Of a stretch of DNA of 64,000 nt, positions 1-64,000 are shown one piece after another. The notes beneath the pieces were generated by a model. The model was not told where the DNA came from, did no database searches, and saw only the letters and a program-made list of their open reading frames with translations. Origin of the DNA: Catellatospora coxensis (lineage in GTDB: Bacteria; Actinomycetota; Actinomycetes; Mycobacteriales; Micromonosporaceae); the NCBI RefSeq assembly GCF_016862635.1, contig NZ_BONI01000018.1, forward strand, positions 1 to 64,000. The letters run 5' to 3'. How positions within the stretch are numbered: position 1 is the stretch's first letter; each line of letters opens with the position of its first letter. Made by a program: the position numbers and the translations under genes.

Positions 1-822
1 GGCGACACCCTCCTGCCCGATCAGCACGTTGCCCGACAGGGCGTCGGCGATCTGCAGGGTGACCAGGGGCAGCACGCTGCCGACCATGGCCGCGGCGGTG
101 GCGTACGCGGCGAACGCGGTGCCGAACAGCAGCACGAAGCCGCCGAGCAGCGACGGCCCGAGCACGGGCAGGCCGATCAGCCGCCAGAACTGCCAGCCGG
201 TGGCGCCGCAGTTGGCGGCGGCTTCGCGCCACTGGGGGCGCAGCCCGTCCAGCGCGGGGGCGATGACCAGCACCATCAGCGGGATGAGGAAGTACAGGTA
301 GACCACGGCCAGCCCGGCGGGGGTGTAGAGGCTCCACCTGGCCTCGGTCAGGTGCAGCAGTTCGGTCATCACGCCGGAGATGCCCAGGGTGGCGATGAAC
401 GCGAAGGCCAGCGGCACGCCGCCGAAGTTGGCCAGCACCCCGGAGGCGGTGACGACGAGGTTGCGCAGGCCGGGCAACCGGCTGGCGACGACGGCCTGGG
501 CGAGCAGCGTGCCGAGCAGCACACCGAGCGCGGCGGTGACCAGCGACAGCTTGATGCTGCTGGTGAGCGCGTCGAGGTAGGCGCCCTGCACGGAGCGGGT
601 CAGGTTGTCGGCGGTCAGCGTGGTGGTGCCGGTGGCGCGGTCGGTGACGGTGACCGCGCCGACTCCGACCGCGATCATCGGCAGCCCGAAGAAGACGGTG
701 ACGAAGGCCAGCAGCGGCAGCGCGGCCAGGGTGGCCGAGCTACGGCGGGCCCCCGCCCGGCCGGACGCCGTGGGGGCGGCGTCCCGCACGGGCGGGGACA
801 CGGTGGTGACGGCGGTCGGCAT
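1..822 (-). CDS. ABC transporter permease, 3' end cut by window edge
   Basis: Inner-membrane permease of a binding-protein-dependent importer. The 274 visible residues contain several hydrophobic segments and an EAA-type loop region (REAAANCGATGWQFWRLIGLP), the cytoplasmic contact site for the ATPase in the spermidine/putrescine, iron and phosphonate permease families. The ATG at 822 lies two bases after the stop of the upstream binding-protein gene, so the two are almost certainly co-transcribed and translationally coupled. The first ~25 residues are a Pro/Ala/Arg-rich cytoplasmic tail. The C-terminus, and probably a second permease and an ATPase, lie beyond position 1. The substrate cannot be read from the permease alone. 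Confidence 0.88.
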   Translation of the reverse strand, partial: MPTAVTTVSPPVRDAAPTASGRAGARRSSATLAALPLLAFVTVFFGLPMIAVGVGAVTVTDRATGTTTLTADNLTRSVQGAYLDALTSSIKLSLVTAALGVLLGTLLAQAVVASRLPGLRNLVVTASGVLANFGGVPLAFAFIATLGISGVMTELLHLTEARWSLYTPAGLAVVYLYFLIPLMVLVIAPALDGLRPQWREAAANCGATGWQFWRLIGLPVLGPSLLGGFVLLFGTAFAAYATAAAMVGSVLPLVTLQIADALSGNVLIGQEGVA

Positions 823-824
823 CG

Positions 825-1988
825 TCAGCCGGCCAGGGCCTTGGCCCAGTTCGCGACCAGGTCGGCCTTGGCCTTGTCGTTCTGCGCGGGGGTCGGGAAG
901 CTCGGCTCGCCGTCGACCTTCGGCAGCGCGGCGACCAGGTCGGCCTGCGCCGTACCGTCGGTGATCATGCCGGGCAGCAGGACGGGGCGGGCGAAGCCCT
1001 TCAGCCACAGGTTCTGGCCCTCGGCGCTGTAGAGGAACTCCTCCCACAGCCGCGCGGCGGCGGGGTGCGGCGCGTCGAGGTTGACGGCCTGCGCGTAGAA
1101 GTTGGCGTACTTGCCGTCGGCGGGGATGGCGACCTTCCAGTCGATGCCCTTGGCGGCGAACTGCTTGGCGTACCCGGCGTTGAGGTAGTCCCAGTCCAGG
1201 CTGATCGGGGTCTCGCCCTTCTCGACCGTGGCCGGGGTCGACTCCACCGGGATGAAGTTGCCGGACTTGTTCAGCGCGGCGAAGAAGTCGATGCCGGGCT
1301 GGATGTCGTCGAAGCTGCCGCCGTTGGCCAGCGACGCGGCGTACACCGCGGCGATCGCCGCCCCCGCCTTGGTCGGGTTGCCGTTGAGGGCGACCTTGCC
1401 CTTGTACTCGGGCTTCTTGAGGTCGGCGAAGGTCTGCGGGCAGACCGCGACGCGCTTGGCGTCGCAGCCGATCGAGACGTAGCCGCCGTAGTCGTTGAAC
1501 CAGCGGCCTTCGGCGTCCTTCTGCGCGGCCGGGATCTTGTCCCACGCGGCGACCTTGTACGGGGCGAACAGGCCCTCCTGCGCGCCGCTGATGGCGAACG
1601 CGACACCGAGGTCGAGCACGTCGGGGGCGCGGTCCTGGCCCTTGAGGGTCTTCACCGCGGTGAGCTCGTCGGCGCTGGAGCCGTCGGGGTTGTCGTTGTT
1701 GACCTTGATGGCGTACTTCTTGCTGAAGGCCTCGATGACCTCGCCGTAGTTGGCCCAGTCCGGCGGCAGCGCGATGACGTTGAGCCGGCCCTCCTTCTTG
1801 GCAGCGGCGATCAGGCCGTCCATGCCGCCGAAGTCGGCGAGCGAGGTGGCCTTGCCGGCGGCGACACCGGAGGCGGTGGCCGGGGCCTCCTCCTTCGCAC
1901 CGCACGCGGCGGCGGCCAGGGCCGTGGTCAAGGACAACGCCAGCACGGCGGCCAGGCGGCCGGTCCGGCGGGGGAAAGCGGGGAACAT
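825..1988 (-). CDS. ABC transporter substrate-binding lipoprotein
   Basis: Extracellular solute-binding protein of 387 residues, the usual size for the spermidine/putrescine/Fe3+/2-aminoethylphosphonate-like type II binding proteins. The N-terminus has Arg residues, a hydrophobic stretch and a lipobox ending in AAAAC (Cys about residue 23), so the mature protein should be lipid-anchored outside the membrane. The body starts with a KKEGRLNVIALPP segment typical of the family. The ATG at 1988 is chosen because a GGGAG ribosome site lies about 10 bases upstream and it places the signal peptide correctly; the frame is open much further upstream but that part overlaps the divergent SDR gene. Its stop is two bases from the permease start. 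Ligand not predictable; a polyamine, iron or phosphonate-type compound is possible. Confidence 0.88.
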   Translation of the reverse strand: MFPAFPRRTGRLAAVLALSLTTALAAAACGAKEEAPATASGVAAGKATSLADFGGMDGLIAAAKKEGRLNVIALPPDWANYGEVIEAFSKKYAIKVNNDNPDGSSADELTAVKTLKGQDRAPDVLDLGVAFAISGAQEGLFAPYKVAAWDKIPAAQKDAEGRWFNDYGGYVSIGCDAKRVAVCPQTFADLKKPEYKGKVALNGNPTKAGAAIAAVYAASLANGGSFDDIQPGIDFFAALNKSGNFIPVESTPATVEKGETPISLDWDYLNAGYAKQFAAKGIDWKVAIPADGKYANFYAQAVNLDAPHPAAARLWEEFLYSAEGQNLWLKGFARPVLLPGMITDGTAQADLVAALPKVDGEPSFPTPAQNDKAKADLVANWAKALAG

Positions 1989-2204
1989 CTGCTGGTCTCC
2001 CAGGTGGGTCGGATCTGCGAGCGGACCCAGTAGGCACGCCCAGGATGTCGGCGAACTGAACTGCGTGACATCAATCGGCCGCGCCGGACTGAACAAGCCA
2101 GGCGACGAGCACGGAACGTGTGCGACGTCACCGGCCGGCTGGCGTGCCGTTCCGTCTCGTGGTCGGCCTGCGGGCCGGACCAGGCCGCCGCCTGCGGCAC
2201 TGGC

Positions 2205-2951
2205 ATGATCGCGGCCGTGACGACACGCGTAGCCCTCATCACCGGCAGCTCCCGCGGACTCGGCCGGGTCATCGCCCGGCGGCTGGCCCGGGACGGCATG
2301 GCCGTGGCCGTCAACGGCCGGCAGGAGAAACCGCTGGCCGAGCTGGTCGCCGAGATCAGCGCCGAGGGCGGCACCGCGGCCGCGTTCCCCGCCGACATCA
2401 CCGACGAGCAGGAGGTGGCGCGGCTGGCCGAGGCGATCGCGGCGCGGCTGGGCCCGGTGGACGTGCTGGTGCTCAACGCGACCGGCCCGCAGCCCGAAGC
2501 CCTGATCGCCGACGCCGACCGGGCCGCGTTCGAGGCGCAGCTGGCGTTCTTCGTGCACAGTCCCGTGCTGCTGGCGCGGGCGCTGACGCCGGGTATGACC
2601 GAGCGCGGCTTCGGCCGGATCGTGCACCTCGACTCGGAGGTCGCCGACCGGCCGCAGCCGGGCTGGTCGGCGTACGCCACCGCGAAGAACGCCCAGATCG
2701 GCCTGGCCCGCGCCTGGGCGCGCGAGCTGGCCCCGCACGGCATCACCGTTAACAGCGTCGCGCCCGCCTGGATCCCGGTCGAGCGGCACGCGGGCTCCAC
2801 CGTGGACGGCTACCTGGCTACGGTGCCCGCCGGGCGGATGGGCACTCCGGAGGACATCGCGCACGTGGTCAGCTTCCTGGCCTCCGAGGGCGCGGGCTTC
2901 GTCACCGGGCAGCGCATCGTCGTCGACGGCGGCCGCAGCCTGCACGCCTGA
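2205..2951 (+). CDS. SDR family oxidoreductase
   Basis: Short-chain dehydrogenase/reductase of 248 residues, standard length. A Rossmann TGxxxGxG motif (TGSSRGLG) near residue 13 binds NAD(P), and the catalytic Tyr/Lys pair is in SAYATAKN with Ser in HLDSEV. The usual NNAG motif is LNATG. The C-terminal GxxxVVDGG segment resembles 3-oxoacyl-ACP reductase FabG-like members. ATG 2205 is preferred; GTG 2217 is an in-frame alternative closer to the conserved start. It is divergent from the ABC binding-protein gene and upstream of, but not overlapping, the molybdenum hydroxylase genes. Substrate unknown. Confidence 0.85.
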   Translation: MIAAVTTRVALITGSSRGLGRVIARRLARDGMAVAVNGRQEKPLAELVAEISAEGGTAAAFPADITDEQEVARLAEAIAARLGPVDVLVLNATGPQPEALIADADRAAFEAQLAFFVHSPVLLARALTPGMTERGFGRIVHLDSEVADRPQPGWSAYATAKNAQIGLARAWARELAPHGITVNSVAPAWIPVERHAGSTVDGYLATVPAGRMGTPEDIAHVVSFLASEGAGFVTGQRIVVDGGRSLHA

Positions 2952-3043
2952 GCGCCGCCCCGGTCGCGATCCCCCGTTGGCGCTCCGGTCGACCTGGTTT
3001 GTCATAAAATCGGGTGATGTGCCGACCCGCGCAAGGGGGCGAG

Positions 3044-3538
3044 ATGGCTGCCACGGAACCGGTGTACGAGGTGGAGCTGTCGTGCGCGGTCAACGGGGAG
3101 CCGGTGCACGTGCGCGTGGACACCCGGGAGTCGCTGCTCGACCTGCTGCGCGAGCGGCTCGGCGTGACCGGCGCGAAGAAGGGGTGCGACCACGGCCAGT
3201 GCGGCGCGTGCACGGTGCACCTCGACGGGCGCCGGGTGGTGTCCTGCCTGACGCCCGCGGTGCAGGCGGCGGGCGCGGACGTGACCACGGTCGAAGGCGT
3301 GGCCGGGCCCGACGGCGAGCTGCACCCGCTGCAGCAGGCGTTCATCGACCACGACGCGCTGCAGTGCGGCTACTGCACCCCCGGTCAGATCATGTCCGGG
3401 CTGGCCTGCCTGGCCGAGGGCCACGCGGGCGACGACGACGAGGTGCGCGAGTACATGAGCGGCAACCTGTGCCGGTGCGGCGCCTACGCGGGCATCGTCG
3501 CGGCCGTGCGCGCCGTCGCCGAGCAGCAGGGGCGCTGA
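3044..3538 (+). CDS. Molybdenum hydroxylase small subunit, 2x[2Fe-2S] (PaoA/YagT-like)
   Basis: Iron-sulfur subunit of a xanthine-oxidase-family enzyme, 164 residues. The N-terminal plant-ferredoxin-like half has the CDHGQCGACTV cluster motif plus a later Cys; the C-terminal four-helix half has CGYCTPGQ and NLCRCGAY, the second cluster set. ATG 3044 is chosen over an in-frame GTG at 3014 because AAGGGGGCGAG sits immediately upstream. Unlike E. coli PaoA/YagT there is no Tat signal, so the complex should be cytoplasmic. It is the first gene of a three-gene operon (small, FAD, Mo subunits) and passes electrons from the Mo site to FAD. Confidence 0.93.
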   Translation: MAATEPVYEVELSCAVNGEPVHVRVDTRESLLDLLRERLGVTGAKKGCDHGQCGACTVHLDGRRVVSCLTPAVQAAGADVTTVEGVAGPDGELHPLQQAFIDHDALQCGYCTPGQIMSGLACLAEGHAGDDDEVREYMSGNLCRCGAYAGIVAAVRAVAEQQGR

Positions 3539-3541
3539 GGC

Positions 3542-4546
3542 GTGCGCCCGTTCGCGTACACCACGGCCGGGACCGCGGTCGAAGCCGTCGCCGCGCTCGC
3601 GGCGGCCGGGCCGGGGGCACGGCTGCTGGCCGGCGGCACGACGCTGTACGACCTGATGAAACTGGAGATCGAGACGCCGCCCGCGGTCGTCGACGTGCAC
3701 CGGGTCGCCGACCTGGCCGGCTTCGACACCTCCGGCGAGCGGGAGCTGGTGTTCGGCGCGGGCGCGCGGATGGCCGACGTCGCCGAGGACGGCCGGCTGC
3801 GCCGTGACTACCCGGCGCTGACCGAGTCGCTGTGGCGCGCGGCGTCGCAGCAGCTGCGCAACATGGCGACCCTCGGTGGCAACCTGCTGCAGCGCACCCG
3901 CTGCCCGTACTTCCGGGGCGGGGAGCCGTTCGCGTGCAACAAGCGCCGGCCGGGCAGCGGCTGCGCCGCTCAGGAGGGCCTCGACCGCTCGCACGCGCTG
4001 TTCGGCGGCAGCGACGACTGCATCGCGGTGTACCCGGGCGACTGGGCGACGGCGCTGGTCGCGTTCGACGCCGAGGTGGACGTGCTCGGGCCGGGCGGCG
4101 CGCGCAGCCTGCCGCTGGCGCGGCTGCACCGCGAGCCGGGCGACACCCCGCAGCTCGAACACACTTTGGAACCGGGCGAGCTGATCACCAGAATCCGGGT
4201 GCCGGTCACCCCGGCGGGCCGCGGCTCGGCCTACCTGAAGATCCGCGACCGCGAGTCGTACGCGTTCGCGCTGGTCTCCGCGGCCGTCGCGCTGACCGTG
4301 GACGGCGACGGCCGGGTCGGCGAGTGCCGCATCGCCGTCGGCGGCGTCGCCACCCGCCCGTGGCGGGTCCCCGCGGCCGAGCAGGCGCTGCGCGGGCAGC
4401 CGGTCAGCGACGCGAGCGCCCGCGCGGCCGGCGAGGCCGCGTTCGCCGGCGCGCGGCCGGGCCGCCACAACGCGTTCAAAATCGAGCTGGGTACGCGTAC
4501 CGTCGCCGACGCGGTGCGCGTGGCCGCGGGCAGGGCCGTCCGATGA
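3542..4546 (+). CDS. Molybdenum hydroxylase FAD subunit with Cys-rich insertion (PaoB/YagS-like)
   Basis: FAD-binding subunit of 334 residues starting at GTG 3542, three bases after the previous stop. The AGGTTLYDLMK and ATLGGNLLQRTRC segments are the FAD-binding motifs of the CoxM/vanillyl-alcohol-oxidase-like fold. Between them and the C-terminal domain is an insertion with Cys at about 121, 132, 141 and 160 (RCPYFR, FACNKRRPGSGC, DDC). E. coli PaoB carries an extra [4Fe-4S] cluster in an equivalent insertion, so this subunit probably does too. It overlaps the Mo subunit start by four bases (ATGA), indicating coupled translation. Family-level assignment is firm; the aldehyde substrate is inference. 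Confidence 0.92.
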   Translation: MRPFAYTTAGTAVEAVAALAAAGPGARLLAGGTTLYDLMKLEIETPPAVVDVHRVADLAGFDTSGERELVFGAGARMADVAEDGRLRRDYPALTESLWRAASQQLRNMATLGGNLLQRTRCPYFRGGEPFACNKRRPGSGCAAQEGLDRSHALFGGSDDCIAVYPGDWATALVAFDAEVDVLGPGGARSLPLARLHREPGDTPQLEHTLEPGELITRIRVPVTPAGRGSAYLKIRDRESYAFALVSAAVALTVDGDGRVGECRIAVGGVATRPWRVPAAEQALRGQPVSDASARAAGEAAFAGARPGRHNAFKIELGTRTVADAVRVAAGRAVR

Positions 4547-6774
4547 GTTCGCCGCACGCCGACGTCCAACCCGTCGACACCCGGCGCGTCGACGCCCGCG
4601 AGAAGGTCACCGGCGCCGCCGTGTACGCCACCGACCTGCACCCCGACCAGCTCGCGCACGCCGTGCTGGCCACCGCGACCGTGGGCCGCGGCCGCATCAC
4701 CGGACTGGACACCGCGGCCGCCGAAGCGGTCCCCGGCGTCCTGCTCGTGCTCACCCACCTCGACCACCTGGACCTGCAGTCCCCCGGGTTCGTCATGGGC
4801 GGCGGCTACGGCGTGCAGAGCCTGCAGCCGCTGCTCGACGAGCACATCGCCTACCGGGGCCAGGCCGTCGCGCTGGTCGTCGCCGAGACGCTGATCGCCG
4901 CGACCCAGGCCGCCAAGCTGGTCCGGGCCGACTACGAGCCGGAGCCGTTCGCCGTCACCCTCGACTCCCCCGGCGTCGAGCGGCTGTCCCAGCCCGCGGT
5001 CATCCCGCTGCCGTTCCTCGCCGACCTCGACGTCGGCGACGCCGAGAGCGCGTACGCCGCCGCCCCGGTGCAGATCGACGCCGTCTACGACCAGCCGGCC
5101 CAGCACCAGAACCCGATGGAGCTGATCGGCGCGACCGTCTGGTGGCGCGGCGACACCGTCGTCGTGCACGAGGGCACCCAGAACGCCTCCGCGATCCGCC
5201 ACGGCCTGGCCCGCCAGCTCGGCATCGACCCGGCGAACGTCGAAGTCGTGTCCCCCTACACCGGGGGCGGGTTCGGGCAGAAGAACTCGCTGCAGATCCA
5301 CATCGCACCCCTGGCCGTGGCCGCCCGCCGCCTCGGCCGCCCGGTCAAGCTGGTGGTGTCCCGCACCCAGCTGTTCCACCACACCAGCTTCCGGCCCGCC
5401 AGCCGGCACCGGATCCGGCTGGGCGCCGACGAGCACGGCCGGATGCTCGCCGCGCTGCACGACGTCGAGCACCAGACCTCCCGGTTCGACCTGTTCCCAA
5501 TGATGTACACCGAGACCACCGCCCGGCTGTACGGCATCGGCGACTTCCGCGGCCGGCAGACGTTCGCCCGGATGGACACCCAGTCGCCCGGTTTCATGCG
5601 CGCCCCGTTCGAGCACCCGGGCGTGTTCGCGTTCGAATCCGCCGTCGACGAGCTCGCCTACGCCGCGCAGCGCGACCCGCTCGAATTCCGCCTCGCCAAC
5701 GACACCACCGCCGACCCCGTCACCGGCGAGCCGTTCTCGTCCCGCCACCTGGCCCAGTGCCTGCGCCGCGGCGCGAAGCTGTTCGGCTGGAGCGCCCGGC
5801 AGTGGCAGCCGGCCAGCATGCGCGCCGACGACGGGTCCCTGGTCGGCTGGGGAGTCGCCGCCGGGGCGTACCCCGCCTCGATCGTGCCCTCCGCCGCGCA
5901 CCTGGTGGCGAGCGCGGACGGCCGGATCCGGGTCGGGGTCGACGGGCACGAGATGGGCCAGGGCATCCGGTCCGCCATCGCCCTGCTGGTCGCCGAGAAC
6001 CTGGGCCTCGACGTACGGCATGTCGAGATCACCGTCGGCGACACCCGCGTCGCCACCCAGCACCTGACCGCCGGCTCCTGGGGCACCGCCTCCACCCTCG
6101 GCGCGGTCCACGCGGCCCTGCGCGAACTGCGCAAACAGCTCGGCGCGGACGTCAGCGGCCCGGTGGACCTGGCGGCCGCCGTCGGCGCGACCGGCCGCGA
6201 ACACGTCGAGTCCCGCGCCGAGACGCTCGGACCCGGGCAGACCGAGCAGGACGCCGAGCGGGCCCGGCAGGGCCTCGTCGCCCTCGCCGGACCGGAGTTC
6301 ACCGGGTACAGCACGTTCAGCTGGATCGCCCACTTCGTCGAGGTGCGCGTCGAACCGACGACCTGTCGCATCCGGGTGCCCCGCGTCGTCAGCGTCGCCG
6401 ACTGCGGCCGGGTGGCCAGCCCCGTCACCGCCGCCAGCCAGGTGCGCGGCGGCATCGTCTGGGGCATCGGCGCCTGCCTGCGCGAAGCCGGCGAGGTCGA
6501 CCCCCGGTACGGCGGCTGGCTCAACGCGAGCCTGGAGGAGTACCCGGTGCCGGTCAACGCCGACATCGGCACCCTCGACGTCGACTTCATCGGCGAGCCC
6601 GACCTGCGCTTCCACCCCGTCGGGGTCAAGGGGCTCGGCGAGGTCAGCATGGTCGGCGTCGCCGCGGCGGTCGCCAACGCCGTCTACCACGCCACCGGCG
6701 TACGCCACCGCCGCCTGCCGATCCGCATCGAGGACGTGCTCGCCGGGACGGGTCTTCCTGAGCCTCGCCTGTGA
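4543..6774 (+). CDS. Molybdenum hydroxylase catalytic subunit (PaoC/YagR-like)
   Basis: Molybdopterin-binding subunit of 743 residues, the size of YagR/PaoC-type subunits. The order of motifs is as in the family: an N-terminal aldehyde oxidase a/b hammerhead domain (residues ~10-120), GGGFGQK near residue 240, MRAPFEHPG, GHEMGQG, and the C-terminal GLGE motif with the presumed base Glu at residue 700. The ATG overlaps the FAD gene stop by four bases. The enzyme should hydroxylate aldehydes or N-heterocycles at a Mo-oxo/sulfido site and send electrons through the Fe-S subunit. No XdhC/PaoD maturation gene is present in the window, so the chaperone must be elsewhere. Confidence 0.93.
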   Translation: MSSPHADVQPVDTRRVDAREKVTGAAVYATDLHPDQLAHAVLATATVGRGRITGLDTAAAEAVPGVLLVLTHLDHLDLQSPGFVMGGGYGVQSLQPLLDEHIAYRGQAVALVVAETLIAATQAAKLVRADYEPEPFAVTLDSPGVERLSQPAVIPLPFLADLDVGDAESAYAAAPVQIDAVYDQPAQHQNPMELIGATVWWRGDTVVVHEGTQNASAIRHGLARQLGIDPANVEVVSPYTGGGFGQKNSLQIHIAPLAVAARRLGRPVKLVVSRTQLFHHTSFRPASRHRIRLGADEHGRMLAALHDVEHQTSRFDLFPMMYTETTARLYGIGDFRGRQTFARMDTQSPGFMRAPFEHPGVFAFESAVDELAYAAQRDPLEFRLANDTTADPVTGEPFSSRHLAQCLRRGAKLFGWSARQWQPASMRADDGSLVGWGVAAGAYPASIVPSAAHLVASADGRIRVGVDGHEMGQGIRSAIALLVAENLGLDVRHVEITVGDTRVATQHLTAGSWGTASTLGAVHAALRELRKQLGADVSGPVDLAAAVGATGREHVESRAETLGPGQTEQDAERARQGLVALAGPEFTGYSTFSWIAHFVEVRVEPTTCRIRVPRVVSVADCGRVASPVTAASQVRGGIVWGIGACLREAGEVDPRYGGWLNASLEEYPVPVNADIGTLDVDFIGEPDLRFHPVGVKGLGEVSMVGVAAAVANAVYHATGVRHRRLPIRIEDVLAGTGLPEPRL

Positions 6775-6928
6775 ACGCTGAACCGCAGATGTGCGCAATA
6801 CACGCATCAAGCGGTATATCTGGCACAGCCCAGCCCTCTTACCAGCAGGATCGAAGGTTCTTCTTGCGCTCCGTCGAGCAAGGCGCGGCAGCGTCGGAGA
6901 CTCACCGATCGCAAGGAGGCGAGCTCTC

Positions 6929-7396
6929 ATGATGAAGTTCTCGAAGAAGACCCTGGTCACGGTCGGCGCCGCAGGAGTACTGGCGCTCGGCATCGCGGCG
7001 CCCGCCGCGGCGTGGGCGGCCGAGGACAGCGGATCCGCGTCCGCCGGGACCTCCGCGCAGGGCAAGGACAAGAACGGCCAGCGCGCCGAGCATCAGCAGA
7101 AGCTGGCCGAGGCGCTCGCGAAGGAACTCGGCATCGACCAGGCGAAGGTCTCGGCCGCGCTGGAGAAGGTGCAGTCCCAGCTGCGCCCGGACGGCAAGAC
7201 CGGCAACAGCAAGACCCGCGACGGCAACGCCGCCGACCGGACCGCGCAGCTCAAGGAGCGGCTCGCCGCGGCCGTCAAGGCCGGCAAGCTGACCCAGGCC
7301 GAAGCCGACGCGATCATCAAGGCGACCGAGGCGGGTGTCCTCGGCGGCCACGGCCACTCACCGGACCGTACCTCCTCCAGCGAGTCCGGCAAGTGA
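6929..7396 (+). CDS. Small secreted helical protein
   Basis: A 155-residue protein with a clear signal peptide (MMKFSKKTL, hydrophobic core, AAPAAAWA cleavage region near residue 31). The mature part is highly charged, Lys/Gln/Glu/Ala-rich and predicted helical, with a conserved-looking ELGIDQAKVSAAL segment followed by a KAGKLTQAEADAII segment, a pattern seen in secreted YckD-like or EF-hand-like helical proteins. An excellent AAGGAGG ribosome site at 6913-6919 sets the start at ATG 6929 (or the adjacent ATG 6932). It stands alone, followed by a response regulator without an intervening kinase. Function unknown. Confidence 0.85.
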   Translation: MMKFSKKTLVTVGAAGVLALGIAAPAAAWAAEDSGSASAGTSAQGKDKNGQRAEHQQKLAEALAKELGIDQAKVSAALEKVQSQLRPDGKTGNSKTRDGNAADRTAQLKERLAAAVKAGKLTQAEADAIIKATEAGVLGGHGHSPDRTSSSESGK

Positions 7397-7490
7397 CCCG
7401 GCGGGCGGCGTCCGGTGAGGGGGATACTCCGGACGCCGCCCGCAGCGGCACCCGATCCAGGCTGTGAGCACGGCGTGAGCGCACCGGCTC

Positions 7491-7510
7491 ATGCCCCGCT
7501 AACGGGGCAT
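7491..7510. promoter_or_regulatory. Perfect inverted repeat upstream of response regulator
   Basis: ATGCCCCG and CGGGGCAT flank a four-base CTAA loop, ending three bases before the ATG at 7514. There is no T-tract, so it is less likely a terminator. It could be an operator for autoregulation or a hairpin covering the ribosome site. Confidence 0.45.
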
Positions 7511-7513
7511 ACG

Positions 7514-8212
7514 ATGAACTGTCCCCTGATGGCACGCGTACTGCTGATAGACGACCACCGCCCCGCCCGCGACGGCCTGCGCGCGGCGCTGACCCGGCAC
7601 GGGCACATCGTCGAGACCGCCGACAGCGGCGAGCAGGGCCTGGCCCGGCTGCGGGGTTTCGCCGCCGAGGTCGTCGTGCTCGATCTCGCGCTGCCCGGCA
7701 TGGACGGCTTCGACGTGTGCCGCCGGCTGCGGGCCGAAGGCGACCTGCCGATCATCGTGCTGACCGCCCGTGACGACGACATCGACGTGGTCGCGGCACT
7801 GGAGGCGGGCGCGGACGACTACGTGGTCCAGCCGGTGCACGCCCGGATCGTCGAGGCCCGCATCCGCGCCGTACTCCGCCGCGCCCGCCGCGGACCCGCC
7901 CGGCCGGCCGGCTCGGAGCAGCACGGCGCGCTGAGCATCGACCGGGCCTCGCTCTGCGTCGGCAAGGCGGGCCGGCGCGTCCGGCTCGCCCCGACCGAGA
8001 TGCGGCTGCTGCTCACCCTGTCGGCCGAGCCCGGCCGCGTACACAGCCGCCGACAGCTGCTCGAAGCCGTCTGGCAGCACGACTTCCTCGGCGACTCCCG
8101 CCTGGTCGACGCCTGCGTCCAACGCCTCCGCGCCAAGATCGAAGACTCCCCTGCCAGCCCGGTGTTCGTCCAGACGGTCCGCGGCTTCGGCTACCGGTTC
8201 GGCCCGGTGTGA
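7514..8212 (+). CDS. Orphan OmpR/PhoB-family response regulator with atypical receiver
   Basis: Receiver plus winged-helix DNA-binding protein, 232 residues. Counting from MARVLLIDD (ATG 7529), the acidic pair is D8/D9, the phospho-acceptor is D52 (VVLDLALPGMDG) and the switch Thr is T79. The normally invariant Lys in the DDYVxKP motif is Gln (Q101, DDYVVQPV). The C-terminal trans_reg_C domain is complete (AEPGRVHSRRQLLEAVW, RLRAKIE, VRGFGYRF). ATG 7514 has a better ribosome site (CGGGG) than ATG 7529; either is possible. No sensor kinase is adjacent. Loss of the Lys suggests altered or absent phospho-activation. Confidence 0.88.
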   Translation: MNCPLMARVLLIDDHRPARDGLRAALTRHGHIVETADSGEQGLARLRGFAAEVVVLDLALPGMDGFDVCRRLRAEGDLPIIVLTARDDDIDVVAALEAGADDYVVQPVHARIVEARIRAVLRRARRGPARPAGSEQHGALSIDRASLCVGKAGRRVRLAPTEMRLLLTLSAEPGRVHSRRQLLEAVWQHDFLGDSRLVDACVQRLRAKIEDSPASPVFVQTVRGFGYRFGPV

Positions 8213-8242
8213 CGCCCTCGATCGCCCGCGGATCACGCGACC

Positions 8243-9373
8243 TCAGACTCGGACACCCGGCGCGGTGGACCGGGTCGGTTCGGCCGCCGGGGTAGGCGGG
8301 GTTCGTCGCGTCGTCCACTCTGGCAGCTCGAACAGCCACGACGCGCCCAGTGCGCGCAGACCGCGGTGGATCAGCAGGCACAGTGCGATCACGACCGCCG
8401 ACAGCACCGCCGGGTAGACCAGTGCCGACACGAGCTGGCCGGTGAAGCCGAGGTTCGAGATCGGGTCGTGGAGCAGCAGGTGCAGCAGCGCCAGCACCGG
8501 CATGTGGATCACGTAGATCGGGAGGGTGCGGCGTCCGAGGGCGGCGAGCAGGCCACCGAGGGCGGGAAGGCGGGCGAGCCGGGCGGCGGCGGTGATGCCG
8601 AACGCCACCGCGATGAGCCCGACGGCGAGCCATACCCCCGGCCAGCGCTGTGCGCCCGCGGCGGCCATGGCGATCAGCGCTCCCGCGTAGGCGAGGAAGG
8701 AGCCGGTGAGGCGGCGGGTGGTCGCGGAGTCGGCCCAGCGTTCGATGTGCGGGCGCAGGTGGACGCCGGCGAGGAAGAAGACGAGGTTCTGGTACAGGCC
8801 GCCGCGGTCGCCGGGAGTAGCGAGCAGGCCCGCCGCGGTGATCGCCGACAGGGTGGCCGCGGCGGTGAGCACCGCGGCGCGGGGCAGCCGGTGCAGGGCT
8901 TTGGCGATGACGAAGTAGACGGCGAGGGCGTACAGGTACCAGAGGTTCGACGGTGTGACGGTGAGCTGTGCCAGCAGTGCGAGGGCGGAGTCGGCGCGGG
9001 CGGTGGCGAAGCCGGGGGTGGCGCTGAGGATCGCGGTGTGGATCAGGAGCCAGGCGGTGTACAGGTAGAGGAACTTGGCTATGCGGGATCGTGCGGTCTG
9101 CCGCCAGGGCCGGGCCAGGGCCGTGGTCGCGAAGACGCCGGAGATGGTGAAGAACAGCGGCATCCGCAGTGGGAGCAGCTGCTCGCCCAGGGTGCCCCAG
9201 GCACCGGGCAGCGGGATGCCGATATGCCAGTCGACCTGCAGATAGTCCTTCATGACCACGTGCCACAACACGACGAGGACGATGCAGGCGCCCTTGGCGG
9301 TGTCCGCCCACAGCGCGCGTGGGCGAGGCTCTTGCAGCGACTTCGCAAGCGACGGGGTGAGTTCTGTTCGCAC
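8243..9373 (-). CDS. Membrane acyltransferase, OafA/Acyltransferase_3 family
   Basis: Integral membrane protein of 376 residues with about ten hydrophobic segments. The first, starting near residue 25 (TAKGACIVLVVLWHVV), carries the conserved His of the family, followed by RMPLFFTISG, also characteristic. Members transfer acyl groups to sugars, peptidoglycan or antibiotics at the membrane. GTG 9373 is the first start in frame that leaves a short cytoplasmic head before the first helix. It is convergent with the response regulator (30-base gap). No polysaccharide genes are adjacent, so the acceptor is unknown. Confidence 0.85.
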   Translation of the reverse strand: MRTELTPSLAKSLQEPRPRALWADTAKGACIVLVVLWHVVMKDYLQVDWHIGIPLPGAWGTLGEQLLPLRMPLFFTISGVFATTALARPWRQTARSRIAKFLYLYTAWLLIHTAILSATPGFATARADSALALLAQLTVTPSNLWYLYALAVYFVIAKALHRLPRAAVLTAAATLSAITAAGLLATPGDRGGLYQNLVFFLAGVHLRPHIERWADSATTRRLTGSFLAYAGALIAMAAAGAQRWPGVWLAVGLIAVAFGITAAARLARLPALGGLLAALGRRTLPIYVIHMPVLALLHLLLHDPISNLGFTGQLVSALVYPAVLSAVVIALCLLIHRGLRALGASWLFELPEWTTRRTPPTPAAEPTRSTAPGVRV

Positions 9374-9595
9374 GCGGCAAAACTGCCGACGCCATGTCCG
9401 CGCCTATCGCGCAACATGTCACAAGACCGTCACAACGCCGCGATTCTGGGTTCGCCAACCCATTCCCTGCCATCCGGAGGCGGCGATCGGCATTACCTGG
9501 GAACCTGCCCCGCCTTGCTCACCGACATCGACCGGTCGCCGCGCATGGAATTGCCATTACTTGATTTGATCTTGGCTCAATGCCAATGTGGACGC

Positions 9596-11953
9596 ATGCG
9601 ACCGCGTCGATCCCTTTGGGCGGCGCTCGCCGCGCTGACAATGCTCGCCACGGTCGCAGCGGCGGTCTCGGCAGAGAGTTTGGGCACGCCAGGTTGGCTC
9701 GCGGCAGCGGCCGGCGTTCTGGTCACGATAACCCTATCGGTGATCGGATGGCTGCTCGAACGTCAGAACGGCCAGGAGGCACCGTCGACGAAGCCCGAAC
9801 CGCGCCGACGCGTCCCCGCTGTCCATGAAGTTCGCGACCGGCTCACCTTCAACATTCATGCCGCGATTCCGCTGAACGAGCCGGCTTCTGAAGCATTGTC
9901 CGATGTGTACCCGACGTACATTCAACGCGATATAGACATCACGTTGCGGGCTTGGCTGAAGGAACGGACCCACGACGCGGGACTCGTCGTACTCGTGGGG
10001 CCAACCGCGGCGGGCAAAAGTCGCACCCTTTTTGAGGCGCTTCACGCCGAGCTGCGCGACTGGCGGCTACGCATGCCCACCAACGGCACCGAACTCGATG
10101 ACCTGATCCGCCACGAACCGAACCTCGACAGCACCGTGATCCTGCTGGAAGAGATGCAGGACTATTTCACCTCCCAGCCGCTGACCGCCCACAGGGTCAA
10201 GTCCCTGCTATTAGGCAAGGCCGGGCGTGTGCTGATTGCCGCGACCATCCGGCCGGTCGACATCGAGGCCATCGTCGGGCCACAGACCGGAATCGCACAG
10301 GAGATGAACAAAGACGCAGACCAGGTCATGAAGATGCTCGCAGACTCCTCGTCGTGGCGGCCCGGTGGGGCAGAGCGGGCCATCCGACTCGACCTGAAGC
10401 CGCACCTGAGCACAACAGAACAGGCGCGGGCGGCCGAGGTGGCACAGCGCGATCCGCGGGTAGCCCAGGCGCGGGACCGCGCCAGCGAGCACGCGGTCAT
10501 CCCGACACTGGCCGGCACGACAGAGCTCATCCGCCACTGGACGGGCGAGGGCAACGAGCAAGGACAGGCGGTCATCACCGCCGCCGTGATCGCCCGGCGC
10601 TGCGGCCATCCGGACATCTTGCCGGAAGCGGTCCTGGTCGCCGTCGGCGGCGCCCTGCTGGCTGGACGAAAGGCAGCACCTGACACCGCCGACTGGTTCC
10701 CGGCCGCAGCCGGCTGGGCCCAACAACCGGTACGCGGCCAGATCACCGCGCTTCGGCAGGTACGCACCCAGGCGGGCCGCATCGACGGCTACTACGTCTC
10801 GGACATTCTCGTCGGGCACTCGATTGACGAACAGCACCCGCATGTCACCGCCGCCCTCGCTGCGGACACCACCTGGCGACAGCTCATCGATGTGGCCACT
10901 CACCAAGCCTGTGGCGACATCGGCTCGGCCGCCTACCGTGTCGGCCGACGCGAGATCGCCGAATCGGCGTGGGCCAGAGCCGCAGACCGTGCCGACAAGC
11001 CCGCGATGCGCCGTCTCGCGCTGCTGCTCTACGAAAACGGCGAGCGCACTCGAGCACGCTACTGGCTGGACCGCGGCGTGGCCGAGCAGGACCCCGTCGC
11101 GATGACATTGCTGGCGTCCATCGAAGACCACGAGGGCCGCCCCGAACGGGCCGAGGCTCTCCTGGCCGAGGCCGTGGAGCAGGGCGACATCTACGCCATG
11201 GGCCAGCTCGGCTTCCTGCTGCGCATACACGGCCGCGGAGAGGAAGCCGAAAGCTGGTACGCCCGAGCGGCCGAGAGCGGTGACGCCAACGCCATGACCA
11301 ACCTTGGGTACGCGTTCCTCCAACGCGATGATCTCGACGGCGCGGAGAGCTGGACCCAGCGCGCCGCCGGCCTGGGTCACGCTGGGGCGATGCAGAACAT
11401 GGCGGTCATCTGCCGCAGGAAGGGTGACATCACCGGACGTCGCAAATGGCTGCAGCGGGCCGCGGAGACCGGTTATGCGCTCGCGAAAGGCGACAGGCGG
11501 CGTATCGACCCATGGCCGGGCGAGGCGGGTGACGAAGGGATCTCGAACTCCATTCTCGAGTACGCCGCCGCCTTGCTCGCCGACGGCGATCCGGACGAAT
11601 CACTGCTGTGGTATCGCCGCGGCTCGGAGTTAGGCGACTCCCGGTGCGCGGCCGCGGCCGCCGCGCTTCTGGACAGCGACGATCTGCGAGTACGAGCAGC
11701 GGAGCTGGCTTATGAGAATCTACGCCTGAACCGAGCGGACCTGCGTGGTTCCTATGGCCATGACGTCGGCGTCGAGCCTCACCTCGCCATAATGCGCACC
11801 TATGCCACCACTCTTCGGGCCGCCGGCCACGAGCCCGAGGCTCTGCTGTGGGACGCGCGCGTGAGCCGGCTCGCCGACCCGAACGTGCCTGCCGAAGGCT
11901 CGCGCGAGGTCTGGCATCCGGGTTCATGGCGTTGGCGAAGCGAGCCCATATGA
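9596..11953 (+). CDS. Membrane-anchored P-loop NTPase with TPR/Sel1-like repeats
   Basis: A 785-residue protein. Two hydrophobic segments near the N-terminus (residues ~8-28 and ~34-55) anchor it, followed by a Pro/Arg linker and an NTPase domain with Walker A GPTAAGKS at 135-142 and a Walker-B-like VILLEEMQDY. The C-terminal half (from ~430) is built from TPR/Sel1-like helical repeats such as AEALLAEAVEQGDIYAMGQL and AESWYARAAESGDANAMTNL. The layout resembles STAND-type signalling proteins but lacks a recognisable effector or full NACHT/NB-ARC set. ATG 9596 is preferred because it starts the anchor; ATG 9545 is in frame. GC content is lower at its 5' end than in neighbours, hinting at acquisition. 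Function unknown. Confidence 0.8.
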   Translation: MRPRRSLWAALAALTMLATVAAAVSAESLGTPGWLAAAAGVLVTITLSVIGWLLERQNGQEAPSTKPEPRRRVPAVHEVRDRLTFNIHAAIPLNEPASEALSDVYPTYIQRDIDITLRAWLKERTHDAGLVVLVGPTAAGKSRTLFEALHAELRDWRLRMPTNGTELDDLIRHEPNLDSTVILLEEMQDYFTSQPLTAHRVKSLLLGKAGRVLIAATIRPVDIEAIVGPQTGIAQEMNKDADQVMKMLADSSSWRPGGAERAIRLDLKPHLSTTEQARAAEVAQRDPRVAQARDRASEHAVIPTLAGTTELIRHWTGEGNEQGQAVITAAVIARRCGHPDILPEAVLVAVGGALLAGRKAAPDTADWFPAAAGWAQQPVRGQITALRQVRTQAGRIDGYYVSDILVGHSIDEQHPHVTAALAADTTWRQLIDVATHQACGDIGSAAYRVGRREIAESAWARAADRADKPAMRRLALLLYENGERTRARYWLDRGVAEQDPVAMTLLASIEDHEGRPERAEALLAEAVEQGDIYAMGQLGFLLRIHGRGEEAESWYARAAESGDANAMTNLGYAFLQRDDLDGAESWTQRAAGLGHAGAMQNMAVICRRKGDITGRRKWLQRAAETGYALAKGDRRRIDPWPGEAGDEGISNSILEYAAALLADGDPDESLLWYRRGSELGDSRCAAAAAALLDSDDLRVRAAELAYENLRLNRADLRGSYGHDVGVEPHLAIMRTYATTLRAAGHEPEALLWDARVSRLADPNVPAEGSREVWHPGSWRWRSEPI

Positions 11954-12022
11954 GACCTGCGACCACCCTTGTCTAACTCGGCTTGTCGGCTCCGAATCGA
12001 CAGGTCGTGTTGGCACCGCCTC

Positions 12023-12043
12023 CACGCCGTGCTTCGCGGCGTG
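12023..12043. terminator. Hairpin after the NTPase/TPR gene
   Basis: CACGCCG and CGGCGTG pair around a seven-base loop, 70 bases after the stop at 11953. No T-tract follows. It is a plausible weak terminator before the MerR promoter. Confidence 0.35.
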
Positions 12044-12075
12044 AGCACCGCGTGCACCGACACCGCACAAAGCCG

Positions 12076-12106
12076 TTGACCTTGACGTTACGTCAACTTC
12101 TACCGT
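12076..12106 (+). promoter_or_regulatory. MerR-type promoter with operator in a 19-bp spacer
   Basis: A -35 box TTGACC (12076-12081) and -10 box TACCGT (12101-12106) are separated by exactly 19 bp. Inside the spacer is the palindrome TTGACG-TTA-CGTCAA (12082-12096). MerR regulators bind such palindromes in overlong spacers and untwist the DNA to activate. The site is 34 bases from the MerR gene start, so autoregulation is expected. Confidence 0.75.
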
Positions 12107-12139
12107 GGGCTCACCGACGAGATACGGGAGGCGCGGGCG

Positions 12140-12889
12140 ATGGAGTGGTCGATCCAGGACGTGGCACGGCTGGCCGGGACGACGAGCCGGACCCTGCGCC
12201 ACTACGGCGAGCTGGGCCTGCTCACGCCCAGCCGGGTGGGCGGCAACGGCTACCGCTACTTCGACCAGGACTGCCTGGTACGCCTGCAGCGCATCCTGCT
12301 GCTCCGTGAACTGGGCCTCGGCCTCCCGGCGATCGCCGAGGTCGTCAACGGCGCGCAGCGGGACACCGTAGCCGCGCTGCGTACCCATCTGGACCTGCTC
12401 GAACAGGAACGCGAGCGGATCGGCCGCCAGATCGAGTCGGTGAAGACGACGTTGCGCAAGACGGAGGAGGGCGAGCAGCTCATGGCAGAGGAAGTATTCG
12501 ACGGCTTCGACCACACCCAGTACGAGCAGGAGGTCACCGAGCGCTGGGGCCGCGAGGCCTACCAGCGGGGCGACCGCTGGTGGCGTTCGCTCAGCGACGC
12601 CGAGAAGGCGGCGTTCAAGCAGCGGCAGGTGGACATCGCGAAGGCCTTCGCGGGAGCACTCCTGGCCGGGCTGCCCGCGGACGACGACCGGGTGCAGGCG
12701 ATCACACAGCGGCACTTCGACTGGTTGTCGATCTCGCCGAGCCCGACGAGGGGCCATTTCGTCGCTCTGGGCGAGATGTACGTCGCCGACCCGCGCTTCA
12801 CCGACGCGTACGACCGGCACGGCACGGGCACGGCAGTCCTGGTCCGTGACGCGATGAAGGTCTTCGCCGAGCGGAATCTCAACGACTGA
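12140..12889 (+). CDS. MerR-family regulator with TipAS-type ligand domain
   Basis: A 249-residue activator. Residues 1-70 are the winged-helix MerR domain (SIQDVARLAGTTSRTLRHY, GYRYFDQDCLVRLQRI), ~75-110 a dimerising coiled coil (LEQERERIGRQIESVK), and ~115-249 a TipAS-like antibiotic-recognition domain (MAEEVFDGFDHTQYEQEV, RWGREAYQ, RHFDWLS). TipAL of Streptomyces lividans binds thiopeptides through this domain, so this protein probably senses a bulky drug or peptide. The MerR-type promoter at 12076-12106 suggests autoactivation. No export or resistance gene is downstream, so its other targets are elsewhere. Confidence 0.92.
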   Translation: MEWSIQDVARLAGTTSRTLRHYGELGLLTPSRVGGNGYRYFDQDCLVRLQRILLLRELGLGLPAIAEVVNGAQRDTVAALRTHLDLLEQERERIGRQIESVKTTLRKTEEGEQLMAEEVFDGFDHTQYEQEVTERWGREAYQRGDRWWRSLSDAEKAAFKQRQVDIAKAFAGALLAGLPADDDRVQAITQRHFDWLSISPSPTRGHFVALGEMYVADPRFTDAYDRHGTGTAVLVRDAMKVFAERNLND

Positions 12890-12896
12890 CGGCCAT

Positions 12897-12923
12897 GTGG
12901 GGCGGGGTGCGACCCTGCCCCAC
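12897..12923. terminator. Strong hairpin between MerR gene and convergent GNAT gene
   Basis: GTGGGGC-G-GGGT pairs with ACCC-T-GCCCCAC around a three-base GCG loop, giving a 12-bp stem with one G-T pair, starting eight bases after the MerR stop. No T-run follows. In high-GC actinomycetes such stems often terminate transcription. Confidence 0.6.
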
Positions 12924-13109
12924 CGCTGATCACGGCGGTCATGACCAGGTACAGCAGAGCGACCTGCGACAGCAGCGGATGGAATCCGACGGTCCGGAGG
13001 GCGTCCTGCCGGAGCCGGCCAGAACCGCACGTGACCGTGTCCCCCACGGCGTTGGCTGCATTCGCGCGACAGTAGTCGACGTCGGCTACGGCCGGGGGCG
13101 GCGGCGTTA

Positions 13110-13883
13110 TCAGCCCAGCGGCGGTAGGTCCACGGAGAGCGCCCGGGCGCGCACCTGGAAACCGACGCTGTCGTACAGGCGGCGGGCGTGGTTGCTGTCG
13201 GCGACCTCCAGGCCGAGCCGTGGCAGCCCGGCCGCGCGCGAGCCGTGCATCGCGTGCACCAGCAGCGCCCGGCCGAGCCCGAGCCCCTGTGCCCGGGGCG
13301 CGACGCCCAGGTTGAGGATCCAGGCGCACTCGTCCTCGGTCCACGGCACGGGACCCGCGCACAGCACGTGTCCGGCGCTGCGCCCGTCGGGCCCGACGAC
13401 CCGCGCGCAGGCTTGGGCCAGCGGCGGCACCGGTTCGCCGCGTTCGAACATGCCCCGGATCTCCTTGGTGTCTCCGTCCTGCCACGGGCCGTCGGGGTGT
13501 CCCGCGCCGTACGCGGCGGCGAGCCCTTCGGCGAGGTCGTCGTCCCAGCCGCCGGCGCGCAGCGTCCAGCCGTCGGGCAGGGCCGGCAGCGGTGGGAGTT
13601 CGGCGAGGTAGTGGCGCATGTCGGTGGCGGCGCGGCGCAGCCGCAGCCCGCCGTCGACCAGTGCGCGGGCGAGCGCGTCGTCCGGTGTGGTCAGCCGGCG
13701 TCCGGCGAGGTCACGGCGGGCCTGCGCGGCGACCTGGGCGAGGTCCGCGCCGGGCAGCGGCCGTACCCGTTCCGCGAGCAGGGTGCCGTCGTCGTCGCGC
13801 AGCCGCAGCCGGGCGAGCGGCGTGCCGTCGTCGGTGTGCAGCAGTGTGGCGCCGGGTTCCCCGGTCTCGGTGCGCAGTGGCAT
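13110..13883 (-). CDS. GNAT-family N-acetyltransferase
   Basis: A 257-residue protein with a C-terminal GNAT fold: WILNLGVAPRAQGLGLGRALL contains the V-x-P-x-x-Q-G-x-G-x-G/A acetyl-CoA loop, followed by LEVADSNHARRLYDSVGF, the usual motif B. The N-terminal ~100 residues are an extra region, perhaps a degenerate second GNAT lobe. It uses acetyl-CoA to modify an unknown amine. ATG 13883 opens the frame. Convergent with the MerR gene and 37 bases downstream of the stop of the next minus-strand gene, rsrR, so possibly co-transcribed with it. Confidence 0.85.
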   Translation of the reverse strand: MPLRTETGEPGATLLHTDDGTPLARLRLRDDDGTLLAERVRPLPGADLAQVAAQARRDLAGRRLTTPDDALARALVDGGLRLRRAATDMRHYLAELPPLPALPDGWTLRAGGWDDDLAEGLAAAYGAGHPDGPWQDGDTKEIRGMFERGEPVPPLAQACARVVGPDGRSAGHVLCAGPVPWTEDECAWILNLGVAPRAQGLGLGRALLVHAMHGSRAAGLPRLGLEVADSNHARRLYDSVGFQVRARALSVDLPPLG

Positions 13884-13920
13884 CCGGGCACCCTATCCGG
13901 TTGATCTTCAGCCGCGCAGC

Positions 13921-14403
13921 TCAGATTCGGCCGTCGGGGGTGGTCAGCCAGGCCCGGATGCCGTCGAAGGCGGTCGGGCCGTTGTCGTCGACGACGTCGC
14001 GGGCGAGGTCGGCGACGGTCGTCCGGCTCAGCGCGTCGCGCCAGGCGCGGTCGGCGGCGCCCATGGCGCGGGAGATCGGGCAGGGCTTGGTGCAGGCCTC
14101 GGCGGGGGTGGCGAGCGGGCCGCGCTGGCGGATCTCGGTGCACACGAAGGTGGGCTGCGCGCCGTCGACGGCCTCGACTATGTCGAGCAGTGTGATGTCC
14201 TCGGGTGCCCTGGTCAGGACGTAGCCGCCCGATTTGCCCTGGACGGACCGGACCAGACCGGCCCGGGAGAGGCCCTGGAGCTGCTTGGCTAGATAGGTCC
14301 CGGAGACGTCGTGCAGCTCGGCCAGGCGCGCGGCGGGCACCGGGCGGTCTGCGGCGGTGAGCACGACGCAGCAGTGCAGGGCCCACTCGACGCCTGAGGA
14401 CAT
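13921..14403 (-). CDS. rsrR: Rrf2-family [2Fe-2S] redox sensor, RsrR-like
   Basis: A 160-residue winged-helix regulator (MSSGVEWALHC..., SGTYLAKQLQGL, GKSGGYVLTR). Cys at 88, 104 and 108 lie in the cluster loop, and Glu6 and His10 are spaced as the Glu/His ligands of Streptomyces venezuelae RsrR, which holds a [2Fe-2S] cluster through Cys, Glu and His. The divergent NmrA-like neighbour is the known main target of RsrR, which strongly supports the assignment. ATG 14403 is chosen over an upstream in-frame ATG because it starts the family's conserved MxxGVEWALH. It should repress itself and the NmrA gene according to cluster redox state. Confidence 0.8.
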   Translation of the reverse strand: MSSGVEWALHCCVVLTAADRPVPAARLAELHDVSGTYLAKQLQGLSRAGLVRSVQGKSGGYVLTRAPEDITLLDIVEAVDGAQPTFVCTEIRQRGPLATPAEACTKPCPISRAMGAADRAWRDALSRTTVADLARDVVDDNGPTAFDGIRAWLTTPDGRI

Positions 14404-14423
14404 TTTCACAAACCCCAGTGTAC

Positions 14424-14475
14424 TTGACCCGGACATGATTTATCCGAGTAGAGTCTCGGACAAGAAACATCCGAG
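14424..14475. promoter_or_regulatory. Divergent rsrR/NmrA promoter with Rrf2 operator
   Basis: TTGACC (14424-14429) and TAGAGT (14449-14454) could be the promoter of the NmrA gene, with a long spacer of 19 bp. An inverted repeat of half-site TTNTCCGAG (14440-14448) and its complement CTCGGANAA (14455-14463) with six bases between overlaps the -10 box. A further ATCCGAG copy lies at 14469-14475. Placement over the promoter fits redox-controlled repression by RsrR. Confidence 0.65.
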
Positions 14476-14498
14476 TTTGCGGAAACGGAGAAACCACC

Positions 14499-15251
14499 AT
14501 GAAGATCGTCATCATCGGCGGCACCGGCCTCATCGGCAGCAAGGTCGCCGAGCGGCTGCGCGCGCAGGGTCACGACGTGCTGGCCGCCTCGCCCAGCAGC
14601 GGCGTCGACACCATCACCGGCGCGGGCGTGGACGAGGCGCTCAAGGGTGCGGACGTGGTCGTCGACGTGGCCAACGGGCCGAACTTCGAGGACAACGCGA
14701 TCATGGAGTTCTTCCGGACCTCCACCGGCAACGTCATGGCCGCCGAGAAGACCGCCGGTGTCGGGCACCACGTGGCGCTGTCGATCGTCGGTGCGGACCG
14801 GATCCCGGACAGCGGCTACATGCGCGCGAAGGTCGCCCAGGAGGAACTGGTCAAGGCCGCCGGCGTGCCGTACACCGTCGTGCGGGCGACGCAGTTCTTC
14901 GAGTTCGTCAACGCGATCGCGCACGGCGGCACCCGCGGCGAGGCGATCCACCTGCCGTCGGCGATGATGCAGTCGATCGCCGCCGAGGACGTCGCCGCCG
15001 CCGTGGCCGACGCCGCGATGGCCGCCCCGGCGAACGGCACGTACGACATCGCCGGACCGGACAAGATCCGCCAGGACGACATGGTGCGCCAGATGCTCGC
15101 CGCCGACGGCGACGCGCGCGAGGTGATCACCGACCCCTCGGCGACCTACTTCGGCGCGGCCGTGACCGACACCTCCCTGGTGCCGCTCGGCGAGGCCCGC
15201 ATCGGAAAGATCAACTACGCGGACTGGCTGGCCGCCCGCCCCGCCGCCTGA
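14499..15251 (+). CDS. NmrA-like NAD(P)-binding protein, RsrR target
   Basis: A 250-residue extended-SDR/NmrA-type protein. The Rossmann motif GGTGLIG is at residues 8-14, followed by a helical ERLRAQGHDV. A full SDR Tyr-x3-Lys catalytic pair is not obvious in the usual place (SGYMRAKVAQEEL gives a Y-x-x-A-K variant), and the C-terminal domain is short. Such proteins bind NAD(P) and can act as redox sensors or quinone/flavonoid reductases. Divergent from rsrR and downstream of its operator, as in Streptomyces. A strong hairpin follows (15261-15299), so it is likely monocistronic. Confidence 0.87.
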   Translation: MKIVIIGGTGLIGSKVAERLRAQGHDVLAASPSSGVDTITGAGVDEALKGADVVVDVANGPNFEDNAIMEFFRTSTGNVMAAEKTAGVGHHVALSIVGADRIPDSGYMRAKVAQEELVKAAGVPYTVVRATQFFEFVNAIAHGGTRGEAIHLPSAMMQSIAAEDVAAAVADAAMAAPANGTYDIAGPDKIRQDDMVRQMLAADGDAREVITDPSATYFGAAVTDTSLVPLGEARIGKINYADWLAARPAA

Positions 15252-15260
15252 CCGAGCCCG

Positions 15261-15299
15261 CGCCGTGCGCACCCCGGTCCGCCGGGCGTGCGCACGGCG
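15261..15299. terminator. Hairpin after the NmrA gene
   Basis: CGCCGTGCGCAC and GTGCGCACGGCG form a perfect 12-bp stem, with a further CCCGG/CCGGG pairing inside the loop. It starts ten bases after the stop and separates the RsrR target from the SDR gene. Confidence 0.6.
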
Positions 15300-15335
15300 G
15301 CTCACCACAGCACACCGCAAGGAGCAGACATCGTC

Positions 15336-16097
15336 ATGCCATCCACCGACCTCTCCTTCGCCGACCGGGTCGTCATCGTCACCGGGGCGGGCTCGGGCAT
15401 CGGGCGGGCCACGGCGCTCGCCTTCGCCGAGCACGGCGCGCACGTGCTCGGCGTCGGACGCCGCGCGCAGGCCCTGGAAGAAACCGCCCGGCAGCATTCC
15501 GGCGTCGTGCCGCTGGCCATCGACGTACGCGCACCGCACGCCGCCGACACCGTGACGGCCGCCGCCGCCGACCGGTGGGGACGGATCGACGTGCTGGTCA
15601 ACAACGCGGGCATCACCGCGCTGATGCCGCTGGCGCAGGCGACGGCGGAGCGCATCAGCGAGCTGTTCGACGTCAACGTCACCGCCCCGAGCCTGCTCGC
15701 CCGCGCCGCCCTGCCACACCTGCGGGAGCACCGCGGCTCCATCGTCAACGTCTCCAGCACGTACGGGCGGCGGCCGCTGTCGGGCGCGTCCCACTACGCC
15801 GCGACCAAGGCCGCCGTGGAGCAGCTCACCCGCAGCTGGGCGCTGGAGCTGGCCGCCGACGGCATCCGCGTCAACGCCGTCGCCCCCGGGCCCACCGAGA
15901 GCGAGGCGCTCGGCGCGGCCGGGCTGTCCCCCGAGATGCTCGCCCGGATCAAGCAGCAGGAGGCCGACACCATCCCGCTCGGCCGGCGCGGCGAGCCGCA
16001 CGAGGTCGCCACCTGGATCCTGCGGCTGGCCGACCCCGCCGCGGTCTGGCTCACCGGGCAGATCCTGGCCGTCGACGGCGGCCTGGAACTCATCTGA
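15336..16097 (+). CDS. SDR family oxidoreductase
   Basis: Classical SDR of 253 residues. Cofactor motif TGAGSGIG, NNAG at VLVNNAGI, and catalytic Ser/Tyr/Lys in NVSSTYG and SHYAATKAA are all intact; the C-terminus ends in the usual LTGQILAVDGG. ATG 15336 has AAGGAG at 15319-15324, preferred over an upstream GTG that would extend into the preceding hairpin. It is followed 17 bases later by an isochorismatase-like gene, so the two form a small operon, perhaps for breakdown or detoxification of a small ketone or alcohol. Substrate unknown. Confidence 0.88.
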   Translation: MPSTDLSFADRVVIVTGAGSGIGRATALAFAEHGAHVLGVGRRAQALEETARQHSGVVPLAIDVRAPHAADTVTAAAADRWGRIDVLVNNAGITALMPLAQATAERISELFDVNVTAPSLLARAALPHLREHRGSIVNVSSTYGRRPLSGASHYAATKAAVEQLTRSWALELAADGIRVNAVAPGPTESEALGAAGLSPEMLARIKQQEADTIPLGRRGEPHEVATWILRLADPAAVWLTGQILAVDGGLELI

Positions 16098-16114
16098 GGT
16101 CACCTGGAGGGACG

Positions 16115-16744
16115 ATGCCTGGCGACGACTACACACCGGGACGCTGCGGGCTGCTGCTGATCGACACTGTCAACGAGGTGTTCGACGCCCGCGGCAAGGG
16201 CTACCCGCTGTACCGGGACGAGTTCGAGCGGATCGGCACCTTCGGCAACCTGCGCCGGCTGCTGGCCGGCGTCCGGGACCGCGGCGTGCCGGTGTTCTTC
16301 TCCGGGATGTCCTACAGCGAGCAGGAGTACGCCACGTGGGGCCGCCTGACCGGCATCCACCGGGCGATGTTCGACAACCGGCTCTTCGAGGCCGGCAGCT
16401 GGGGCACGGAGTTCCATCCCGAGCTGTCGCCGGGTCCGGGCGAGGTGGCGCTCGCCCCGCACAAGAACATCGACGTGTTCGCCAGCACCGACCTCGACGC
16501 GCAGCTGCGCCACCACGGCGTGGAGTTCTTCGCCGTCGCCGGGATGATCGGCTCGATGTGCGTCGAGTCGACGGCCCGCAGCGCGATGGAACGCGGCTAC
16601 CACGTGACGACCATTCCCGACGCCACCGCCTCCGACGCCGGTCCGGCCGCGTACGACGCCATGGTGGCGCGCTATCCGCTGTTCTCGCACGCGACGCTCC
16701 CCGTCGACGAGTACCTGCGGGCGCTCGACGCGGCCCGCCGCTGA
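16115..16744 (+). CDS. Isochorismatase-family cysteine hydrolase
   Basis: A 209-residue hydrolase. The Asp-Lys-Cys triad is visible: D17 (LLLIDTVNEVF), K117 (PHKNIDVF) and C149 (GMIGSMCVESTARSA), the Cys sitting in the cis-peptide-adjacent loop typical of the family. Relatives hydrolyse isochorismate, nicotinamide, N-carbamoyl amides or urea-like bonds. GGAGG precedes ATG 16115. It sits 17 bases after the SDR gene and is closed by a strong hairpin at 16771-16802. The exact substrate is not predictable. Confidence 0.88.
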   Translation: MPGDDYTPGRCGLLLIDTVNEVFDARGKGYPLYRDEFERIGTFGNLRRLLAGVRDRGVPVFFSGMSYSEQEYATWGRLTGIHRAMFDNRLFEAGSWGTEFHPELSPGPGEVALAPHKNIDVFASTDLDAQLRHHGVEFFAVAGMIGSMCVESTARSAMERGYHVTTIPDATASDAGPAAYDAMVARYPLFSHATLPVDEYLRALDAARR

Positions 16745-16770
16745 CCCGGGCCTGTCCGGGCGCGGTGATA

Positions 16771-16802
16771 CGGTCCGTGCCGCAGCGCGGCGGCACGGAC
16801 CG
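16771..16802. terminator. Perfect 13-bp hairpin after SDR/isochorismatase operon
   Basis: CGGTCCGTGCCGC and GCGGCACGGACCG pair around AGCGCG. It lies 26 bases after the hydrolase stop and 20 before the next start. No T-tract. Confidence 0.6.
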
Positions 16803-16822
16803 CGCCGGACGGCGGAGGCGGT

Positions 16823-18061
16823 ATGGACGACGCGGCCACACTGGACACGTTGCTCTCCGGTGAGCCCTCGACCGAGGCCTGGGCGCAGGCTGTTCCGCTG
16901 CTGGAAGGCGCGTCTCCCGACGGCCTGGCCGCCGCCGGGCGGCTGCTCGGCTGGCCCGCGCGGTGCAGGCCGATGCCCGACCGCTGGTGGGACGAGCAGC
17001 GCGCCGGGCAGCACCGACCCTGGCACCGGCTGGCGGCCTGGCGGGAACTCGGCGACCTCGACCACGTGCAGAGCGGCGGCAGCCCGCGGTTCCCCGCCGA
17101 GGACGACTTCGCCGGGTTCGGCGAGGGGGCCGTCTCGGTGGCCTGCCCGCCCGACCCGGCCTGGCTGGTGCTGGGCGCGGCGGCCGAGTGGCACCACAAC
17201 GGCGGCGACATCGTGGTGTGGGGCACCGGCCCGCACACCCCGAGCCGGATGCTCCTCGACGGCAGCGGCTTCCATGACGAGGCGCTGGACGTGCAGCTCA
17301 GCCCGGACGGCGCGGTCGCGGTCGCCTCGGTCGAGGGCCGCCTGCACGCCTGGTCCACGCCCGGCGGCGAGGCGCTGTGGGAACTGGACCTCGGTCCGGC
17401 GCAGGAGTCGGTCGACACCTTCGACATGGCCCGCATGACGACCCGGATCGGCTTCAGCGGCGACGGCCGCCGGGTCGCGGCCGGCTCCGTGGCGCGCGGG
17501 TTGCGCGTCATCGACACCGAAACCGGGCACGTGCTGCTCACGCGGGAGGTCGCCGGCTGCGGCCCGGTGGCGCTCGACCACGCGGGCCGGCTGCTGGCGC
17601 ATTCCGGCGAAGCAGGCGCGATCGTGGTACGCGACACCGCCTCCGGTGCGTTCACCAGCCACGACACGGGGCTGTCGACGGTGAACGCGGTGGCGTTCGC
17701 GGCGGACGGCAGCGGGCTCCTCGTCACCGGCAGCGCCCGCGAGCAGGACGCCGTGGCCGCGGTGCTGCTGGCCTTCGACGGGGACCGGATCGTCGACAGC
17801 CGCCCCGTGCGGCCGGCGGGCCTGCCGTCGGACATGTCCGCGCGGTCGCCGCTGGCCGCGGTGGCCACCCGCTGCGTCTGGGGCAGCCACGGACCGCTGG
17901 CCTTCGCCGTCGACGACGGCGGCGCCGTGCTGTTCGACGAACGGGGCCGTCTCCTGTGGACCGAGTCCGGCCAGGTCGCGGGAGGCTTCTCCCCCGCGGG
18001 CGACGTGCTGGCGCTCGTCGGCGACACCGTCACCGCGGTGTTTGTAGAAGGGCTCCGCTGA
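16823..18061 (+). CDS. WD40/beta-propeller-like protein of unknown function
   Basis: A 412-residue cytoplasmic-looking protein with no signal peptide. From ~residue 110 it has repeated blade-like segments (GDIVVWGTG, DVQLSPDGAVAVASVEGRLHAW, RIGFSGDGRRVAAGSVARGLRVID, AVAFAADGSGLLVTGS) resembling WD40 or YVTN-type propeller repeats. The N-terminal ~100 residues are Trp/Arg-rich and unassigned. GGAGG precedes the ATG. It lies alone between two hairpins. Probably a protein-interaction scaffold; the partner is unknown. Confidence 0.75.
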   Translation: MDDAATLDTLLSGEPSTEAWAQAVPLLEGASPDGLAAAGRLLGWPARCRPMPDRWWDEQRAGQHRPWHRLAAWRELGDLDHVQSGGSPRFPAEDDFAGFGEGAVSVACPPDPAWLVLGAAAEWHHNGGDIVVWGTGPHTPSRMLLDGSGFHDEALDVQLSPDGAVAVASVEGRLHAWSTPGGEALWELDLGPAQESVDTFDMARMTTRIGFSGDGRRVAAGSVARGLRVIDTETGHVLLTREVAGCGPVALDHAGRLLAHSGEAGAIVVRDTASGAFTSHDTGLSTVNAVAFAADGSGLLVTGSAREQDAVAAVLLAFDGDRIVDSRPVRPAGLPSDMSARSPLAAVATRCVWGSHGPLAFAVDDGGAVLFDERGRLLWTESGQVAGGFSPAGDVLALVGDTVTAVFVEGLR

Positions 18062-18066
18062 CGCGC

Positions 18067-18126
18067 GGCGGCCACGGTCCGGAACGATCGGCAGCGGGCT
18101 GCCGAGCACTCCTGACCGTGGCCGCC
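18067..18126. terminator. Nested hairpin between convergent genes
   Basis: GGCGGCCACGGTC (18067-18079) pairs with 18114-18126, and CGGCAGC (18089-18095) with GCTGCCG (18098-18104) on the same axis, separated by a symmetric nine-base internal loop. It starts six bases after the WD40-like gene and can terminate both strands. Confidence 0.6.
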
Positions 18127-18185
18127 TGCCGGGACGGCGGGACACCCGCGCCGCCCCCGGTCACCGACCGGCCGTCAGCCGATCG

Positions 18186-20357
18186 TCAGTTCTTCTTCCA
18201 CACGAAGAACCGGATGGTGCTGGTGTTGTTGTCGGGGTTCGGGTCCGGCGTGGTGCTGGACACGGTGGCGGTGTTGACGAGCTCGCCCTCGGCGCGCACC
18301 TTCAGCTTGATCGGGAAGACGAGCGTTCCGCCGGCGGCCAGGCTGTCGGCCGTACACGTGATGACGTGGTCCTGGCCCGAGTCGTAGGTGCAGGCCGACG
18401 GCAGCGACTCCACCCCGACCTTGTCGGGTCGCAGCGGCAGCGAGTCCAGCACCGTGATGTTCTGCGCGTCCGACGGACCGAGGTTGCGCACCGTCAGCGT
18501 GAGCAGCACGACGGTGCCCTTGTCCTTGTCCTTGTCCTTCTTGTCGCTGAGCGCGGCCGCCTCCTGCTGCTGCCAGGTCTGCGTCGCCGCGGCCTCGATC
18601 GCGAGGTCCGCGGAGGTCTCCACCGCGGTCGTCGTGGTGAACGTGTTGTTCCCGGTGTTCGGGTCGGGGGTCGGCGAGGACACCGTCACCGTGTTGGTCA
18701 GCGTGCCGTCCGGCACGTCGGCGCCGACCGCCACGGTCAGCACGAACTGCCGCTCCCTCTGCGCGAACGTGCCGAGCGCGCAGACCACCTCGCCGGGCTC
18801 GTCCGCGGTGCACACGGCGTCGCCGCTGCTGCTCACGAACGTCGTGCCGGCCGGCAGCGTGTCGGTCACCACGACCGCCTGCGCATCCGACGGGCCCGCG
18901 TTGGCCACGGTGACGGTGTACTTCAGCTCGTTGCCCGCCGTCACCGGGTCCGGCGCGCCGGACTTGGTCACCGACAGGTCGGCCGAAGCGGTCACCTCGG
19001 TGGGCACGCTCGCGCGGACGTCGCTGTTGTCCGGGTCGGCGGTCGCGCCGGACACGATGGCCTCGTTGAACAGGATCGTGCCGGGCACCAGGTCCGCGGC
19101 GACGTGACCGACGACGGTGATGGTCGCGCTCGCGCCGCTGGCGAGGTTGCCCAGGCCGCACTCCAGCCGGCCGCCGTTGGGCTGCCCGTTGGTGCAGGAG
19201 CCGACCGAGGGCGACACCGACACGAAGGTGACCCCGGCCGGCATGGTGTCGCGCACGACCACGTCACGGGCCGTCGACGGGCCGCTGTTGGTCACCGTGA
19301 TCAGGTATTCGAGGTCGGTGCCCGCGTCGGCGGTCGTGTCGCCGATCTTCGTCAGGCTCAGGTCCGCCGAGCCGACGAAGTCGACGCGGCCGGTCGCCTG
19401 GTTGTTGCCCTTCTCCGGGTCGGCGGTCGTGCTGCGTACCGTCGCGACGTCGTTGATCTGCGCCACGTCGGCGGCCGTCACGACGACCCGCACGACGCCC
19501 CGCGTGCCGGCCGCGATCACGCCCAGCGTGCAGTTGAGGGTGAGGTCGCGGATCGGGCCCGTCGGCGTCGCCGAGCAGGTCCCCGGGCTCACCCGCACCC
19601 GGGACACCTCGAACGGCGCCGCGGAGGTGAGCACGTCGGTCAGCGTCACGTTCTGGGCGTCCGACGGGCCGAGGTTGTCGACGTAGATGTCGCAGTAGCC
19701 CTCGGTGTCGGCCGGGGCGGGCTCGTCGGGCTTGCACACCTTGGTGACCGACAGGTCGGCGGCGGTGGCGACCCGGGTCGTGACGGTTGCGGTGCTGTCC
19801 GTCTCGTCCTGCGGGCTGGTGACGGTCGCCGTGTTGGTGAGCGTGAGGCCGGTGAAGCTCGCGGGGACGCGCACCTGGATGACGAGCTGGATCGTCTGTC
19901 CGGTGGCCATCGGGCCCAGGCCGCAGGTCAACGTGCCCTGGTTGTTCTGGCACGGGATCGAACTGGCCAGGAACTCCACGCCCGCGGGCAGCACGTCCGT
20001 GACACCTACCCTGGTCGCGGGGTCCCCGCTGTTGGTGACGGTGATCGTGTAAGTGATCTCCTCACCGGCGAGGACGGTTTCCGGCGACCCGACCTTGGTG
20101 ATGGCCAGGTCGGCCAGTTGCACCCGGTTCGACAGCGCCCGAGCAACGGCGCGCATGCTGCCCGCGCCCTTGCTGATGAAGTTCGTCGCGTGCGGCAGGC
20201 CGCGTACCGGCACGGACCGGTCCGCTCCGGCCTGCTGGCTCGCGACCGCGCGTCCGGTCGGGCCGGCGCCCGACGCGGCCGCTGGTGCGGCGAGCACCGC
20301 GAGTCCGCCGGCCATGGCCAGCGCGACGTGCGCGGTGATGAGACGTCTACGAGACAA
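18186..20357 (-). CDS. Secreted DUF11 (conserved repeat) surface protein
   Basis: A 723-residue exported protein. The signal peptide (MSRRRLITAHVALAM, cleavage near AAPAAAS) is followed by about five DUF11 beta-sandwich repeats of ~110-120 residues, each with the pattern ADLSVTK...ITVTNSGPS...VTDTLPAG...G.TC.LG....G....TV...A...G.L.N.ATV. The last repeat is interrupted by a KKDKDKDK run before TVVLLTLTVRNLGPS. There is no LPXTG sorting motif or C-terminal helix, so it is probably released or wall-associated. DUF11 proteins form elongated Ig-like stalks. Function of this one unknown. Confidence 0.85.
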   Translation of the reverse strand: MSRRRLITAHVALAMAGGLAVLAAPAAASGAGPTGRAVASQQAGADRSVPVRGLPHATNFISKGAGSMRAVARALSNRVQLADLAITKVGSPETVLAGEEITYTITVTNSGDPATRVGVTDVLPAGVEFLASSIPCQNNQGTLTCGLGPMATGQTIQLVIQVRVPASFTGLTLTNTATVTSPQDETDSTATVTTRVATAADLSVTKVCKPDEPAPADTEGYCDIYVDNLGPSDAQNVTLTDVLTSAAPFEVSRVRVSPGTCSATPTGPIRDLTLNCTLGVIAAGTRGVVRVVVTAADVAQINDVATVRSTTADPEKGNNQATGRVDFVGSADLSLTKIGDTTADAGTDLEYLITVTNSGPSTARDVVVRDTMPAGVTFVSVSPSVGSCTNGQPNGGRLECGLGNLASGASATITVVGHVAADLVPGTILFNEAIVSGATADPDNSDVRASVPTEVTASADLSVTKSGAPDPVTAGNELKYTVTVANAGPSDAQAVVVTDTLPAGTTFVSSSGDAVCTADEPGEVVCALGTFAQRERQFVLTVAVGADVPDGTLTNTVTVSSPTPDPNTGNNTFTTTTAVETSADLAIEAAATQTWQQQEAAALSDKKDKDKDKGTVVLLTLTVRNLGPSDAQNITVLDSLPLRPDKVGVESLPSACTYDSGQDHVITCTADSLAAGGTLVFPIKLKVRAEGELVNTATVSSTTPDPNPDNNTSTIRFFVWKKN

Positions 20358-20440
20358 CGGTGTCCCCCTGTCCTGGTTGATCTGGGTGCGTCACCCAATT
20401 CATCAACGCGTCAGGGTTACTTTGCGTAAGGGGTTGACTA

Positions 20441-20482
20441 CTTTATGAAGCCGAATGGCGGAGGTGCTCCTGCTTCATAAAG
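20441..20482. repeat. Perfect 11-bp inverted repeat upstream of DUF11 gene
   Basis: CTTTATGAAGC (20441-20451) and GCTTCATAAAG (20472-20482) are separated by 20 bases. It is AT-rich against a GC-rich background and lies between the DUF1905 gene stop and the DUF11 start on the minus strand, so it could be an operator for the latter or a terminator of the former. Confidence 0.5.
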
Positions 20483-20494
20483 CCCGGACCCGCC

Positions 20495-20965
20495 CTATGC
20501 CGACGGACGTTCCTTGTGCCCGGCTTCCAGCAGCTCGATCATCTCGGCGATCCGCAGCGGGCGCTGCTCCGGCCTGCGCTTGGTGGCGTCGATCCACCGC
20601 AGGTAGGCCTTGCGGTAGAACTGGGCCAGGGAGTCGAAGAACGCCCCGGCCGCCGGATGGGCGGCGAGCGCCGCGGCCACGTCCTCGGCCAGGTCGGCCC
20701 GCTGCGGACCCTCGGCCGTCAACTCGACCGGCACCGTCGTGCCGACCTGGACGCCGCAGTCGCGCTGCCACGCCGGGCCGAGCGTGAAGCCGAAACCGGC
20801 GCCCACCGCCTCCACGACACCCCGTACGCGTACACCGCCGACGGTGCCGGCCACGTGGTGGCGCGGTTTGGCTCCCCACACGGTTTCCGGATCGAACGGC
20901 ACCGGGATCACGATCCCGCCCCGGGCGGCCGCGCCGACCAGGGCGTCGAAACGAACAGGTTCCAC
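20495..20965 (-). CDS. DUF1905 / YdeI-like (OmdA) protein
   Basis: A 156-residue cytoplasmic protein with an N-terminal DUF1905 beta-barrel (FDALV, GGIVIPVPFDPETVWG, GGVRVRGVVEAVGAGFGFTLG) and a C-terminal Bacteriocin-protection/YdeI-like helical part (LAAHPAAGAFFDSLAQFYRKAYLRWIDATKRRPEQRPLRI shape, the typical YdeI segment). GTG 20965 is the only reasonable start. Relatives are linked weakly to antimicrobial peptide tolerance, but molecular function is not established. It is a single gene with no clear operon partners. Confidence 0.8.
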   Translation of the reverse strand: MEPVRFDALVGAAARGGIVIPVPFDPETVWGAKPRHHVAGTVGGVRVRGVVEAVGAGFGFTLGPAWQRDCGVQVGTTVPVELTAEGPQRADLAEDVAAALAAHPAAGAFFDSLAQFYRKAYLRWIDATKRRPEQRPLRIAEMIELLEAGHKERPSA

Positions 20966-21125
20966 AGCCCCGATCCTCTCACCCGGGCACGAAGCGGGCC
21001 TCGGACGATCGCCGCGTACTCCGGGCTGCCGAGTTCGCCAACCCGGCCCGCGGCCATGCCGTTTCCATCAGGATGGGGAGTGGCTCCACGGGGGTGGGGG
21101 TCGAGCTGGAGGAAGGGACGACACG

Positions 21126-22004
21126 ATGACGGAGCACATGAGCAGCGGAAGTCCGGCCGGGCGAGGGCAGGACCACTCGGACATGGCGGGCGATATCGAC
21201 ACGATGACCGTCAACCAACTCCGCGGCTGGCTCAAGGACCACGGCGTGACCGGGACCTCGGGCATGCGCAAGGAAGAGCTGGTCAAGACGGCGGTGAAGA
21301 CCATGCGCTCCGATCAGGGCACGATGTCGGCGAGCATCGCCACCGGCAAGAAGAGCACCGGCGCGAGCCCGGCGAGCGGCGCGGCCCACAGGACCGGCGG
21401 CAAGAAGACGGCCCAGCCGGGCGCCATGGCGCGCGCTGAAGGCTCCGGCCGGGCGGGCGAGACGGCGTGGGAGAGCCGGCACGACGACGTGATCGACCTG
21501 CTGCTGGGCCACCACGAGCAGATCAAGGAGCTGTTCGGGCAGGTCGGCCGGGCGCGGGGTGAGCAGAAGCAGCAGGCCTGGGAGCAGCTGGTACGCCTGC
21601 TGGTGATCCACGAGAACATCGAGCAGCAGCTCGTACACCCGCTGGCCGCCCGGCGGCTGCCCGACGGCGAGGACGTGATCGAGTCGCGGCTGCAGGAGGA
21701 GCAGCAGGCCACCGAGGACCTGTCCCAGCTGTACGAGATGGGCGTCGAGCACCCGCAGTTCGACGACCGCCTGATCGAGCTGCGCGACGCCGTGATCGAG
21801 CACGCCGAGCTGGAAGAGGACGAGGAGTTCGGCTACCTGCGCGAGAACCTGCCCGTCGAACAGCTGGTCGGCATCGCCGCCACCGCCCGCGCCGCCGAGC
21901 GGGTCGGACCGGCCGCGCCGGACGCGCACCCGTCACGCCAGAACGGCTCACCGGCCGCCATCGCCAACCGGGTGCGCGACGCCCTGCGCGACGCCGCGAA
22001 GTGA
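21126..22004 (+). CDS. Hemerythrin HHE-domain protein with SAP/Rho-N-like head
   Basis: A 292-residue protein. Residues ~24-62 (MTVNQLRGWLKDHGVTGTSG, RKEELVKTAVKTM) look like a SAP or Rho-N helix-extended-loop-helix, normally a nucleic-acid-binding module. A Lys/Gly/Ala linker follows. Residues ~115-245 are a hemerythrin-like four-helix bundle with candidate di-iron ligands in HDDVIDLLLGHHEQIKELF, HENIEQQLVHP, and EHAELEEDEEF. GGAGGAAGG precedes ATG 21126; longer in-frame starts lack a ribosome site. Hemerythrins sense or bind O2, NO or peroxide. The head suggests DNA or RNA association; this is inference. Confidence 0.85.
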   Translation: MTEHMSSGSPAGRGQDHSDMAGDIDTMTVNQLRGWLKDHGVTGTSGMRKEELVKTAVKTMRSDQGTMSASIATGKKSTGASPASGAAHRTGGKKTAQPGAMARAEGSGRAGETAWESRHDDVIDLLLGHHEQIKELFGQVGRARGEQKQQAWEQLVRLLVIHENIEQQLVHPLAARRLPDGEDVIESRLQEEQQATEDLSQLYEMGVEHPQFDDRLIELRDAVIEHAELEEDEEFGYLRENLPVEQLVGIAATARAAERVGPAAPDAHPSRQNGSPAAIANRVRDALRDAAK

Positions 22005-22029
22005 CCCGTCCGGCCTCGATCGTCTGATT

Positions 22030-22080
22030 TGCCAGGCACCTGTGCGTATCTTGAAACCTCATACGCCCAGGTGCCTGGCA
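22030..22080. terminator. Long hairpin between hemerythrin gene and rpmJ
   Basis: TGCCAGGCACCTG (22030-22042) pairs with CAGGTGCCTGGCA (22068-22080), then after one mismatch GCGTAT pairs with ATACGC; the loop is 11 bases. It sits between two convergent stops and can serve as a bidirectional terminator. Confidence 0.65.
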
Positions 22081-22118
22081 GGTCCGCTGATCTTGCGCGG
22101 CAAGCGCGGGGGCGGGGC

Positions 22119-22241
22119 TCAGCCCTGGCGGGCCTTCTGGCGCGGGTCGGACTTGTTGATCACGAAAACCGCGCCGTGGCGGCGCACCACGATCGAGTTC
22201 TGCCGGTTCTTGAGACTGCGCAGTGAGCTTCTGACCTTCAT
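22119..22241 (-). CDS. rpmJ: 50S ribosomal protein L36, cysteine-free form
   Basis: A 40-residue protein starting [12 protein letters not shown] and ending DPRQKARQG, matching L36. The zinc-binding Cys/His set of the standard form is absent (there is no Cys), which makes it the C-minus, YkgO-like paralogue. Such copies replace the zinc-requiring L36 under zinc limitation and are often repressed by Zur. It stands alone, not in the spc/alpha ribosomal operon, as expected for the alternative copy. I see no clear AT-rich Zur palindrome upstream. A main zinc-binding rpmJ should exist elsewhere in the genome. Confidence 0.95.
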
Positions 22242-22418
22242 CTGGCACCTGCCCTTTCTGTTCGCCCCATCGACAACCGCCGTGGTCAGTCCCGCATTCC
22301 CGCAGGTCAGACGAGTGCACCGGCGGTGCTGATCGACAAAAGCGGCAAAACGGCATGTTCGGGCGGCGCGGCGCGCGATGATCAGGACTGACGAGACATG
22401 ACCGAGCGAGGGAGCATC

Positions 22419-22946
22419 ATGAGCACATCGTCGGCGGCGGCAGGCGGCTTCGCCGGACAGCCGGTGCCCGTACAGCCCGTCGACCCCAGCCGGGCGATGG
22501 TCGCCGTCACCACCTACCCGGAGTACGGCGACGCCCAGCGCGCCGTGGACTTCCTGTCCGACAACAAGTTCCCCGTCGAGCACGCCGCCATCGTCGGCAC
22601 CAACCTGCGCATGGTGGAGCAGGTGCTCGGCCGCATGACCACCGGCCGGGCCACCGGGTACGGCGCGGCCGGCGGCGCCTGGTTCGGCCTGTTCATCGGC
22701 CTGCTGTTCGGCATCTTCGTGCCGACGAACTGGCTGGCCGTCGTGCTGACCGCGGTGGTGATCGCCGCGATCTGGGGCGCCATCTTCGGCGCGATCGCGC
22801 ACGCCATGACCCGCGGCAAGCGCGACTTCACGTCCAGCCGCTCGCTGCAGGCGAGCGAGTACGCGGTCAGCGTCTCCGCCGAGTACGCCGAGCAGGCCCG
22901 CCAGCTGCTCGCCCGGCTCACGCCGCCCACCGCCACGGCCGGCTGA
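22419..22946 (+). CDS. General stress protein 17M-like membrane protein
   Basis: A 175-residue protein. The N-terminal ~90 residues ([36 protein letters not shown] shape) match the GSP17M/YflT-like domain, followed by a glycine-rich turn and two hydrophobic segments ([16 protein letters not shown] and [19 protein letters not shown]), then a charged cytoplasmic tail with [17 protein letters not shown] 22419 is preferred over 22398 because the GAGCGAGGGA ribosome site lies between them. Related proteins are stress-induced; function unknown. Confidence 0.85.
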
Positions 22947-22953
22947 CCGGAGG

Positions 22954-23466
22954 TCAGAACAGTCTGCCCGCCTTGACCTCGGCCGGCTCCTCCAGTTCGA
23001 GCAGGAACTGCTTGCGCCGCAGGCCGCCGGCGAATCCGGTGAGGCTGCCGTCGCTGCCGACGACCCGGTGACAGGGCACGATCACCGAGACCGGGTTGCG
23101 GCCGACGGCCTGCCCCACCCGCTGGGCCAGGGCCGGGTTGCCCAGCTGGGCGGCGAGCGTGCCGTACGTCGTGGTCCGCCCGTGCGGGATCTCGCGCAGC
23201 AGCGCCCACACCCGCTGCTGGAAGGCGTCGCCGTGCAGCGCGACGGGCACGTCGAACGTGGTACGCCGACCGGCGAGGTACTCGGCCAGCTCCTCGGCCG
23301 TCCTGGTGAACAGCGGATCACCGGCCGGCTCGACGTACGGGCCGATCGCCTCCGGCTTCGGCGGGTACCAGTGCCCCGGGAAGTACAGCCCGATCAGCGT
23401 GTCGCCGTCGGCGACCGCCGTCAGCTCGCCGAGCCCCGTGCCGATCCGGGTGTGCCGTGCGGTCAT
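22954..23466 (-). CDS. ogt: Methylated-DNA--protein-cysteine S-methyltransferase
   Basis: A 170-residue suicide DNA repair enzyme that transfers O6-alkyl groups from guanine to its own Cys. The active site [12 protein letters not shown] is intact, preceded by the DNA-binding helix region [21 protein letters not shown] and followed by [16 protein letters not shown]. Length and motifs are standard for Ogt/MGMT. Convergent with the GSP17M-like gene (eight-base gap). No AlkA/Ada partner is nearby. Confidence 0.95.
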
Positions 23467-23558
23467 GGTCCTGCCTCCGTCCTCGCCTCAGCCGATCATG
23501 TCACCGGGACCCGGCGGCAGGCTGGCGGGAAAACGACATCGCATCCGGCCCGGCCTGG

Positions 23559-24209
23559 TCACGGCCACAGGCGTTCGGTGCGCCAGCCGTCGGCGGTGCG
23601 GCGGTAGCGCAGCCGGATGTGCCGCCGCTCGGTGTCGGCCTGCCAGAACTCCACGCTCATCGGCTTGAGCAGGTACACCGTGTGGTGCTCGGCGACCAGC
23701 TCCGGGTCGGCCTCCAGCCGGGCCTGCGCGGCGGCCAGCTCCGCGGCGAGGTCGGCGGGGTCGTGCAGCACGGTGCTCTGCCGCCCGATCAGGCTCGCGG
23801 TGCGCGATCCGATCGGCCTGGCCAGGAAGTCCTGGGCGCTGACCTCGGGCACCGCGGGCTGCACCGGCCCGCGGACGCGGATCTGCCGGCCCTGCTCGCG
23901 CCAGTAGAACCCGAGCGCGGCCTGCGGGTTGACACCGAGCTGGGCGCCCTTGGCGCTGATCGACTCGGTGGCGAAGTACAGGCCCTCGGCGTCGAGGTCC
24001 TTGAGGATGAGCACCCGCAGGTCGGGCAGGCCGTCGGGCCCGGCGGTGGCCAGGGTCATCGCGTGCGGCTCGGACACCCCGGCCGTGATGGCCTCCTGCA
24101 GCCAGGCGGCCAGCAGGTCGGCGGGGTCGGACCCGGCGGCGGCCGGGTCGAAGGCGGGCAGCGGACGGGCGAAGACCGGCAGTCCTCGCAGAAGATCACG
24201 CATGGACAC
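23559..24209 (-). CDS. Pyridoxal 5'-phosphate synthase / PNPOx-family flavin oxidase
   Basis: A 216-residue FMN enzyme of the pyridoxamine phosphate oxidase family with the PdxH-like order: PHAMTLATAGPDGLPDLRVLILK at the FMN site, GLYFATESISAKGAQLGVNP, RQIRVRGPV, ARPIGSRTASLIGRQS, and the C-terminal dimerisation end VEFWQADTERRHIRLRYRR...ERLWP. The closing RL-x-P matches PdxH, which oxidises PNP/PMP to PLP. GTG 24209 is chosen because GGGAGAA lies seven bases upstream; ATG 24230 and ATG 24203 are in-frame alternatives. It could be PdxH proper or a phenazine/PhzG-like paralogue; no phenazine genes are near. Confidence 0.85.
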   Translation of the reverse strand: MSMRDLLRGLPVFARPLPAFDPAAAGSDPADLLAAWLQEAITAGVSEPHAMTLATAGPDGLPDLRVLILKDLDAEGLYFATESISAKGAQLGVNPQAALGFYWREQGRQIRVRGPVQPAVPEVSAQDFLARPIGSRTASLIGRQSTVLHDPADLAAELAAAQARLEADPELVAEHHTVYLLKPMSVEFWQADTERRHIRLRYRRTADGWRTERLWP

Positions 24210-24276
24210 GGTGCCATTCTCCCGGATCATCCCCAGCGTGTGCGCCACCAGGGCCCGGTTCGGTGCGACCGCCCGG

Positions 24277-27200
24277 TCAGTACACGTCCCGCAGGTACCG
24301 CCGGTCGGCCGACAGCTGCTTGACGTACGCCGTCGCCGCCGCCGGATCCAGGCGGCCGTGCTGCTCGGCGATCTCCCGGAGCGCCGCGTCGACGTCCTTG
24401 GCCATCCGGCCGGCGTCACCGCACACGTAGAAGTGCGCGCCCTCCTGCAGCCACGCCCACAGCTGCGCGCCGTGCTCGCGCATGCGGTCCTGCACGTACA
24501 CCTTGCTCCGCTGATCGCGCGAGAACGCCAGGTCGAGCCGGGTGAGCACGCCGTCCTCGACGAGTTCGGCCAGCTCGTCGGCGTAGTAGAAGTCGGTGGC
24601 CCGGCGCTGCTCGCCGAAGAACAGCCAGTTGCGGCCACGCGCGCCCGCCGCGCGCCGCTGCTGCAGGAACGCCGTGAACGGGGCGACGCCGGTGCCCGGA
24701 CCCACCATGATCATGGGTGTGGCCGGGTCGGCCGGGGGCCGGAAATGCGGCGTACGCTGCAGGAACACCGGCACCGGCGTGTCCGGTGCGGCATCGGCCA
24801 GGTAGGACGAGCAGACGCCCTTGCGGGCCTGGCCGCGGTGGTTGCCGAAGCGCACCACCGACACGGTGAGGCTCACCCGGCGCGGGTCGAGCAGCGGCGA
24901 CGACGAGATCGAATAGAGCCGGGGCTGCAGGCGCGGCAGGACCGCGACCCAGTCCGCCGCCGCGGCCCGCACGGCGTGCCCGGCCACGACGTCGACGGCC
25001 TGCCGGTCCCACGTCCACTTCGCCAGCTCGCCCTTGTTGTCGGGGCGCAGCAGGGTCTTCAGGTGGGCGTCGTGGGTGCGCTCGGCGACGAAGCGCAGCA
25101 GCCCGGGGGTGACCCGGGTGATGTCGAGCCGCCGCAGCAGCGCCTCGGCCAGCGGCACCGGCCCGCCCACGTCGACGACCTGGTCCGGGTGCAGCCCGGT
25201 CACCGCCAGCCACTCGGTGACCAGGTCGGCGCAGTTGGTCGGCCACACCCCGAGCGCGTCGCCGGCCTCGTAGTCCAGCGAGCCCGCGCTCGTGTCGAAG
25301 GTGAACCGGCGCACCTCCTTGGCCGAGCCGGCCAGGCTGAGCAGCCGGTTGCCGGCCAGCAGGGCCGTGAGCGGCTTGGACCTGCTCGGCGGGGCGTGCA
25401 GCACCCCGACCGCGACCTCGGCGCGGGCGACGGCCGGGCCGGTCGTCGCGGTCGTGCCGGGACGGCTTGCTCCGCGCCCGCCCCGGCGAACGGCCGCGCG
25501 ACTGCCCGGTGCCGGGTCGACCGACCGCACCGGGGCGGCGGCCAGTGGCTGCATGACGGTCGCCGCCTGGGCGACGGGCGATGGCGGCCCGACGGGCGGT
25601 GCCGGATTGTCACCCGGTTCAGGGACGGCGGTCAGCGCCGTGACGACCCGGTCGAGCCACGCCAGCGCGGCGGCGTCGTAGTCGGGCTCGCAGTCGACAC
25701 GCTCGGCCAGGCGCACCCCGCCCAGCTCGCTCAGCCGGCCGTCCAGGCGGCGGCCGTGGCCGCAGAACTCGGCATAGGACGAATCGCCGAACCCCAGCAC
25801 CGCGTACCGGCGGCCGTCGAGCCTGGGCGCGTCGGGCCGCTCCAGGAAGTCCCAGAAACCGGTCCCGTTGTCCGGGGCGTCGCCGTCGCCGAACGTACTG
25901 GTGATCACCAGTAGTGGCGCGTCGCCGGCCGACAGGTCCGGGACCGGGCCGTCCATCCCGCGCAGCCGCGCCTGCCAGCCCGCCTCGGCCAGCCGCTGCG
26001 CGACCGTCGTCGCGAACCCTTCGGCGTTGCCGGTCTGCGACGCCCACAGCACCTGCACGTCCCGCGCGGCAGGCCGCGCCCGCTCCGGCCCGGCCTGCAG
26101 TGATGTGGGCAGCGAGATGCGGGAGAACCTGCCCGCCAGGAAGCCGTTGAGCCACAGGGCCTGATCGGGGTCGAACGGCGCGTCGCTCGGCAGGCACGGC
26201 ACCGAGGCCGCCGCCGCGGGCGCGGTGTCGACGCCGGACAGGAACCCGGCCAGGTAACGCCGCTGTGCTCGGCTGAACACCGGCGGAGCGAGATCGTCGG
26301 CGGCCAGCAGCGAACCCGCGGCGGCGTCGGGCAGCGGCGCGGTCACCACGTCGACCACGTCTCCGTGCGGCCCCTCCGCCGTCTCCGGCACGGCCGGGGC
26401 GGCCACCTTCGTCAGCGCGACCGCGCAGACCTTCAGCTCCGGCTGGAACGAGAGCGGGTCGACCGCGTCGCTGGTCACGGCGTTGACGCTCAGGTACTCG
26501 CCGTACAGGTCGTTCCAGTGGAACGGCGCGAAGCAGCTGCCGGGCAGGACCCGCTCGGTGACCACCGCGGGGAGCACGGCCCGGCCCCGCCGGGAGGCGA
26601 CCTCGACCAGGTCTCCGTCGTGCACGCCGAGGTCGGCGGCGTCGGCCGGGTGCAGCTCGACGAACGGCGCCGGGTTGAGCTTGCCGAGCTTGGCGACCTT
26701 GCCGGTCTTGGTCATGGTGTGCCACTGGTGCTGCAGCCGGCCGGTGTTGAGCACGAACGGGTAGTCGTCGTCGGGTAGCTCCGCCGCGGGCAGGTGCGGG
26801 CGCGGGTGGAACACCGCCCGTCCGCTCGCCGTCGGGAACCTCAACCGCGGCCTTTCCCGCCCTTCAGCCGGCTGTCCGTCCAGATAGCGCACCGGGTTGC
26901 GGGCCGGGCCGTCCGGGGCGGCGGGCCACTGCACCGGGGTCTGCCGGAGCCGCTCGTATGTGACGCCGCTCAGGTCGTATCCGGTCTGCGGGTTGGCGAA
27001 CCGGCGCAGCTCGGCGAACACCTCCTCGGCGCTGCCGTAGTCGAACGCGTCGGCGTACCCCATCTCGGCGGCGACCCGGGCGATGAGCTGCCAGTCCGGC
27101 AGCGCCTGGCCCGGCGGCGACACGGCCGCGGACACCAGGGTCAGGTTGCGCTCCGAATTGATCATGATGCCGTCGGTCTCCGACCAGGTCGCCGCGGGCA

Positions 27201-28563
27201 GCACCACATCGGCGTACGCGTTGGTCTCCGTCTCGGCATACGCGTCCTGGGTGATGACCAGCTCAGCGGCCTCCAGGCCCGCGATGACCGTGCGCCGGTT
27301 GCCGACCGACGCGACCGGGTTCGTGCACATGATCCAGCACGCCTTGATCTGCCCGTCGGCCATCCGCTCGAACATCTCCACGGTGCCCTTGCCGACCTCC
27401 GTGCGCAGGGTGCCCGCCGGCAGGCCCCACTGCTGCTCGGTGAACTCGCGGTCGGCCGCGACCAGCACCGAACGCTGCCCCGGCAGGCCCGGCCCCATGT
27501 AGCCCATCTCCCGGCCGCCCATCGCGTTCGGCTGGCCGGTCAGCGAGAACGGCCCGCTGCCCCGGCGGCCGATCGCGCCGGTCGCCAGGTGCAGGTTGCA
27601 CAGCGCGTTGGTGTTCCAGGTGCCGTGGGTGCTCTGGTTGAGGCCCATCGTCCAGCAGCTCATCCACTCCCCCGCCGCGCCGATCAGCGCCGCGGCGGCG
27701 CGGATGTCCGCCTCGGCCAGGCCGGTGATCCGGGCGACCTCGGCGGGCGGGTAGTCGGCCAGGAACTCCGGCATCGCCGCCCAGCCCTCGGTCTGCTCGG
27801 CGATGAAACGCTCGTCGACGTCACCGGCCTCGACCAGCAGGTGCAGCAGGCCGTTGAGCAGGGCCAGATCGGTGCCCGGGGCGATCTGCAGGAACAGGTC
27901 GGCCTTGTCGGCCGTGGCGGTGCGGCGCGGGTCGACGACGATCAGCTTCGCGCCGGCCTTGACCCGGTCCATCATCCGCAGGAACAGGATCGGGTGGCAG
28001 TCGGCCATGTTCGAGCCGATGACGAAGAACAGGTCGGCGTGGTCGAAGTCGTCGTAGGAGCCGGGCGGGCCGTCCGCGCCCAGCGACAGCTTGTAGCCGG
28101 TGCCGGCGCTGGCCATGCACAGCCGCGAGTTCGACTCGATCTGGTTGGTGCCGATGAACCCCTTGGCCAGCTTGTTCGCCAGATACTGCGCCTCCAGCGT
28201 GAGCTGGCCGGACACGTACAGCGCCACGGCGTCCGGGCCGTGCTCGTCGATGATCCGGCGCAGCCCCTGCGCCGTGCGGCTGATCGCCTCGTCGACGGTG
28301 GCGTCCACCGGCTCGGCCCCGCGCGCCGGGCGCACCCGCGCCGCGGCCAGCCGGCCCGGCGCGGCCAGCATCTCGGCGCTGGTCGCGCCCTTGGTGCACA
28401 GCCTGCCCCGGTTGGCGGGGTGCTCGCGGTCGCCGGAGACCTTGAGCACGCGGCGCTCGCCGCCGGGGTCCTGCCCGATGTGCAGGATCATCCCGCAGCC
28501 GACGCCGCAGTACGAGCACACTGTCCTGATCTGGGACGTCCCAGCACGGTCAGTGGACGCCAT
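24277..28563 (-). CDS. Fused assimilatory nitrate reductase and CysJ-like flavoprotein reductase
   Basis: A 1,428-residue fusion. Residues 1-745 are a NasA/NarB-type nitrate reductase: [4Fe-4S] Cys at 16, 19, 23 and 56, Mo-bis-MGD ligand C149 in [10 protein letters not shown], and a C-terminal molybdopterin dinucleotide domain ([17 protein letters not shown]). Residues ~755-775 ([15 protein letters not shown]) start the sulfite-reductase-flavoprotein-like part: flavodoxin ~830-980 ([15 protein letters not shown]), an Ala/Pro linker, and an FNR half ~1070-1428 with [24 protein letters not shown] and a terminal YLRDVY. It should reduce nitrate to nitrite using NADPH through FAD and FMN in one chain. 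GGAGGA precedes ATG 28563. No nitrite reductase or NarK is adjacent. Confidence 0.93.
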
Positions 28564-28796
28564 GCCTGTTCCTCCACGTGTCGGCGAAGGCACCCGGGCG
28601 ACGCCCCGTGATGCCTTCCGACGGTAGGAACCCGCCGTTACCGAGGCGTCACACCACCCGCCCCAGGACATTACGCGCGCCACACATCCGCAACCAGCTA
28701 TGTGTGAGTGATCGTCGCGCATACGACGCCCGGCGCGTCGCACAGGGGGTGTGCGTGCCCGATGCGCACGGAAAGCACCGCATCGCTCCACGCCGA

Positions 28797-28825
28797 TTGA
28801 CAAAGTTTATCGTCAAAACTAATGT
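28797..28825 (+). promoter_or_regulatory. Near-consensus sigma-70-type promoter for the cellulase
   Basis: TTGACA (28797-28802), a 17-bp spacer and TAATGT (28820-28825) lie 75 bases before the cellulase ATG in an AT-rich island. An inverted TTGAC/GTCAA pair (28797-28801 and 28812-28816) spans the -35 box and spacer and could be an operator. The rest of 28564-28896 shows no gene. Confidence 0.7.
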
Positions 28826-28899
28826 CCATTGATCATCGGCGGTGTCCCGGCGGCTTCGCCGTGCGCCGCATCCGGTCGCGCCCACGACTTAGGAGCATC

Positions 28900-31038
28900 A
28901 TGACTGATCAATCGAGCACCGCACGCAGGAGACGATGGCGGGCAGGTCTGGCCGCGGTGGCGAGCGCCGCCGTGGTGACGGGTCTCGGCATGGTCGCGAC
29001 GGCCAACGCGTACGCGGCCTCGGGATGCCGCGTCGCCTACTCCGCCCCGAGCCAGTGGCCGGGCGGCTTCACCGCCAACGTCGAGGTCACCAACCTCGGC
29101 GACCCGGTCAACGGCTGGTCGCTGGTCTGGACGTTCCCGGCCGGGCAGCAGGTCACCCAGGCGTGGAACGCCAACGTCACCTCGTCCGGCAGCCAGGTCA
29201 CCGCGACCAACGTCGGCTACAACGGCACGATCGCCACCAACGGCACCGTCGCGTTCGGCTTCAACGGCTCCTGGTCGGGCGCGAACACCGCGCCGACCTC
29301 GTTCACGCTCAACGGTGTCGCCTGCACCGGCAGCGTCGGCGGCAGCACCCCGCCGCCGTCGAGCCCGACCCCGTCGCGCAGCACCTCCCCGTCGCCGTCG
29401 GTCTCGCCGTCGGCCTCGCCCTCGCCGTCCGGGCCGCCGGCCGTCAGCGCGATGGCCGCCGTGGCCGCCATGCAGCCCGGCTGGAACCTCGGCAACTCCT
29501 TCGACGCCACTGGCGCCGACGAGACCTCGTGGGGCAACCCGCGGGTCACCGAGGCGCTGCTGGACACGGTCAAGGCGCAGGGTTTCAAGAGCATCCGCAT
29601 CCCGGTGACCTGGGGCCAGCACCACGGCGCCGCGCCGAACTACACCATCGACGCCGCGTGGCTGGCCCGTGTCAAGGAGGTGGTGAACTGGGCGCTGGCC
29701 GACGGCTTCTACGTGATGATCAACATTCACCACGACTCGTGGCAGTGGATCGCCAACATGCCGGGCGACCGCACCAACGTGCTCAACCGGTACAACGCGC
29801 TCTGGACGCAGCTGGCGGCCGCGTTCCGTGACTCGTCGGCGAAGCTGACCTTCGAGAGCGTCAACGAGCCGCAGTTCACCGGCAGCTCCGGCGACGCGCA
29901 GAACGCGCAGCTGCTCAACGAGCTGAACACGTCGTTCCACCGCATCGTGCGCCAGTCCGGCGGCGGCAACGCCACCCGGCTGCTGGTCCTGCCGACCCTG
30001 CACACCTCGGCCGACCAGGCCCGCATCGACGAGCTGACCAGCACCTTCACCCAGCTCAACGACCCGAACCTGATCGCCACCGTGCACTTCTACGGCTACT
30101 GGCCGTTCAGCGTGAACGTCGCGGGCGGCACCCGGTTCGACGCCACCACCCAGGCCGACCTGGTCGGGCAGTTCGACCGCGTCTACAACGCGTTCGTCGC
30201 CCGGAACATCCCGGTGATCATCGGCGAGTACGGCCTGCTCGGCTTCGACCGGCACACCGGCACCATCCAGCAGGGCGAGAAGCTGAAGTTCTTCGAGTAC
30301 CTCGGCTACTACGCCCGGTCAAAGCAGCTCACCACGATGCTCTGGGACAACGGCCAGCACCTGGGCCGCACCTCGCTCGCGTGGAGCGACCCGGAGCTGT
30401 TCGCCCAGATCAAGTCGAGCTGGACGACGCGCTCCGGCACCGCGTACGCGGATCAGGTGTTCGTGCCGAAGGCGAGCGCGATCACCGCCAAGACGCTGGC
30501 CCTGAACCTCAACGGCACCACCTTCCAGGGCCTGCGCCAGGGCACCACCGACCTGGTCAGCGGCACCGACTACACCGTGTCGGGCAGCACGCTGACGCTC
30601 ACCGCCTCCGCGCTGACCCGCCTGACCGGCAGCCGGGCGTACGGCGTCAACGCGACCCTGCACGCCAGGTTCTCCCAGGGCGTGCCGTGGCGGATCGACA
30701 TCGTCACCAACGACCCGCCGATCGTGTCCAACGCGACCGGCACGACGTCGTCGTTCGCGGTGCCGACGCAGTTCCGCGGCGACCAGCTCGCCACCATGGA
30801 GGCCAAGTACGCCGACGGCACCTTCGCCGGCCCGCACAACTGGACGTCGTTCAAGGAGTTCGACGTGACGTTCGCGCCGAACTACGCGGCCGGCACGATC
30901 ACACTGAAGCCCGAGTTCTTCGCGGAGGTCAACGCGGGCTCCCGGGTGACGCTGACGTTCCACTTCTGGAGCGGCGCGACCGTCACCTACTACGTCACCA
31001 AGGCGACCAGCGGCTCGGTCACCGGCACGATCAGCTGA
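28900..31038 (+). CDS. Secreted GH5 cellulase, CBM2-GH5-X2-CBM46
   Basis: A 712-residue endoglucanase. An Arg-rich signal peptide (residues 1-40) precedes a CBM2 (~42-145, CRVAYSAPSQWPGGFTANVEV), a Ser/Pro linker, a GH5 domain (~183-520) with acid/base E323 in SVNEPQF and nucleophile E443 in IIGEYG, then an Ig-like CBM_X2 (~522-610, VPKASAITAKTLALNLNG) and a CBM46 (~611-712, HNWTSFKEFDVTF). This GH5_4-X2-CBM46 order is known from Bacillus endoglucanases where CBM46 helps form the active cleft on xyloglucan or beta-glucan. AGGAG at 28891-28895 sets ATG 28900. Its promoter is near consensus and a 14-bp hairpin follows. Confidence 0.93.
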   Translation: MTDQSSTARRRRWRAGLAAVASAAVVTGLGMVATANAYAASGCRVAYSAPSQWPGGFTANVEVTNLGDPVNGWSLVWTFPAGQQVTQAWNANVTSSGSQVTATNVGYNGTIATNGTVAFGFNGSWSGANTAPTSFTLNGVACTGSVGGSTPPPSSPTPSRSTSPSPSVSPSASPSPSGPPAVSAMAAVAAMQPGWNLGNSFDATGADETSWGNPRVTEALLDTVKAQGFKSIRIPVTWGQHHGAAPNYTIDAAWLARVKEVVNWALADGFYVMINIHHDSWQWIANMPGDRTNVLNRYNALWTQLAAAFRDSSAKLTFESVNEPQFTGSSGDAQNAQLLNELNTSFHRIVRQSGGGNATRLLVLPTLHTSADQARIDELTSTFTQLNDPNLIATVHFYGYWPFSVNVAGGTRFDATTQADLVGQFDRVYNAFVARNIPVIIGEYGLLGFDRHTGTIQQGEKLKFFEYLGYYARSKQLTTMLWDNGQHLGRTSLAWSDPELFAQIKSSWTTRSGTAYADQVFVPKASAITAKTLALNLNGTTFQGLRQGTTDLVSGTDYTVSGSTLTLTASALTRLTGSRAYGVNATLHARFSQGVPWRIDIVTNDPPIVSNATGTTSSFAVPTQFRGDQLATMEAKYADGTFAGPHNWTSFKEFDVTFAPNYAAGTITLKPEFFAEVNAGSRVTLTFHFWSGATVTYYVTKATSGSVTGTIS

Positions 31039-31053
31039 CGACCCCGCTTCCAG

Positions 31054-31086
31054 GAACGGCCGGTGGCACTGCGCCACCGGCCGTTC
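31054..31086. terminator. Perfect 14-bp hairpin after the cellulase gene
   Basis: GAACGGCCGGTGGC and GCCACCGGCCGTTC pair around ACTGC, 15 bases after the stop at 31038. A short weak T region follows. Likely intrinsic terminator. Confidence 0.75.
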
Positions 31087-31154
31087 ACACTGTCATTGCC
31101 CTCGAAACATTCGCATGTGACGATGACTGCACCGTCGAGGGGAGAGACCGCGCC

Positions 31155-32984
31155 ATGCGAAAGACCTTGCGAACAGCTGGGCTCGTAGCGGGAGTACTGG
31201 CACTGACACTGGCCGCCGGTTCGGCCTGGGCACACGACCCGAACAGCGCCGAAGGCCGCGAGGAAGTGCGGCGCATCATGCAGGACTACGAGGCGCCGGT
31301 ACGCGCCGAGGCGGCCGCGCTCGCCGCGACCCCGTGCGTCGGCGGCTTCGCCGGGACGTACCCGTGCAGCAACGTCGACCTGCTCAGCGTGCTGCCGCTG
31401 GGCTCGATCGGCGGCGGCAACGGCAACAGCATGTGGGGCTGGACCGACACCGCGACCGGCAAGGAGTACATCATCTTCGGCCGGTCCACCGGTGCGTCCT
31501 TCGTCGACGTCAGCGTGCCGACCGCGCCCGTCTACCTGGGCAACCTGCCATCGTACAACGGCACCTCCAGCTCCTGGCGCGACATCAAGGTGTACGCCAA
31601 CCACGCCTACATCGGCGCGGACTCGATCAGCTCGCACGGCATGCAGGTCTTCGACCTCACCCGGCTGCGCACCGTCACCACGCCACAGACGTTCGCCGCC
31701 GACGCCCGCTACACCGGCTTCGGCAACTCGCACACGCTGTCGGTCAACGAGCAGACCGGCTTCATCTACGCCGTCGGCACCAACACCTGCAGCGGCGGCG
31801 TGCACATGGTCAACGTGTCGAACCCGAAGGTCCCGGTCAACGCGGGCTGCGTCAGCAACGACGGCTACGTGCACGAGAACCAGTGCGTGGTCTACCACGG
31901 GCCGGACACCACGTACACGAACCACGAGATCTGCTTCAACTACAACGTGGACACGCTGACCATCGTGGACGTGACCAACAAGGCCGCGCCGGTCCAGCTG
32001 TCGCGCACCGGGTACGTCGGCGTCGGGTACACCCACCGGGGCTGGCTGACCGAGGACCACGCCCGGCTGCTGATGGACGACGAGACCGACTCGGACCTGC
32101 CGGGCACCAAGACGTTCATCTGGAACGTGTCCGACCTCAACGCCCCGGTCAACACCGGCGTGCACGTGTCGCCGACGATCCAGGCGACCGACCACAACCT
32201 GTACATCATCGGGAACAAGGCCTACCAGGCCAGCTACCGGGCCGGCCTGCGCATCCTCGACATCACCGGCATCGCCTCCAACGCGCTGAGCGAGATCGCG
32301 TACTTCGACATCTACCCCGCCTCGAACAACACCGGCTTCAACGGCGCGTGGAACGTGTACCCGTTCTTCGCCAGCGGCACCATCGCCATCAGCGGCATCG
32401 AACAGGGCCTGGTCCTGGTCAAGCACAACCCGGGCGTGCCGCCCACCACCGTGTGGAGCGACACCTTCGAGACCGCCACCGGCTGGACCGTCAACCCCTC
32501 CGGCACCGACACCGCCACCCTCGGCGTCTGGGAGCGCGGCGACCCCGCGGCCACCACCTCCAGCGGCGCCAAGCAGCTCGGCACCACCGTCAGCGGCGTG
32601 AACGACCTGGTCACCGGCCGCCTGGCCGGCTCGGCAGCGGGCGACCACGACGTCGACGGCGGCGTCACCAGCGTGCGCTCACCGTCGGTCACCCTGCCCG
32701 GCAGCGGCGTGCTGAGACTCAACCTGTCCTGGTACCTGGCCCACGGCAGCAACTCCTCCAGCACCGACTACTTCCGGATCTCGGTCGTCCACTCCGGCGG
32801 CACCACCCAGCTGTTCAACCAGGCCGGGGCGGCGTCCAACCGCAACGGCGCGTGGACGGCCGGCAGCTGGGACCTGTCGGCGTACGCCGGCCAATCCGTC
32901 CAGATCCTGATCCAGACCGCCGACCTCTCCACCGCCAGCCTGCTCGAAGCCGGCGTCGACGACGTCACCATCACCCGTAGCTAA
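31155..32984 (+). CDS. Secreted LVIVD-repeat, choice-of-anchor B family protein
   Basis: A 609-residue exported protein. The signal peptide (MRKTLRTAGLVAGVLALTLAAGSAWA) is followed by a mature part with LVIVD-like propeller repeats (ASFVDVSVPTAPVYLGNLP, HMVNVSNPKVPVNAGC, LTIVDVTNKAAPVQL, FIWNVSDLNAPVNTG, LRILDITG) typical of the choice-of-anchor B family. From ~residue 440 a beta-sandwich resembling a MAM/CUB or proprotein-convertase-P-like domain (WSDTFETATGWTVNPSGTDTATLGVWERG) follows. GGGGAGAG precedes ATG 31155. It lies between two hairpins, so it is monocistronic. Function is unknown; an extracellular adhesion or binding role is likely. Confidence 0.85.
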   Translation: MRKTLRTAGLVAGVLALTLAAGSAWAHDPNSAEGREEVRRIMQDYEAPVRAEAAALAATPCVGGFAGTYPCSNVDLLSVLPLGSIGGGNGNSMWGWTDTATGKEYIIFGRSTGASFVDVSVPTAPVYLGNLPSYNGTSSSWRDIKVYANHAYIGADSISSHGMQVFDLTRLRTVTTPQTFAADARYTGFGNSHTLSVNEQTGFIYAVGTNTCSGGVHMVNVSNPKVPVNAGCVSNDGYVHENQCVVYHGPDTTYTNHEICFNYNVDTLTIVDVTNKAAPVQLSRTGYVGVGYTHRGWLTEDHARLLMDDETDSDLPGTKTFIWNVSDLNAPVNTGVHVSPTIQATDHNLYIIGNKAYQASYRAGLRILDITGIASNALSEIAYFDIYPASNNTGFNGAWNVYPFFASGTIAISGIEQGLVLVKHNPGVPPTTVWSDTFETATGWTVNPSGTDTATLGVWERGDPAATTSSGAKQLGTTVSGVNDLVTGRLAGSAAGDHDVDGGVTSVRSPSVTLPGSGVLRLNLSWYLAHGSNSSSTDYFRISVVHSGGTTQLFNQAGAASNRNGAWTAGSWDLSAYAGQSVQILIQTADLSTASLLEAGVDDVTITRS

Positions 32985-32988
32985 GAAA

Positions 32989-33034
32989 GGAAGGGCACCT
33001 TCACAACGCTCCGCGTTGTAGAAGGTGCCCTTCC
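32989..33034. terminator. Large hairpin; member of a repeated intergenic family
   Basis: GGAAGGGCACCTTC (32989-33002) pairs with GAAGGTGCCCTTCC (33021-33034), with an inner CAACGC/GCGTTG stem. It begins five bases after the LVIVD gene stop. A related hairpin (GGAAGGGCATCTTC arm) occurs at 47843-47888, so it is both terminator and dispersed repeat. Confidence 0.75.
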
Positions 33035-33060
33035 CATCACTCCCCGGGGAGGGACCTGCT

Positions 33061-33918
33061 GTGACTGTCGGTAAATGGCGTCGGCTGCTGCCCTACCTGG
33101 TGCTGATCACCGCCGGTGCGATCACCATCGGGTACGTGCTCAACGAGCTGCCCGCCGCCGCCCCGTCCGGGGCCGCGCCGGTCGCGTCGCCGTCGCCCAC
33201 CCCGTTCATGCACAGCGACGGGCTGTCCGACAGCCACGACGGCTACCTCATCCAGCCGGTGACCATGCCGGCCAAGCGCGGCAAGGCGATCCCGGTCGCG
33301 TTCCGCATCCTCGGCCCGGACGGGCGGCCACTGCGCTCCTACGAGACGATCCAGACCAAGCAGCTGCACCTGTACCTGGTGCGCGACGACGCCAGCGGCT
33401 ACCGCCATCTGCACCCCGAACTCGCCGACGACACGTGGACCACGACGGTCGACGTCACCGACGGCGGCGCGTACCGGTTCTACGCCGAGTTCGTCCCCCG
33501 CGGCAAGGACGTCCTCGGCCACCCGACGGTGCTCGGCCTGCCCTTCCTCATCACCGGCGACACCGCGCTCGCCCCGCTGCCCGCCCCCGCCGCGACCGCC
33601 ACCGCGGACGGCTTCACCCTGACCCGGCTGGACGGGGTCGCCCACCTGCGCGCCGGACGGGGCGAGCTGCTGCGCATCAAGGTCAGTTCGACCACCGGAC
33701 CACCCGTGCTCGAACCCCACCTGGGCGCGATGGCGCACCTGTCGGCGTTCGAGGTGCGCACCCTCGGGCTGACCCACGCGCACGCGGCCGCCCACGCCCC
33801 CGACGCGACGCTCGCCTTCCACGTCGAGTTCGCCAACCGCGGCGAGCAGCGCCTGTACCTGGAGTTCAAGGTCGCCGGCCAGGTGCACCGGGCGGCGTTC
33901 ACGGTGTTCGTGACCTGA
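33061..33918 (+). CDS. Membrane-anchored His-containing protein of unknown function
   Basis: A 285-residue protein with one N-terminal membrane segment (LPYLVLITAGAITIGYVL, residues ~9-27) and an extracytoplasmic remainder. A Pro/Ser/Ala spacer leads to a beta-rich region with GYLIQPVTMPAKRGKAIPVAF, HLYLVRDD, YRHLHPEL and AYRFYAEFVPRG, and a C-terminal part with HLGAMAHLSAFEV and LTHAHAAAHAPD. The pattern resembles actinobacterial secreted proteins found near copper genes, and the His-rich loops could bind metal, but this is inference. GTG 33061 has GGAGGG upstream; an earlier in-frame GTG lies inside the hairpin. Convergent with the nitroreductase (two-base gap). Confidence 0.75.
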   Translation: MTVGKWRRLLPYLVLITAGAITIGYVLNELPAAAPSGAAPVASPSPTPFMHSDGLSDSHDGYLIQPVTMPAKRGKAIPVAFRILGPDGRPLRSYETIQTKQLHLYLVRDDASGYRHLHPELADDTWTTTVDVTDGGAYRFYAEFVPRGKDVLGHPTVLGLPFLITGDTALAPLPAPAATATADGFTLTRLDGVAHLRAGRGELLRIKVSSTTGPPVLEPHLGAMAHLSAFEVRTLGLTHAHAAAHAPDATLAFHVEFANRGEQRLYLEFKVAGQVHRAAFTVFVT

Positions 33919-33920
33919 CG

Positions 33921-34916
33921 CTACTCGGGGTCGACGGTGGCGGTGGTGTCGAAGGGCAGCCGGGGCGTGTGGCCGGGCAGCGGGTGGTCCGGGTCGGCGA
34001 CGCCGAGCCGCAGCACGATGTACGCGTACCCCAGGTTCGACAGGATGCGGCGCATCATCGCGCGGCTGCCGTCGATCTCGATGACCTGGCTGTACGGCAG
34101 CACCGCCAGCCCCTGCCCGGTAGCGTGCAGCCACACCGCGGACAGCGCCTGCCCCGCGCGCAGCCAGGCGTCGCGGTCGTCCTCGCCGCCGAACAGCACC
34201 ACGTAGGTCGAGGACTTGTCGTGGCCGCCGCCGACGGGCAGCGCGCCCCGCGCGGTGAAGTCGCGCTCGCCCACGTCGGTCTCGGGACGCTTGTCGGGGA
34301 TGAACTCCGGCGGCACGCCCGCGCCGGCGGGACGGCCGGGTCCGGTCCAGGCGGCGGTCTCCGCCCGCAGCACGGGTTCGCCCGCCGCGGCGTCCTCGGC
34401 CCGCGACACCGCCACGGCGAGTTCGCTGACCTGCTCCGGCGTGAACCGGTGCAGGTGCACGCCGTACTCCCCGGCGATCCGGCGCAGCTCGTCGACCTGC
34501 TCCGGGGAGACCGGCGTGTCCACGGTCGGGCGGCGGTCGGTGTGCCGCAGCTGCAGGGCCTGCACGAGGCGTACGGCCTCGGCGGTCACCGGGGCGTCCC
34601 CGCTGATGACGAGAGTGGCCAGGTGATGCGGCTGGGCGGGGTCGGGCAGCGTGCGCGTCTCGACCGTGTGGCCCTGTGCCACCAGCGCGACCTGGGCGTG
34701 GTGCAGCGCGGCGCCGCAGCTCACCAGCATCATGCGCTCGTCGGGGTCGGTGCCGGGCAGCGCCCGGGAGGTGTCGGCGAACAGGTCGAGCCGGTCGGGG
34801 TGGACCTGCCAGTGCCACGGCTGGGTGTTGTGGATCGAGGGAGCGCGGCCTGCCGTCTCGGCCGCCTGGGCGTACGCGGCCGCGGGCGGCCGGTGCTGCT
34901 CTGCGGCGGTGTTCAT
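33921..34916 (-). CDS. Acg-family nitroreductase-like FMN protein
   Basis: A 331-residue protein of the double nitroreductase-fold family represented by Mycobacterium tuberculosis Acg (Rv2032). The N-terminal APSIHNTQPWHWQV motif is diagnostic; MMLVSCGAALHHAQVAL, RHTDRRP and the C-terminal WLRAGQALSAVWLHATGQGLAVLPYSQVIE follow. In Acg, FMN is sequestered and the protein is thought to act in hypoxic or nitrosative stress rather than classical nitro reduction. ATG 34916 is the natural start. No DosR-like palindrome was recognised upstream with confidence. Confidence 0.88.
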   Translation of the reverse strand: MNTAAEQHRPPAAAYAQAAETAGRAPSIHNTQPWHWQVHPDRLDLFADTSRALPGTDPDERMMLVSCGAALHHAQVALVAQGHTVETRTLPDPAQPHHLATLVISGDAPVTAEAVRLVQALQLRHTDRRPTVDTPVSPEQVDELRRIAGEYGVHLHRFTPEQVSELAVAVSRAEDAAAGEPVLRAETAAWTGPGRPAGAGVPPEFIPDKRPETDVGERDFTARGALPVGGGHDKSSTYVVLFGGEDDRDAWLRAGQALSAVWLHATGQGLAVLPYSQVIEIDGSRAMMRRILSNLGYAYIVLRLGVADPDHPLPGHTPRLPFDTTATVDPE

Positions 34917-35154
34917 GGTCGCGCCTCCCGAAGGTGCCTCGTCTGCCCACGGCCGCCGGTCCGGGCGGAGCGCGCGCTCCCGCCCGGCCTCGTCGACCCT
35001 GCTCCCCTACGATTACCCGCCCGGAGCGCCGTGTGCAGGAGGTTCGCGCTTTCCGTACAAACGAGAGCCCCGCCGCACGGTCTTCAGACGCGTACAGCGA
35101 GGCGATCTCAGTGTAAGGGGCGGCGGGCGGCGGCGGCAGCCGGCGGCCGAAGTT

Positions 35155-35838
35155 TCAGTCGCCGCAGCAGCCGTCGGCGCAGGCGCTCCCACGCCCGCCG
35201 GTCGAGGGCACGGTCGCGCAGCAGGTGTCGCCGCGCCACGCGCCGACCCCCTCCTTGACCGCGACGGCGGCGATGGCCAGGGCGGCGACCGGGTCGGCCC
35301 ACCACCAGCCGAGCAGGCTGTTGGCGGCCAGCCCGAGCAGCACCACCGCGGACAGGTACGTGCACAGCAGGGTCTGCTGGGAGTCCGCGACAGCGCTGCG
35401 GGAACCCAGCTCGGCGCCTGCCCGCCGCTGGGCGTACGACAGCGCGGGCATGACCGCCAGCGAGGCCGCGGCCAGCACGATGCCGACCGTCGAGTGGTCC
35501 GGGCGGTGCCCGCCGAGCAGCGCCTGCCCCGCCTCGACGGTGACGTAGGCGGCCAGGGCGAAGAACGACAGCGCGATGACCCGCAGCGCGACCCGTTCCC
35601 GGCGCTCATGGTCGGTGGCGGAGAACTGCCAGGCCACCGCCAGCGCCGACGACACCTCGATGACCGAGTCCAGACCGAACCCGATGAGGGCGGTCGAACC
35701 GGCGGCACGCCCGGCGGTGATCGCGACTACCGCCTCCACCACGTTGTAGGTGATCGTGGCCGCGACCAGCAGCCGGATCCGGCGTACGAGGCGGGACCGG
35801 CGCGCGGGCGCGAGCGGCAGCTCCAGACCCGCGCTCAT
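35155..35838 (-). CDS. Short CDF-type metal efflux transporter with Cys-rich tail
   Basis: A 227-residue membrane protein with about six hydrophobic segments and the metal-site motif FGLDSVIEVSSA in the second helix region. It lacks the cytoplasmic C-terminal domain of longer CDF proteins and instead ends with a Cys-rich tail (DTCCATV, CADGCCGD) that could bind soft metals. Its ATG overlaps the ArsR-gene stop by one base (TGATG), so translation is coupled. Pairing with a CmtR-like sensor suggests Cd2+/Pb2+ export, which is inference from context. Confidence 0.85.
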   Translation of the reverse strand: MSAGLELPLAPARRSRLVRRIRLLVAATITYNVVEAVVAITAGRAAGSTALIGFGLDSVIEVSSALAVAWQFSATDHERRERVALRVIALSFFALAAYVTVEAGQALLGGHRPDHSTVGIVLAAASLAVMPALSYAQRRAGAELGSRSAVADSQQTLLCTYLSAVVLLGLAANSLLGWWWADPVAALAIAAVAVKEGVGAWRGDTCCATVPSTGGRGSACADGCCGD

Positions 35839-36179
35839 CAGCAGCACTCTTCCGTCTCCGCGGCGGCGCAGGCGGTCGGGTCGACGGCCAGCACCACGCC
35901 GAGCAGGTCGCCCAGGGCGTGCGCGAGGCGCGGGTCGGACAGCTCGTAGCGCGAGCGGCGGCCTTCGGGCACGGCGACGACCAGGCCGCAGCCGCGCAGG
36001 CAGGCGAGGTGGTTGGACATGTTCTGCCGGCTGACCTCCAGCAGGTCGGCCAGCTCCGCCGGGTAGGCCGGGCCGTCGCGCAGGGCGAGCAGCAGCCGGG
36101 CGCGGGTCGGGTCGGACAGCGCGTGCCCGAAGCGGGCCAGCACCTGCCCGTAGGCCGGCGGCGAGGTGATCGTGTCCAT
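35838..36179 (-). CDS. cmtR: ArsR/SmtB-family Cd/Pb sensor, CmtR-like
   Basis: A 113-residue winged-helix repressor. The recognition region SRQNMSNHLACLRGCGLVV matches M. tuberculosis CmtR, including the paired Cys of the CxxxC motif (C60 and C64 here; C57 and C61 in CmtR). The C-terminus supplies further thiols (C104, C112, C113), as CmtR does with C102. It should release DNA on Cd2+ or Pb2+ binding. It lies between two CDF genes on the same strand. A candidate TACTAT -10 box six bases before the ATG and absence of a ribosome site suggest a leaderless transcript. Confidence 0.88.
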   Translation of the reverse strand: MDTITSPPAYGQVLARFGHALSDPTRARLLLALRDGPAYPAELADLLEVSRQNMSNHLACLRGCGLVVAVPEGRRSRYELSDPRLAHALGDLLGVVLAVDPTACAAAETEECC

Positions 36180-36185
36180 GGAAAA

Positions 36186-36208
36186 ATAGTACACGGTTCG
36201 CTGAACAA
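36186..36208 (-). promoter_or_regulatory. Candidate leaderless promoter and palindrome of the ArsR gene
   Basis: On the minus strand TACTAT (36191-36186) is six bases before the ATG at 36179. Immediately upstream is the palindrome GTTC-AGC-GAAC (36206-36196). The 34-base gap to the preceding CDF stop is AT-rich. A good -35 box at 17 bp is not evident. Confidence 0.4.
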
Positions 36209-36213
36209 ACGGC

Positions 36214-37164
36214 TCAGCGGCGGTGCACCTGGCCGTGCGCGGACTCGCAGTGCCCGTCGGCGCTCTCCCGGACCTGGTGGTCGACCTGCAGCGTGGTGTG
36301 GGTGATCGAGTGCGACGCCGCGAGCACCCGCTCCAGCTCCCGCCGCACCAGGTGGCAGTCGGCGGGCTCGTCGACCAGCACGTGGGCCGACAGCGCCGCC
36401 TGCCCGGAGTCGATCGTCCACACGTGCAGGTCATGGACCTCGACGACACCCTCGGCGGCGAGCATGTCCACGCCGATCGCCTCGGGGCGCACCCCGGCGG
36501 GCGCGGCGTTGAGCAGCACCCGGGCCGACTCGCGCAGCAGCACCCAGCCACCCCTGATCATCAGTACGACCACGACCAGCGTGGCGACCGCGTCGGCGCG
36601 CGCCCAGCCGGTCAGCAGCACCACCAGGCCCGCGGCCGTCGCCGCGACCGAGGCGAACATGTCCATCAGCACGTGCTGGTAGGCGCCCTGGACGTTGAGG
36701 CTGGACCGGTTGGCCTTGCCGATCGCCCAGGCCGCCAGCACGTTGACGGCCAGGCCGAGCAGTCCGGTCACGACGACCATCCACCCGGTGACCTCGGGCG
36801 GATCGGCCAGCCGGGCGATCGCCTCGTAACCCAGCCAGCCCGCGAGCAGCAGCAGGCTCAGCCCGTTGGCCGCGGCGGACAGGATCTCCGCCCGCGCCAG
36901 GCCGAACGTGTACCGCCCGCCGGCGGGCCGGGCGGCGAAACGCATGGCGACCAGCGCGAGCACGATCGCGGCGGCGTCGGTGAGCATGTGGGCGGCATCG
37001 GAGATCAGGGCCAGCGACTGCGCGAGCACGCCGACGACGACCTCGACCGCCATGAACGCGGCGATGACCGCCAGCGCGATCGCCAGCCAGCGCCGGTCCG
37101 CGTCCCGGCTCACGCCGTGCGCGTGCCCGTCGTGGGCATGCCCGTGCTCATGGTCGTCATGCAT
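36214..37164 (-). CDS. CDF zinc/cobalt-type efflux transporter (CzcD/ZitB-like)
   Basis: A 316-residue cation diffusion facilitator. A His-rich N-terminus (HDDHEHGHAHDGHAHG) precedes six hydrophobic segments; the second contains SDAAHMLTDAAA with the His/Asp metal site, and the fifth NVQGAYQHVLMDMFAS supplies the other His-x3-Asp. The C-terminal cytoplasmic domain (VDMLAAEGVVEVHDLHVW) is complete. It exports Zn2+ or related divalent ions in exchange for protons. It precedes the CmtR-like gene by 34 bases on the same strand, so metal sensing and two exporters form one cluster. Confidence 0.92.
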   Translation of the reverse strand: MHDDHEHGHAHDGHAHGVSRDADRRWLAIALAVIAAFMAVEVVVGVLAQSLALISDAAHMLTDAAAIVLALVAMRFAARPAGGRYTFGLARAEILSAAANGLSLLLLAGWLGYEAIARLADPPEVTGWMVVVTGLLGLAVNVLAAWAIGKANRSSLNVQGAYQHVLMDMFASVAATAAGLVVLLTGWARADAVATLVVVVLMIRGGWVLLRESARVLLNAAPAGVRPEAIGVDMLAAEGVVEVHDLHVWTIDSGQAALSAHVLVDEPADCHLVRRELERVLAASHSITHTTLQVDHQVRESADGHCESAHGQVHRR

Positions 37165-37260
37165 GGTCGTCCACCTCGTGCCCGGAATGCTGACATCGTG
37201 CGCCCCAGCAGGGAAAACCGCGACCCTGACGCGCGCAGCAGGCTGACGGTACAGCGAATC

Positions 37261-37270
37261 ATGAATTCAT
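37261..37270. promoter_or_regulatory. ATGAATTCAT palindrome upstream of the CDF gene
   Basis: A perfect 10-bp AT-rich palindrome followed by TGCAACATGAACA lies in an AT island about 95 bases before the CDF start. ArsR/SmtB operators contain TGAAT/ATTCA-like half-sites, so it may be the metal-responsive operator. Confidence 0.35.
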
Positions 37271-37379
37271 TGCAACATGAACATGGGAACGGATGTCATC
37301 GCCGAACGCGACCGCGCAACGCTGTCGGCCCGCGGACGCGCCCTCCCCTCCGTCGCCACGGCTGTCTATGGTTGCCGCC

Positions 37380-39173
37380 ATGGACGACCTCCTCGCCACC
37401 CGCCGCCCCGTCTTCGACGCCCGGATCAGCCTCGCCACCGCAGTGCACGCGCAACCCGGCGTGTATGCCCTGCTGCTCGGCTCCGGCACGTCCACGGCGG
37501 TCGGCGTGCCCACCGGCTGGGGTGTCGTGACCGCACTGGTCGCGAAGGTCGCCGCGGCCGCGGGCGAGACCGCGCCCACCGACGCCGAGCTCGAGCAGTG
37601 GTGGACCAAACACGGCGACGGCGCACCGCTGGGCTACTCCGCGCTGCTGGAGTCGCTGGCCAGCACCCCCGCCGCGCGGCGGGCGCTACTGGCGTCCTTC
37701 TTCGAGCCCAGCGCCGAGGAACGGCAGCAGGGCATCAAGGTCCCCGGCGCGGCCCACCGCGCCATCGCGGCGCTGGTCGCCCGCGGCGCGGTGCGCGTCA
37801 TCGTCACCACCAACTTCGACCGGCTCATCGAGCAGGCGCTCGAAGCCGAGGGCATCTTCCCGCAGGTCATCGCGAGCCCCGCCGCGATCGAGGGCATGGA
37901 GCCGCTGCCGCACGCCCGCTGCACCGTCATCAAGCTGCACGGCGACTACGCCCGCACCGACCAGCTCAACACCGTCGAGGAGCTGAGCGCCTACCGCGCG
38001 CCGTGGCAGCGGCTGCTGGAACGCGTGCTCGACGAGTACGGCCTGATCGTCAACGGCTGGTCGGGCGACTGGGACCACGGCCTGGTCGCCGCCCTCGAAG
38101 GCACCCGGTCCCGGCGCTACCCGCTGTTCTGGGCGTCGCGCGGCGAGCTCGGCCAGATCGCCAAGCGCCTCGTCGCGCAGCACCGCGCCCACGTCATCAC
38201 CGGGGCCGCCGCCGAGCAGTTCTTCCCCGACCTGGTCAACCGGCTCGAAGCGCTCGACGACCTCGCCGACCCGCCGCTGACCAAGGCGATGGCGGTGGCC
38301 CGGCTCAAGCGGCTGCTGCCCGACCCGGTCAAGCACATCGAGGTCGCCGACCTGTTCGACACCGAGATCCGGCGGCTGCGCGACTACCTGCGCACCACGC
38401 CGCCGACACCTTCGGCCCCGGACCCGGCCGCCGCCCAGCGCGTCCACGACGACGTGCGCGCCCGCTGCGACACGCTGATGCGGCTGCTCGCGCACGGGGT
38501 CTACCTCGACCGCGACCGCCAGCACACCGCGCTGTGGGTACGCGTCATCGAGCAGCTCATGCGCGCCCGGCACCGCCCCGAGGGCGAACCGGACCCGCGC
38601 TGGGCCGGGCTGCAGCACTATCCGGCGCTGCTGGCGCTGAAGACCGCGAGCCTGGCCGCGGTCGCGTCCTACCACGACGACGTGCTGCTGCGGCTGCTAC
38701 GCCGGCCGACCTGGCGGATCCGGGCCGGCAACGGGCACCGGCCGGTCGCCGCGATGGACGCGCTGCACGACTGCCGGGTGCTCGACTTCGACACCGTCAA
38801 CGCGTTCCCCCGCTGGCACGGCGCCACCTGGCAGTACCCGCAGAGCCGCCTGCTGCGCGAGGAGACCATGCCGGTGCTGCTGCCGCTGGTCGGCGACGAG
38901 GACTCGTTCCTGCAGCTCTACCACCGCACCGAATACCGCACCGCGCTGGCGCAGTCGCTGTTCGGGGTGAGCGACGGGCTGGGACCGGCGGCGGGCGGGT
39001 TCGCCGTGGACTCGCAGTGGGCGGCGGACGGGACGCTGTACTGGGAGACGGACTTCCGGGAGAACGCCGACCGCGACATCTGGGAGCGCACGCCGCTTGG
39101 CCGCCGCGACGGCGAGGCGTACGGCCGCAGACTGGCCGTGCTGGCAGCGCAGCTGCGCACTCTGGAGGTGTGA
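37380..39173 (+). CDS. SIR2-like domain protein, putative NAD-consuming effector
   Basis: A 597-residue protein. The N-terminal ~270 residues are a SIR2_2-type Rossmann domain: GSGTSTAVGVPTGW at 34-47, TTNFD at 143-147, and KLHGD with catalytic-type His187, followed by GWSGDWD. The C-terminal ~330 residues are helical and unassigned. Many bacterial SIR2 proteins (ThsA, DSR1/2, SIR2-pAgo, Sir2-HerA partners) destroy NAD+ during phage infection; this long stand-alone architecture fits that group better than protein deacetylases. ATG 37368 and ATG 37380 are both possible; no clear ribosome site. Its stop is nine bases from the stop of a convergent TIR gene. Confidence 0.85.
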   Translation: MDDLLATRRPVFDARISLATAVHAQPGVYALLLGSGTSTAVGVPTGWGVVTALVAKVAAAAGETAPTDAELEQWWTKHGDGAPLGYSALLESLASTPAARRALLASFFEPSAEERQQGIKVPGAAHRAIAALVARGAVRVIVTTNFDRLIEQALEAEGIFPQVIASPAAIEGMEPLPHARCTVIKLHGDYARTDQLNTVEELSAYRAPWQRLLERVLDEYGLIVNGWSGDWDHGLVAALEGTRSRRYPLFWASRGELGQIAKRLVAQHRAHVITGAAAEQFFPDLVNRLEALDDLADPPLTKAMAVARLKRLLPDPVKHIEVADLFDTEIRRLRDYLRTTPPTPSAPDPAAAQRVHDDVRARCDTLMRLLAHGVYLDRDRQHTALWVRVIEQLMRARHRPEGEPDPRWAGLQHYPALLALKTASLAAVASYHDDVLLRLLRRPTWRIRAGNGHRPVAAMDALHDCRVLDFDTVNAFPRWHGATWQYPQSRLLREETMPVLLPLVGDEDSFLQLYHRTEYRTALAQSLFGVSDGLGPAAGGFAVDSQWAADGTLYWETDFRENADRDIWERTPLGRRDGEAYGRRLAVLAAQLRTLEV

Positions 39174-39182
39174 CGGCCCTCG

Positions 39183-39938
39183 TCACGACAGGCGGACCGA
39201 CACCTCGCGCCCGTCTGCCTGTACGGCGGTGAGCCGGAACGCCCCGTCGTGCTCCACCCGCAACGTCACACCGATCTGCGGCACCCCGGCCGGGGCGGGC
39301 TCCAACTGCAGCTCGTAGACGCCGAGCGACCTGTTGCCGGCGACGGTCGGGCTGTCTCCGTGATACACCCGCACCTTGAGGACGGGCTGGCCGTCGTCGG
39401 CGGTGGTGAACAGCTGGGTGGACGCGCACGGCACCACCGTTCCGGCCGCGATCAGCGGCAGGAACGCCCCGCCGCCGACCTCGATGCCGACCGCGGTCCC
39501 GGTCACACCGCCCCGGACCGGCACGGCGAACCAGTTGCCCGGGGCCTCCACCACGGCCGGCGCTCCACCGGTCGCGGCTTGCAGCCGCTGGACGAAGGTC
39601 GCGCCGGGCAGGCCGCCTCCGGTCACGTCCTCCTGCTCGGACATCGTCGGCCAGGGCAGGCCTTCCAGCAGCAGCGGCAGCACCGGCCGGCCGAGCCGCC
39701 GGGCGTGCTCGACCTCACGGGCCACCCAGCCGTCGCGCTGCGCGGCGGGCGTCATCACCACGATCACCGCCGAGCAGCTGTCGAGCTGCGACCGCGTGTA
39801 GGTGGACCACCAACTGTCCGTCACCGGTTGCGTGTCGTACAGGATGGACAGTCCGGAAGCGACGAGGTGGGCGGCCAGTCGCCGGGCGTAGGGCGCATCG
39901 TGTTCACGGCTGAAACTGATGAATACCGGCCCGCTCAT
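39183..39938 (-). CDS. TIR domain fused to an Hsp70 substrate-binding-like domain
   Basis: A 251-residue protein. Residues 1-~125 are a TIR domain: VFISFSREHD start, CSAVIVVMTP beta strand, and WVAREVE with E75 at the position of the TIR NADase catalytic Glu. After a linker, residues ~149-251 resemble the beta-subdomain of the DnaK substrate-binding domain: VGIEVGGGAFLPLIAAGTVVP, TTADDGQPVLKVRVYHGD, NRSLGVYELQLEPAPAGVPQ, then IGVTLRVEHDGAFRLTA. The Hsp70 ATPase domain is absent. This suggests a TIR effector that binds exposed hydrophobic peptides. Its start overlaps no other gene; it is convergent with the SIR2 gene. Confidence 0.85.
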   Translation of the reverse strand: MSGPVFISFSREHDAPYARRLAAHLVASGLSILYDTQPVTDSWWSTYTRSQLDSCSAVIVVMTPAAQRDGWVAREVEHARRLGRPVLPLLLEGLPWPTMSEQEDVTGGGLPGATFVQRLQAATGGAPAVVEAPGNWFAVPVRGGVTGTAVGIEVGGGAFLPLIAAGTVVPCASTQLFTTADDGQPVLKVRVYHGDSPTVAGNRSLGVYELQLEPAPAGVPQIGVTLRVEHDGAFRLTAVQADGREVSVRLS

Positions 39939-39965
39939 GCGCGGATGGTATCGGGGCCGCGCCCG

Positions 39966-41237
39966 TCAGGCGGCCGCCGTCACCGGCTCGTCGTCGGTCA
40001 TCTCGCGCAGGCGGCGGATGCGGCTGGACCACACCACCGCCACGGCGGCGAACGCGGCCGCGCAGCCGACGGCCAGGCCGGCCCGCGGCTCGACCAGCTC
40101 GGCGACGGTGCCCGCGCACAGCGCGCCGACCGGGATGGCGCTCCACGACACGAAGCGCACCGACGCCATGACCCGCGACAGCAGCTCGGGCGGCGACGCC
40201 GTCTGCCGGTGGGTGCGGGTGACCACGGACAGCACGCATACGCCCGCGCCGAACCCGGCCAGGCCGAACCCGAAGACGTACGGCGCCCAGCCGCCCCGGG
40301 CCAGCGGCATCGCGAGCGCGAGCACTGCCGCACCGACCACGGCGAGCAGCACCGCACGAGCCCCGCCGAGTCTGCGGGCGAGCCGGGCCGTCAGCGCCGC
40401 CCCGACGACGGTGCCCAGCCCGTCGAGCGCGAGCACCAGTCCGACGGCCGACGGCGGCAGGCCCAGCGTGCGCACCAGGAACGTCGGGGTCGCGGCGAAC
40501 ACGGCCCCGTTGGCGAGGTTGACGGCCGTGGCGGCCAGGCACGAGGGCCGCATGACCGGGTGGCGGAAGACGAAGCGCATGCCCACGGCGATCTGCCGGA
40601 AGAAGGGTTCGGCCTGCGCGGGCCGGGCCGGTGCGCCCGGCGAGGGGATGCCCGCCAGCAGCACCGCCGACACCACGTACGTGAACGCGTCGACGACCAG
40701 CCCCGCGACCGCTCCCGCGGCCTGCACCAGCAGGCCGCCCGCGGCCGGGCCGGCCAGGTGGGTCGTCGCGGAGGTGCCCGACAGCAGCCCGTTGCGGGCG
40801 ATGAGGTCCTCGCGGGACACGATACGCGGCAGGAAGGTGGCGTTGGCGACGTCGAACAGATTGCTCGCCAGCCCGACGAAGAAGGTCACGGCCAGCAGGT
40901 GCGCCAGCGTGAGAACGTCGAACCACGCCGCCACCGGCACCGTCAGCACCGCCACCGCGCGGAACGTGTCCATGGCGACCTGCAGGGCCTTGAGCTCGTA
41001 CCGCTGCACGATGATGCCGGCGGGCAGCCCGATGAGGACCACCGCGGCGTATCCGGCTGCCGTGAGCAGGCCGACCTCGAAATTGGACGCACCGAGCACC
41101 GTCAGCGCGACCAGCGGCAGGGCCACGGTGGTGACCCCGGCTCCGAAAGTGCTGGTCGCCGAGGCCGCCCAGTATCGCCAGAAGGCGGCGTCGGCACGCA
41201 CTCGCAACGGTTCGGCCGCATACGAATCACCGGTCAT
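39966..41237 (-). CDS. MFS transporter, MFS_3/EntS-like exporter
   Basis: A 423-residue major facilitator with about 12 hydrophobic segments. The start (FWRYWAASATSTFGAGVTTVALPLVALTVLGAS) and PRIVSREDLIARNGLLSGTSATT are typical of the EntS-like MFS_3 family often annotated as drug or siderophore exporters. GGGAGGGACGACC before ATG 41237 fixes the start over an earlier in-frame ATG. It precedes the TIR gene on the same strand by 27 bases, so co-transcription is possible, but the substrate and any link are unknown. Confidence 0.88.
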   Translation of the reverse strand: MTGDSYAAEPLRVRADAAFWRYWAASATSTFGAGVTTVALPLVALTVLGASNFEVGLLTAAGYAAVVLIGLPAGIIVQRYELKALQVAMDTFRAVAVLTVPVAAWFDVLTLAHLLAVTFFVGLASNLFDVANATFLPRIVSREDLIARNGLLSGTSATTHLAGPAAGGLLVQAAGAVAGLVVDAFTYVVSAVLLAGIPSPGAPARPAQAEPFFRQIAVGMRFVFRHPVMRPSCLAATAVNLANGAVFAATPTFLVRTLGLPPSAVGLVLALDGLGTVVGAALTARLARRLGGARAVLLAVVGAAVLALAMPLARGGWAPYVFGFGLAGFGAGVCVLSVVTRTHRQTASPPELLSRVMASVRFVSWSAIPVGALCAGTVAELVEPRAGLAVGCAAAFAAVAVVWSSRIRRLREMTDDEPVTAAA

Positions 41238-41336
41238 GGTCGTCCCTCCCCCGTTCAACCCGGAGCGAAGGCTACCGGCCGCACCGGTCGCTGTCCGGCC
41301 CGGACGATCGCGCGCGGGCCGGCAGCGCCGGTGGTG

Positions 41337-42008
41337 TCAGCTCAGGACGGTCTCGCCGCCCGGGTAGGCGAAGGACGCCCGCGGGGCGTAGAAGCCCCAG
41401 GTGATCTCCAGCGGGTTCGCCGGGCGCAGCGCGTACACCGCATGGGTCTTGTCCAGGAACTCCAGCTTCTCGACCTCGAAGTCGGCGACGGGCTCGGAGA
41501 TGAACGGGTAGTTGCCCGCGACGAAGTCCCCGCCGACCTCTGTCAGGTAGCGCAGCTGGCCGCGGGCGGTCTCGCCGAGCTTGTGGCCGACCCGCACCGT
41601 GGTGCGGATGACGGGCACGCCGTCGGAGGTGGTCGTCGCCGTGAGCTTCTTACCGTGGATCTCGATGGTGGTGGTGCCGGCACTGGCCGGCACGCCCCGG
41701 GCGGAGGCGTAGTCGCGCACCACCGGGCTGGAGTTGAAGTAGTGGGTCCACCAGCGGCCCGGGGTGACGCCGTCGGGCGCGTACGCGTCCTCCAGGTCGG
41801 GGCCGATATAGGTGAGGGAGTACGCGCCGAAGCCGGAGGTCTGTTCCGGGGAGTCGACGACGTACTGGTTCATGAAGACCTGGCGGTTGGCCATGGGCTT
41901 CAAACCCGCCGGGACCAGTGCCGCGACCGCGTCGGGGTCGGCGGGCACCCAGCCGAAGTAGAGCATCCGGCTGTTCACGACGAGCTGAGGGGCTTGGAGC
42001 TGGGTCAT
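41337..42008 (-). CDS. Acetoacetate decarboxylase-like family protein
   Basis: A 223-residue protein with the ADC-fold pattern: RMLYFGWVPADPDAVAALVPAGLKP near the start, then GFGAYSLTYIGPDLEDAYAPDG and GRWWTHYFNSSPVVRDYASARGVP, and a C-terminal EVEKLEFLDKTHAVYALRP. Family members decarboxylate beta-keto acids through a Schiff-base Lys or act as enone-binding variants in natural-product pathways; the key Lys is not confidently located here. ATG 42008 has a GGAGAG ribosome site. The gene is divergent from the aminotransferase. Function beyond family is uncertain. Confidence 0.75.
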   Translation of the reverse strand: MTQLQAPQLVVNSRMLYFGWVPADPDAVAALVPAGLKPMANRQVFMNQYVVDSPEQTSGFGAYSLTYIGPDLEDAYAPDGVTPGRWWTHYFNSSPVVRDYASARGVPASAGTTTIEIHGKKLTATTTSDGVPVIRTTVRVGHKLGETARGQLRYLTEVGGDFVAGNYPFISEPVADFEVEKLEFLDKTHAVYALRPANPLEITWGFYAPRASFAYPGGETVLS

Positions 42009-42221
42009 CGAGAGCTCTCTCCTGGACGTTGCTGTGTGTAGCCAGCAAGCTACGAGCAGCTCGCCTCAGGCGGCAATCCAATATCGACCTTTGTCGACAT
42101 CTTGACGGAACGGTGTTGTCATGCGTCACAGATCGACGGCACCGCCGAAGCGGTGGGTCCCCTCGACCCCCGGCCGGTGGACATGATCTCCTTGGAGCGT
42201 CGACTCCGGGAGGGTTCCGCC

Positions 42222-43121
42222 ATGCTTCAGCGCTACGACCAGCGCAACGCCGACCTGAAGTACTGGGTCAACGGCGTGCTGCGCCACCGCGACGAGCCGG
42301 GGATCTCCCCGTTCGACTCCGTCGTGCAGGGCGGCGACGCGGTATGGGAGGGCCTGCGGCTCTACCAGGGCCGGGTCTTCGCCCTCGACGCCCACCTGGC
42401 CCGGCTGCGCCGCTCGGCGGCCGCGCTCGGCTTCGCGGCCGTGCCCTCCGACGCCGAGATCACCGCCGCGCTGACCGAGACGCTGCGCGCCAACGAGATG
42501 ACCGACGGCGTGCACGTGCGGCTCACCCTGACCCGCGGCGTGAAGGTCACCAGCGGCATGGACCCGCGGCTCAACCAGTCCGGCTGCACGCTGATCGTGC
42601 TCGCCGAGCACAAGGCCCCGGTGTACGACACCGGTGGCCTGAAGCTGGCCACCTCCAGCGTGCGCCGCCCTGGCGCGGACGTGCTCGACCCGAAGATCCA
42701 CCACAACAACCTGATCAACTCGATCCTGGCGAAGATGGAGGCCACCCTCGCCGGGGCCGACGACGCGCTGATGCTCGACGGGCGCGGCTTCGTCGCCGAG
42801 ACCAACGCCACGCACCTGTTCGCGGTGATCCGCGGCCGGCTGGCGACCCCGCGCACCGTCGCCTGCCCCGAGGGCGTCACCCGGGAGACGGTGCTCGCGC
42901 TGGCCGCCGAGGCGGGCATCGACGTCGAGGTGCGCGACATCTCGCTCGCCGAGATGCACTCCGCCGACGAGGTGTTCTGCACCGGCACCATGGGCGAGAT
43001 CGCCGGCGTGACGCTGATCGACGGGCGGACCATCGGCGACGGCGGGATCGGGCCGGTCACCAAGCGCATCGCCGACATCTACCGCACGCACGCGCGCGCC
43101 GCGGGCACCCAGGTCGTCTGA
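42222..43121 (+). CDS. Class IV aminotransferase (BCAT/D-amino acid transaminase type)
   Basis: A 299-residue PLP enzyme. K158 in DPKIHHNNLINSILAKMEA is the expected PLP Lys and E193 in FVAETNATHLF the conserved cofactor Glu. The start VNGVLRHRDEPGISPFDSVVQGGDAVWEGLRLY is typical of fold-type IV transaminases. GGGAGGG precedes ATG 42222; a longer in-frame reading lacks support. It could act on branched-chain, D-amino or aryl-amino acids. The convergent sulfotransferase-like gene encodes the partner domain seen in plant BCAT-like proteins, suggesting a shared pathway. Confidence 0.9.
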   Translation: MLQRYDQRNADLKYWVNGVLRHRDEPGISPFDSVVQGGDAVWEGLRLYQGRVFALDAHLARLRRSAAALGFAAVPSDAEITAALTETLRANEMTDGVHVRLTLTRGVKVTSGMDPRLNQSGCTLIVLAEHKAPVYDTGGLKLATSSVRRPGADVLDPKIHHNNLINSILAKMEATLAGADDALMLDGRGFVAETNATHLFAVIRGRLATPRTVACPEGVTRETVLALAAEAGIDVEVRDISLAEMHSADEVFCTGTMGEIAGVTLIDGRTIGDGGIGPVTKRIADIYRTHARAAGTQVV

Positions 43122-43128
43122 CCCACGC

Positions 43129-43159
43129 CCGCCCGGCCGGTCACGCGCCGGCCGGGCGG
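43129..43159. terminator. GC-rich hairpin between convergent genes
   Basis: CCGCCCGGCCGG (43129-43140) pairs with CCGGCCGGGCGG (43148-43159) around TCACGCG. It lies eight bases after the aminotransferase stop and abuts the sulfotransferase-like stop, acting in both directions. Confidence 0.65.
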
Positions 43160-43160
43160 C

Positions 43161-43877
43161 TCAGGCCGCGGCGGTCAGCCGGTGGGCGTGCAGCTCGTCG
43201 TAGTACGGCTGGGCGGCGTCGACCAGGTGGCGCAGGCGGTCGGGGACCACGGCCGGGGACGGGTCGTAGGCGGCGAAGCCGGTCGAGGACTCGACGTTGG
43301 CGTACCAGTGCGGCGCCCATACGCCGTCGGTGTCGCGCGGGCCGGACGGCCAGGTCAGCATCGCGGGGTCCCAGGCGATGCCCAGTGCCGCGCACAGTTT
43401 CGCCAGCACCCCGGCCGGGTCCCGGAGCAGGTCGGCGGCGTCGACCACCGGGCCGCCGTACGCGCGGAAGATCTCGGCCTGCTGGATGAAGCCTAGGTCG
43501 GCCAGGGTCGGCTCGCCGCGCACCTTCGCGTACGACGCCACCACGTGCGCCGGGTCGCGGATCAGGTACGCATTGGCCAGCTCGCCCAGCCACTCGCGGC
43601 CGATCTCCGGCAGCAGGTGGTGGGTCATGTGCTTCTGGTAGTACACGTCGATCCCGGACGGCAGCGGGCCGGTGAGCGCCGCGGCGACGTCCTGCCAGCG
43701 CCGGGGCTGGCTCGCCAGGATCTCGGCCCGGCCCGGGTGGTCCAGGCCGGTGACGTCGAGGTAGTGCGCGTACAGCGGCTCGTCCACGACCAGCGTGTCC
43801 GCCCGCGCGCCGAAGCTGCGCATGAGCGCCGTCGACACGTTGCGCGGCCCCGACCACATCGCCACCCGAGTCACCAT
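43161..43877 (-). CDS. Sulfotransferase-like P-loop protein
   Basis: A 238-residue protein starting VTRVAMWSGPRNVSTALMRSF, a 5'-phosphosulfate-loop-like motif, followed by DTLVVDEPLYAHYL, and later YLIRDPAHVVASY, the 3'-phosphate-binding type motif of sulfotransferases. The same signature (WSxPRxxSTALMxSF..DEPLY) occurs in the N-terminal part of plant branched-chain-aminotransferase-like proteins. ATG 43877 is the natural start. Whether it transfers sulfate from PAPS or has another nucleotide-dependent role is unknown. Convergent with the class IV aminotransferase. Confidence 0.82.
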   Translation of the reverse strand: MVTRVAMWSGPRNVSTALMRSFGARADTLVVDEPLYAHYLDVTGLDHPGRAEILASQPRRWQDVAAALTGPLPSGIDVYYQKHMTHHLLPEIGREWLGELANAYLIRDPAHVVASYAKVRGEPTLADLGFIQQAEIFRAYGGPVVDAADLLRDPAGVLAKLCAALGIAWDPAMLTWPSGPRDTDGVWAPHWYANVESSTGFAAYDPSPAVVPDRLRHLVDAAQPYYDELHAHRLTAAA

Positions 43878-44098
43878 CGCCGCCTCCTCGTCACGCAGCG
43901 TACCCGCAAATGATCACGTGTGGGCGGCGGACGCCACGCCGGACAGGACACTCGAAACGGTGAAGAGCGTGGCCATTCATGATCTCATTCATCAATCCAC
44001 ACATTTAAGCGGGTTACGGTCGGCGTCCATCATCTGGCGCAGCGTGACGGGCCACCGCCCGCGCCTGCGCCACGGTCTCCGTCGAGAGAGGCGTCACC

Positions 44099-46582
44099 GT
44101 GCGACGAACACAGCTCGGTACCCGTCCCATCCTGCTCCTGGCCGCCGCTTTGGCCCTGACCTTCGCGCCACCGGCGGTGGTGGCGGCGGCCGACCCGCCG
44201 CCGCTCGCACCGGGCACATTGGCCAAATCAGTGCAGAACGTCACCGATCCCGGTTCGAATCCCGCCGACCACGGCGACGTCGTCAACTGGGTGATGTCCT
44301 ACGACGACCCCGGCGCGGGCGGCTCGGTGACGGTCACCGACCCGATCAGCGCGGGCCAGGCCCTGGTGCCCGGCTCGCTGAAGGTGCCGCCGGACTGGGT
44401 GAAGGCCTGGTCCACGGACGGGACGACGTTCTCGACCACCGAGCCGGCGTCCGGCGTGGTCGCGGTGCGTGCGACCAACCCCGACCTGCAGCCCGGCGGC
44501 ACCAGCCTGACCCGGCTGCTGCTGCCGCCGGTGCAGCCCACCACCACCGCGACCGGCGGCGACGGGTTCACCCCGCTGCTGTACCGGTCGGCCAACGGCG
44601 CGGTCGAGTCGTGGAACATCTACCACCACCTCACCCCGCAGTTCCCGAAGGTGGTCTGCATCAACCTGCTCACCGCGCAGCCCTGCGCGGGCGGCCCGTG
44701 GCCGCGACCGCTGAACAGCACCGCCGGGCCGCTCGGCACCGGCAGCACCGGCGACCTGGGCAGCCCGATGGCCCCGCAGTTCGTCTTCGACCCGCAGCGG
44801 CCGGGCGTGGTCTACTACCCCGCCTACACCAGCGCCGCGCTCGGCGTCGGCTGCCTCGACCTGGACGCCCGCGCCAACTGCGGTTTCTTCCCGCTCACGC
44901 CCACCGGCGGCTCGCCGTCGAGCAGCAACAACATCGCCGGGCTCGCCGAGGTCGGCGGCAACGTGTACGCCGCGTCCACCAACGGCTCGGTGCTCTGCCT
45001 GACCATGGCCACGCAGACGCCGTGCGCCGGGCAGCCGTACGCCGGGATCGTCGCTCCCCACAGCGACACCCCGACCAGCCCCGGTGGCCTGAACTACTTC
45101 GGTTCCACCACGCTGGCCGACGGGAAGGTCTTCATCTCGTCCTCGCCGAGCAGCGGCGCGAAGCTGGCCTGCTTCGACCCGGCCACCAACAGTGCCTGCA
45201 CGGGCTGGGCCGCGCCGAAGGCCGCCGGACCGGCGGGCCTGATCACCTACGGCGTGTTCACCACGTACACCACCACCGGTGACGAGGAGGGCGTGTGCGT
45301 GCCGCCGGCCGGCGGCGTGTACCAGCTGCACTGCTACACGGTCGCGGGCGCGACCCTGACCCCGCCCGCGTTCCCGGCGCTGCCCAACGGCGTGCTGACC
45401 TTCAACCCGAAGGTGATCACCGGGCCGGACGGGCACCTGCGCAGCTACTTCCCGTTCTGGGGCGGAGCGATCCTCGGCGCGACCGGCTGCTGGGACTGGG
45501 ACACCGGCGCGGCCTGCGTCGGCATGACCTTCCCGAAGACCCACCCGGGTGTCGGCGGCAGCGGCAACACCCGTGACTACGGCTACGACTACGACGAGGC
45601 CGGCGAGTGCCTCATCGGGCTCGGTGACGCGGGTCTGCTGTTCTCGCTCGACCCGATCACCGGCGCGTCGCCGTGCTTCCGCGCGGGCGCGTCGCTCAAC
45701 CTGACCGCGCCCGACTTCTACTGCGACGGAGCCTCCGGGCACATCACCGGATACCAGGACGCGCACCTGGTCGACATCGACATCGCCAACGTCGACCTGG
45801 CCAACTCCGCCGCGACCGTCAGCAAGCCGGACAACACGGTGATCGCGACCCTGCCGTTCGCGCCCGATGGCAGCGTCGACCTGTCCGGCATCTCGCCGAG
45901 CACGCATCCGGCGCTGGTCATCGAGGCCAGCCTGCGGCTGCTCAACGTCGACGACTTCGGCGGCGGCAACGAGCCGCACCTGGTCGCCGGCTTCGACGGC
46001 GACCCGCCGCAGATCTGCTTCCAGACCAAGCTGAGCAGCGACTGCGGCGTGTACTCCGTGTCCAACACCGCGACCGGCACCGACGCCGGGGGCGCGCTGA
46101 CCTCCAACACCGTGCAGCAGCCCGTCAACCCGGGTGCGGCCTGCCAGCCGAACATCTCGATCAACAAGGAGATCTGCAAGGACACCCGCGCCTCGCGGTG
46201 CGGGCCGGGCGGCGCCGGGCCCTGGGGCAAGACCAGCCCGGCCGGGCTGCTCGGGCTCCTCGGCACGGCGTACTGGCGGATCACGGTGACCAACACCGGC
46301 CCGGTCGACGCGGTGGGGGTGACCGTGAACGACGCGGTCGCGCCGGGCTGCGTCACCGCGGGCGGCACGTTCACCCTGGCCGCCGGGGCGAGCAAGCAGA
46401 TCCACTGCTCGACGTTCCTGCTGCTGCTGCCGCTGACCAACACGGCCAGCGTCAACTACAGCGCGGCAGGCGCGCCGCAGGGCACACCACCGAGCACGTC
46501 CGGCACGTCGTCGGCGACGGCCTGCTCGCTGCTGTGCATCCTCGGCTCCCCCGACCGGGCCGCGGAGCTGCGCGAACGCTGA
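44099..46582 (+). CDS. Large secreted protein with C-terminal DUF11 repeat
   Basis: An 827-residue exported protein. The signal peptide (RPILLLAAALALTFAPPAVVAAA) is followed by a DUF11-like sandwich (GDVVNWVMSYDDPGAGGSVTVTDPI), a long propeller-like middle (residues ~150-560) with many Cys and repeated CLDLDARANCGFFPLTP-type segments, and a C-terminal DUF11 repeat (TAYWRITVTNTGPVDAVGVTVND). GTG 44099 with GAGAGAGG upstream is the start. No sorting signal. It is the second DUF11 protein of the window, with a different architecture; probably a surface or matrix protein. A clear terminator follows. Confidence 0.8.
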   Translation: MRRTQLGTRPILLLAAALALTFAPPAVVAAADPPPLAPGTLAKSVQNVTDPGSNPADHGDVVNWVMSYDDPGAGGSVTVTDPISAGQALVPGSLKVPPDWVKAWSTDGTTFSTTEPASGVVAVRATNPDLQPGGTSLTRLLLPPVQPTTTATGGDGFTPLLYRSANGAVESWNIYHHLTPQFPKVVCINLLTAQPCAGGPWPRPLNSTAGPLGTGSTGDLGSPMAPQFVFDPQRPGVVYYPAYTSAALGVGCLDLDARANCGFFPLTPTGGSPSSSNNIAGLAEVGGNVYAASTNGSVLCLTMATQTPCAGQPYAGIVAPHSDTPTSPGGLNYFGSTTLADGKVFISSSPSSGAKLACFDPATNSACTGWAAPKAAGPAGLITYGVFTTYTTTGDEEGVCVPPAGGVYQLHCYTVAGATLTPPAFPALPNGVLTFNPKVITGPDGHLRSYFPFWGGAILGATGCWDWDTGAACVGMTFPKTHPGVGGSGNTRDYGYDYDEAGECLIGLGDAGLLFSLDPITGASPCFRAGASLNLTAPDFYCDGASGHITGYQDAHLVDIDIANVDLANSAATVSKPDNTVIATLPFAPDGSVDLSGISPSTHPALVIEASLRLLNVDDFGGGNEPHLVAGFDGDPPQICFQTKLSSDCGVYSVSNTATGTDAGGALTSNTVQQPVNPGAACQPNISINKEICKDTRASRCGPGGAGPWGKTSPAGLLGLLGTAYWRITVTNTGPVDAVGVTVNDAVAPGCVTAGGTFTLAAGASKQIHCSTFLLLLPLTNTASVNYSAAGAPQGTPPSTSGTSSATACSLLCILGSPDRAAELRER

Positions 46583-46646
46583 TCCCGTCGCTGCTCGCCA
46601 CCGGTGGTCTCCCGGGGTGAGCAGCGCGGACACGGCCCGCAGTCGC

Positions 46647-46683
46647 GAGTCGCGGCACCCGTCCGGGTGCCGCGACTCCTTTG
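46647..46683 (+). terminator. Rho-independent-type terminator after DUF11 gene
   Basis: GAGTCGCGGCACCC and GGGTGCCGCGACTC form a perfect 14-bp stem with loop GTCC, followed by CTTTGT. It starts 64 bases after the stop at 46582. Confidence 0.8.
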
Positions 46684-47027
46684 TGGGACAGATCACCAGG
46701 ACTGCCCTGTTTCCGTCCCCGCGGGCAGTCGCCCACTGTCGACCGATCAACCCGTCAAGGGTCCCGGTGCCGCCGAGGATCGCCCGGCGCGTTGCGCTCG
46801 TACTCCCCTGAACAGAAGGGCCGAATCGGAGGCAGAGGCGGCCCATCGAGAGCCAGGGCGGCGTGCTCGAAGGCGTACGCGACGCCGGGCACGTCCGGGT
46901 ACGCCGTTACTGGATCGACCTGGATCGCTGAGCTCGCCCTCCCCGCCCGCAACGCCCGCGGTGGCCGCCGTCACGGGCGCGGCCGGGGGTCAGCGCGAGT
47001 GGCGTCCGCGCGCTACCTTCACCGGCC
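46684..47027. other. Intergenic region without a convincing gene
   Basis: The 344 bases hold an 8-bp inverted repeat (GACTGCCC 46700-46707, GGGCAGTC 46723-46730) near the 5' side. Short frames on both strands lack ribosome sites and codon bias of real genes. The promoter of the lipoprotein gene should be near the 3' end but no good -35/-10 pair stands out. Confidence 0.5.
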
Positions 47028-47816
47028 ATGAGATCACGCTTGCTGATCGCCGGGGCGCTCACCGGCGCACTGCTGACCATGGCCTGCTCCGTCAGATGGA
47101 ACACCGGCGACGAGGGCGTCGCACCCTCGCCGGCCCCTGTCGTCAGCGCCGACGCCGCGACGACCGCGTCGGTGGTCGACCTGCTGCGCAAGGGCACGAA
47201 GTTCATCGACGAGACCAGCTTCCGGACCGATGTCGACATCTCCGGCGGGCAGGTCACCACCCGCTCGCACCGGGACAACCCGCGAAAGCGCGGCGACGCC
47301 CTGATCTCGTTCGCGGGCAAGGACACCGAGATCAGAATGGTCGACGAGGCCGTGTACATGAAGTCGGAGCAGCTCAAGGGTGTCGGCGACGGCTGGCTGA
47401 GCCTCGACCCGGCCAAGGTTCCGGCGAGCTTCGAGTTGACCTTCGCCGCGGGCAAGAACGATCCGGGCGGTTCCGCCCGGCTGCTCAACGCCATCGTCAC
47501 GGCCGAAATCGACAAGACCGTGACCAGCGGAACCGAGATCAACGGCACCATGGATCTCAGCAAGGTCGGTAGCGGCAACGGCATCAGCTTCCGGCTCACG
47601 CGAGGCCAGGACTTCCCCGAGGCCATGAAGCACCACCCGTTCAGCGCCTCGCTGGACGCCCAGGGCCGGCTGATCAGGTTCATGATCCCCGCGTCGGGCG
47701 GGGCGCCGAGCGCCTCGCTGCGATACAGCGACTTCGGCGCCCCGGTCGCCGTGTCGCCGCCGACGGGCGCGACGCGCGCACCCGACGCCCTCTACGCCCA
47801 GCTCGGCCTGCAGTAG
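47028..47816 (+). CDS. LprG/LppX-like lipoprotein
   Basis: A 262-residue lipoprotein. The signal peptide ends in a lipobox LTMAC (Cys ~20). The mature part has TASVVDLLRKGTKFIDETSFRTDV, RGDALISFAGKDTEIRMVDEAVYMKSEQ, and WLSLDPAKVPASFELT, the half-barrel pattern of the LppX_LprAFG family, whose mycobacterial members carry lipids to the cell envelope. It is a single gene followed by a hairpin repeat. Ligand unknown. Confidence 0.8.
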   Translation: MRSRLLIAGALTGALLTMACSVRWNTGDEGVAPSPAPVVSADAATTASVVDLLRKGTKFIDETSFRTDVDISGGQVTTRSHRDNPRKRGDALISFAGKDTEIRMVDEAVYMKSEQLKGVGDGWLSLDPAKVPASFELTFAAGKNDPGGSARLLNAIVTAEIDKTVTSGTEINGTMDLSKVGSGNGISFRLTRGQDFPEAMKHHPFSASLDAQGRLIRFMIPASGGAPSASLRYSDFGAPVAVSPPTGATRAPDALYAQLGLQ

Positions 47817-47842
47817 CCCTCGACGGCCGCCGTCGGCTGTCA

Positions 47843-47888
47843 GGAAGGGCATCTTCCTATACGCGGAGCGATAAGAAGATGCCCTCCC
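47843..47888. repeat. Hairpin repeat related to the one at 32989-33034
   Basis: AGGGCATCTTC (47846-47856) pairs with GAAGATGCCCT (47875-47885), with flanking GG/CC and a central CGC/GCG. The arm GGAAGGGCATCTTC differs by one base from the 32989 copy. It lies between the convergent lipoprotein gene and next minus-strand gene and may terminate both. Confidence 0.65.
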
Positions 47889-47907
47889 TTTGCTCTTCGC
47901 GGGGTTG

Positions 47908-48393
47908 TCAGGAGGCTGTGGGGCACTGGGCGAGCTCGGAGTGGTCGTATGTCCAGAATCCGAAGAACCCCGAACTCTCCCACCGGTACACATGCCAGTA
48001 CCGATAGTCGGACTCGACCGGGAACGGAAGGCCCGGAAGGAGCGCGGCCCGCTCCCCGACGTACCGATACTGGCTGGTCGTGGTCGTGCCGCAGCGGTCG
48101 CCGCCGGTGGCGGTGATCGTCAGGTCGGCCGACGAGGCGATCGCGCCACCACTGCACCGCACGACGTAGCTACGCTGGTAGTAATCCGTGGTGGCCCCCA
48201 CCACCTGCCAGTAGCGGTAGCTGCCCACCGTTCCGACGAGCCAGAACGTCTTCGGCACCCCGTTGACATAACGGCTGTAACTGCCCGCTGCGGAGCAGGC
48301 GAGGTCGTCCGGGGCGGCGTTTGCCACGGCCGGGGCGACGAGCACGGATGCCAGCGCCGCGACGGCGGCGACGAGTGCGAATCGGAGTCTCAT
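47908..48393 (-). CDS. Small secreted protein of unknown function
   Basis: A 161-residue exported protein with a signal peptide (MRLRFALVAAVAALASVLVAPAVANA). The mature ~135 residues are Tyr/Trp-rich and beta-like (SYSRYVNGVPKTFWLV, YRYWQVVGATTDYYQRSYVV, DYRYWHVYRWESSGFFGFW) and contain four Cys, which suggests disulfides. I do not recognise the family. ATG 48393 is chosen for the signal peptide. It is 68 bases downstream of the aldehyde dehydrogenase stop on the same strand but is probably independent. Confidence 0.75.
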   Translation of the reverse strand: MRLRFALVAAVAALASVLVAPAVANAAPDDLACSAAGSYSRYVNGVPKTFWLVGTVGSYRYWQVVGATTDYYQRSYVVRCSGGAIASSADLTITATGGDRCGTTTTSQYRYVGERAALLPGLPFPVESDYRYWHVYRWESSGFFGFWTYDHSELAQCPTAS

Positions 48394-48461
48394 GCCCTGG
48401 GACGGTAAGACCGTCCGCGCCCCGAGACGCGCCGGCGACGCCATCCCGACACGTGGACGGG

Positions 48462-49751
48462 CTAGGGCAGCAGGTCGGCCGGCAGCCCCTGCAACGCCAC
48501 CGGGCGGCGGAAACGTTCGACCGCCTCGGTGCCGACCGAGGTGGACCACGAGGCCGACGTCGCCGGCCACGGCCCGCCGTGCTGCATCGCGTCGCAGACC
48601 GCGACGCCGGTGGGCACGCCGTTCCAGACGATGCGCCCGGCCCGCGCCAGCAGGCCCGGCAGCAGCGTACGGGCCGCATCCCGGTCGCCGTCCCCGGCGT
48701 ACACCGAGGCGGTCAGCGAACCCTCCAACCGCGACGGCACCTGCTCGGCCGCACCGACGGCGATGACCACCGACGGCCCGAAGTGCTCCTCGAGCAACTC
48801 CCCGGCCAGCTCGTCCACGCCCACGACCACCGCGAACGGCACGGGCGAGCCGGTGCCCGCGACGACCCGGTGCGCCGCGGCCGCCCGCGCCTGCCAGCTC
48901 TCATGCGCCTGCGCCATGCCCGCCGTCAGCATCCGGTGCACCGGCACCGCCGCGACGGCCTGCGCCAACTCGTCCGCGAACGCCGCGGACCCCGTCACGA
49001 CCAGGCCCGGTTTGGTGCACAGCTGGCCCGCGGAGCCGGTGACCGCCGTGGCCAGCGCGGACACGGTCGCCGGGACGGCCGCGCCGGGAAGCACCAGCAC
49101 CGGGTTGAGCGAACCCATCTCGGCGTACACCGGAATCGGGTCGGGTCGCGCCGCCGCCGCGTCCATCAGCGCCCGGCCGCCGGTCAGCGACCCGGTGAAG
49201 CCGACCGCCCGGATCCCGGGCGCGCGCACCAGTTCGAGCGACACCTCCGGTCCACCCACGACCAGCGAGAACGCGCCGTCGGGCAGGGCGCGGGCGAGGA
49301 TGCGCCCGAGCAGCTCGCCGGTACGCGGCTGCGCCGGATGCGCCTTGACCACCACCGGGCACCCGGCGGCCAGCGCCGACGCGGTGTCGCCGCCGCTCAC
49401 GCCGAACGCGAGCGGGAAGTTCGACGCCGCGAACACCGCGACCGGCCCGACCGGAACCGGCACGGTCACCACGTCACCACCGCCGGCGGCGACCCCGGCC
49501 GACACCCGCCGCCACGGCTTGGCCGCATGGTCGCCGAGCAGCCGCAGCTGGCCGGTCGTGCGGTCCAGCTCGGCGCGCAGCCGGGCCTCGGTCAGGCCGG
49601 TCTCCGCCAGCGCGGTCGCGATGATCTCGTCGCCCGCCGCGGCGAGCGCGTCCGCGCACGCGTGCAGCATGGCGCGGCGCGACCGGCCGCCCAGCGAAGC
49701 CAGAGCCGGTGCGGCCCCGACCGCCTGCGACACTGCGGTGGACACGTTCAC
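48462..49751 (-). CDS. Aldehyde dehydrogenase, NADP-dependent semialdehyde type
   Basis: A 429-residue ALDH. Catalytic C245 in GQLCTKPG and general base E211 in AEMGSLNPV are intact, with FAASNFPLAFGVSGGDTASALAAGCPVVVKAHPAQP as the cofactor region. The EMGSLNP and QLCTKPG forms are characteristic of alpha-ketoglutarate semialdehyde dehydrogenases of pentose/hydroxyproline pathways; the protein is ~70 residues shorter than typical members, lacking part of the N-terminus. GTG 49751 has AAGGAG upstream. No sugar-acid dehydratase is adjacent, so the pathway is uncertain. Confidence 0.88.
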   Translation of the reverse strand: MNVSTAVSQAVGAAPALASLGGRSRRAMLHACADALAAAGDEIIATALAETGLTEARLRAELDRTTGQLRLLGDHAAKPWRRVSAGVAAGGGDVVTVPVPVGPVAVFAASNFPLAFGVSGGDTASALAAGCPVVVKAHPAQPRTGELLGRILARALPDGAFSLVVGGPEVSLELVRAPGIRAVGFTGSLTGGRALMDAAAARPDPIPVYAEMGSLNPVLVLPGAAVPATVSALATAVTGSAGQLCTKPGLVVTGSAAFADELAQAVAAVPVHRMLTAGMAQAHESWQARAAAAHRVVAGTGSPVPFAVVVGVDELAGELLEEHFGPSVVIAVGAAEQVPSRLEGSLTASVYAGDGDRDAARTLLPGLLARAGRIVWNGVPTGVAVCDAMQHGGPWPATSASWSTSVGTEAVERFRRPVALQGLPADLLP

Positions 49752-49823
49752 GAGCGGATCTCCTTAACGTCTCCGGACATGCCGTCCCTGCGAGTGGTGC
49801 ACCGACAAGTTAGCGTCCACATC

Positions 49824-50276
49824 ATGATCGCCGACACTCCCGAAACAACCGACCCGGACCGCGCCGCGATCGCGGAGATCGTGCGCGCGTTCTTCGCCGC
49901 CTTCGTCTCCGGCCCGGACGGCACGGCCCGCCTCGACGCGCTGCGCTGCCTGTTCCTGCCCGGCGCGGTCATCGTGAAGACCTGCGGCGGCGAGCCGACC
50001 GTGTACGACGCCGACGGCTTCATCGCACCCCGCCAGGCGCTGCTGGCGGGCGGGGCGCTGACCGACTTCCGGGAGTGGGAGCTGTCCGGGCGCACCGAGG
50101 TCTTCGGGGACATCGCCCAGCACTTCTGCTCGTACGCCAAGTCCGGCGTGCAGGACGGGACGCCCTTCACCGGCCGGGGTATGAAGACGATGCAGCTCGT
50201 CCGTACCTCCGCCGGCTGGCGGATCAGCGCCGCCGCCTGGGACGACGAGCGGGAAGGCCTGGTCGTCACCGCCTGA
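49824..50276 (+). CDS. SnoaL/NTF2-like protein
   Basis: A 150-residue alpha+beta cone-barrel protein: helix PDRAAIAEIVRAFFAAFVSG, LRCLFLPGAVIVKTCGGEP, then SGRTEVFGDIAQHFCSYAKSG and the closing strand pair MKTMQLVRTSAGWRISAAAWDDER. This is the DUF4440/SnoaL-like pattern; functions in the family vary from ketosteroid-type chemistry to ligand binding. ATG 49824 is the first good start. Divergent from the aldehyde dehydrogenase with a 72-base gap. Function unknown. Confidence 0.8.
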   Translation: MIADTPETTDPDRAAIAEIVRAFFAAFVSGPDGTARLDALRCLFLPGAVIVKTCGGEPTVYDADGFIAPRQALLAGGALTDFREWELSGRTEVFGDIAQHFCSYAKSGVQDGTPFTGRGMKTMQLVRTSAGWRISAAAWDDEREGLVVTA

Positions 50277-50382
50277 CGCCGCTGTTGCCTGCCCGACAGT
50301 CGCAAGCACGACGTGCGGTGGCACGGGATCTCCGGCCCGGACATGGTGAGGGCTCGATTTCCTTTGCCCGAGGAGTACACGA

Positions 50383-51039
50383 ATGGTGCGATGGAAGCAG
50401 GCCGCCCTCAGCGCGTGCGCGCTCGGCCTGGCCGTGGCGCTGCTGCCGCCGGGGTCCGCCGCCGCGCGGCCCACGGCCGACGCGAGTCCCGCCGGAGTCG
50501 ACTGGTTCGCCGACGAGGCGGCCGGGTTCGCCAAGGAGCGCGGCATCTCCGAGGCCGAGGCCCGCGAGCGCATGGCCTGGCAGCTGGTGGCCCCGGACCT
50601 CGACGAGCGGTTGCAGACCGACCTCGGCGCGCGCTACGGCGCGGTCTGGATCGACGTGCGCGACGGCGACCGGGTGAAGGTCGGCGTCACCGGTGTGGTC
50701 GACGGGCCCGCGCAGTCCGCCGTCAAGGCCGCCGCGCAGGCGGTGGGCCTGACCGGCGGCTACGACCTGGTGTCCGTCAAGCGCTCGGCGGCCCGCCTGG
50801 CCGCCGACAACGACTGGCTCGGCGAGGAGCTCGGCCTCACCGCCAATCTCGGCGGGCTGTCCATGCGCAACCTGGGCCGCACCTCCAACTGCAGCAAGCC
50901 CGGCGACAGCGGCGCGCCGATGTTCGCCAGCCACGTCGCGTACGGCATCCTGGTCGGCGGCGTCGAGGACGACTGCGACACCGTCTACCAGGGCATCCGC
51001 ACCGCCGAACGCGAACTGAACGTCAACATCCTGCACTGA
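50383..51039 (+). CDS. Secreted S1-protease-like protein lacking His and Asp of the triad
   Basis: A 218-residue exported protein. The signal peptide and a ~130-residue region (FAKERGISEAEARERMAWQ, AVWIDVRDGDRVKVGVTG) look like the prodomain of alpha-lytic/streptogrisin-type proteases. It then runs directly into C170-SKPGDSGAPMF with Ser176, and C198, the oxyanion-side end of the S1 fold. The ~100 residues that should carry the catalytic His and Asp are missing while the frame stays open, so an internal deletion is likely. It is probably catalytically dead, perhaps an inhibitor or decoy, or a decaying gene. GAGGAG precedes the ATG. Confidence 0.75.
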   Translation: MVRWKQAALSACALGLAVALLPPGSAAARPTADASPAGVDWFADEAAGFAKERGISEAEARERMAWQLVAPDLDERLQTDLGARYGAVWIDVRDGDRVKVGVTGVVDGPAQSAVKAAAQAVGLTGGYDLVSVKRSAARLAADNDWLGEELGLTANLGGLSMRNLGRTSNCSKPGDSGAPMFASHVAYGILVGGVEDDCDTVYQGIRTAERELNVNILH

Positions 51040-51167
51040 CCGGCCGGGGCGGCGCGCACGTCGGCGACGGCGTACGCGCCGCCCCGCGTTTCGGGCCGCG
51101 GACACGCCGTCCGGGTGGCGACGTAAATGGCTGGCACGAGCGTGTCGAGGTGGGCAGGCTCGTGCTC

Positions 51168-51923
51168 ATGACGAGTAGTGATCTTTGGGACGAAGACACC
51201 GCGGCGCGATACGACGAGACCTCCGCCGAGATGTTCACACCTGACCTGCTTGATTCGACCGTGGACTTCCTCGCCCGGCTGGCCGGGGACGGTCCGGCGC
51301 TGGAGTTCGCGATCGGGACCGGGCGGGTGGCGGTGCCGCTCGCGGCCCGTGGCGTGCACGTCAGCGGGATCGAGCTGTCGCAGCCGATGGTGGACCAGTT
51401 ACGGCGCAAGGTCTCGGCCGCGGAGGTGCCGGTCGCGGTCGGCGACATGGCAACCACCACCGTGGCCGGCGAGTACTTCTCGCTCGTGTACGTGGTGTGG
51501 AACAGCATCGGCAACGTCCGTACCCAGGACGAGCAGGTGGAATGCTTCCGCAACGCCGCGCGGCACCTGGCGCCGGGCGGCCGGTTCGTGATCGAGCTGT
51601 GGATCCCGGGCATCCGGCGGATGCCGCCCGGCCAGTCGGCGGTGCCGTTCTCGATCAGCGACCGGCACGTCGGCTTCGACACGTACGACATGGTCACCCA
51701 GCAGGGCACCTCGCACCACTACCGGCGGCTCGACGACGGCAGCACCCGGTACGGCGCGAGCAACTTCCGCTACATCTGGCCCGCCGAGTGCGACCTGATG
51801 GCCCGGCTGGCCGGCCTGGAACTCGAACAGCGGGTGGCGGACTGGCACGGCGCCCCGTTCACCTCCGACAGCGAGAGCCACATCTCGGTCTGGCGCAAAC
51901 CCCCGACCACCCCCGCCAGCTGA
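51168..51923 (+). CDS. Class I SAM-dependent methyltransferase
   Basis: A 251-residue methyltransferase. Motif I is ALEFAIGTGRVAVPLAARG, the acidic end of strand 2 is VSGIELS, and motif post-I/II is VAVGDMATTTVAGEYFSLVYVVWNSIGNV. The N-terminus WDEDTAARYDETSAEMF is typical of small-molecule methyltransferases. ATG 51168 is chosen; the ribosome site is weak. A very regular hairpin follows. Substrate unknown. Confidence 0.88.
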   Translation: MTSSDLWDEDTAARYDETSAEMFTPDLLDSTVDFLARLAGDGPALEFAIGTGRVAVPLAARGVHVSGIELSQPMVDQLRRKVSAAEVPVAVGDMATTTVAGEYFSLVYVVWNSIGNVRTQDEQVECFRNAARHLAPGGRFVIELWIPGIRRMPPGQSAVPFSISDRHVGFDTYDMVTQQGTSHHYRRLDDGSTRYGASNFRYIWPAECDLMARLAGLELEQRVADWHGAPFTSDSESHISVWRKPPTTPAS

Positions 51924-51939
51924 CCGTCATGGCACAACC

Positions 51940-51993
51940 GTGGATCTAGAAGAGTTGTGGTCGCTCCCGCGACGACAACTCTTCTAGATCCAC
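51940..51993. repeat. 54-base near-perfect hairpin
   Basis: GTGGATCTAGAAGAGTTGT (51940-51958) pairs perfectly with 51975-51993; after one G/G mismatch GTCGC pairs with GCGAC around TCCC. It is more AT-rich than its surroundings, lacks a T-tract, and sits 16 bases after the methyltransferase stop and 14 bases from the end of a possible minus-strand small gene. Confidence 0.75.
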
Positions 51994-52007
51994 GCCAGGG
52001 CGTGAGG

Positions 52008-52199
52008 TCAGGCGGTGGGGCGGGGGTCCGTGGAGCCGGGCACGGCGAAGGGGTCGATGACGACCGGGCGGGACGCGGCGGCGTCGCGGTTCTCGGGGCG
52101 GGGCTCTTCCGGCGCGCTGAAGACGAGGGCGGCCGGCGGCGTGCGCCGAGCGGGGTTGTGGGCTGAGGCAGCGGACAACGCGGGCTCCAAGTGGCACAA
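52008..52199 (-). CDS. Possible small hypothetical protein
   Basis: A 63-residue frame starting MCHLEPALSAASAHN and ending in a hydrophilic Pro/Arg/Asp-rich tail (RPVVIDPFAVPGSTD). It has no signal peptide or membrane segment. Support is positional: it fills a 400-base gap (51994-52399) and its stop is followed by the strong hairpin at 51940-51993. A clear ribosome site is not seen, so it may be spurious. The rest of the gap (52200-52399) shows only a short AT-rich patch near 52255-52280. Confidence 0.35.
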   Translation of the reverse strand: MCHLEPALSAASAHNPARRTPPAALVFSAPEEPRPENRDAAASRPVVIDPFAVPGSTDPRPTA

Positions 52200-52399
52200 C
52201 GGGACGGCACCCGAGGTCCGGGCGCCTGGCGACGACGGTACCCGGCAGAGGCGACATATAACAGCGAGTAACGAAAACCTCTTGGCCGGCGAGCACCGGT
52301 TTGCCGTCCCCGGCCCCGGGTATCCGCAGACCTGCCGGTCCCGGCCCCGTCATCCGGTACCCGGCACTCATCCCTCGCGCCGCAGCCCGGAGGCCCGCC

Positions 52400-53665
52400 A
52401 TGTCGCCGCCCGAACCCGCCACCGCCCCGCCGGCACCCGCGATCGAGGCAGCCCGGTGGCGGTCCGGCCTGCGGGCGGCCCGGCAGCGGCTCGAATCGGC
52501 CCGTGCGCCCGGACCCCTGTGGGTGCCCGCCGACACCGACCCGCCGGACGCCGCGGACGAGCCGCACGAGGACGCCGACCACGCCGTCGCGTACTGGCTG
52601 CGGGTCGCGGCCGCGTGGGGCTGGCGCTTCCTGGTGCTGGCCGGGGTCGGCTGGGTGCTGCTGTCGCTGGCCGGGCGGCTCGCCCAGGTGCTGGTGCCGC
52701 TGGCCATCGCGCTGCTGCTGGCGGCGCTGCTGGCGCCGGCGGTGCGGGTGCTGCACGAGCGGCTGCGGCTGCCCGCCTCGGTGGCCACCGCGATCGTGCT
52801 GTTCGGCGGGGTGCTGCTGACGGCCGGCTTCCTCGCCCTGCTGGTCACGCAGCTCATCGACGGCATGCCGGGCCTGGCCGAGAACGCCTCCGCGGGCCTG
52901 CAGCAGGTCCGCGAGTGGCTGCGCACCGGCCCGCTGCACCTGTCGACCCGCCAGCTCGACGGCACCTTCGACGCGGCCGGGGCGTGGGTCGCCGACAACC
53001 GCCAGAACCTGACCAGCGGTCTGTTCGCCACGGCGGGCATGGGGTTCGAGGTGCTGATCACGGCGATGCTCATCGTCGTCGTGACGTTCTTCTTCCTGCG
53101 GGACGGGCGCAGGTTGTGGCACCTGTCGATGATCGCGCTGCCGCGCCGGGCGCGCCGCCGGGTGCTGGAGGCCGGCGACGCCGGGTGGCTGACCCTGGTC
53201 GCGTACGTGCGCGCCACGGTGATCGTCGCGTTCATCGACGCCGTCGGCATCGGGCTGGCGCTGGTGCTGCTGCGGGTCGAGTTCGCGTTCCTGCTGGCGG
53301 CGCTGGTGTTCCTGGCGTCGTTCATCCCGATCGTCGGGGCGACGGTCTCCGGGGCGGTGGCGGTGCTCGTCGCGCTGGTCGACGAGGGGCCGCTGACGGC
53401 GCTGATCGTGCTCGCGGCGGTCATCGTGGTGCAGCAGGTCGAGGGGCACGTGCTGCAACCGCTGATCATGGGCCGGGCGGTCGCGATCCACCCGCTGGCG
53501 GTGATCGTCGCGCTCGCCGCCGGGGTCGCCGTCGCCGGGATCATCGGCGCGCTGGTCGCGGTGCCGCTGGTCGCGGTCCTCAACACCGCGCTGCGCCACC
53601 TGACCCACTACCAGCCTCCACCCGCCCCGGAGGCGGTCGTGGTCAGCGCCGACCCGGCGCCCTGA
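52400..53665 (+). CDS. AI-2E family transporter (TqsA/YdiK-like)
   Basis: A 421-residue membrane protein. An N-terminal charged ~75-residue cytoplasmic region precedes eight hydrophobic segments, including LVPLAIALLLAALLAPAVRVL, MLIVVVTFFFLRDGRR and the family hallmark FLASFIPIVGATVSG followed by QQVEGHVLQPLIMGRAV, then PLAVIVALAAGVAVAGIIGA. Members export autoinducer-2-like solutes or act as Na+/H+ antiporters. GGAGG precedes ATG 52400. Single gene. Confidence 0.92.
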   Translation: MSPPEPATAPPAPAIEAARWRSGLRAARQRLESARAPGPLWVPADTDPPDAADEPHEDADHAVAYWLRVAAAWGWRFLVLAGVGWVLLSLAGRLAQVLVPLAIALLLAALLAPAVRVLHERLRLPASVATAIVLFGGVLLTAGFLALLVTQLIDGMPGLAENASAGLQQVREWLRTGPLHLSTRQLDGTFDAAGAWVADNRQNLTSGLFATAGMGFEVLITAMLIVVVTFFFLRDGRRLWHLSMIALPRRARRRVLEAGDAGWLTLVAYVRATVIVAFIDAVGIGLALVLLRVEFAFLLAALVFLASFIPIVGATVSGAVAVLVALVDEGPLTALIVLAAVIVVQQVEGHVLQPLIMGRAVAIHPLAVIVALAAGVAVAGIIGALVAVPLVAVLNTALRHLTHYQPPPAPEAVVVSADPAP

Positions 53666-53701
53666 GCGTTCCGTGTCGGGGTGCGTCGCCATAATCCGCG
53701 C

Positions 53702-54262
53702 GTGGATCTGGACGGATGCTGGGCGCTGATCGAGTCGGTGCGCGCCGACGTGAACCCTTCGTGGGACGACATGGATTGGAGGTTCGGGGAGGCGATGATC
53801 GAACGGCTCGCCGCCCTGCCGCCCGCTGACATCGTGGTCTTTCAGTACTTCTTCGACGGCCTGCGGTTCCAGGTGCACTCCGATCGCGTCTGGCAGGCGG
53901 CCCGCCTGATCCAGGACGGCTGCGGCGACGACTCGTTCAGCCGCTTCTGCGCCGGGCTGATCAGCCTGGGCCCGGAATGGTACGGGCGCATCGCCGCCGA
54001 CGCCGACGCGCTGGCCGAGCACCCGGCGGTCCGGGGAATCGCCGCGGGCACGGTCGACCGGTACGCGCTGCAGATGGAGACGTTCGAGTTCAGCGCCTAT
54101 GAGGCGTACGAGCAGGCCACCGGCATCGAGGACGGGTTGTGGACGGCCGCGGACGACTACACGCCCGGCGAGCCGTACCCGTGGACGGCGCCGACCGACA
54201 GCAGCCGGCGCCTGCCGCGCCTGGAGGCGCTGTTCCCCGAGAGCGCCGCGTTCTTCCGCTGA
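53702..54262 (+). CDS. DUF4240 domain protein
   Basis: A 186-residue cytoplasmic protein. The pattern CWALIESVRADV, IVVFQYFFDGLRFQVHSDRVWQAARLIQDGCGDDSFSRFCAGLISLG, and AYEQATG matches DUF4240, an acidic, Trp/Phe-rich family found in many bacteria, often near polymorphic toxin or immunity genes. GTG 53702 fits the conserved start; GTG 53681 is in frame. No toxin is evident nearby. Function unknown. Confidence 0.82.
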   Translation: MDLDGCWALIESVRADVNPSWDDMDWRFGEAMIERLAALPPADIVVFQYFFDGLRFQVHSDRVWQAARLIQDGCGDDSFSRFCAGLISLGPEWYGRIAADADALAEHPAVRGIAAGTVDRYALQMETFEFSAYEAYEQATGIEDGLWTAADDYTPGEPYPWTAPTDSSRRLPRLEALFPESAAFFR

Positions 54263-54292
54263 GAGCACGCCACCCGGCCGCGGTCGACGGGC

Positions 54293-54327
54293 CGTGGCGG
54301 GCAGGACGCGCAGTCCTGCCCGCCACG
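54293..54327. terminator. 15-bp hairpin after the DUF4240 gene
   Basis: CGTGGCGGGCAGGAC and GTCCTGCCCGCCACG pair perfectly around GCGCA, 31 bases after the stop at 54262. Confidence 0.7.
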
Positions 54328-54329
54328 AA

Positions 54330-54365
54330 CGCCGGCCCGGTCACCCAGGTGTGATCGGGCCGGCG
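54330..54365 (-). terminator. 15-bp hairpin after the ThuA/GDL gene
   Basis: CGCCGGCCCGGTCAC pairs with GTGATCGGGCCGGCG (one G-T pair) around CCAGGT. It lies five bases beyond the minus-strand stop at 54370, back to back with the previous hairpin. Confidence 0.7.
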
Positions 54366-54369
54366 GGTC

Positions 54370-57300
54370 TCAAACCTGGGTCAGCCGCCACGTCTGGTTG
54401 GACCCCGTGTGGCAGGTCCACTGGATGATCGCGGCGTTGTCGGCGGTGGACGCGCCGTTGACGTCCAGGCACTTGCCGCTGTGCACGGCCTTGAGCTGGT
54501 ACACCCCCGTGGTCGAGGTGGGCACCGCCTGCCACTTCATGTTGTTGTTCGTGGTGCAGGTGAGCTGCACCATCGCCGCCCCGTCGGCGGTCGAACCGCC
54601 CGAGGCCGCCAGGCACTTGCCGCTGTGCACGGCCTTGAGGTAGACGTAACCGCCGCCCGCGTCGACGGCCTGCCACTTCTGGTTGTTGCCGCCGGTGGCG
54701 GGCCACTGCACCACGGTCGCGTTGTCGGCCGTGGACACCCCGCTGACGTCGGCGAGCTTGCTGCTGTGCTGCGCGGTCAGCGTGTACGTCTTGCCGGCGA
54801 TCCCCCCGGTCGGGTTGGTGCCGACCCCGGCCCCGGCGAAGGTGAACGAGTCGACGTCGAAGTTGTTGTTCACGCTCGACTTGAACACCATGTACAGCTT
54901 GTGCGTGCCGGACAGGGCCGCCACGTTCACGGCCGCCTGCTGGACGTAGGTGTCCCAGCCGCCGGTCGCCGCGATCGGGTTGGTCGCCAGCAGGGTGCCC
55001 GTCGGGGAGTCGGCGCGCAGCTCGATGCTGCCGCCGCCGCTCGGCGACGAGACCCGGTAGCTGACGCTGGTGATGCCCTGCACGCTCATCGGATCGAACA
55101 TGATCCAGTCGTTGTTGCTGACGTCGCCGATGCGGTTACCGCTCTCCGCGCCGGCCTGGGCGACGACCCGGATGCCGGACTGGCTGGTGAAGTACTCCGC
55201 CTGCTTGTGCTTGGGCTGCAGCACCACGTTGGCGTAGCCGGTCAGCCGCGCCACCGTGCCGTTGCCGTTGTCCTGGTAGCGGGAGTTGAGCAGGTAGAAC
55301 AGGTTGGCGCCGTCCGGGTGGCCGCCGAGGTTGCCGGTGGCGATGGTGCCGGAGCAGCCGGGCAGGTCGGTGGTCGGGTGGGCGTGGTCGTCGTGGCCCA
55401 GGGCCGGGTTGGTGAACACCTGCGTGCAGTTGATCGTGCCGTCCTGCGCGTCGGTGACGTTCAGGCTGTACGCGACGTTCTGCCCGAAGTCGAGCATGCC
55501 GCCGTTGGGCGGCGAGGTGATGTTCACGATCGGGGCGTTGTTGCCGACCGTGATCGGCACGTTGACGAACGACGACCGGCCGGTGTTGTCGGTGACGGTC
55601 AGCTTCGCGGTGTAGTTGCCGTTGGTGGTGTACGCCCGGGTCGGGTTCGCGGCGGTGGAGTCGGTGCTGCCGTTGCTGTCGAAGTCCCAGGCGAACGAGA
55701 TGGTGTCCCCGGCGTCCGGGTCGTACGAGCCGGCGCTGGAGAACGCCACGTTCAGCGTGGCCAGACCGTTGGTCGGGGTGGCCGTGGCCTTGGCGACCGG
55801 GGCGCGCCCGCCGTGCACGTAGTCGATGCGGTAGAGCCCCGAGTCGTTGTTGCCGCCGCCGAACTCCGAGCCCCACTCCAGCACGTACAGCGAGCCGTCG
55901 GGGCCGAAGCGCATCGCCATCGGCTTGATGAAGCCGCCGCCCGGCAGGAACGGGTTGATCTTCACCAGGTTGCCCGAGGAGTCGAAGTGGATCTCCTTGA
56001 GATAGTTGCGGGACCACTCGTAGAAGAAGTGCACGCCGTTGTAGTACGCCGGGAACTTCGTCGCCGAGGTGCTGGCCGCGTTGTAGCGGTAGACCGGGCC
56101 GCCCATCGGCGCCGAGCCGCCCTCGCCCATCTCCGGGAACGTCGGCGAGACGCCGTAGCCGTACCAGATCTGGGGCTGGACCAGCGGCGGCAGCGTGCGC
56201 AGGCCGGTGTTGTTCGGCGAGTCGTTGACCGGCGCGTTGCAGTTGAACTTCGCCCCGACCACACCGGTGTCCGGGTTGTACGGCGCGTACGCCTGGTTGT
56301 TGCCGTGGCAGAACGGCCAGCCGAAGTTGCCCGCCTGCTTGATCACGTTGAGCTCGACCAGGCCCTCCGGGCCCCGGTTGGTGGTCGCGCCGCCCCGGTC
56401 AGGGCCGTAGTCGGCCAGGTTCACCCAGCCGGTCTGCATGTCGACCTCGAACCGGAACGGGTTGCGGAAGCCCATCGCGTAGATCTCGGGCTTGGTCAGC
56501 GCGGTGCCCGGCGCGAACAGGTTGCCGCTGGGGATGGTGTAGGTACCGTTGCTCTCCGGGTGGATGCGCAGCAGCTTGCCCCGCAGGTCGTTGGTGTTGC
56601 CGGCACTGCGGGCCGCGTCCAGGAAGCTCTTGCCCGATCGCCAGTCCAGCGGCGCGTACCCCTGCCAGGCCGGGTCCAGGTTGGGCGGCGAGTCGTCACC
56701 GGTCGACAGGTACAGGTTGCCGCCCGGCCCGAACGCGACGTAGCCGCCGGTGTGCCCCGGCTCGCTGAAGGTCCGGTCCCGGTACGCGGGCACGTTGAGC
56801 AGCACCTGCTCGCTGGACAGGTTGAGGGTGTCGCCGCTCATGGTGAACCGGGACAGCCGGTTGACGTCGGTCGTGCTCGACGCCGGTGAGTAGTAGAGGT
56901 AGATCCACCCGTTGGTGGCGAAGTTCGGGTCGAGCGCCATGCCGACCAGGCCGTCCTCGCCGCCGGTGTAGACCGACAGCTGGGCCGCCTGCACCGTCTG
57001 CTGCTGCGCGGGCTTGAAGATGTTGAGCTTGCCGCCGCGCTGCACGTAGAACACCCGGCCGTCCGGGGCGATGTCCAGCGCCATCGGGTCGACGGTGTTG
57101 GAGTCGAGGGTGACCTTCTCGAAGTTGGACCACACCGTGCCGCCGCAGTCGCCGGGCAGGTTGCCCGCCGCGTAGCGCACGCCGCCCAGGATGTGGTTGC
57201 GGAAGTTGGTCTCGCTGTACGACGCGTCGTCGTGGCCCATCGCGGTGGCCCACACCTTGCCGCCTTCGGCCTCGCGGCACCAGGAGATCGGGTGGTCGGG

Positions 57301-57930
57301 CCCCATCGCCGCGCCGCCCGGGTTGTACGTGCGCTCGTCGGCCGTCACCAGCACGTGCACCTGGCCGCGCGCGTTGACGTCGAAGTTGTACCACTCCTCG
57401 GTGCGCTGCCAGTTGTCCGGCAGGCCCGTGGTGGACGGGTGCGCCTTGTCGGCGACCCGGGCCCAGCCCTGCAGCGAGCCGGGCGAGTGCTCCGGCATGT
57501 GCGCGCCGCCGTTGATGGTGGCGTCCCACCACGGGAAGGCCGACTCGATGCCCATGTCGGTGGCGTTGTGGATGGCCACGATGCCCTTGCCGCTGCGCAG
57601 GAAGTTCTGCGTCGCGGTGCGCTGGGCGTCGTTGTCGAAGACCATGCCGGAGGTCTGGAACATGACCAGCACGTCGAACGTGTTGAGGTTGGCGGTGTTC
57701 AGGACGGTCGAGTCCTCGCTGAACACGACCTCGAAGTTGTTGGCGGCGGCCAGCTGGCTGAACATGGTGGTGCCGGCGGCGATGGATCCGTGCCGGTAGC
57801 CGGCGGTCTCGCTGAAGACCAGCGCGCGGAACGCCGGTGCGGCCGAGGCGGTGCCCGTGGGCAGCACGCTGACGGCTATTGCGGTGGCCAGCGCGAGGAA
57901 CGCGCCAAGGACAGGTCTGCGGCGGCTCAT
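54370..57930 (-). CDS. Secreted ThuA-sugar dehydrogenase-PKD-CBM-ricin protein
   Basis: A 1,186-residue exported multidomain protein. After a signal peptide (1-30) come: ThuA (~33-255; LVFSETAGYRHGS, VAIHNATDMG, GKVWATAMGHD); a glucose/sorbosone dehydrogenase-like propeller (~270-690; PDGRVFYVQRGGKLNIF, GLVGMALDPNFATNGWIYLYYS, NLYLSTGDD, AGNFGWPFC); PKD (~700-790; SYDPDAGDTISFAWDFDSNG); a linker sandwich; a CBM6/35-like domain (~905-1045); and a C-terminal ricin-type trefoil (~1055-1186) with three QxW repeats (NQKWQAV, NMKWQAV, NQTWRL). It probably oxidises or modifies bound polysaccharide. It is divergent from the sugar ABC operon and likely co-regulated. Confidence 0.92.
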   Translation of the reverse strand: MSRRRPVLGAFLALATAIAVSVLPTGTASAAPAFRALVFSETAGYRHGSIAAGTTMFSQLAAANNFEVVFSEDSTVLNTANLNTFDVLVMFQTSGMVFDNDAQRTATQNFLRSGKGIVAIHNATDMGIESAFPWWDATINGGAHMPEHSPGSLQGWARVADKAHPSTTGLPDNWQRTEEWYNFDVNARGQVHVLVTADERTYNPGGAAMGPDHPISWCREAEGGKVWATAMGHDDASYSETNFRNHILGGVRYAAGNLPGDCGGTVWSNFEKVTLDSNTVDPMALDIAPDGRVFYVQRGGKLNIFKPAQQQTVQAAQLSVYTGGEDGLVGMALDPNFATNGWIYLYYSPASSTTDVNRLSRFTMSGDTLNLSSEQVLLNVPAYRDRTFSEPGHTGGYVAFGPGGNLYLSTGDDSPPNLDPAWQGYAPLDWRSGKSFLDAARSAGNTNDLRGKLLRIHPESNGTYTIPSGNLFAPGTALTKPEIYAMGFRNPFRFEVDMQTGWVNLADYGPDRGGATTNRGPEGLVELNVIKQAGNFGWPFCHGNNQAYAPYNPDTGVVGAKFNCNAPVNDSPNNTGLRTLPPLVQPQIWYGYGVSPTFPEMGEGGSAPMGGPVYRYNAASTSATKFPAYYNGVHFFYEWSRNYLKEIHFDSSGNLVKINPFLPGGGFIKPMAMRFGPDGSLYVLEWGSEFGGGNNDSGLYRIDYVHGGRAPVAKATATPTNGLATLNVAFSSAGSYDPDAGDTISFAWDFDSNGSTDSTAANPTRAYTTNGNYTAKLTVTDNTGRSSFVNVPITVGNNAPIVNITSPPNGGMLDFGQNVAYSLNVTDAQDGTINCTQVFTNPALGHDDHAHPTTDLPGCSGTIATGNLGGHPDGANLFYLLNSRYQDNGNGTVARLTGYANVVLQPKHKQAEYFTSQSGIRVVAQAGAESGNRIGDVSNNDWIMFDPMSVQGITSVSYRVSSPSGGGSIELRADSPTGTLLATNPIAATGGWDTYVQQAAVNVAALSGTHKLYMVFKSSVNNNFDVDSFTFAGAGVGTNPTGGIAGKTYTLTAQHSSKLADVSGVSTADNATVVQWPATGGNNQKWQAVDAGGGYVYLKAVHSGKCLAASGGSTADGAAMVQLTCTTNNNMKWQAVPTSTTGVYQLKAVHSGKCLDVNGASTADNAAIIQWTCHTGSNQTWRLTQV

Positions 57931-58361
57931 GCCGTCTCCTTCTCGTACCCCTCAAAGGACGGTCGGGTCCGTCATGCGTCCGCCGCGACGCACGACCGTG
58001 CAGCGCTCCGATGCCCGAACAGGGATTCGGCATCGACATGTGTCAGTTCCGTTAACGGAGAGCGCGATGCCGAGCATGGCCTGAGCCAACGCGGCCCGTC
58101 AATATTCTGCCGATGCCAGTTTTAACGGAATCACTGAAAGTTTGTTGTCTGCCAGGCAAAACTACGGTCCACTCCAGAGAAAGCACAAAATCGTTTTACA
58201 TCACGCCTGCTAGATGCATCAATGCCGAACCGTGACCATTTCTGGCTCGTTACAGGCTTGCTAGATCGACCATCAGCGTTTAACGTCCGACGCCAAGACT
58301 TCCGATCAGGACAGCAAAAGTTTCCGCTATGCCAACGAAAGTAGCTGATCGAGGAGGTGCG
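57931..58361. promoter_or_regulatory. Divergent control region with TTAACGGA motifs
   Basis: This 431-base AT-richer intergenic region separates the ThuA/GDL gene from the sugar ABC operon. It holds the perfect 12-bp palindrome TCCGTTAACGGA (58048-58059), a half-site copy TTAACGGA (58122-58129), a looser GTTTAACGTC near 58279-58288, and a direct repeat TGCTAGAT (58208-58215 and 58259-58266, 51 bases apart). The palindrome and repeats look like operators for a sugar-responsive repressor and a second factor. No gene is seen. Confidence 0.6.
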
Positions 58362-59879
58362 GTGCAGCAAGCCAGCGAACCGCCGCTGCTGCGGATGCGC
58401 GGCGTCGGCAAGGCGTTCTTCGGGGTACGCGTGCTCGACGACGTCGACCTCGACCTCCACCCCGGACAGGTGCACGCGCTGGTCGGCGAGAACGGCGCCG
58501 GCAAGTCCACCCTGATGAAGATCGCCAGCGGGGTGTACCAGCCTGACGCCGGCACGCTGGAGCTGTCGGGGCGGGCGGTGACGCTGCCCGACCCCCGCGC
58601 CGCGCAGGCCGCCGGGATCGGCATCATCCATCAGGAGTTCAACCTGCTCCCGGAGCGCACCGTCGCGGAGAACGTCTTCCTCGGCCGCGAACCGATGCGC
58701 CGCGGCCTGGTCGACCGCCGCGCCATGCACGACCGCACCGCCGAGCTGCTCGCCGGCATCGGCGAGACCGCGATCGCGCCGCAGACCCGGGTCGGCCGGC
58801 TCGGCGTCGCCCAGCAGCAGGTCGTCGAGATCGTCAAGGCGCTCGCGCTGGACGCGCGGGTGCTCATCATGGACGAACCGACCGCCGCGCTGGCCGAACA
58901 CGAGGTCGAGCTGCTCTACGCGCTGGTCCGGCGGCTGCAGCAGCGCGGCATCGGCATCCTGTACGTCTCGCACCGGCTCACCGAGGTCTTCGACCTGTCC
59001 GGCCGCATCACCGTGCTCAAGGACGGCCGCCGCGTGACCACCCTCGACACCGCCGAGGCCACCGCGGACACCCTGGTCCGGCACATGGTCGGCCGCGAGC
59101 TGTCGCACTACTACCCCGAGCGCGCCGCCCCCGGCGGCGCCGGCGCGGCCCGGTTGCGGCTGTCCGCCGCGGGCAACGGCCGGCTGCGCCCGGTCGACCT
59201 CGAACTGCGCTCCGGCGAGGTGCTCGGCGTCGGCGGGCTGCAGGGCTCCGGCCGCTCCGCGCTGGCCCGTGCCGTCTTCGGGGTGGACGGCTTCCGCACC
59301 GGGCAGCTGCTGCTCGACGGGGTGCCGGTGCGGGTGCGCTCGCCGCGCCAGGCGGTGCGGGCCGGGATCGCGTACGTCACCGAGGACCGCAAGGGCGAAG
59401 GGCTCGCGCTCAGCCAGTCGGTGCTCGACAACGCGCTGCTCGCCCAGCACGCCGTGCGGCCGCGCTGGTTCGCCCGCACCGCCCGCGCCACCACCGTGCG
59501 CGAGCTGCTCGACGCGGTCGAGGTGCACGCCGCCGGGACCGGCCAGGAGATCCGCTACCTGTCCGGCGGCAACCAGCAGAAGGTGATCCTGGCCCGCTGG
59601 CTGGCGATGAAACCGCGGGTGCTGCTGTTCGACGAGCCCACCCGCGGCATCGACGTCGGCGCGAAGGCCGCTATCCATGACCTGATCCGCAAGCTCGCCG
59701 ACGACGGCGCGGCGGTGCTGATGATCTCGTCGGAGCTGCCCGAGCTGATCGGCATGAGCGACCGCATCGTCGTCATGCGCGACGGCGCGATCGCCGGCGA
59801 GCTGCCCGCCGGGTCGAGCGAGGAGGCCGTGATGGGCCTGGCCACAGGTGCCGCCACGAGCACGGAGGTGCCCGCATGA
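58362..59879 (+). CDS. Sugar ABC transporter ATP-binding protein (RbsA/MglA-like)
   Basis: A 505-residue tandem ATPase of the carbohydrate uptake (CUT2) type. Domain 1 has Walker A GENGAGKST and MDEPTAAL; its signature is LGVAQQQ. Domain 2 has a degenerate Walker A (GLQGSGRSAL), signature LSGGNQQK and FDEPTRGID, as usual for RbsA/MglA. GAGGAGG at 58350-58356 places the start at GTG 58362, not the upstream ATG 58329. It energises the two permeases downstream. The imported sugar is unknown; the TIM-barrel epimerase at the operon end and the divergent sugar dehydrogenase suggest a rare sugar or inositol-like compound. Confidence 0.93.
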   Translation: MQQASEPPLLRMRGVGKAFFGVRVLDDVDLDLHPGQVHALVGENGAGKSTLMKIASGVYQPDAGTLELSGRAVTLPDPRAAQAAGIGIIHQEFNLLPERTVAENVFLGREPMRRGLVDRRAMHDRTAELLAGIGETAIAPQTRVGRLGVAQQQVVEIVKALALDARVLIMDEPTAALAEHEVELLYALVRRLQQRGIGILYVSHRLTEVFDLSGRITVLKDGRRVTTLDTAEATADTLVRHMVGRELSHYYPERAAPGGAGAARLRLSAAGNGRLRPVDLELRSGEVLGVGGLQGSGRSALARAVFGVDGFRTGQLLLDGVPVRVRSPRQAVRAGIAYVTEDRKGEGLALSQSVLDNALLAQHAVRPRWFARTARATTVRELLDAVEVHAAGTGQEIRYLSGGNQQKVILARWLAMKPRVLLFDEPTRGIDVGAKAAIHDLIRKLADDGAAVLMISSELPELIGMSDRIVVMRDGAIAGELPAGSSEEAVMGLATGAATSTEVPA

Positions 59880-59934
59880 GCGAGCGGACCAGCAGCCCCG
59901 GTGCTGCCGACGATGACCGCGGCAAGGAGAAGGC

Positions 59935-60939
59935 ATGAGCACGGGGACGGCACGCAGCCGCCTGCGGCTGCCGCAACTCGACGCGACCAACGGGGTATGG
60001 GCGGCCCTCGCCGTGGCGCTGATCGTCGGCGGCACGCTGGTCGCCCTCGACGGGGGTTCGCTGTTCAGCGAGTCGAGCACGATCAGCCTGCTGCAGCGGG
60101 CCGCCGGGCTGGGCATCGTCGCGGTCGGGCAGACCATCGCCATCCTCGCCGGCTCGCTCGACCTGTCCGTGGCGTACGTGATCAGCCTGACCTCGCTGGT
60201 CGCCGCCGAGACGATGGCCGGCTCGGACGGCATGGTGCTGCCCGCGATCCTCGCCGTGCTCGCCGTGTCGGCCGCGATCGGGCTGGTCAACGGGCTGCTG
60301 ATCACCAAGCTGCGGATCAACGCGTTCATCGCGACACTCGGCGTCGGGCTGCTCATCAAGGGCTACCTGGAGCAGGGGTACGCCGGACCGGCCGGCAGCG
60401 TGCCGACCTCGTTCCAGCACCTGGGCTACGACCGGCTCGGCCCGGTGCCGCTGTCGTTCCTGCTGTTCGCCGCGGTCGCCGCCGCGGTCTGGTTCACCCT
60501 GCGCGGCACCCGCTACGGCCACCACCTCATCGCGACCGGCGGTGACCTGGACGTGGCCCGGCTGTCCGGGGTACGCACCGACCGGGTCCTGATCCGCACC
60601 CACGTCATCTGTTCGCTGTGCGCCGGGATCGCCGGGCTCTACCTGGCCAGCCGGCTGGGCGCGGGCGCGCCGCGGGTCGGCGCGGAGGGCGGCTACGACC
60701 TGGAGTCGATCGCCGCGGTCGTGCTCGGCGGCACCGTGCTCGCCGGGGGCAAGGGCGGGGTCACCGGCACCGTCGGCGGTGTGCTGCTGCTGGCCGTCAT
60801 CGACGGCGTGTTCAACCAGCTCGAAGTCGACTCCTTCTTCAAGCAGATGGTGCGCGGCGTGGTCATCGTCGCCGCGGTCGCGGTGTACGCCCTGCGCCTG
60901 CGCCGCACCTCCGACCGGCGGAAGGCGGCTGTGGCATGA
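59935..60939 (+). CDS. Sugar ABC transporter permease 1 (RbsC-like)
   Basis: A 334-residue permease of the BPD_transp_2 type with 8-10 hydrophobic segments and the characteristic AVGQTIAILAGSLDLSVAYVISL and AAVVLGGTVLAGGKGGVTGTVGGVLLL motifs. AAGGAG precedes ATG 59935, 55 bases after the ATPase stop. Its stop overlaps the start of the second permease by four bases. The two permeases probably form a heterodimer. Confidence 0.93.
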   Translation: MSTGTARSRLRLPQLDATNGVWAALAVALIVGGTLVALDGGSLFSESSTISLLQRAAGLGIVAVGQTIAILAGSLDLSVAYVISLTSLVAAETMAGSDGMVLPAILAVLAVSAAIGLVNGLLITKLRINAFIATLGVGLLIKGYLEQGYAGPAGSVPTSFQHLGYDRLGPVPLSFLLFAAVAAAVWFTLRGTRYGHHLIATGGDLDVARLSGVRTDRVLIRTHVICSLCAGIAGLYLASRLGAGAPRVGAEGGYDLESIAAVVLGGTVLAGGKGGVTGTVGGVLLLAVIDGVFNQLEVDSFFKQMVRGVVIVAAVAVYALRLRRTSDRRKAAVA

Positions 60940-61943
60940 GTACTGAACTGGCAACATCCACGACCCCAGCCGTGAAGGCCGGGCTGGGCGGGGGCGGGCG
61001 TAGCGGTTGGGGGGCGGGCAGCATCCGGCCCGTGCTGATCATCCTGGTGCTGCTGCTGGTCGCGGTCGGCATCCGGCAGCCCGACTTCTACGACCCGCCC
61101 GTGCTGCTGGCGTTCCTCAAGCGCGCCGCACCGCTGATCATTCTGGCCGCCGGGCAGTACTTCGTCATCGTCGCCGGCGACTTCGACCTGTCCGTCGGCT
61201 CGCTGGTCACCGCCGAGGTGGTGATCGCCGCCCGGCTCATCGACGGCGATCCGGCCGCGACCTGGCCGGTCATCGCGCTGCTGCTCGGCTTCGGCCTGCT
61301 CATCGGCCTCGTCAACGGCGTGGTCACCACGCTGCTGCAGGTGCCGTCGTTCATCACCACGCTGGGCATGTACCTGGTGCTCGTCGGCGCGGTCTACACC
61401 TGGACCGGCGGCTCGCCCCGGGGCGCGCTGTCGGAGGAGTTCCGGATGTTCGGCCGCCGCGGCATCGACGGCGTGCCGGTGCTGGGCCAGCTGCCGTACG
61501 CGGTGCTGGTCCTGGCCGGGGTCGCGGTGCTGGCCGTGCTGGCGATGCGCTCGGACTTCGGCAAGGTGCTGCTCGCCGTCGGCGACAACCCGCGCGCGGC
61601 CCGGCTCGCCGGCGCCCGCACGGCCCGGATACGCACCATCGCGTTCCTGGCCAGCGGGCTGGCCGCGGCCGTCGCGGCGATCCTGCTCGGCGGCTTCGGC
61701 GGGGTGTCCTTCCAGGTAGGGCAGGGACTGGAGTTCACCGCGATCACCGCGGTCGTGCTCGGCGGGGTGGTGCTCGGCGGCGGGCGCGGCTCGGTCGCCG
61801 GAGCCATGCTCGGCGCGCTCACCCTGCAGACCCTGCTCACCCTGCTCAACCTGCTCGGCGTCTCGGGCGCGCTCAGCTCCGCCGTGCAGGGCCTGATCAT
61901 CCTCGCCGCCGTCGCCGTCGGCACGCTGCGCCGCCGCACCTGA
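60936..61943 (+). CDS. Sugar ABC transporter permease 2 (RbsC-like)
   Basis: A 335-residue permease of the same family, with AAGQYFVIVAGDFDLSVGSLVTAEVV, NGVVTTLLQVPSFITTLGMYLVL and TAVVLGGVVLGGGRGSVAGAMLGAL. ATG 60936 overlaps the previous stop (ATGA), indicating coupled translation. A Gly-rich N-terminal tail of ~25 residues precedes the first helix. It is followed 49 bases later by the binding lipoprotein gene. Confidence 0.93.
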   Translation: MSTELATSTTPAVKAGLGGGGRSGWGAGSIRPVLIILVLLLVAVGIRQPDFYDPPVLLAFLKRAAPLIILAAGQYFVIVAGDFDLSVGSLVTAEVVIAARLIDGDPAATWPVIALLLGFGLLIGLVNGVVTTLLQVPSFITTLGMYLVLVGAVYTWTGGSPRGALSEEFRMFGRRGIDGVPVLGQLPYAVLVLAGVAVLAVLAMRSDFGKVLLAVGDNPRAARLAGARTARIRTIAFLASGLAAAVAAILLGGFGGVSFQVGQGLEFTAITAVVLGGVVLGGGRGSVAGAMLGALTLQTLLTLLNLLGVSGALSSAVQGLIILAAVAVGTLRRRT

Positions 61944-61992
61944 ACCGCCCCACCGCACCGCCCCACCGAACCGCCGATCGAGAGGAACACCC

Positions 61993-63177
61993 ATGAGGAG
62001 ACGCACCCCCGTCCTGCTGGCCGTGTGCACCGCCGTGGCGGTGGGCGTGGTCGGCTGCACCAGCGACCTGCCCGGCGAGCCGCCCAAACCCACGGCCACC
62101 GGGGCCGGCACCGGCGAGACGTCGAAGTTCTTCGTCCAGGCCGACCACGACAACGAGCTGGCGCTGCGCACCAAGTCCGCCACCGGGCCCGCGGACAAGC
62201 CGTGGGAGCAGGCGCTGGACCCGAAGACCGTGGACACCGCCAAGTACAAGAAGGCCGGGCCGTACCACCTGTGCTTCTCCAACGCGGGCGTGGGCAACCC
62301 GTGGCGGCAGGTCGGCTTCAAGAACATGCAGGCCGAGGTGAAGCTGCACCCGGAGATCAAGACGTTCACCGTGGCCGACGCGGAGAGCAAGGACGACAAG
62401 CAGATCTCCGACATGACCGACCTGCTCGGCAAGGGCTGCGACGCGCTCATCGTCTCCCCGAACACCACCGCGACACTGACCCCGGCTGTCGAGCAGGCCT
62501 GCGCGAAGGTGCCGGTCATCGTGTTCGACCGCGGCGTCAACACCAAGTGCCCGGTCACCTTCATCAACCCCATCGGCGGGTACGCGTTCGGCGCGACCGG
62601 CGCGGAGTTCCTCGTCGAGAAGGTCAAGCCGAAGGGCAAGATCCTCGCGCTGCGCATCCTGCCCGGCGTCGACGTGCTCGAAGCCCGCTGGGGCGCGGCG
62701 AAGGTCGTCTTCGACAAGTCCGACCTGGACGTCGTCGGCGTCGAGTTCACCGACGGCGACGCGGCCAAGACCAAGACCATCGTGACGAACTACCTGCAGC
62801 GCTTCGGCGACATCGACGGCATCTGGATGGACGCCGGAGCCACCGCCGTCGCCGCGGCCGAGGCGTTCGAGGACGCGGGCAAGCCGTTCCCGGCCATCGT
62901 CGGCGAGGACCAGCAGGACTTCCTCAAGATGTGGCAGGACAAGAAGCTCACCGCGATCGCCCCGACCTACCCGACGTACCAGTGGCGCACGCCGGTCATC
63001 GCGGCCCTGAAGATCCTCAACGGCGAGGCCGTGGCCAGCCCCTGGAAGCTGCCCCAGCCGACCATCACCCAGGACAACCTGAGCCAGTACGTGCAGGCCG
63101 ACATGCCGCCGCTGCACTACGCCATGTGCGGTTGCGCGACCCTGCCCGGCTACCCCAAGGACTGGGGCGGCAAGTAA
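61993..63177 (+). CDS. Sugar-binding lipoprotein (periplasmic-binding-protein type)
   Basis: A 394-residue lipoprotein; lipobox VVGC with Cys ~22. The mature part has GPYHLCFSNAGVGNPWRQVGFKNMQAE, typical of ribose/galactose-type binding proteins (YHIGFSN.. family), KGCDALIVSPNTTATLTPAVEQA, and VIVFDRGVNTKCPVTFI. It captures the sugar for the two permeases. A GAGAGGAAC ribosome site precedes ATG 61993. The mature N-terminus has an extra ~60-residue spacer. A second cluster of Cys (MCGCATLPG) near the C-terminus is unusual. Confidence 0.9.
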   Translation: MRRRTPVLLAVCTAVAVGVVGCTSDLPGEPPKPTATGAGTGETSKFFVQADHDNELALRTKSATGPADKPWEQALDPKTVDTAKYKKAGPYHLCFSNAGVGNPWRQVGFKNMQAEVKLHPEIKTFTVADAESKDDKQISDMTDLLGKGCDALIVSPNTTATLTPAVEQACAKVPVIVFDRGVNTKCPVTFINPIGGYAFGATGAEFLVEKVKPKGKILALRILPGVDVLEARWGAAKVVFDKSDLDVVGVEFTDGDAAKTKTIVTNYLQRFGDIDGIWMDAGATAVAAAEAFEDAGKPFPAIVGEDQQDFLKMWQDKKLTAIAPTYPTYQWRTPVIAALKILNGEAVASPWKLPQPTITQDNLSQYVQADMPPLHYAMCGCATLPGYPKDWGGK

Positions 63178-63246
63178 CTCCCCGCACCACCACGGCGGCC
63201 GCCCTCCTCCCGGGGCGGCCGCCTTCACCCGTGAAAGAGGTGTCTC

Positions 63247-64000
63247 GTGTTCGCCATCGGCGCCAACCCGTGGATCTGGACCTCCCCCGTGGACGACGAC
63301 GCCCTGCGCGAACTCGTCCCCCGCATCGCCGCCTGGGGCTTCGACGCGGTCGAGATCCCCGTCGAGAACCCGGGCGACTGGTCCCCCGATCTGGTTCGTG
63401 ACCTGCTCGCCGAACACGGCCTGGCCGCCGCGTCGGTGCTCGCGGTCACCCCGCCGGGACGGGACCTGGTCTGCACCGACGCGGCCACGGTACGCAGCTC
63501 GCAGGACTACCTGCGCGGGCTGGTCGACGCGGCTGCCGTCCTGGGCGCGCCGAGCGTCTGCGGCCCGGTGTACGCGGCCGTCGGGCGGCTGTGGCGGATG
63601 TCGGCCGGCGAGCGCCTCGACTGCTACCGGCAGCTCCGGTCCGCTTTGGAGCCGGTCGCGGAGTATGCGGGCGAGCGCGGTGTCGCGATCGGGATCGAGG
63701 CGCTGAACCGGTACGAGACCTCGGTCGTCAACACGATGGCGCAGACCCTGGACGCGATCGACGGGCTGCCCGGCAACGTCGGGATCATGCTCGACAGCTA
63801 CCACATGAACATCGAGGAGTCCGACCCGTACGCCGCGGTCACCCTGGCCGGGCCGCGCATCGTGCACGTGCAGGTGTCCGGCAGCCATCGGGGCGCGCCC
63901 GGCGCCGACCATCTCGACTGGCCGCGCTGGCTCGGCGCGCTGGTCGGCACCGGATACCGCGGCCCGATCTGCATCGAGTCGTTCACCGGCGAGAACGAGG
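63247..64000 (+). CDS. Sugar phosphate isomerase/epimerase (TIM barrel), cut by window end
   Basis: The first 251 residues of a xylose-isomerase-like TIM-barrel protein starting at GTG 63247 (AAGAGG upstream). Visible motifs: WGFDAVEIPVENPG, VAIGIEALNRYETSVVNTMAQTLD with a metal-ligand Glu, GIMLDSYHMNIEE with Asp/His, HVQVSGSHRGAPGADHLDW, and ICIESFTGENE with the last ligand Glu. This is the D-tagatose 3-epimerase/D-psicose epimerase-like pattern. As the last visible gene of the sugar ABC operon it likely epimerises the imported sugar. The C-terminus lies beyond the window. Confidence 0.88.
   Translation, partial: MFAIGANPWIWTSPVDDDALRELVPRIAAWGFDAVEIPVENPGDWSPDLVRDLLAEHGLAAASVLAVTPPGRDLVCTDAATVRSSQDYLRGLVDAAAVLGAPSVCGPVYAAVGRLWRMSAGERLDCYRQLRSALEPVAEYAGERGVAIGIEALNRYETSVVNTMAQTLDAIDGLPGNVGIMLDSYHMNIEESDPYAAVTLAGPRIVHVQVSGSHRGAPGADHLDWPRWLGALVGTGYRGPICIESFTGENE

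Follow-up and report, generated by a model that had tools for sequence, protein, structure and literature searches.

A TIR domain fused to the peptide-gripping part of Hsp70 in Catellatospora coxensis suggests a defence protein triggered by exposed or misfolded proteins

The Hsp70 chaperone system has been connected with bacterial immunity from several sides. Phage sensing by bNACHT25 needs DnaJ (PMC12169576), Hsp70-like units with a nucleotide-binding domain (NBD) and a substrate-binding domain (SBD) belong to the predicted defence systems called CoCoNuTs (PMC11090510), and the GTPase conflict systems comprise Hsp70 genes of which one kind does not have the peptide-binding domain (PMC7159879); these papers, as well as PMC4408060 and PMC8215388 below, are cited for the parts of their text accessible here. 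Among TIR proteins, SPARTA TIR-APAZ and SARM1 are NADases, and others carry repeats such as TPR or WD40 after the TIR domain. In such TIR-repeat proteins the repeats are generally taken as the sensing part. No fusion of a TIR domain with an Hsp70 SBD was named in the literature searched, which held few subscription papers and bioRxiv preprints from PubMed Central only.

This article describes such a fusion, found in the soil-type actinobacterium Catellatospora coxensis on a stretch of 64,000 nucleotides (the window; Table 1). A TIR domain is joined to an Hsp70 SBD-beta with no ATPase, and this observation is confirmed: the architecture, already proposed in a preliminary description of the DNA, is borne out by Pfam (TIR_2 on residues 5-97, HSP70 on residues 145-242) and by the predicted fold, and the ATPase is absent, as had also been claimed there, given that the HSP70 match begins at profile position 389 and the N-terminus is the TIR domain. 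Residues 126-135 of the linker are disordered in the predicted structure (pLDDT below 50), and the linker differs in length and sequence among TIR-SBD homologues. The gene is single-copy in its own genome, where the two remaining matches fall in reading frames of 619 and 667 aa, the size of ordinary Hsp70s.

Table 1. Features of the TIR-SBD locus, with positions in the window
Feature	Positions	Strand	Basis
TIR-SBD gene, 251 aa, ATG at 39936-39938	39183..39938	-	ORF; translation; Pfam TIR_2 + HSP70
TIR domain, residues 1-124	39567..39938	-	Pfam TIR_2; SARM1 profile match; structure matches
W71 to E75, W-V-A-R-E motif with catalytic-type Glu	39714..39728	-	row alignment; SARM1 alignment
Linker, residues 125-143	39510..39566	-	pLDDT; length variation
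Hsp70 substrate-binding domain beta, residues 144-251	39186..39509	-	
F-T-T-A-D-D-G-Q, residues 177-184 = DnaK 426-433, peptide cleft	39387..39410	-	alignment; cavity residues of PMC4408060 (part of text)
TACCAT, 6 bases upstream of ATG; likely -10 element of a leaderless promoter	39945..39950	-	box count
SIR2-like gene, PADLOC PDC-S65, 626 aa, convergent with TIR-SBD gene	37293..39173	+	PDC-S65 and SIR2_2 matches

By sequence, fold and motif the protein is a TIR protein. The TIR_2 match (E 1.8e-14, 54.7 bits against a cut-off of 28) is accompanied by a profile match to SARM1 (3.5e-8), and the predicted TIR fold matches SPARTA, SARM1 and ThsB structures. W71, V72 and E75 are invariant in 10 of 10 aligned TIR rows, and the W-V-A-R-E of this protein aligns with W-V-x-K-E of SARM1. 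The catalytic-type Glu to which the preliminary description had drawn attention therefore stands: E75 is present in all six intact homologues, and the loss across homologues that would have spoken against the reading was not seen. The TIR domain is accordingly predicted, from sequence and modelled structure, to be a NADase. It differs from SPARTA TIR-APAZ and SARM1 in its partner, since APAZ/Argonaute, ARM and SAM are lacking and an Hsp70 SBD-beta, instead of APAZ, follows the TIR domain. By profile it falls outside the TIR family of the Thoeris protein ThsB (ThsB_TIR 17.7 bits, cut-off 21.2; Thoeris_type3_ThcB4 20.6 bits, cut-off 220; PADLOC ThsB models 0.001 or weaker), and PADLOC as a whole returned only weak TIR matches, the best at 1.1e-4.

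Within the bacterial family, TIR proteins with TIR domains 39-49% identical by BLAST bear other C-terminal modules. Ten of them were scanned: TPR repeats were recognised in three and WD40 propellers in four, a further one gave weaker propeller matches, and the remaining two had no recognisable match. Since these kin carry TPR or propeller repeats after the TIR domain, the SBD occupies the place of such repeats, and the TIR-SBD protein resembles the TIR-TPR and TIR-WD40 proteins (loci L067, L061, L060, L062 and L019; the three that were aligned retain E75), differing from them in a new recognition part. One of these loci (L061, G133:C24:1-12000) holds three TIR genes inside 11 kb, one TIR-WD40 and two TIR-TPR, and its genome has at least 13 matches to P0002 in the same-family genome search.

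The HSP70 match on residues 145-242 (E 1.2e-17) covers just profile positions 389-487 of 599. Positions 385-489 of the NCBIfam prok_dnaK model also match the SBD (E 1.1e-20), far below the whole-protein cut-off as expected for a part, and among solved structures phmmer retrieved SBDs from BiP and DnaK, with E-values of about 1e-18. The SBD-beta fold expected for the C-terminal region in the preliminary description is found in the predicted model, whose match to DnaK pairs residue 144 with DnaK 393. The helical lid (SBD-alpha) is absent, the HSP70 match stopping at profile position 487 of 599, which is residue 242 of 251. As both ATPase and lid are missing, the protein is not an Hsp70, although it shares the SBD-beta fold and the greater part of the peptide cleft with DnaK; residues that contact the NBD and the J-domain are partly lost. 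Among the Hsp70s compared, the closest to the profile of the TIR-SBD protein family (120 bits) is a lidless one from Planotetraspora mira (L049 4861-6336, + strand, 491 aa), which likewise has SBD-beta at its C-terminal end and no lid, but keeps the ATPase (Pfam HSP70 profile 1-494) and has no TIR domain. The Hsp70 units of CoCoNuT and GTPase conflict systems are also Hsp70 parts recruited to predicted defence; there, as described in PMC11090510 and PMC7159879, the NBD comes with an SBD or the peptide-binding domain is missing, whereas the TIR-SBD protein shows the reverse, an SBD-beta without ATPase attached to a TIR domain. In bNACHT25 immune sensing is likewise tied to the chaperone system and is triggered by coat-protein synthesis, but with host DnaJ as a separate factor, a NACHT protein, DNA degradation and, in the accessible part of PMC12169576, no TIR domain.

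Residue conservation was assessed in an alignment of nine SBDs of the protein family and 28 Hsp70 SBDs, with DnaK numbers carried over by counting, in agreement with the 144-393 end of the structure match. The cavity set comprised 29 of the 30 SBD-beta positions in the E. coli DnaK table of PMC4408060 (N458 left out), and NBD and J-domain contacts were taken from PMC8215388. The equivalents of F426, S/T427, T428, A429, D431 and Q433 are identical in all nine family SBDs, and those of V436, I438 and I472 are aliphatic throughout. Sites conserved in Hsp70s (at least 26 of 28) are kept at 11 of 18 cavity positions versus 13 of 49 elsewhere (Fisher p=0.02), and mean similarity is 0.64 over the 29 cavity sites versus 0.40 overall (resampling P=0.0014); a core pocket set of 11 residues chosen by the authors was not significantly better kept on its own (P=0.08). 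In these sequences the peptide cleft is better kept than the remainder of the SBD, for which the needs of folding may be an alternative reason. The arch is less constant (M404 varies among Gly, Arg, Lys, Ser and Ala, and 3/9 keep R467). The seven NBD/J contacts have a lower similarity (0.27) that is not significant (P=0.24). Loss of NBD/J coupling is favoured by N415 being Gly and T420 Cys in 9/9 and by D477 being Asp in 0/9 (one Glu), but P419 is kept in 9/9 and V440 in 8/9, against a clean loss. The Cys in place of Thr after P419 (C171, 39426-39428) is found in all nine family SBDs, the Thr in 26 of the 28 Hsp70s. A sensing role of the SBD is thus partly supported by two comparisons of sequence, namely sister TIR proteins with repeats in its place and the better-kept cleft.

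The search for homologues covered 200 genomes from the host's bacterial family, its own included, with 13 candidates per genome scored in most. At least six intact fusions were found (the window, G129, G125, G100, G042 and G071), the homologues being 51-71% identical to the window protein and five of the six belonging to its genus, of which 11 genomes were searched. At least two copies are broken: in G016 the SBD stops after 49 of its 115 profile positions, and in G087 the middle is missing, E75 included. An SBD without a TIR domain occurs in at least three of the 200 genomes, as small genes in G017, G094 and, less surely, G061, where the gene caller favoured a frame on the opposite strand (L064 9708-10076, -; L065 5059-5418, -; L063 9835-10188, +). 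The solo SBD of G017 (L064) retains both the promoter-like box and the fusion's initial residues, a pattern that an in-frame deletion of the TIR domain would leave. On the family profile the nine SBDs reach 147-186 bits, and no Hsp70 of the loci exceeds 107 apart from the lidless one.

In samples wider than the bacterial family, only the window's gene was recovered at E 1e-33 from 396 genomes of the phylum and 397 of the order (its own genome in each), with the best 11 first-look candidates per genome scored, so that a weak match could be missed; this cut-off is not reached by the Hsp70s of 55 other actinobacterial genomes, which score up to 112 bits on the family profile. Those 55 genomes gave 59 SBD matches, 57 of them in frames of 505-712 aa and the other two in the TIR-SBD gene and an interrupted dnaK. 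The latter, a short frame of 315 aa in G221, was considered as an ATPase-free SBD and rejected because pieces of both the lid and the ATPase can be seen; by the criterion of frame length, the 59 matches include no further ATPase-free SBD. A scan of genome_contigs yielded 20 loci, one TIR-SBD (L033, Catellatospora vulcania, the same gene as that of G100) and 19 Hsp70-like frames of 491-651 aa. Given the long frames of nearly all matches and the null wider samples, SBDs freed from their ATPase are rare, and the fusion has so far turned up in one bacterial family; independent fusions outside the family sampled may exist. In a quick SBD tree a branch with support 91 separates the family SBDs from Hsp70s, but the six TIR-SBDs group with support of 46 and long branches meet, so the tree is no basis for a single origin of the fusion.

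Carriage by phages or plasmids was considered and dropped. No relative was present in viral_contigs; 109 plasmid records match, none spanning 80% of the protein, and the 20 listed all match from residue 145 on, that is, the SBD alone, in DnaK where annotated. Thirty phage records match the SBD, and two of the three inspected have it in frames of 639 and 621 aa. In phage Lak-C1 the SBD frame (L104 2458-3795, +) spans Hsp70 profile positions 210-599 only.

The SIR2-like gene, whose end lies 9 bases from the TIR-SBD gene, matches PDC-S65 over residues 32-602 of 626 (E 1.1e-193) and SIR2_2 (3.5e-10). It is present in 8 of the 11 genus genomes (86-94% identical) and in 9 of the 200 family genomes, including one of another genus (G107, 68% identical). 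In the Thoeris protein ThsA, SIR2 comes with a signal-binding SLOG/STALD domain; a Pfam search of the SIR2-like gene, taken to E 10, gave no match to SLOG, and its ThsA matches cover the SIR2 part only. A Thoeris-like pairing of the two genes was rejected: they are convergent, SIR2 is present without an intact TIR-SBD in three of the eight SIR2-bearing genus genomes, and in G071 the two are about 95 kb apart. The SIR2-like gene counts here as a syntenic neighbour rather than an established partner.

The window, G129, G125 and G100 have the TIR-SBD gene between SIR2 (PDC-S65) and an acetoacetate-decarboxylase-like gene (27.2 bits, slightly under the Pfam cut-off). The same interval also holds a gene read as an MFS transporter in the window and a solute-binding-like gene in G129 and G087. 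In G109 the SIR2 and decarboxylase-like genes are 50 bases apart and the TIR-SBD site is empty (L097 10579-10628). The gene or its broken copy is located elsewhere, without these neighbours, in G042, G071 and G016. Such differing loci and the empty site indicate that the TIR-SBD gene was gained, lost and moved on its own. A comparison of homologues and their gene neighbours, envisaged in the preliminary description, thus produced the homologues, and a neighbour shared by all loci was not found (gene lists of 11 loci; Pfam on 10 proteins, nine of them neighbours). No phage link was seen in the gene neighbourhood.

A box of the form TANNNT precedes the ATG by 6-7 bases in all eight genes tested (six intact, the broken G016 copy and the G017 solo SBD), as TACCAT in seven. 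Shuffled upstream sequences contained the box in 0.07 on average and at most in 3/8, a significance that they overstate, as the test was post hoc and the genes are related; in the window 2 of 46 gene starts have the box, one of them that of the TIR-SBD gene. Of the three starts outside this count, two have a box in the corresponding position, TACGAT in G087 and TATCCT in G061, and G094 has none. A -10 box at such a distance is a mark of leaderless transcripts in actinobacteria. The upstream sequence suggests that the TIR-SBD gene has its own leaderless promoter. With the NG86 method, which is crude for GC-rich DNA, dN/dS was 0.35-0.67 for the TIR domain and 0.38-0.77 for the SBD (15 pairs each), 0.15-0.22 for SIR2 (six pairs, 4 of 8 genomes) and 0.14-0.23 for the decarboxylase-like gene (six pairs). 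The high values of TIR-SBD fit an arms race or weak constraint.

The best explanation, held tentatively and at somewhat below an even chance, is a self-contained, single-gene immune or self-killing NADase in which the SBD gathers TIR domains on exposed hydrophobic polypeptide. The TIR domain would be the effector that cleaves NAD+, and the SBD-beta would serve for recognition, as a clamp that has no lid, needs no ATP and takes extended hydrophobic polypeptide. In Hsp70 the lid restricts both association and dissociation of substrate (PMC8215388); a clamp that lacks lid and ATPase would be expected to bind a single peptide rapidly but with low affinity, so that gathering several TIR domains would take an array of exposed segments. 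A surface with many sites, such as an aggregating or unassembled over-produced phage protein, could hold several molecules until their TIR domains assemble and become active. Activation by clustering, the unfolded-polypeptide trigger and the role in phage defence are what we infer for this protein; viral capsid intermediates, the example given in the preliminary description, would be a candidate trigger of this kind. On the whole the interpretation in that description is partly supported. Rather doubtful is the wider claim of a prokaryotic immune receptor that senses exposed hydrophobic polypeptide directly with a motorless Hsp70 clamp, sets an avidity threshold, weak towards single peptides and strong towards aggregating or unassembled phage protein with its many sites, and lets that protein template the assembly of a TIR NADase. 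Against the preferred explanation stand two broken copies among eight, the inconstant arch, the core pocket and NBD/J sets that fall short of significance, the retention of P419 and V440, a cleft that folding alone may preserve, a dN/dS that weak constraint could explain, and a context with no phage link.

The SBD might instead bind one defined partner and not unfolded protein in general, either a stretch of a particular phage protein or some member of the host's chaperone network; in the latter case it would guard the state of DnaK and its clients. Arch positions that depart from E. coli DnaK, the fast evolution of the SBD, the specialisation of the HscA SBD on one client (PMC8215388) and the dependence of bNACHT25 on DnaJ (PMC12169576) all agree with this; the substitutions at D477 and N415, however, are contrary to docking of a J-protein or NBD, no constant neighbour suggests a partner, and the alternative is judged unlikely. 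Somewhat more unlikely is an SBD that acts as internal lock or assembly scaffold by holding the linker or a segment of the neighbouring molecule, so that the TIR domain is kept off or the oligomer is built, the trigger being sensed otherwise. The SBD of one DnaK molecule is able to hold the linker of another (PMC8215388), and the linker of the TIR-SBD protein is disordered in the model, but it varies in length and sequence, the cleft is kept, and the protein has no other part left to sense.

Weak constraint would also be expected of a decaying or selfish fusion that is not an immune protein in use, as would at least two broken genes among eight copies and the restriction to one bacterial family in the samples searched; yet the E75 motif, the cleft loop and the promoter-like box are conserved at 51-71% identity and at several loci, which leaves this reading improbable. 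Sensing of RNA, a function proposed for Hsp70-like units in CoCoNuT systems, has but a very slight probability. RNA binding by such units in predicted defence systems has been argued (PMC11090510), but the same source describes the CoCoNuT unit as NBD plus SBD and DnaK RNA binding as involving both, whereas the TIR-SBD protein has no NBD and keeps the peptide cleft.

The weight of the finding is limited by the narrow range of the fusion and its presumed trigger. It provides an example of an Hsp70 SBD used without its ATPase, and its parts, a TIR immune domain and the peptide-gripping part of Hsp70, suggest a defence protein that would respond to exposed or misfolded proteins. With 251 residues the protein makes the question testable in vitro, as the fold, the type of ligand and the residues to mutate are all known for its presumed sensor, and its presumed output can be read in a simple NAD+ assay. 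If true, a bacterial immune enzyme that senses the folding state of proteins directly would answer to a general trigger, one hard for phages to evade.
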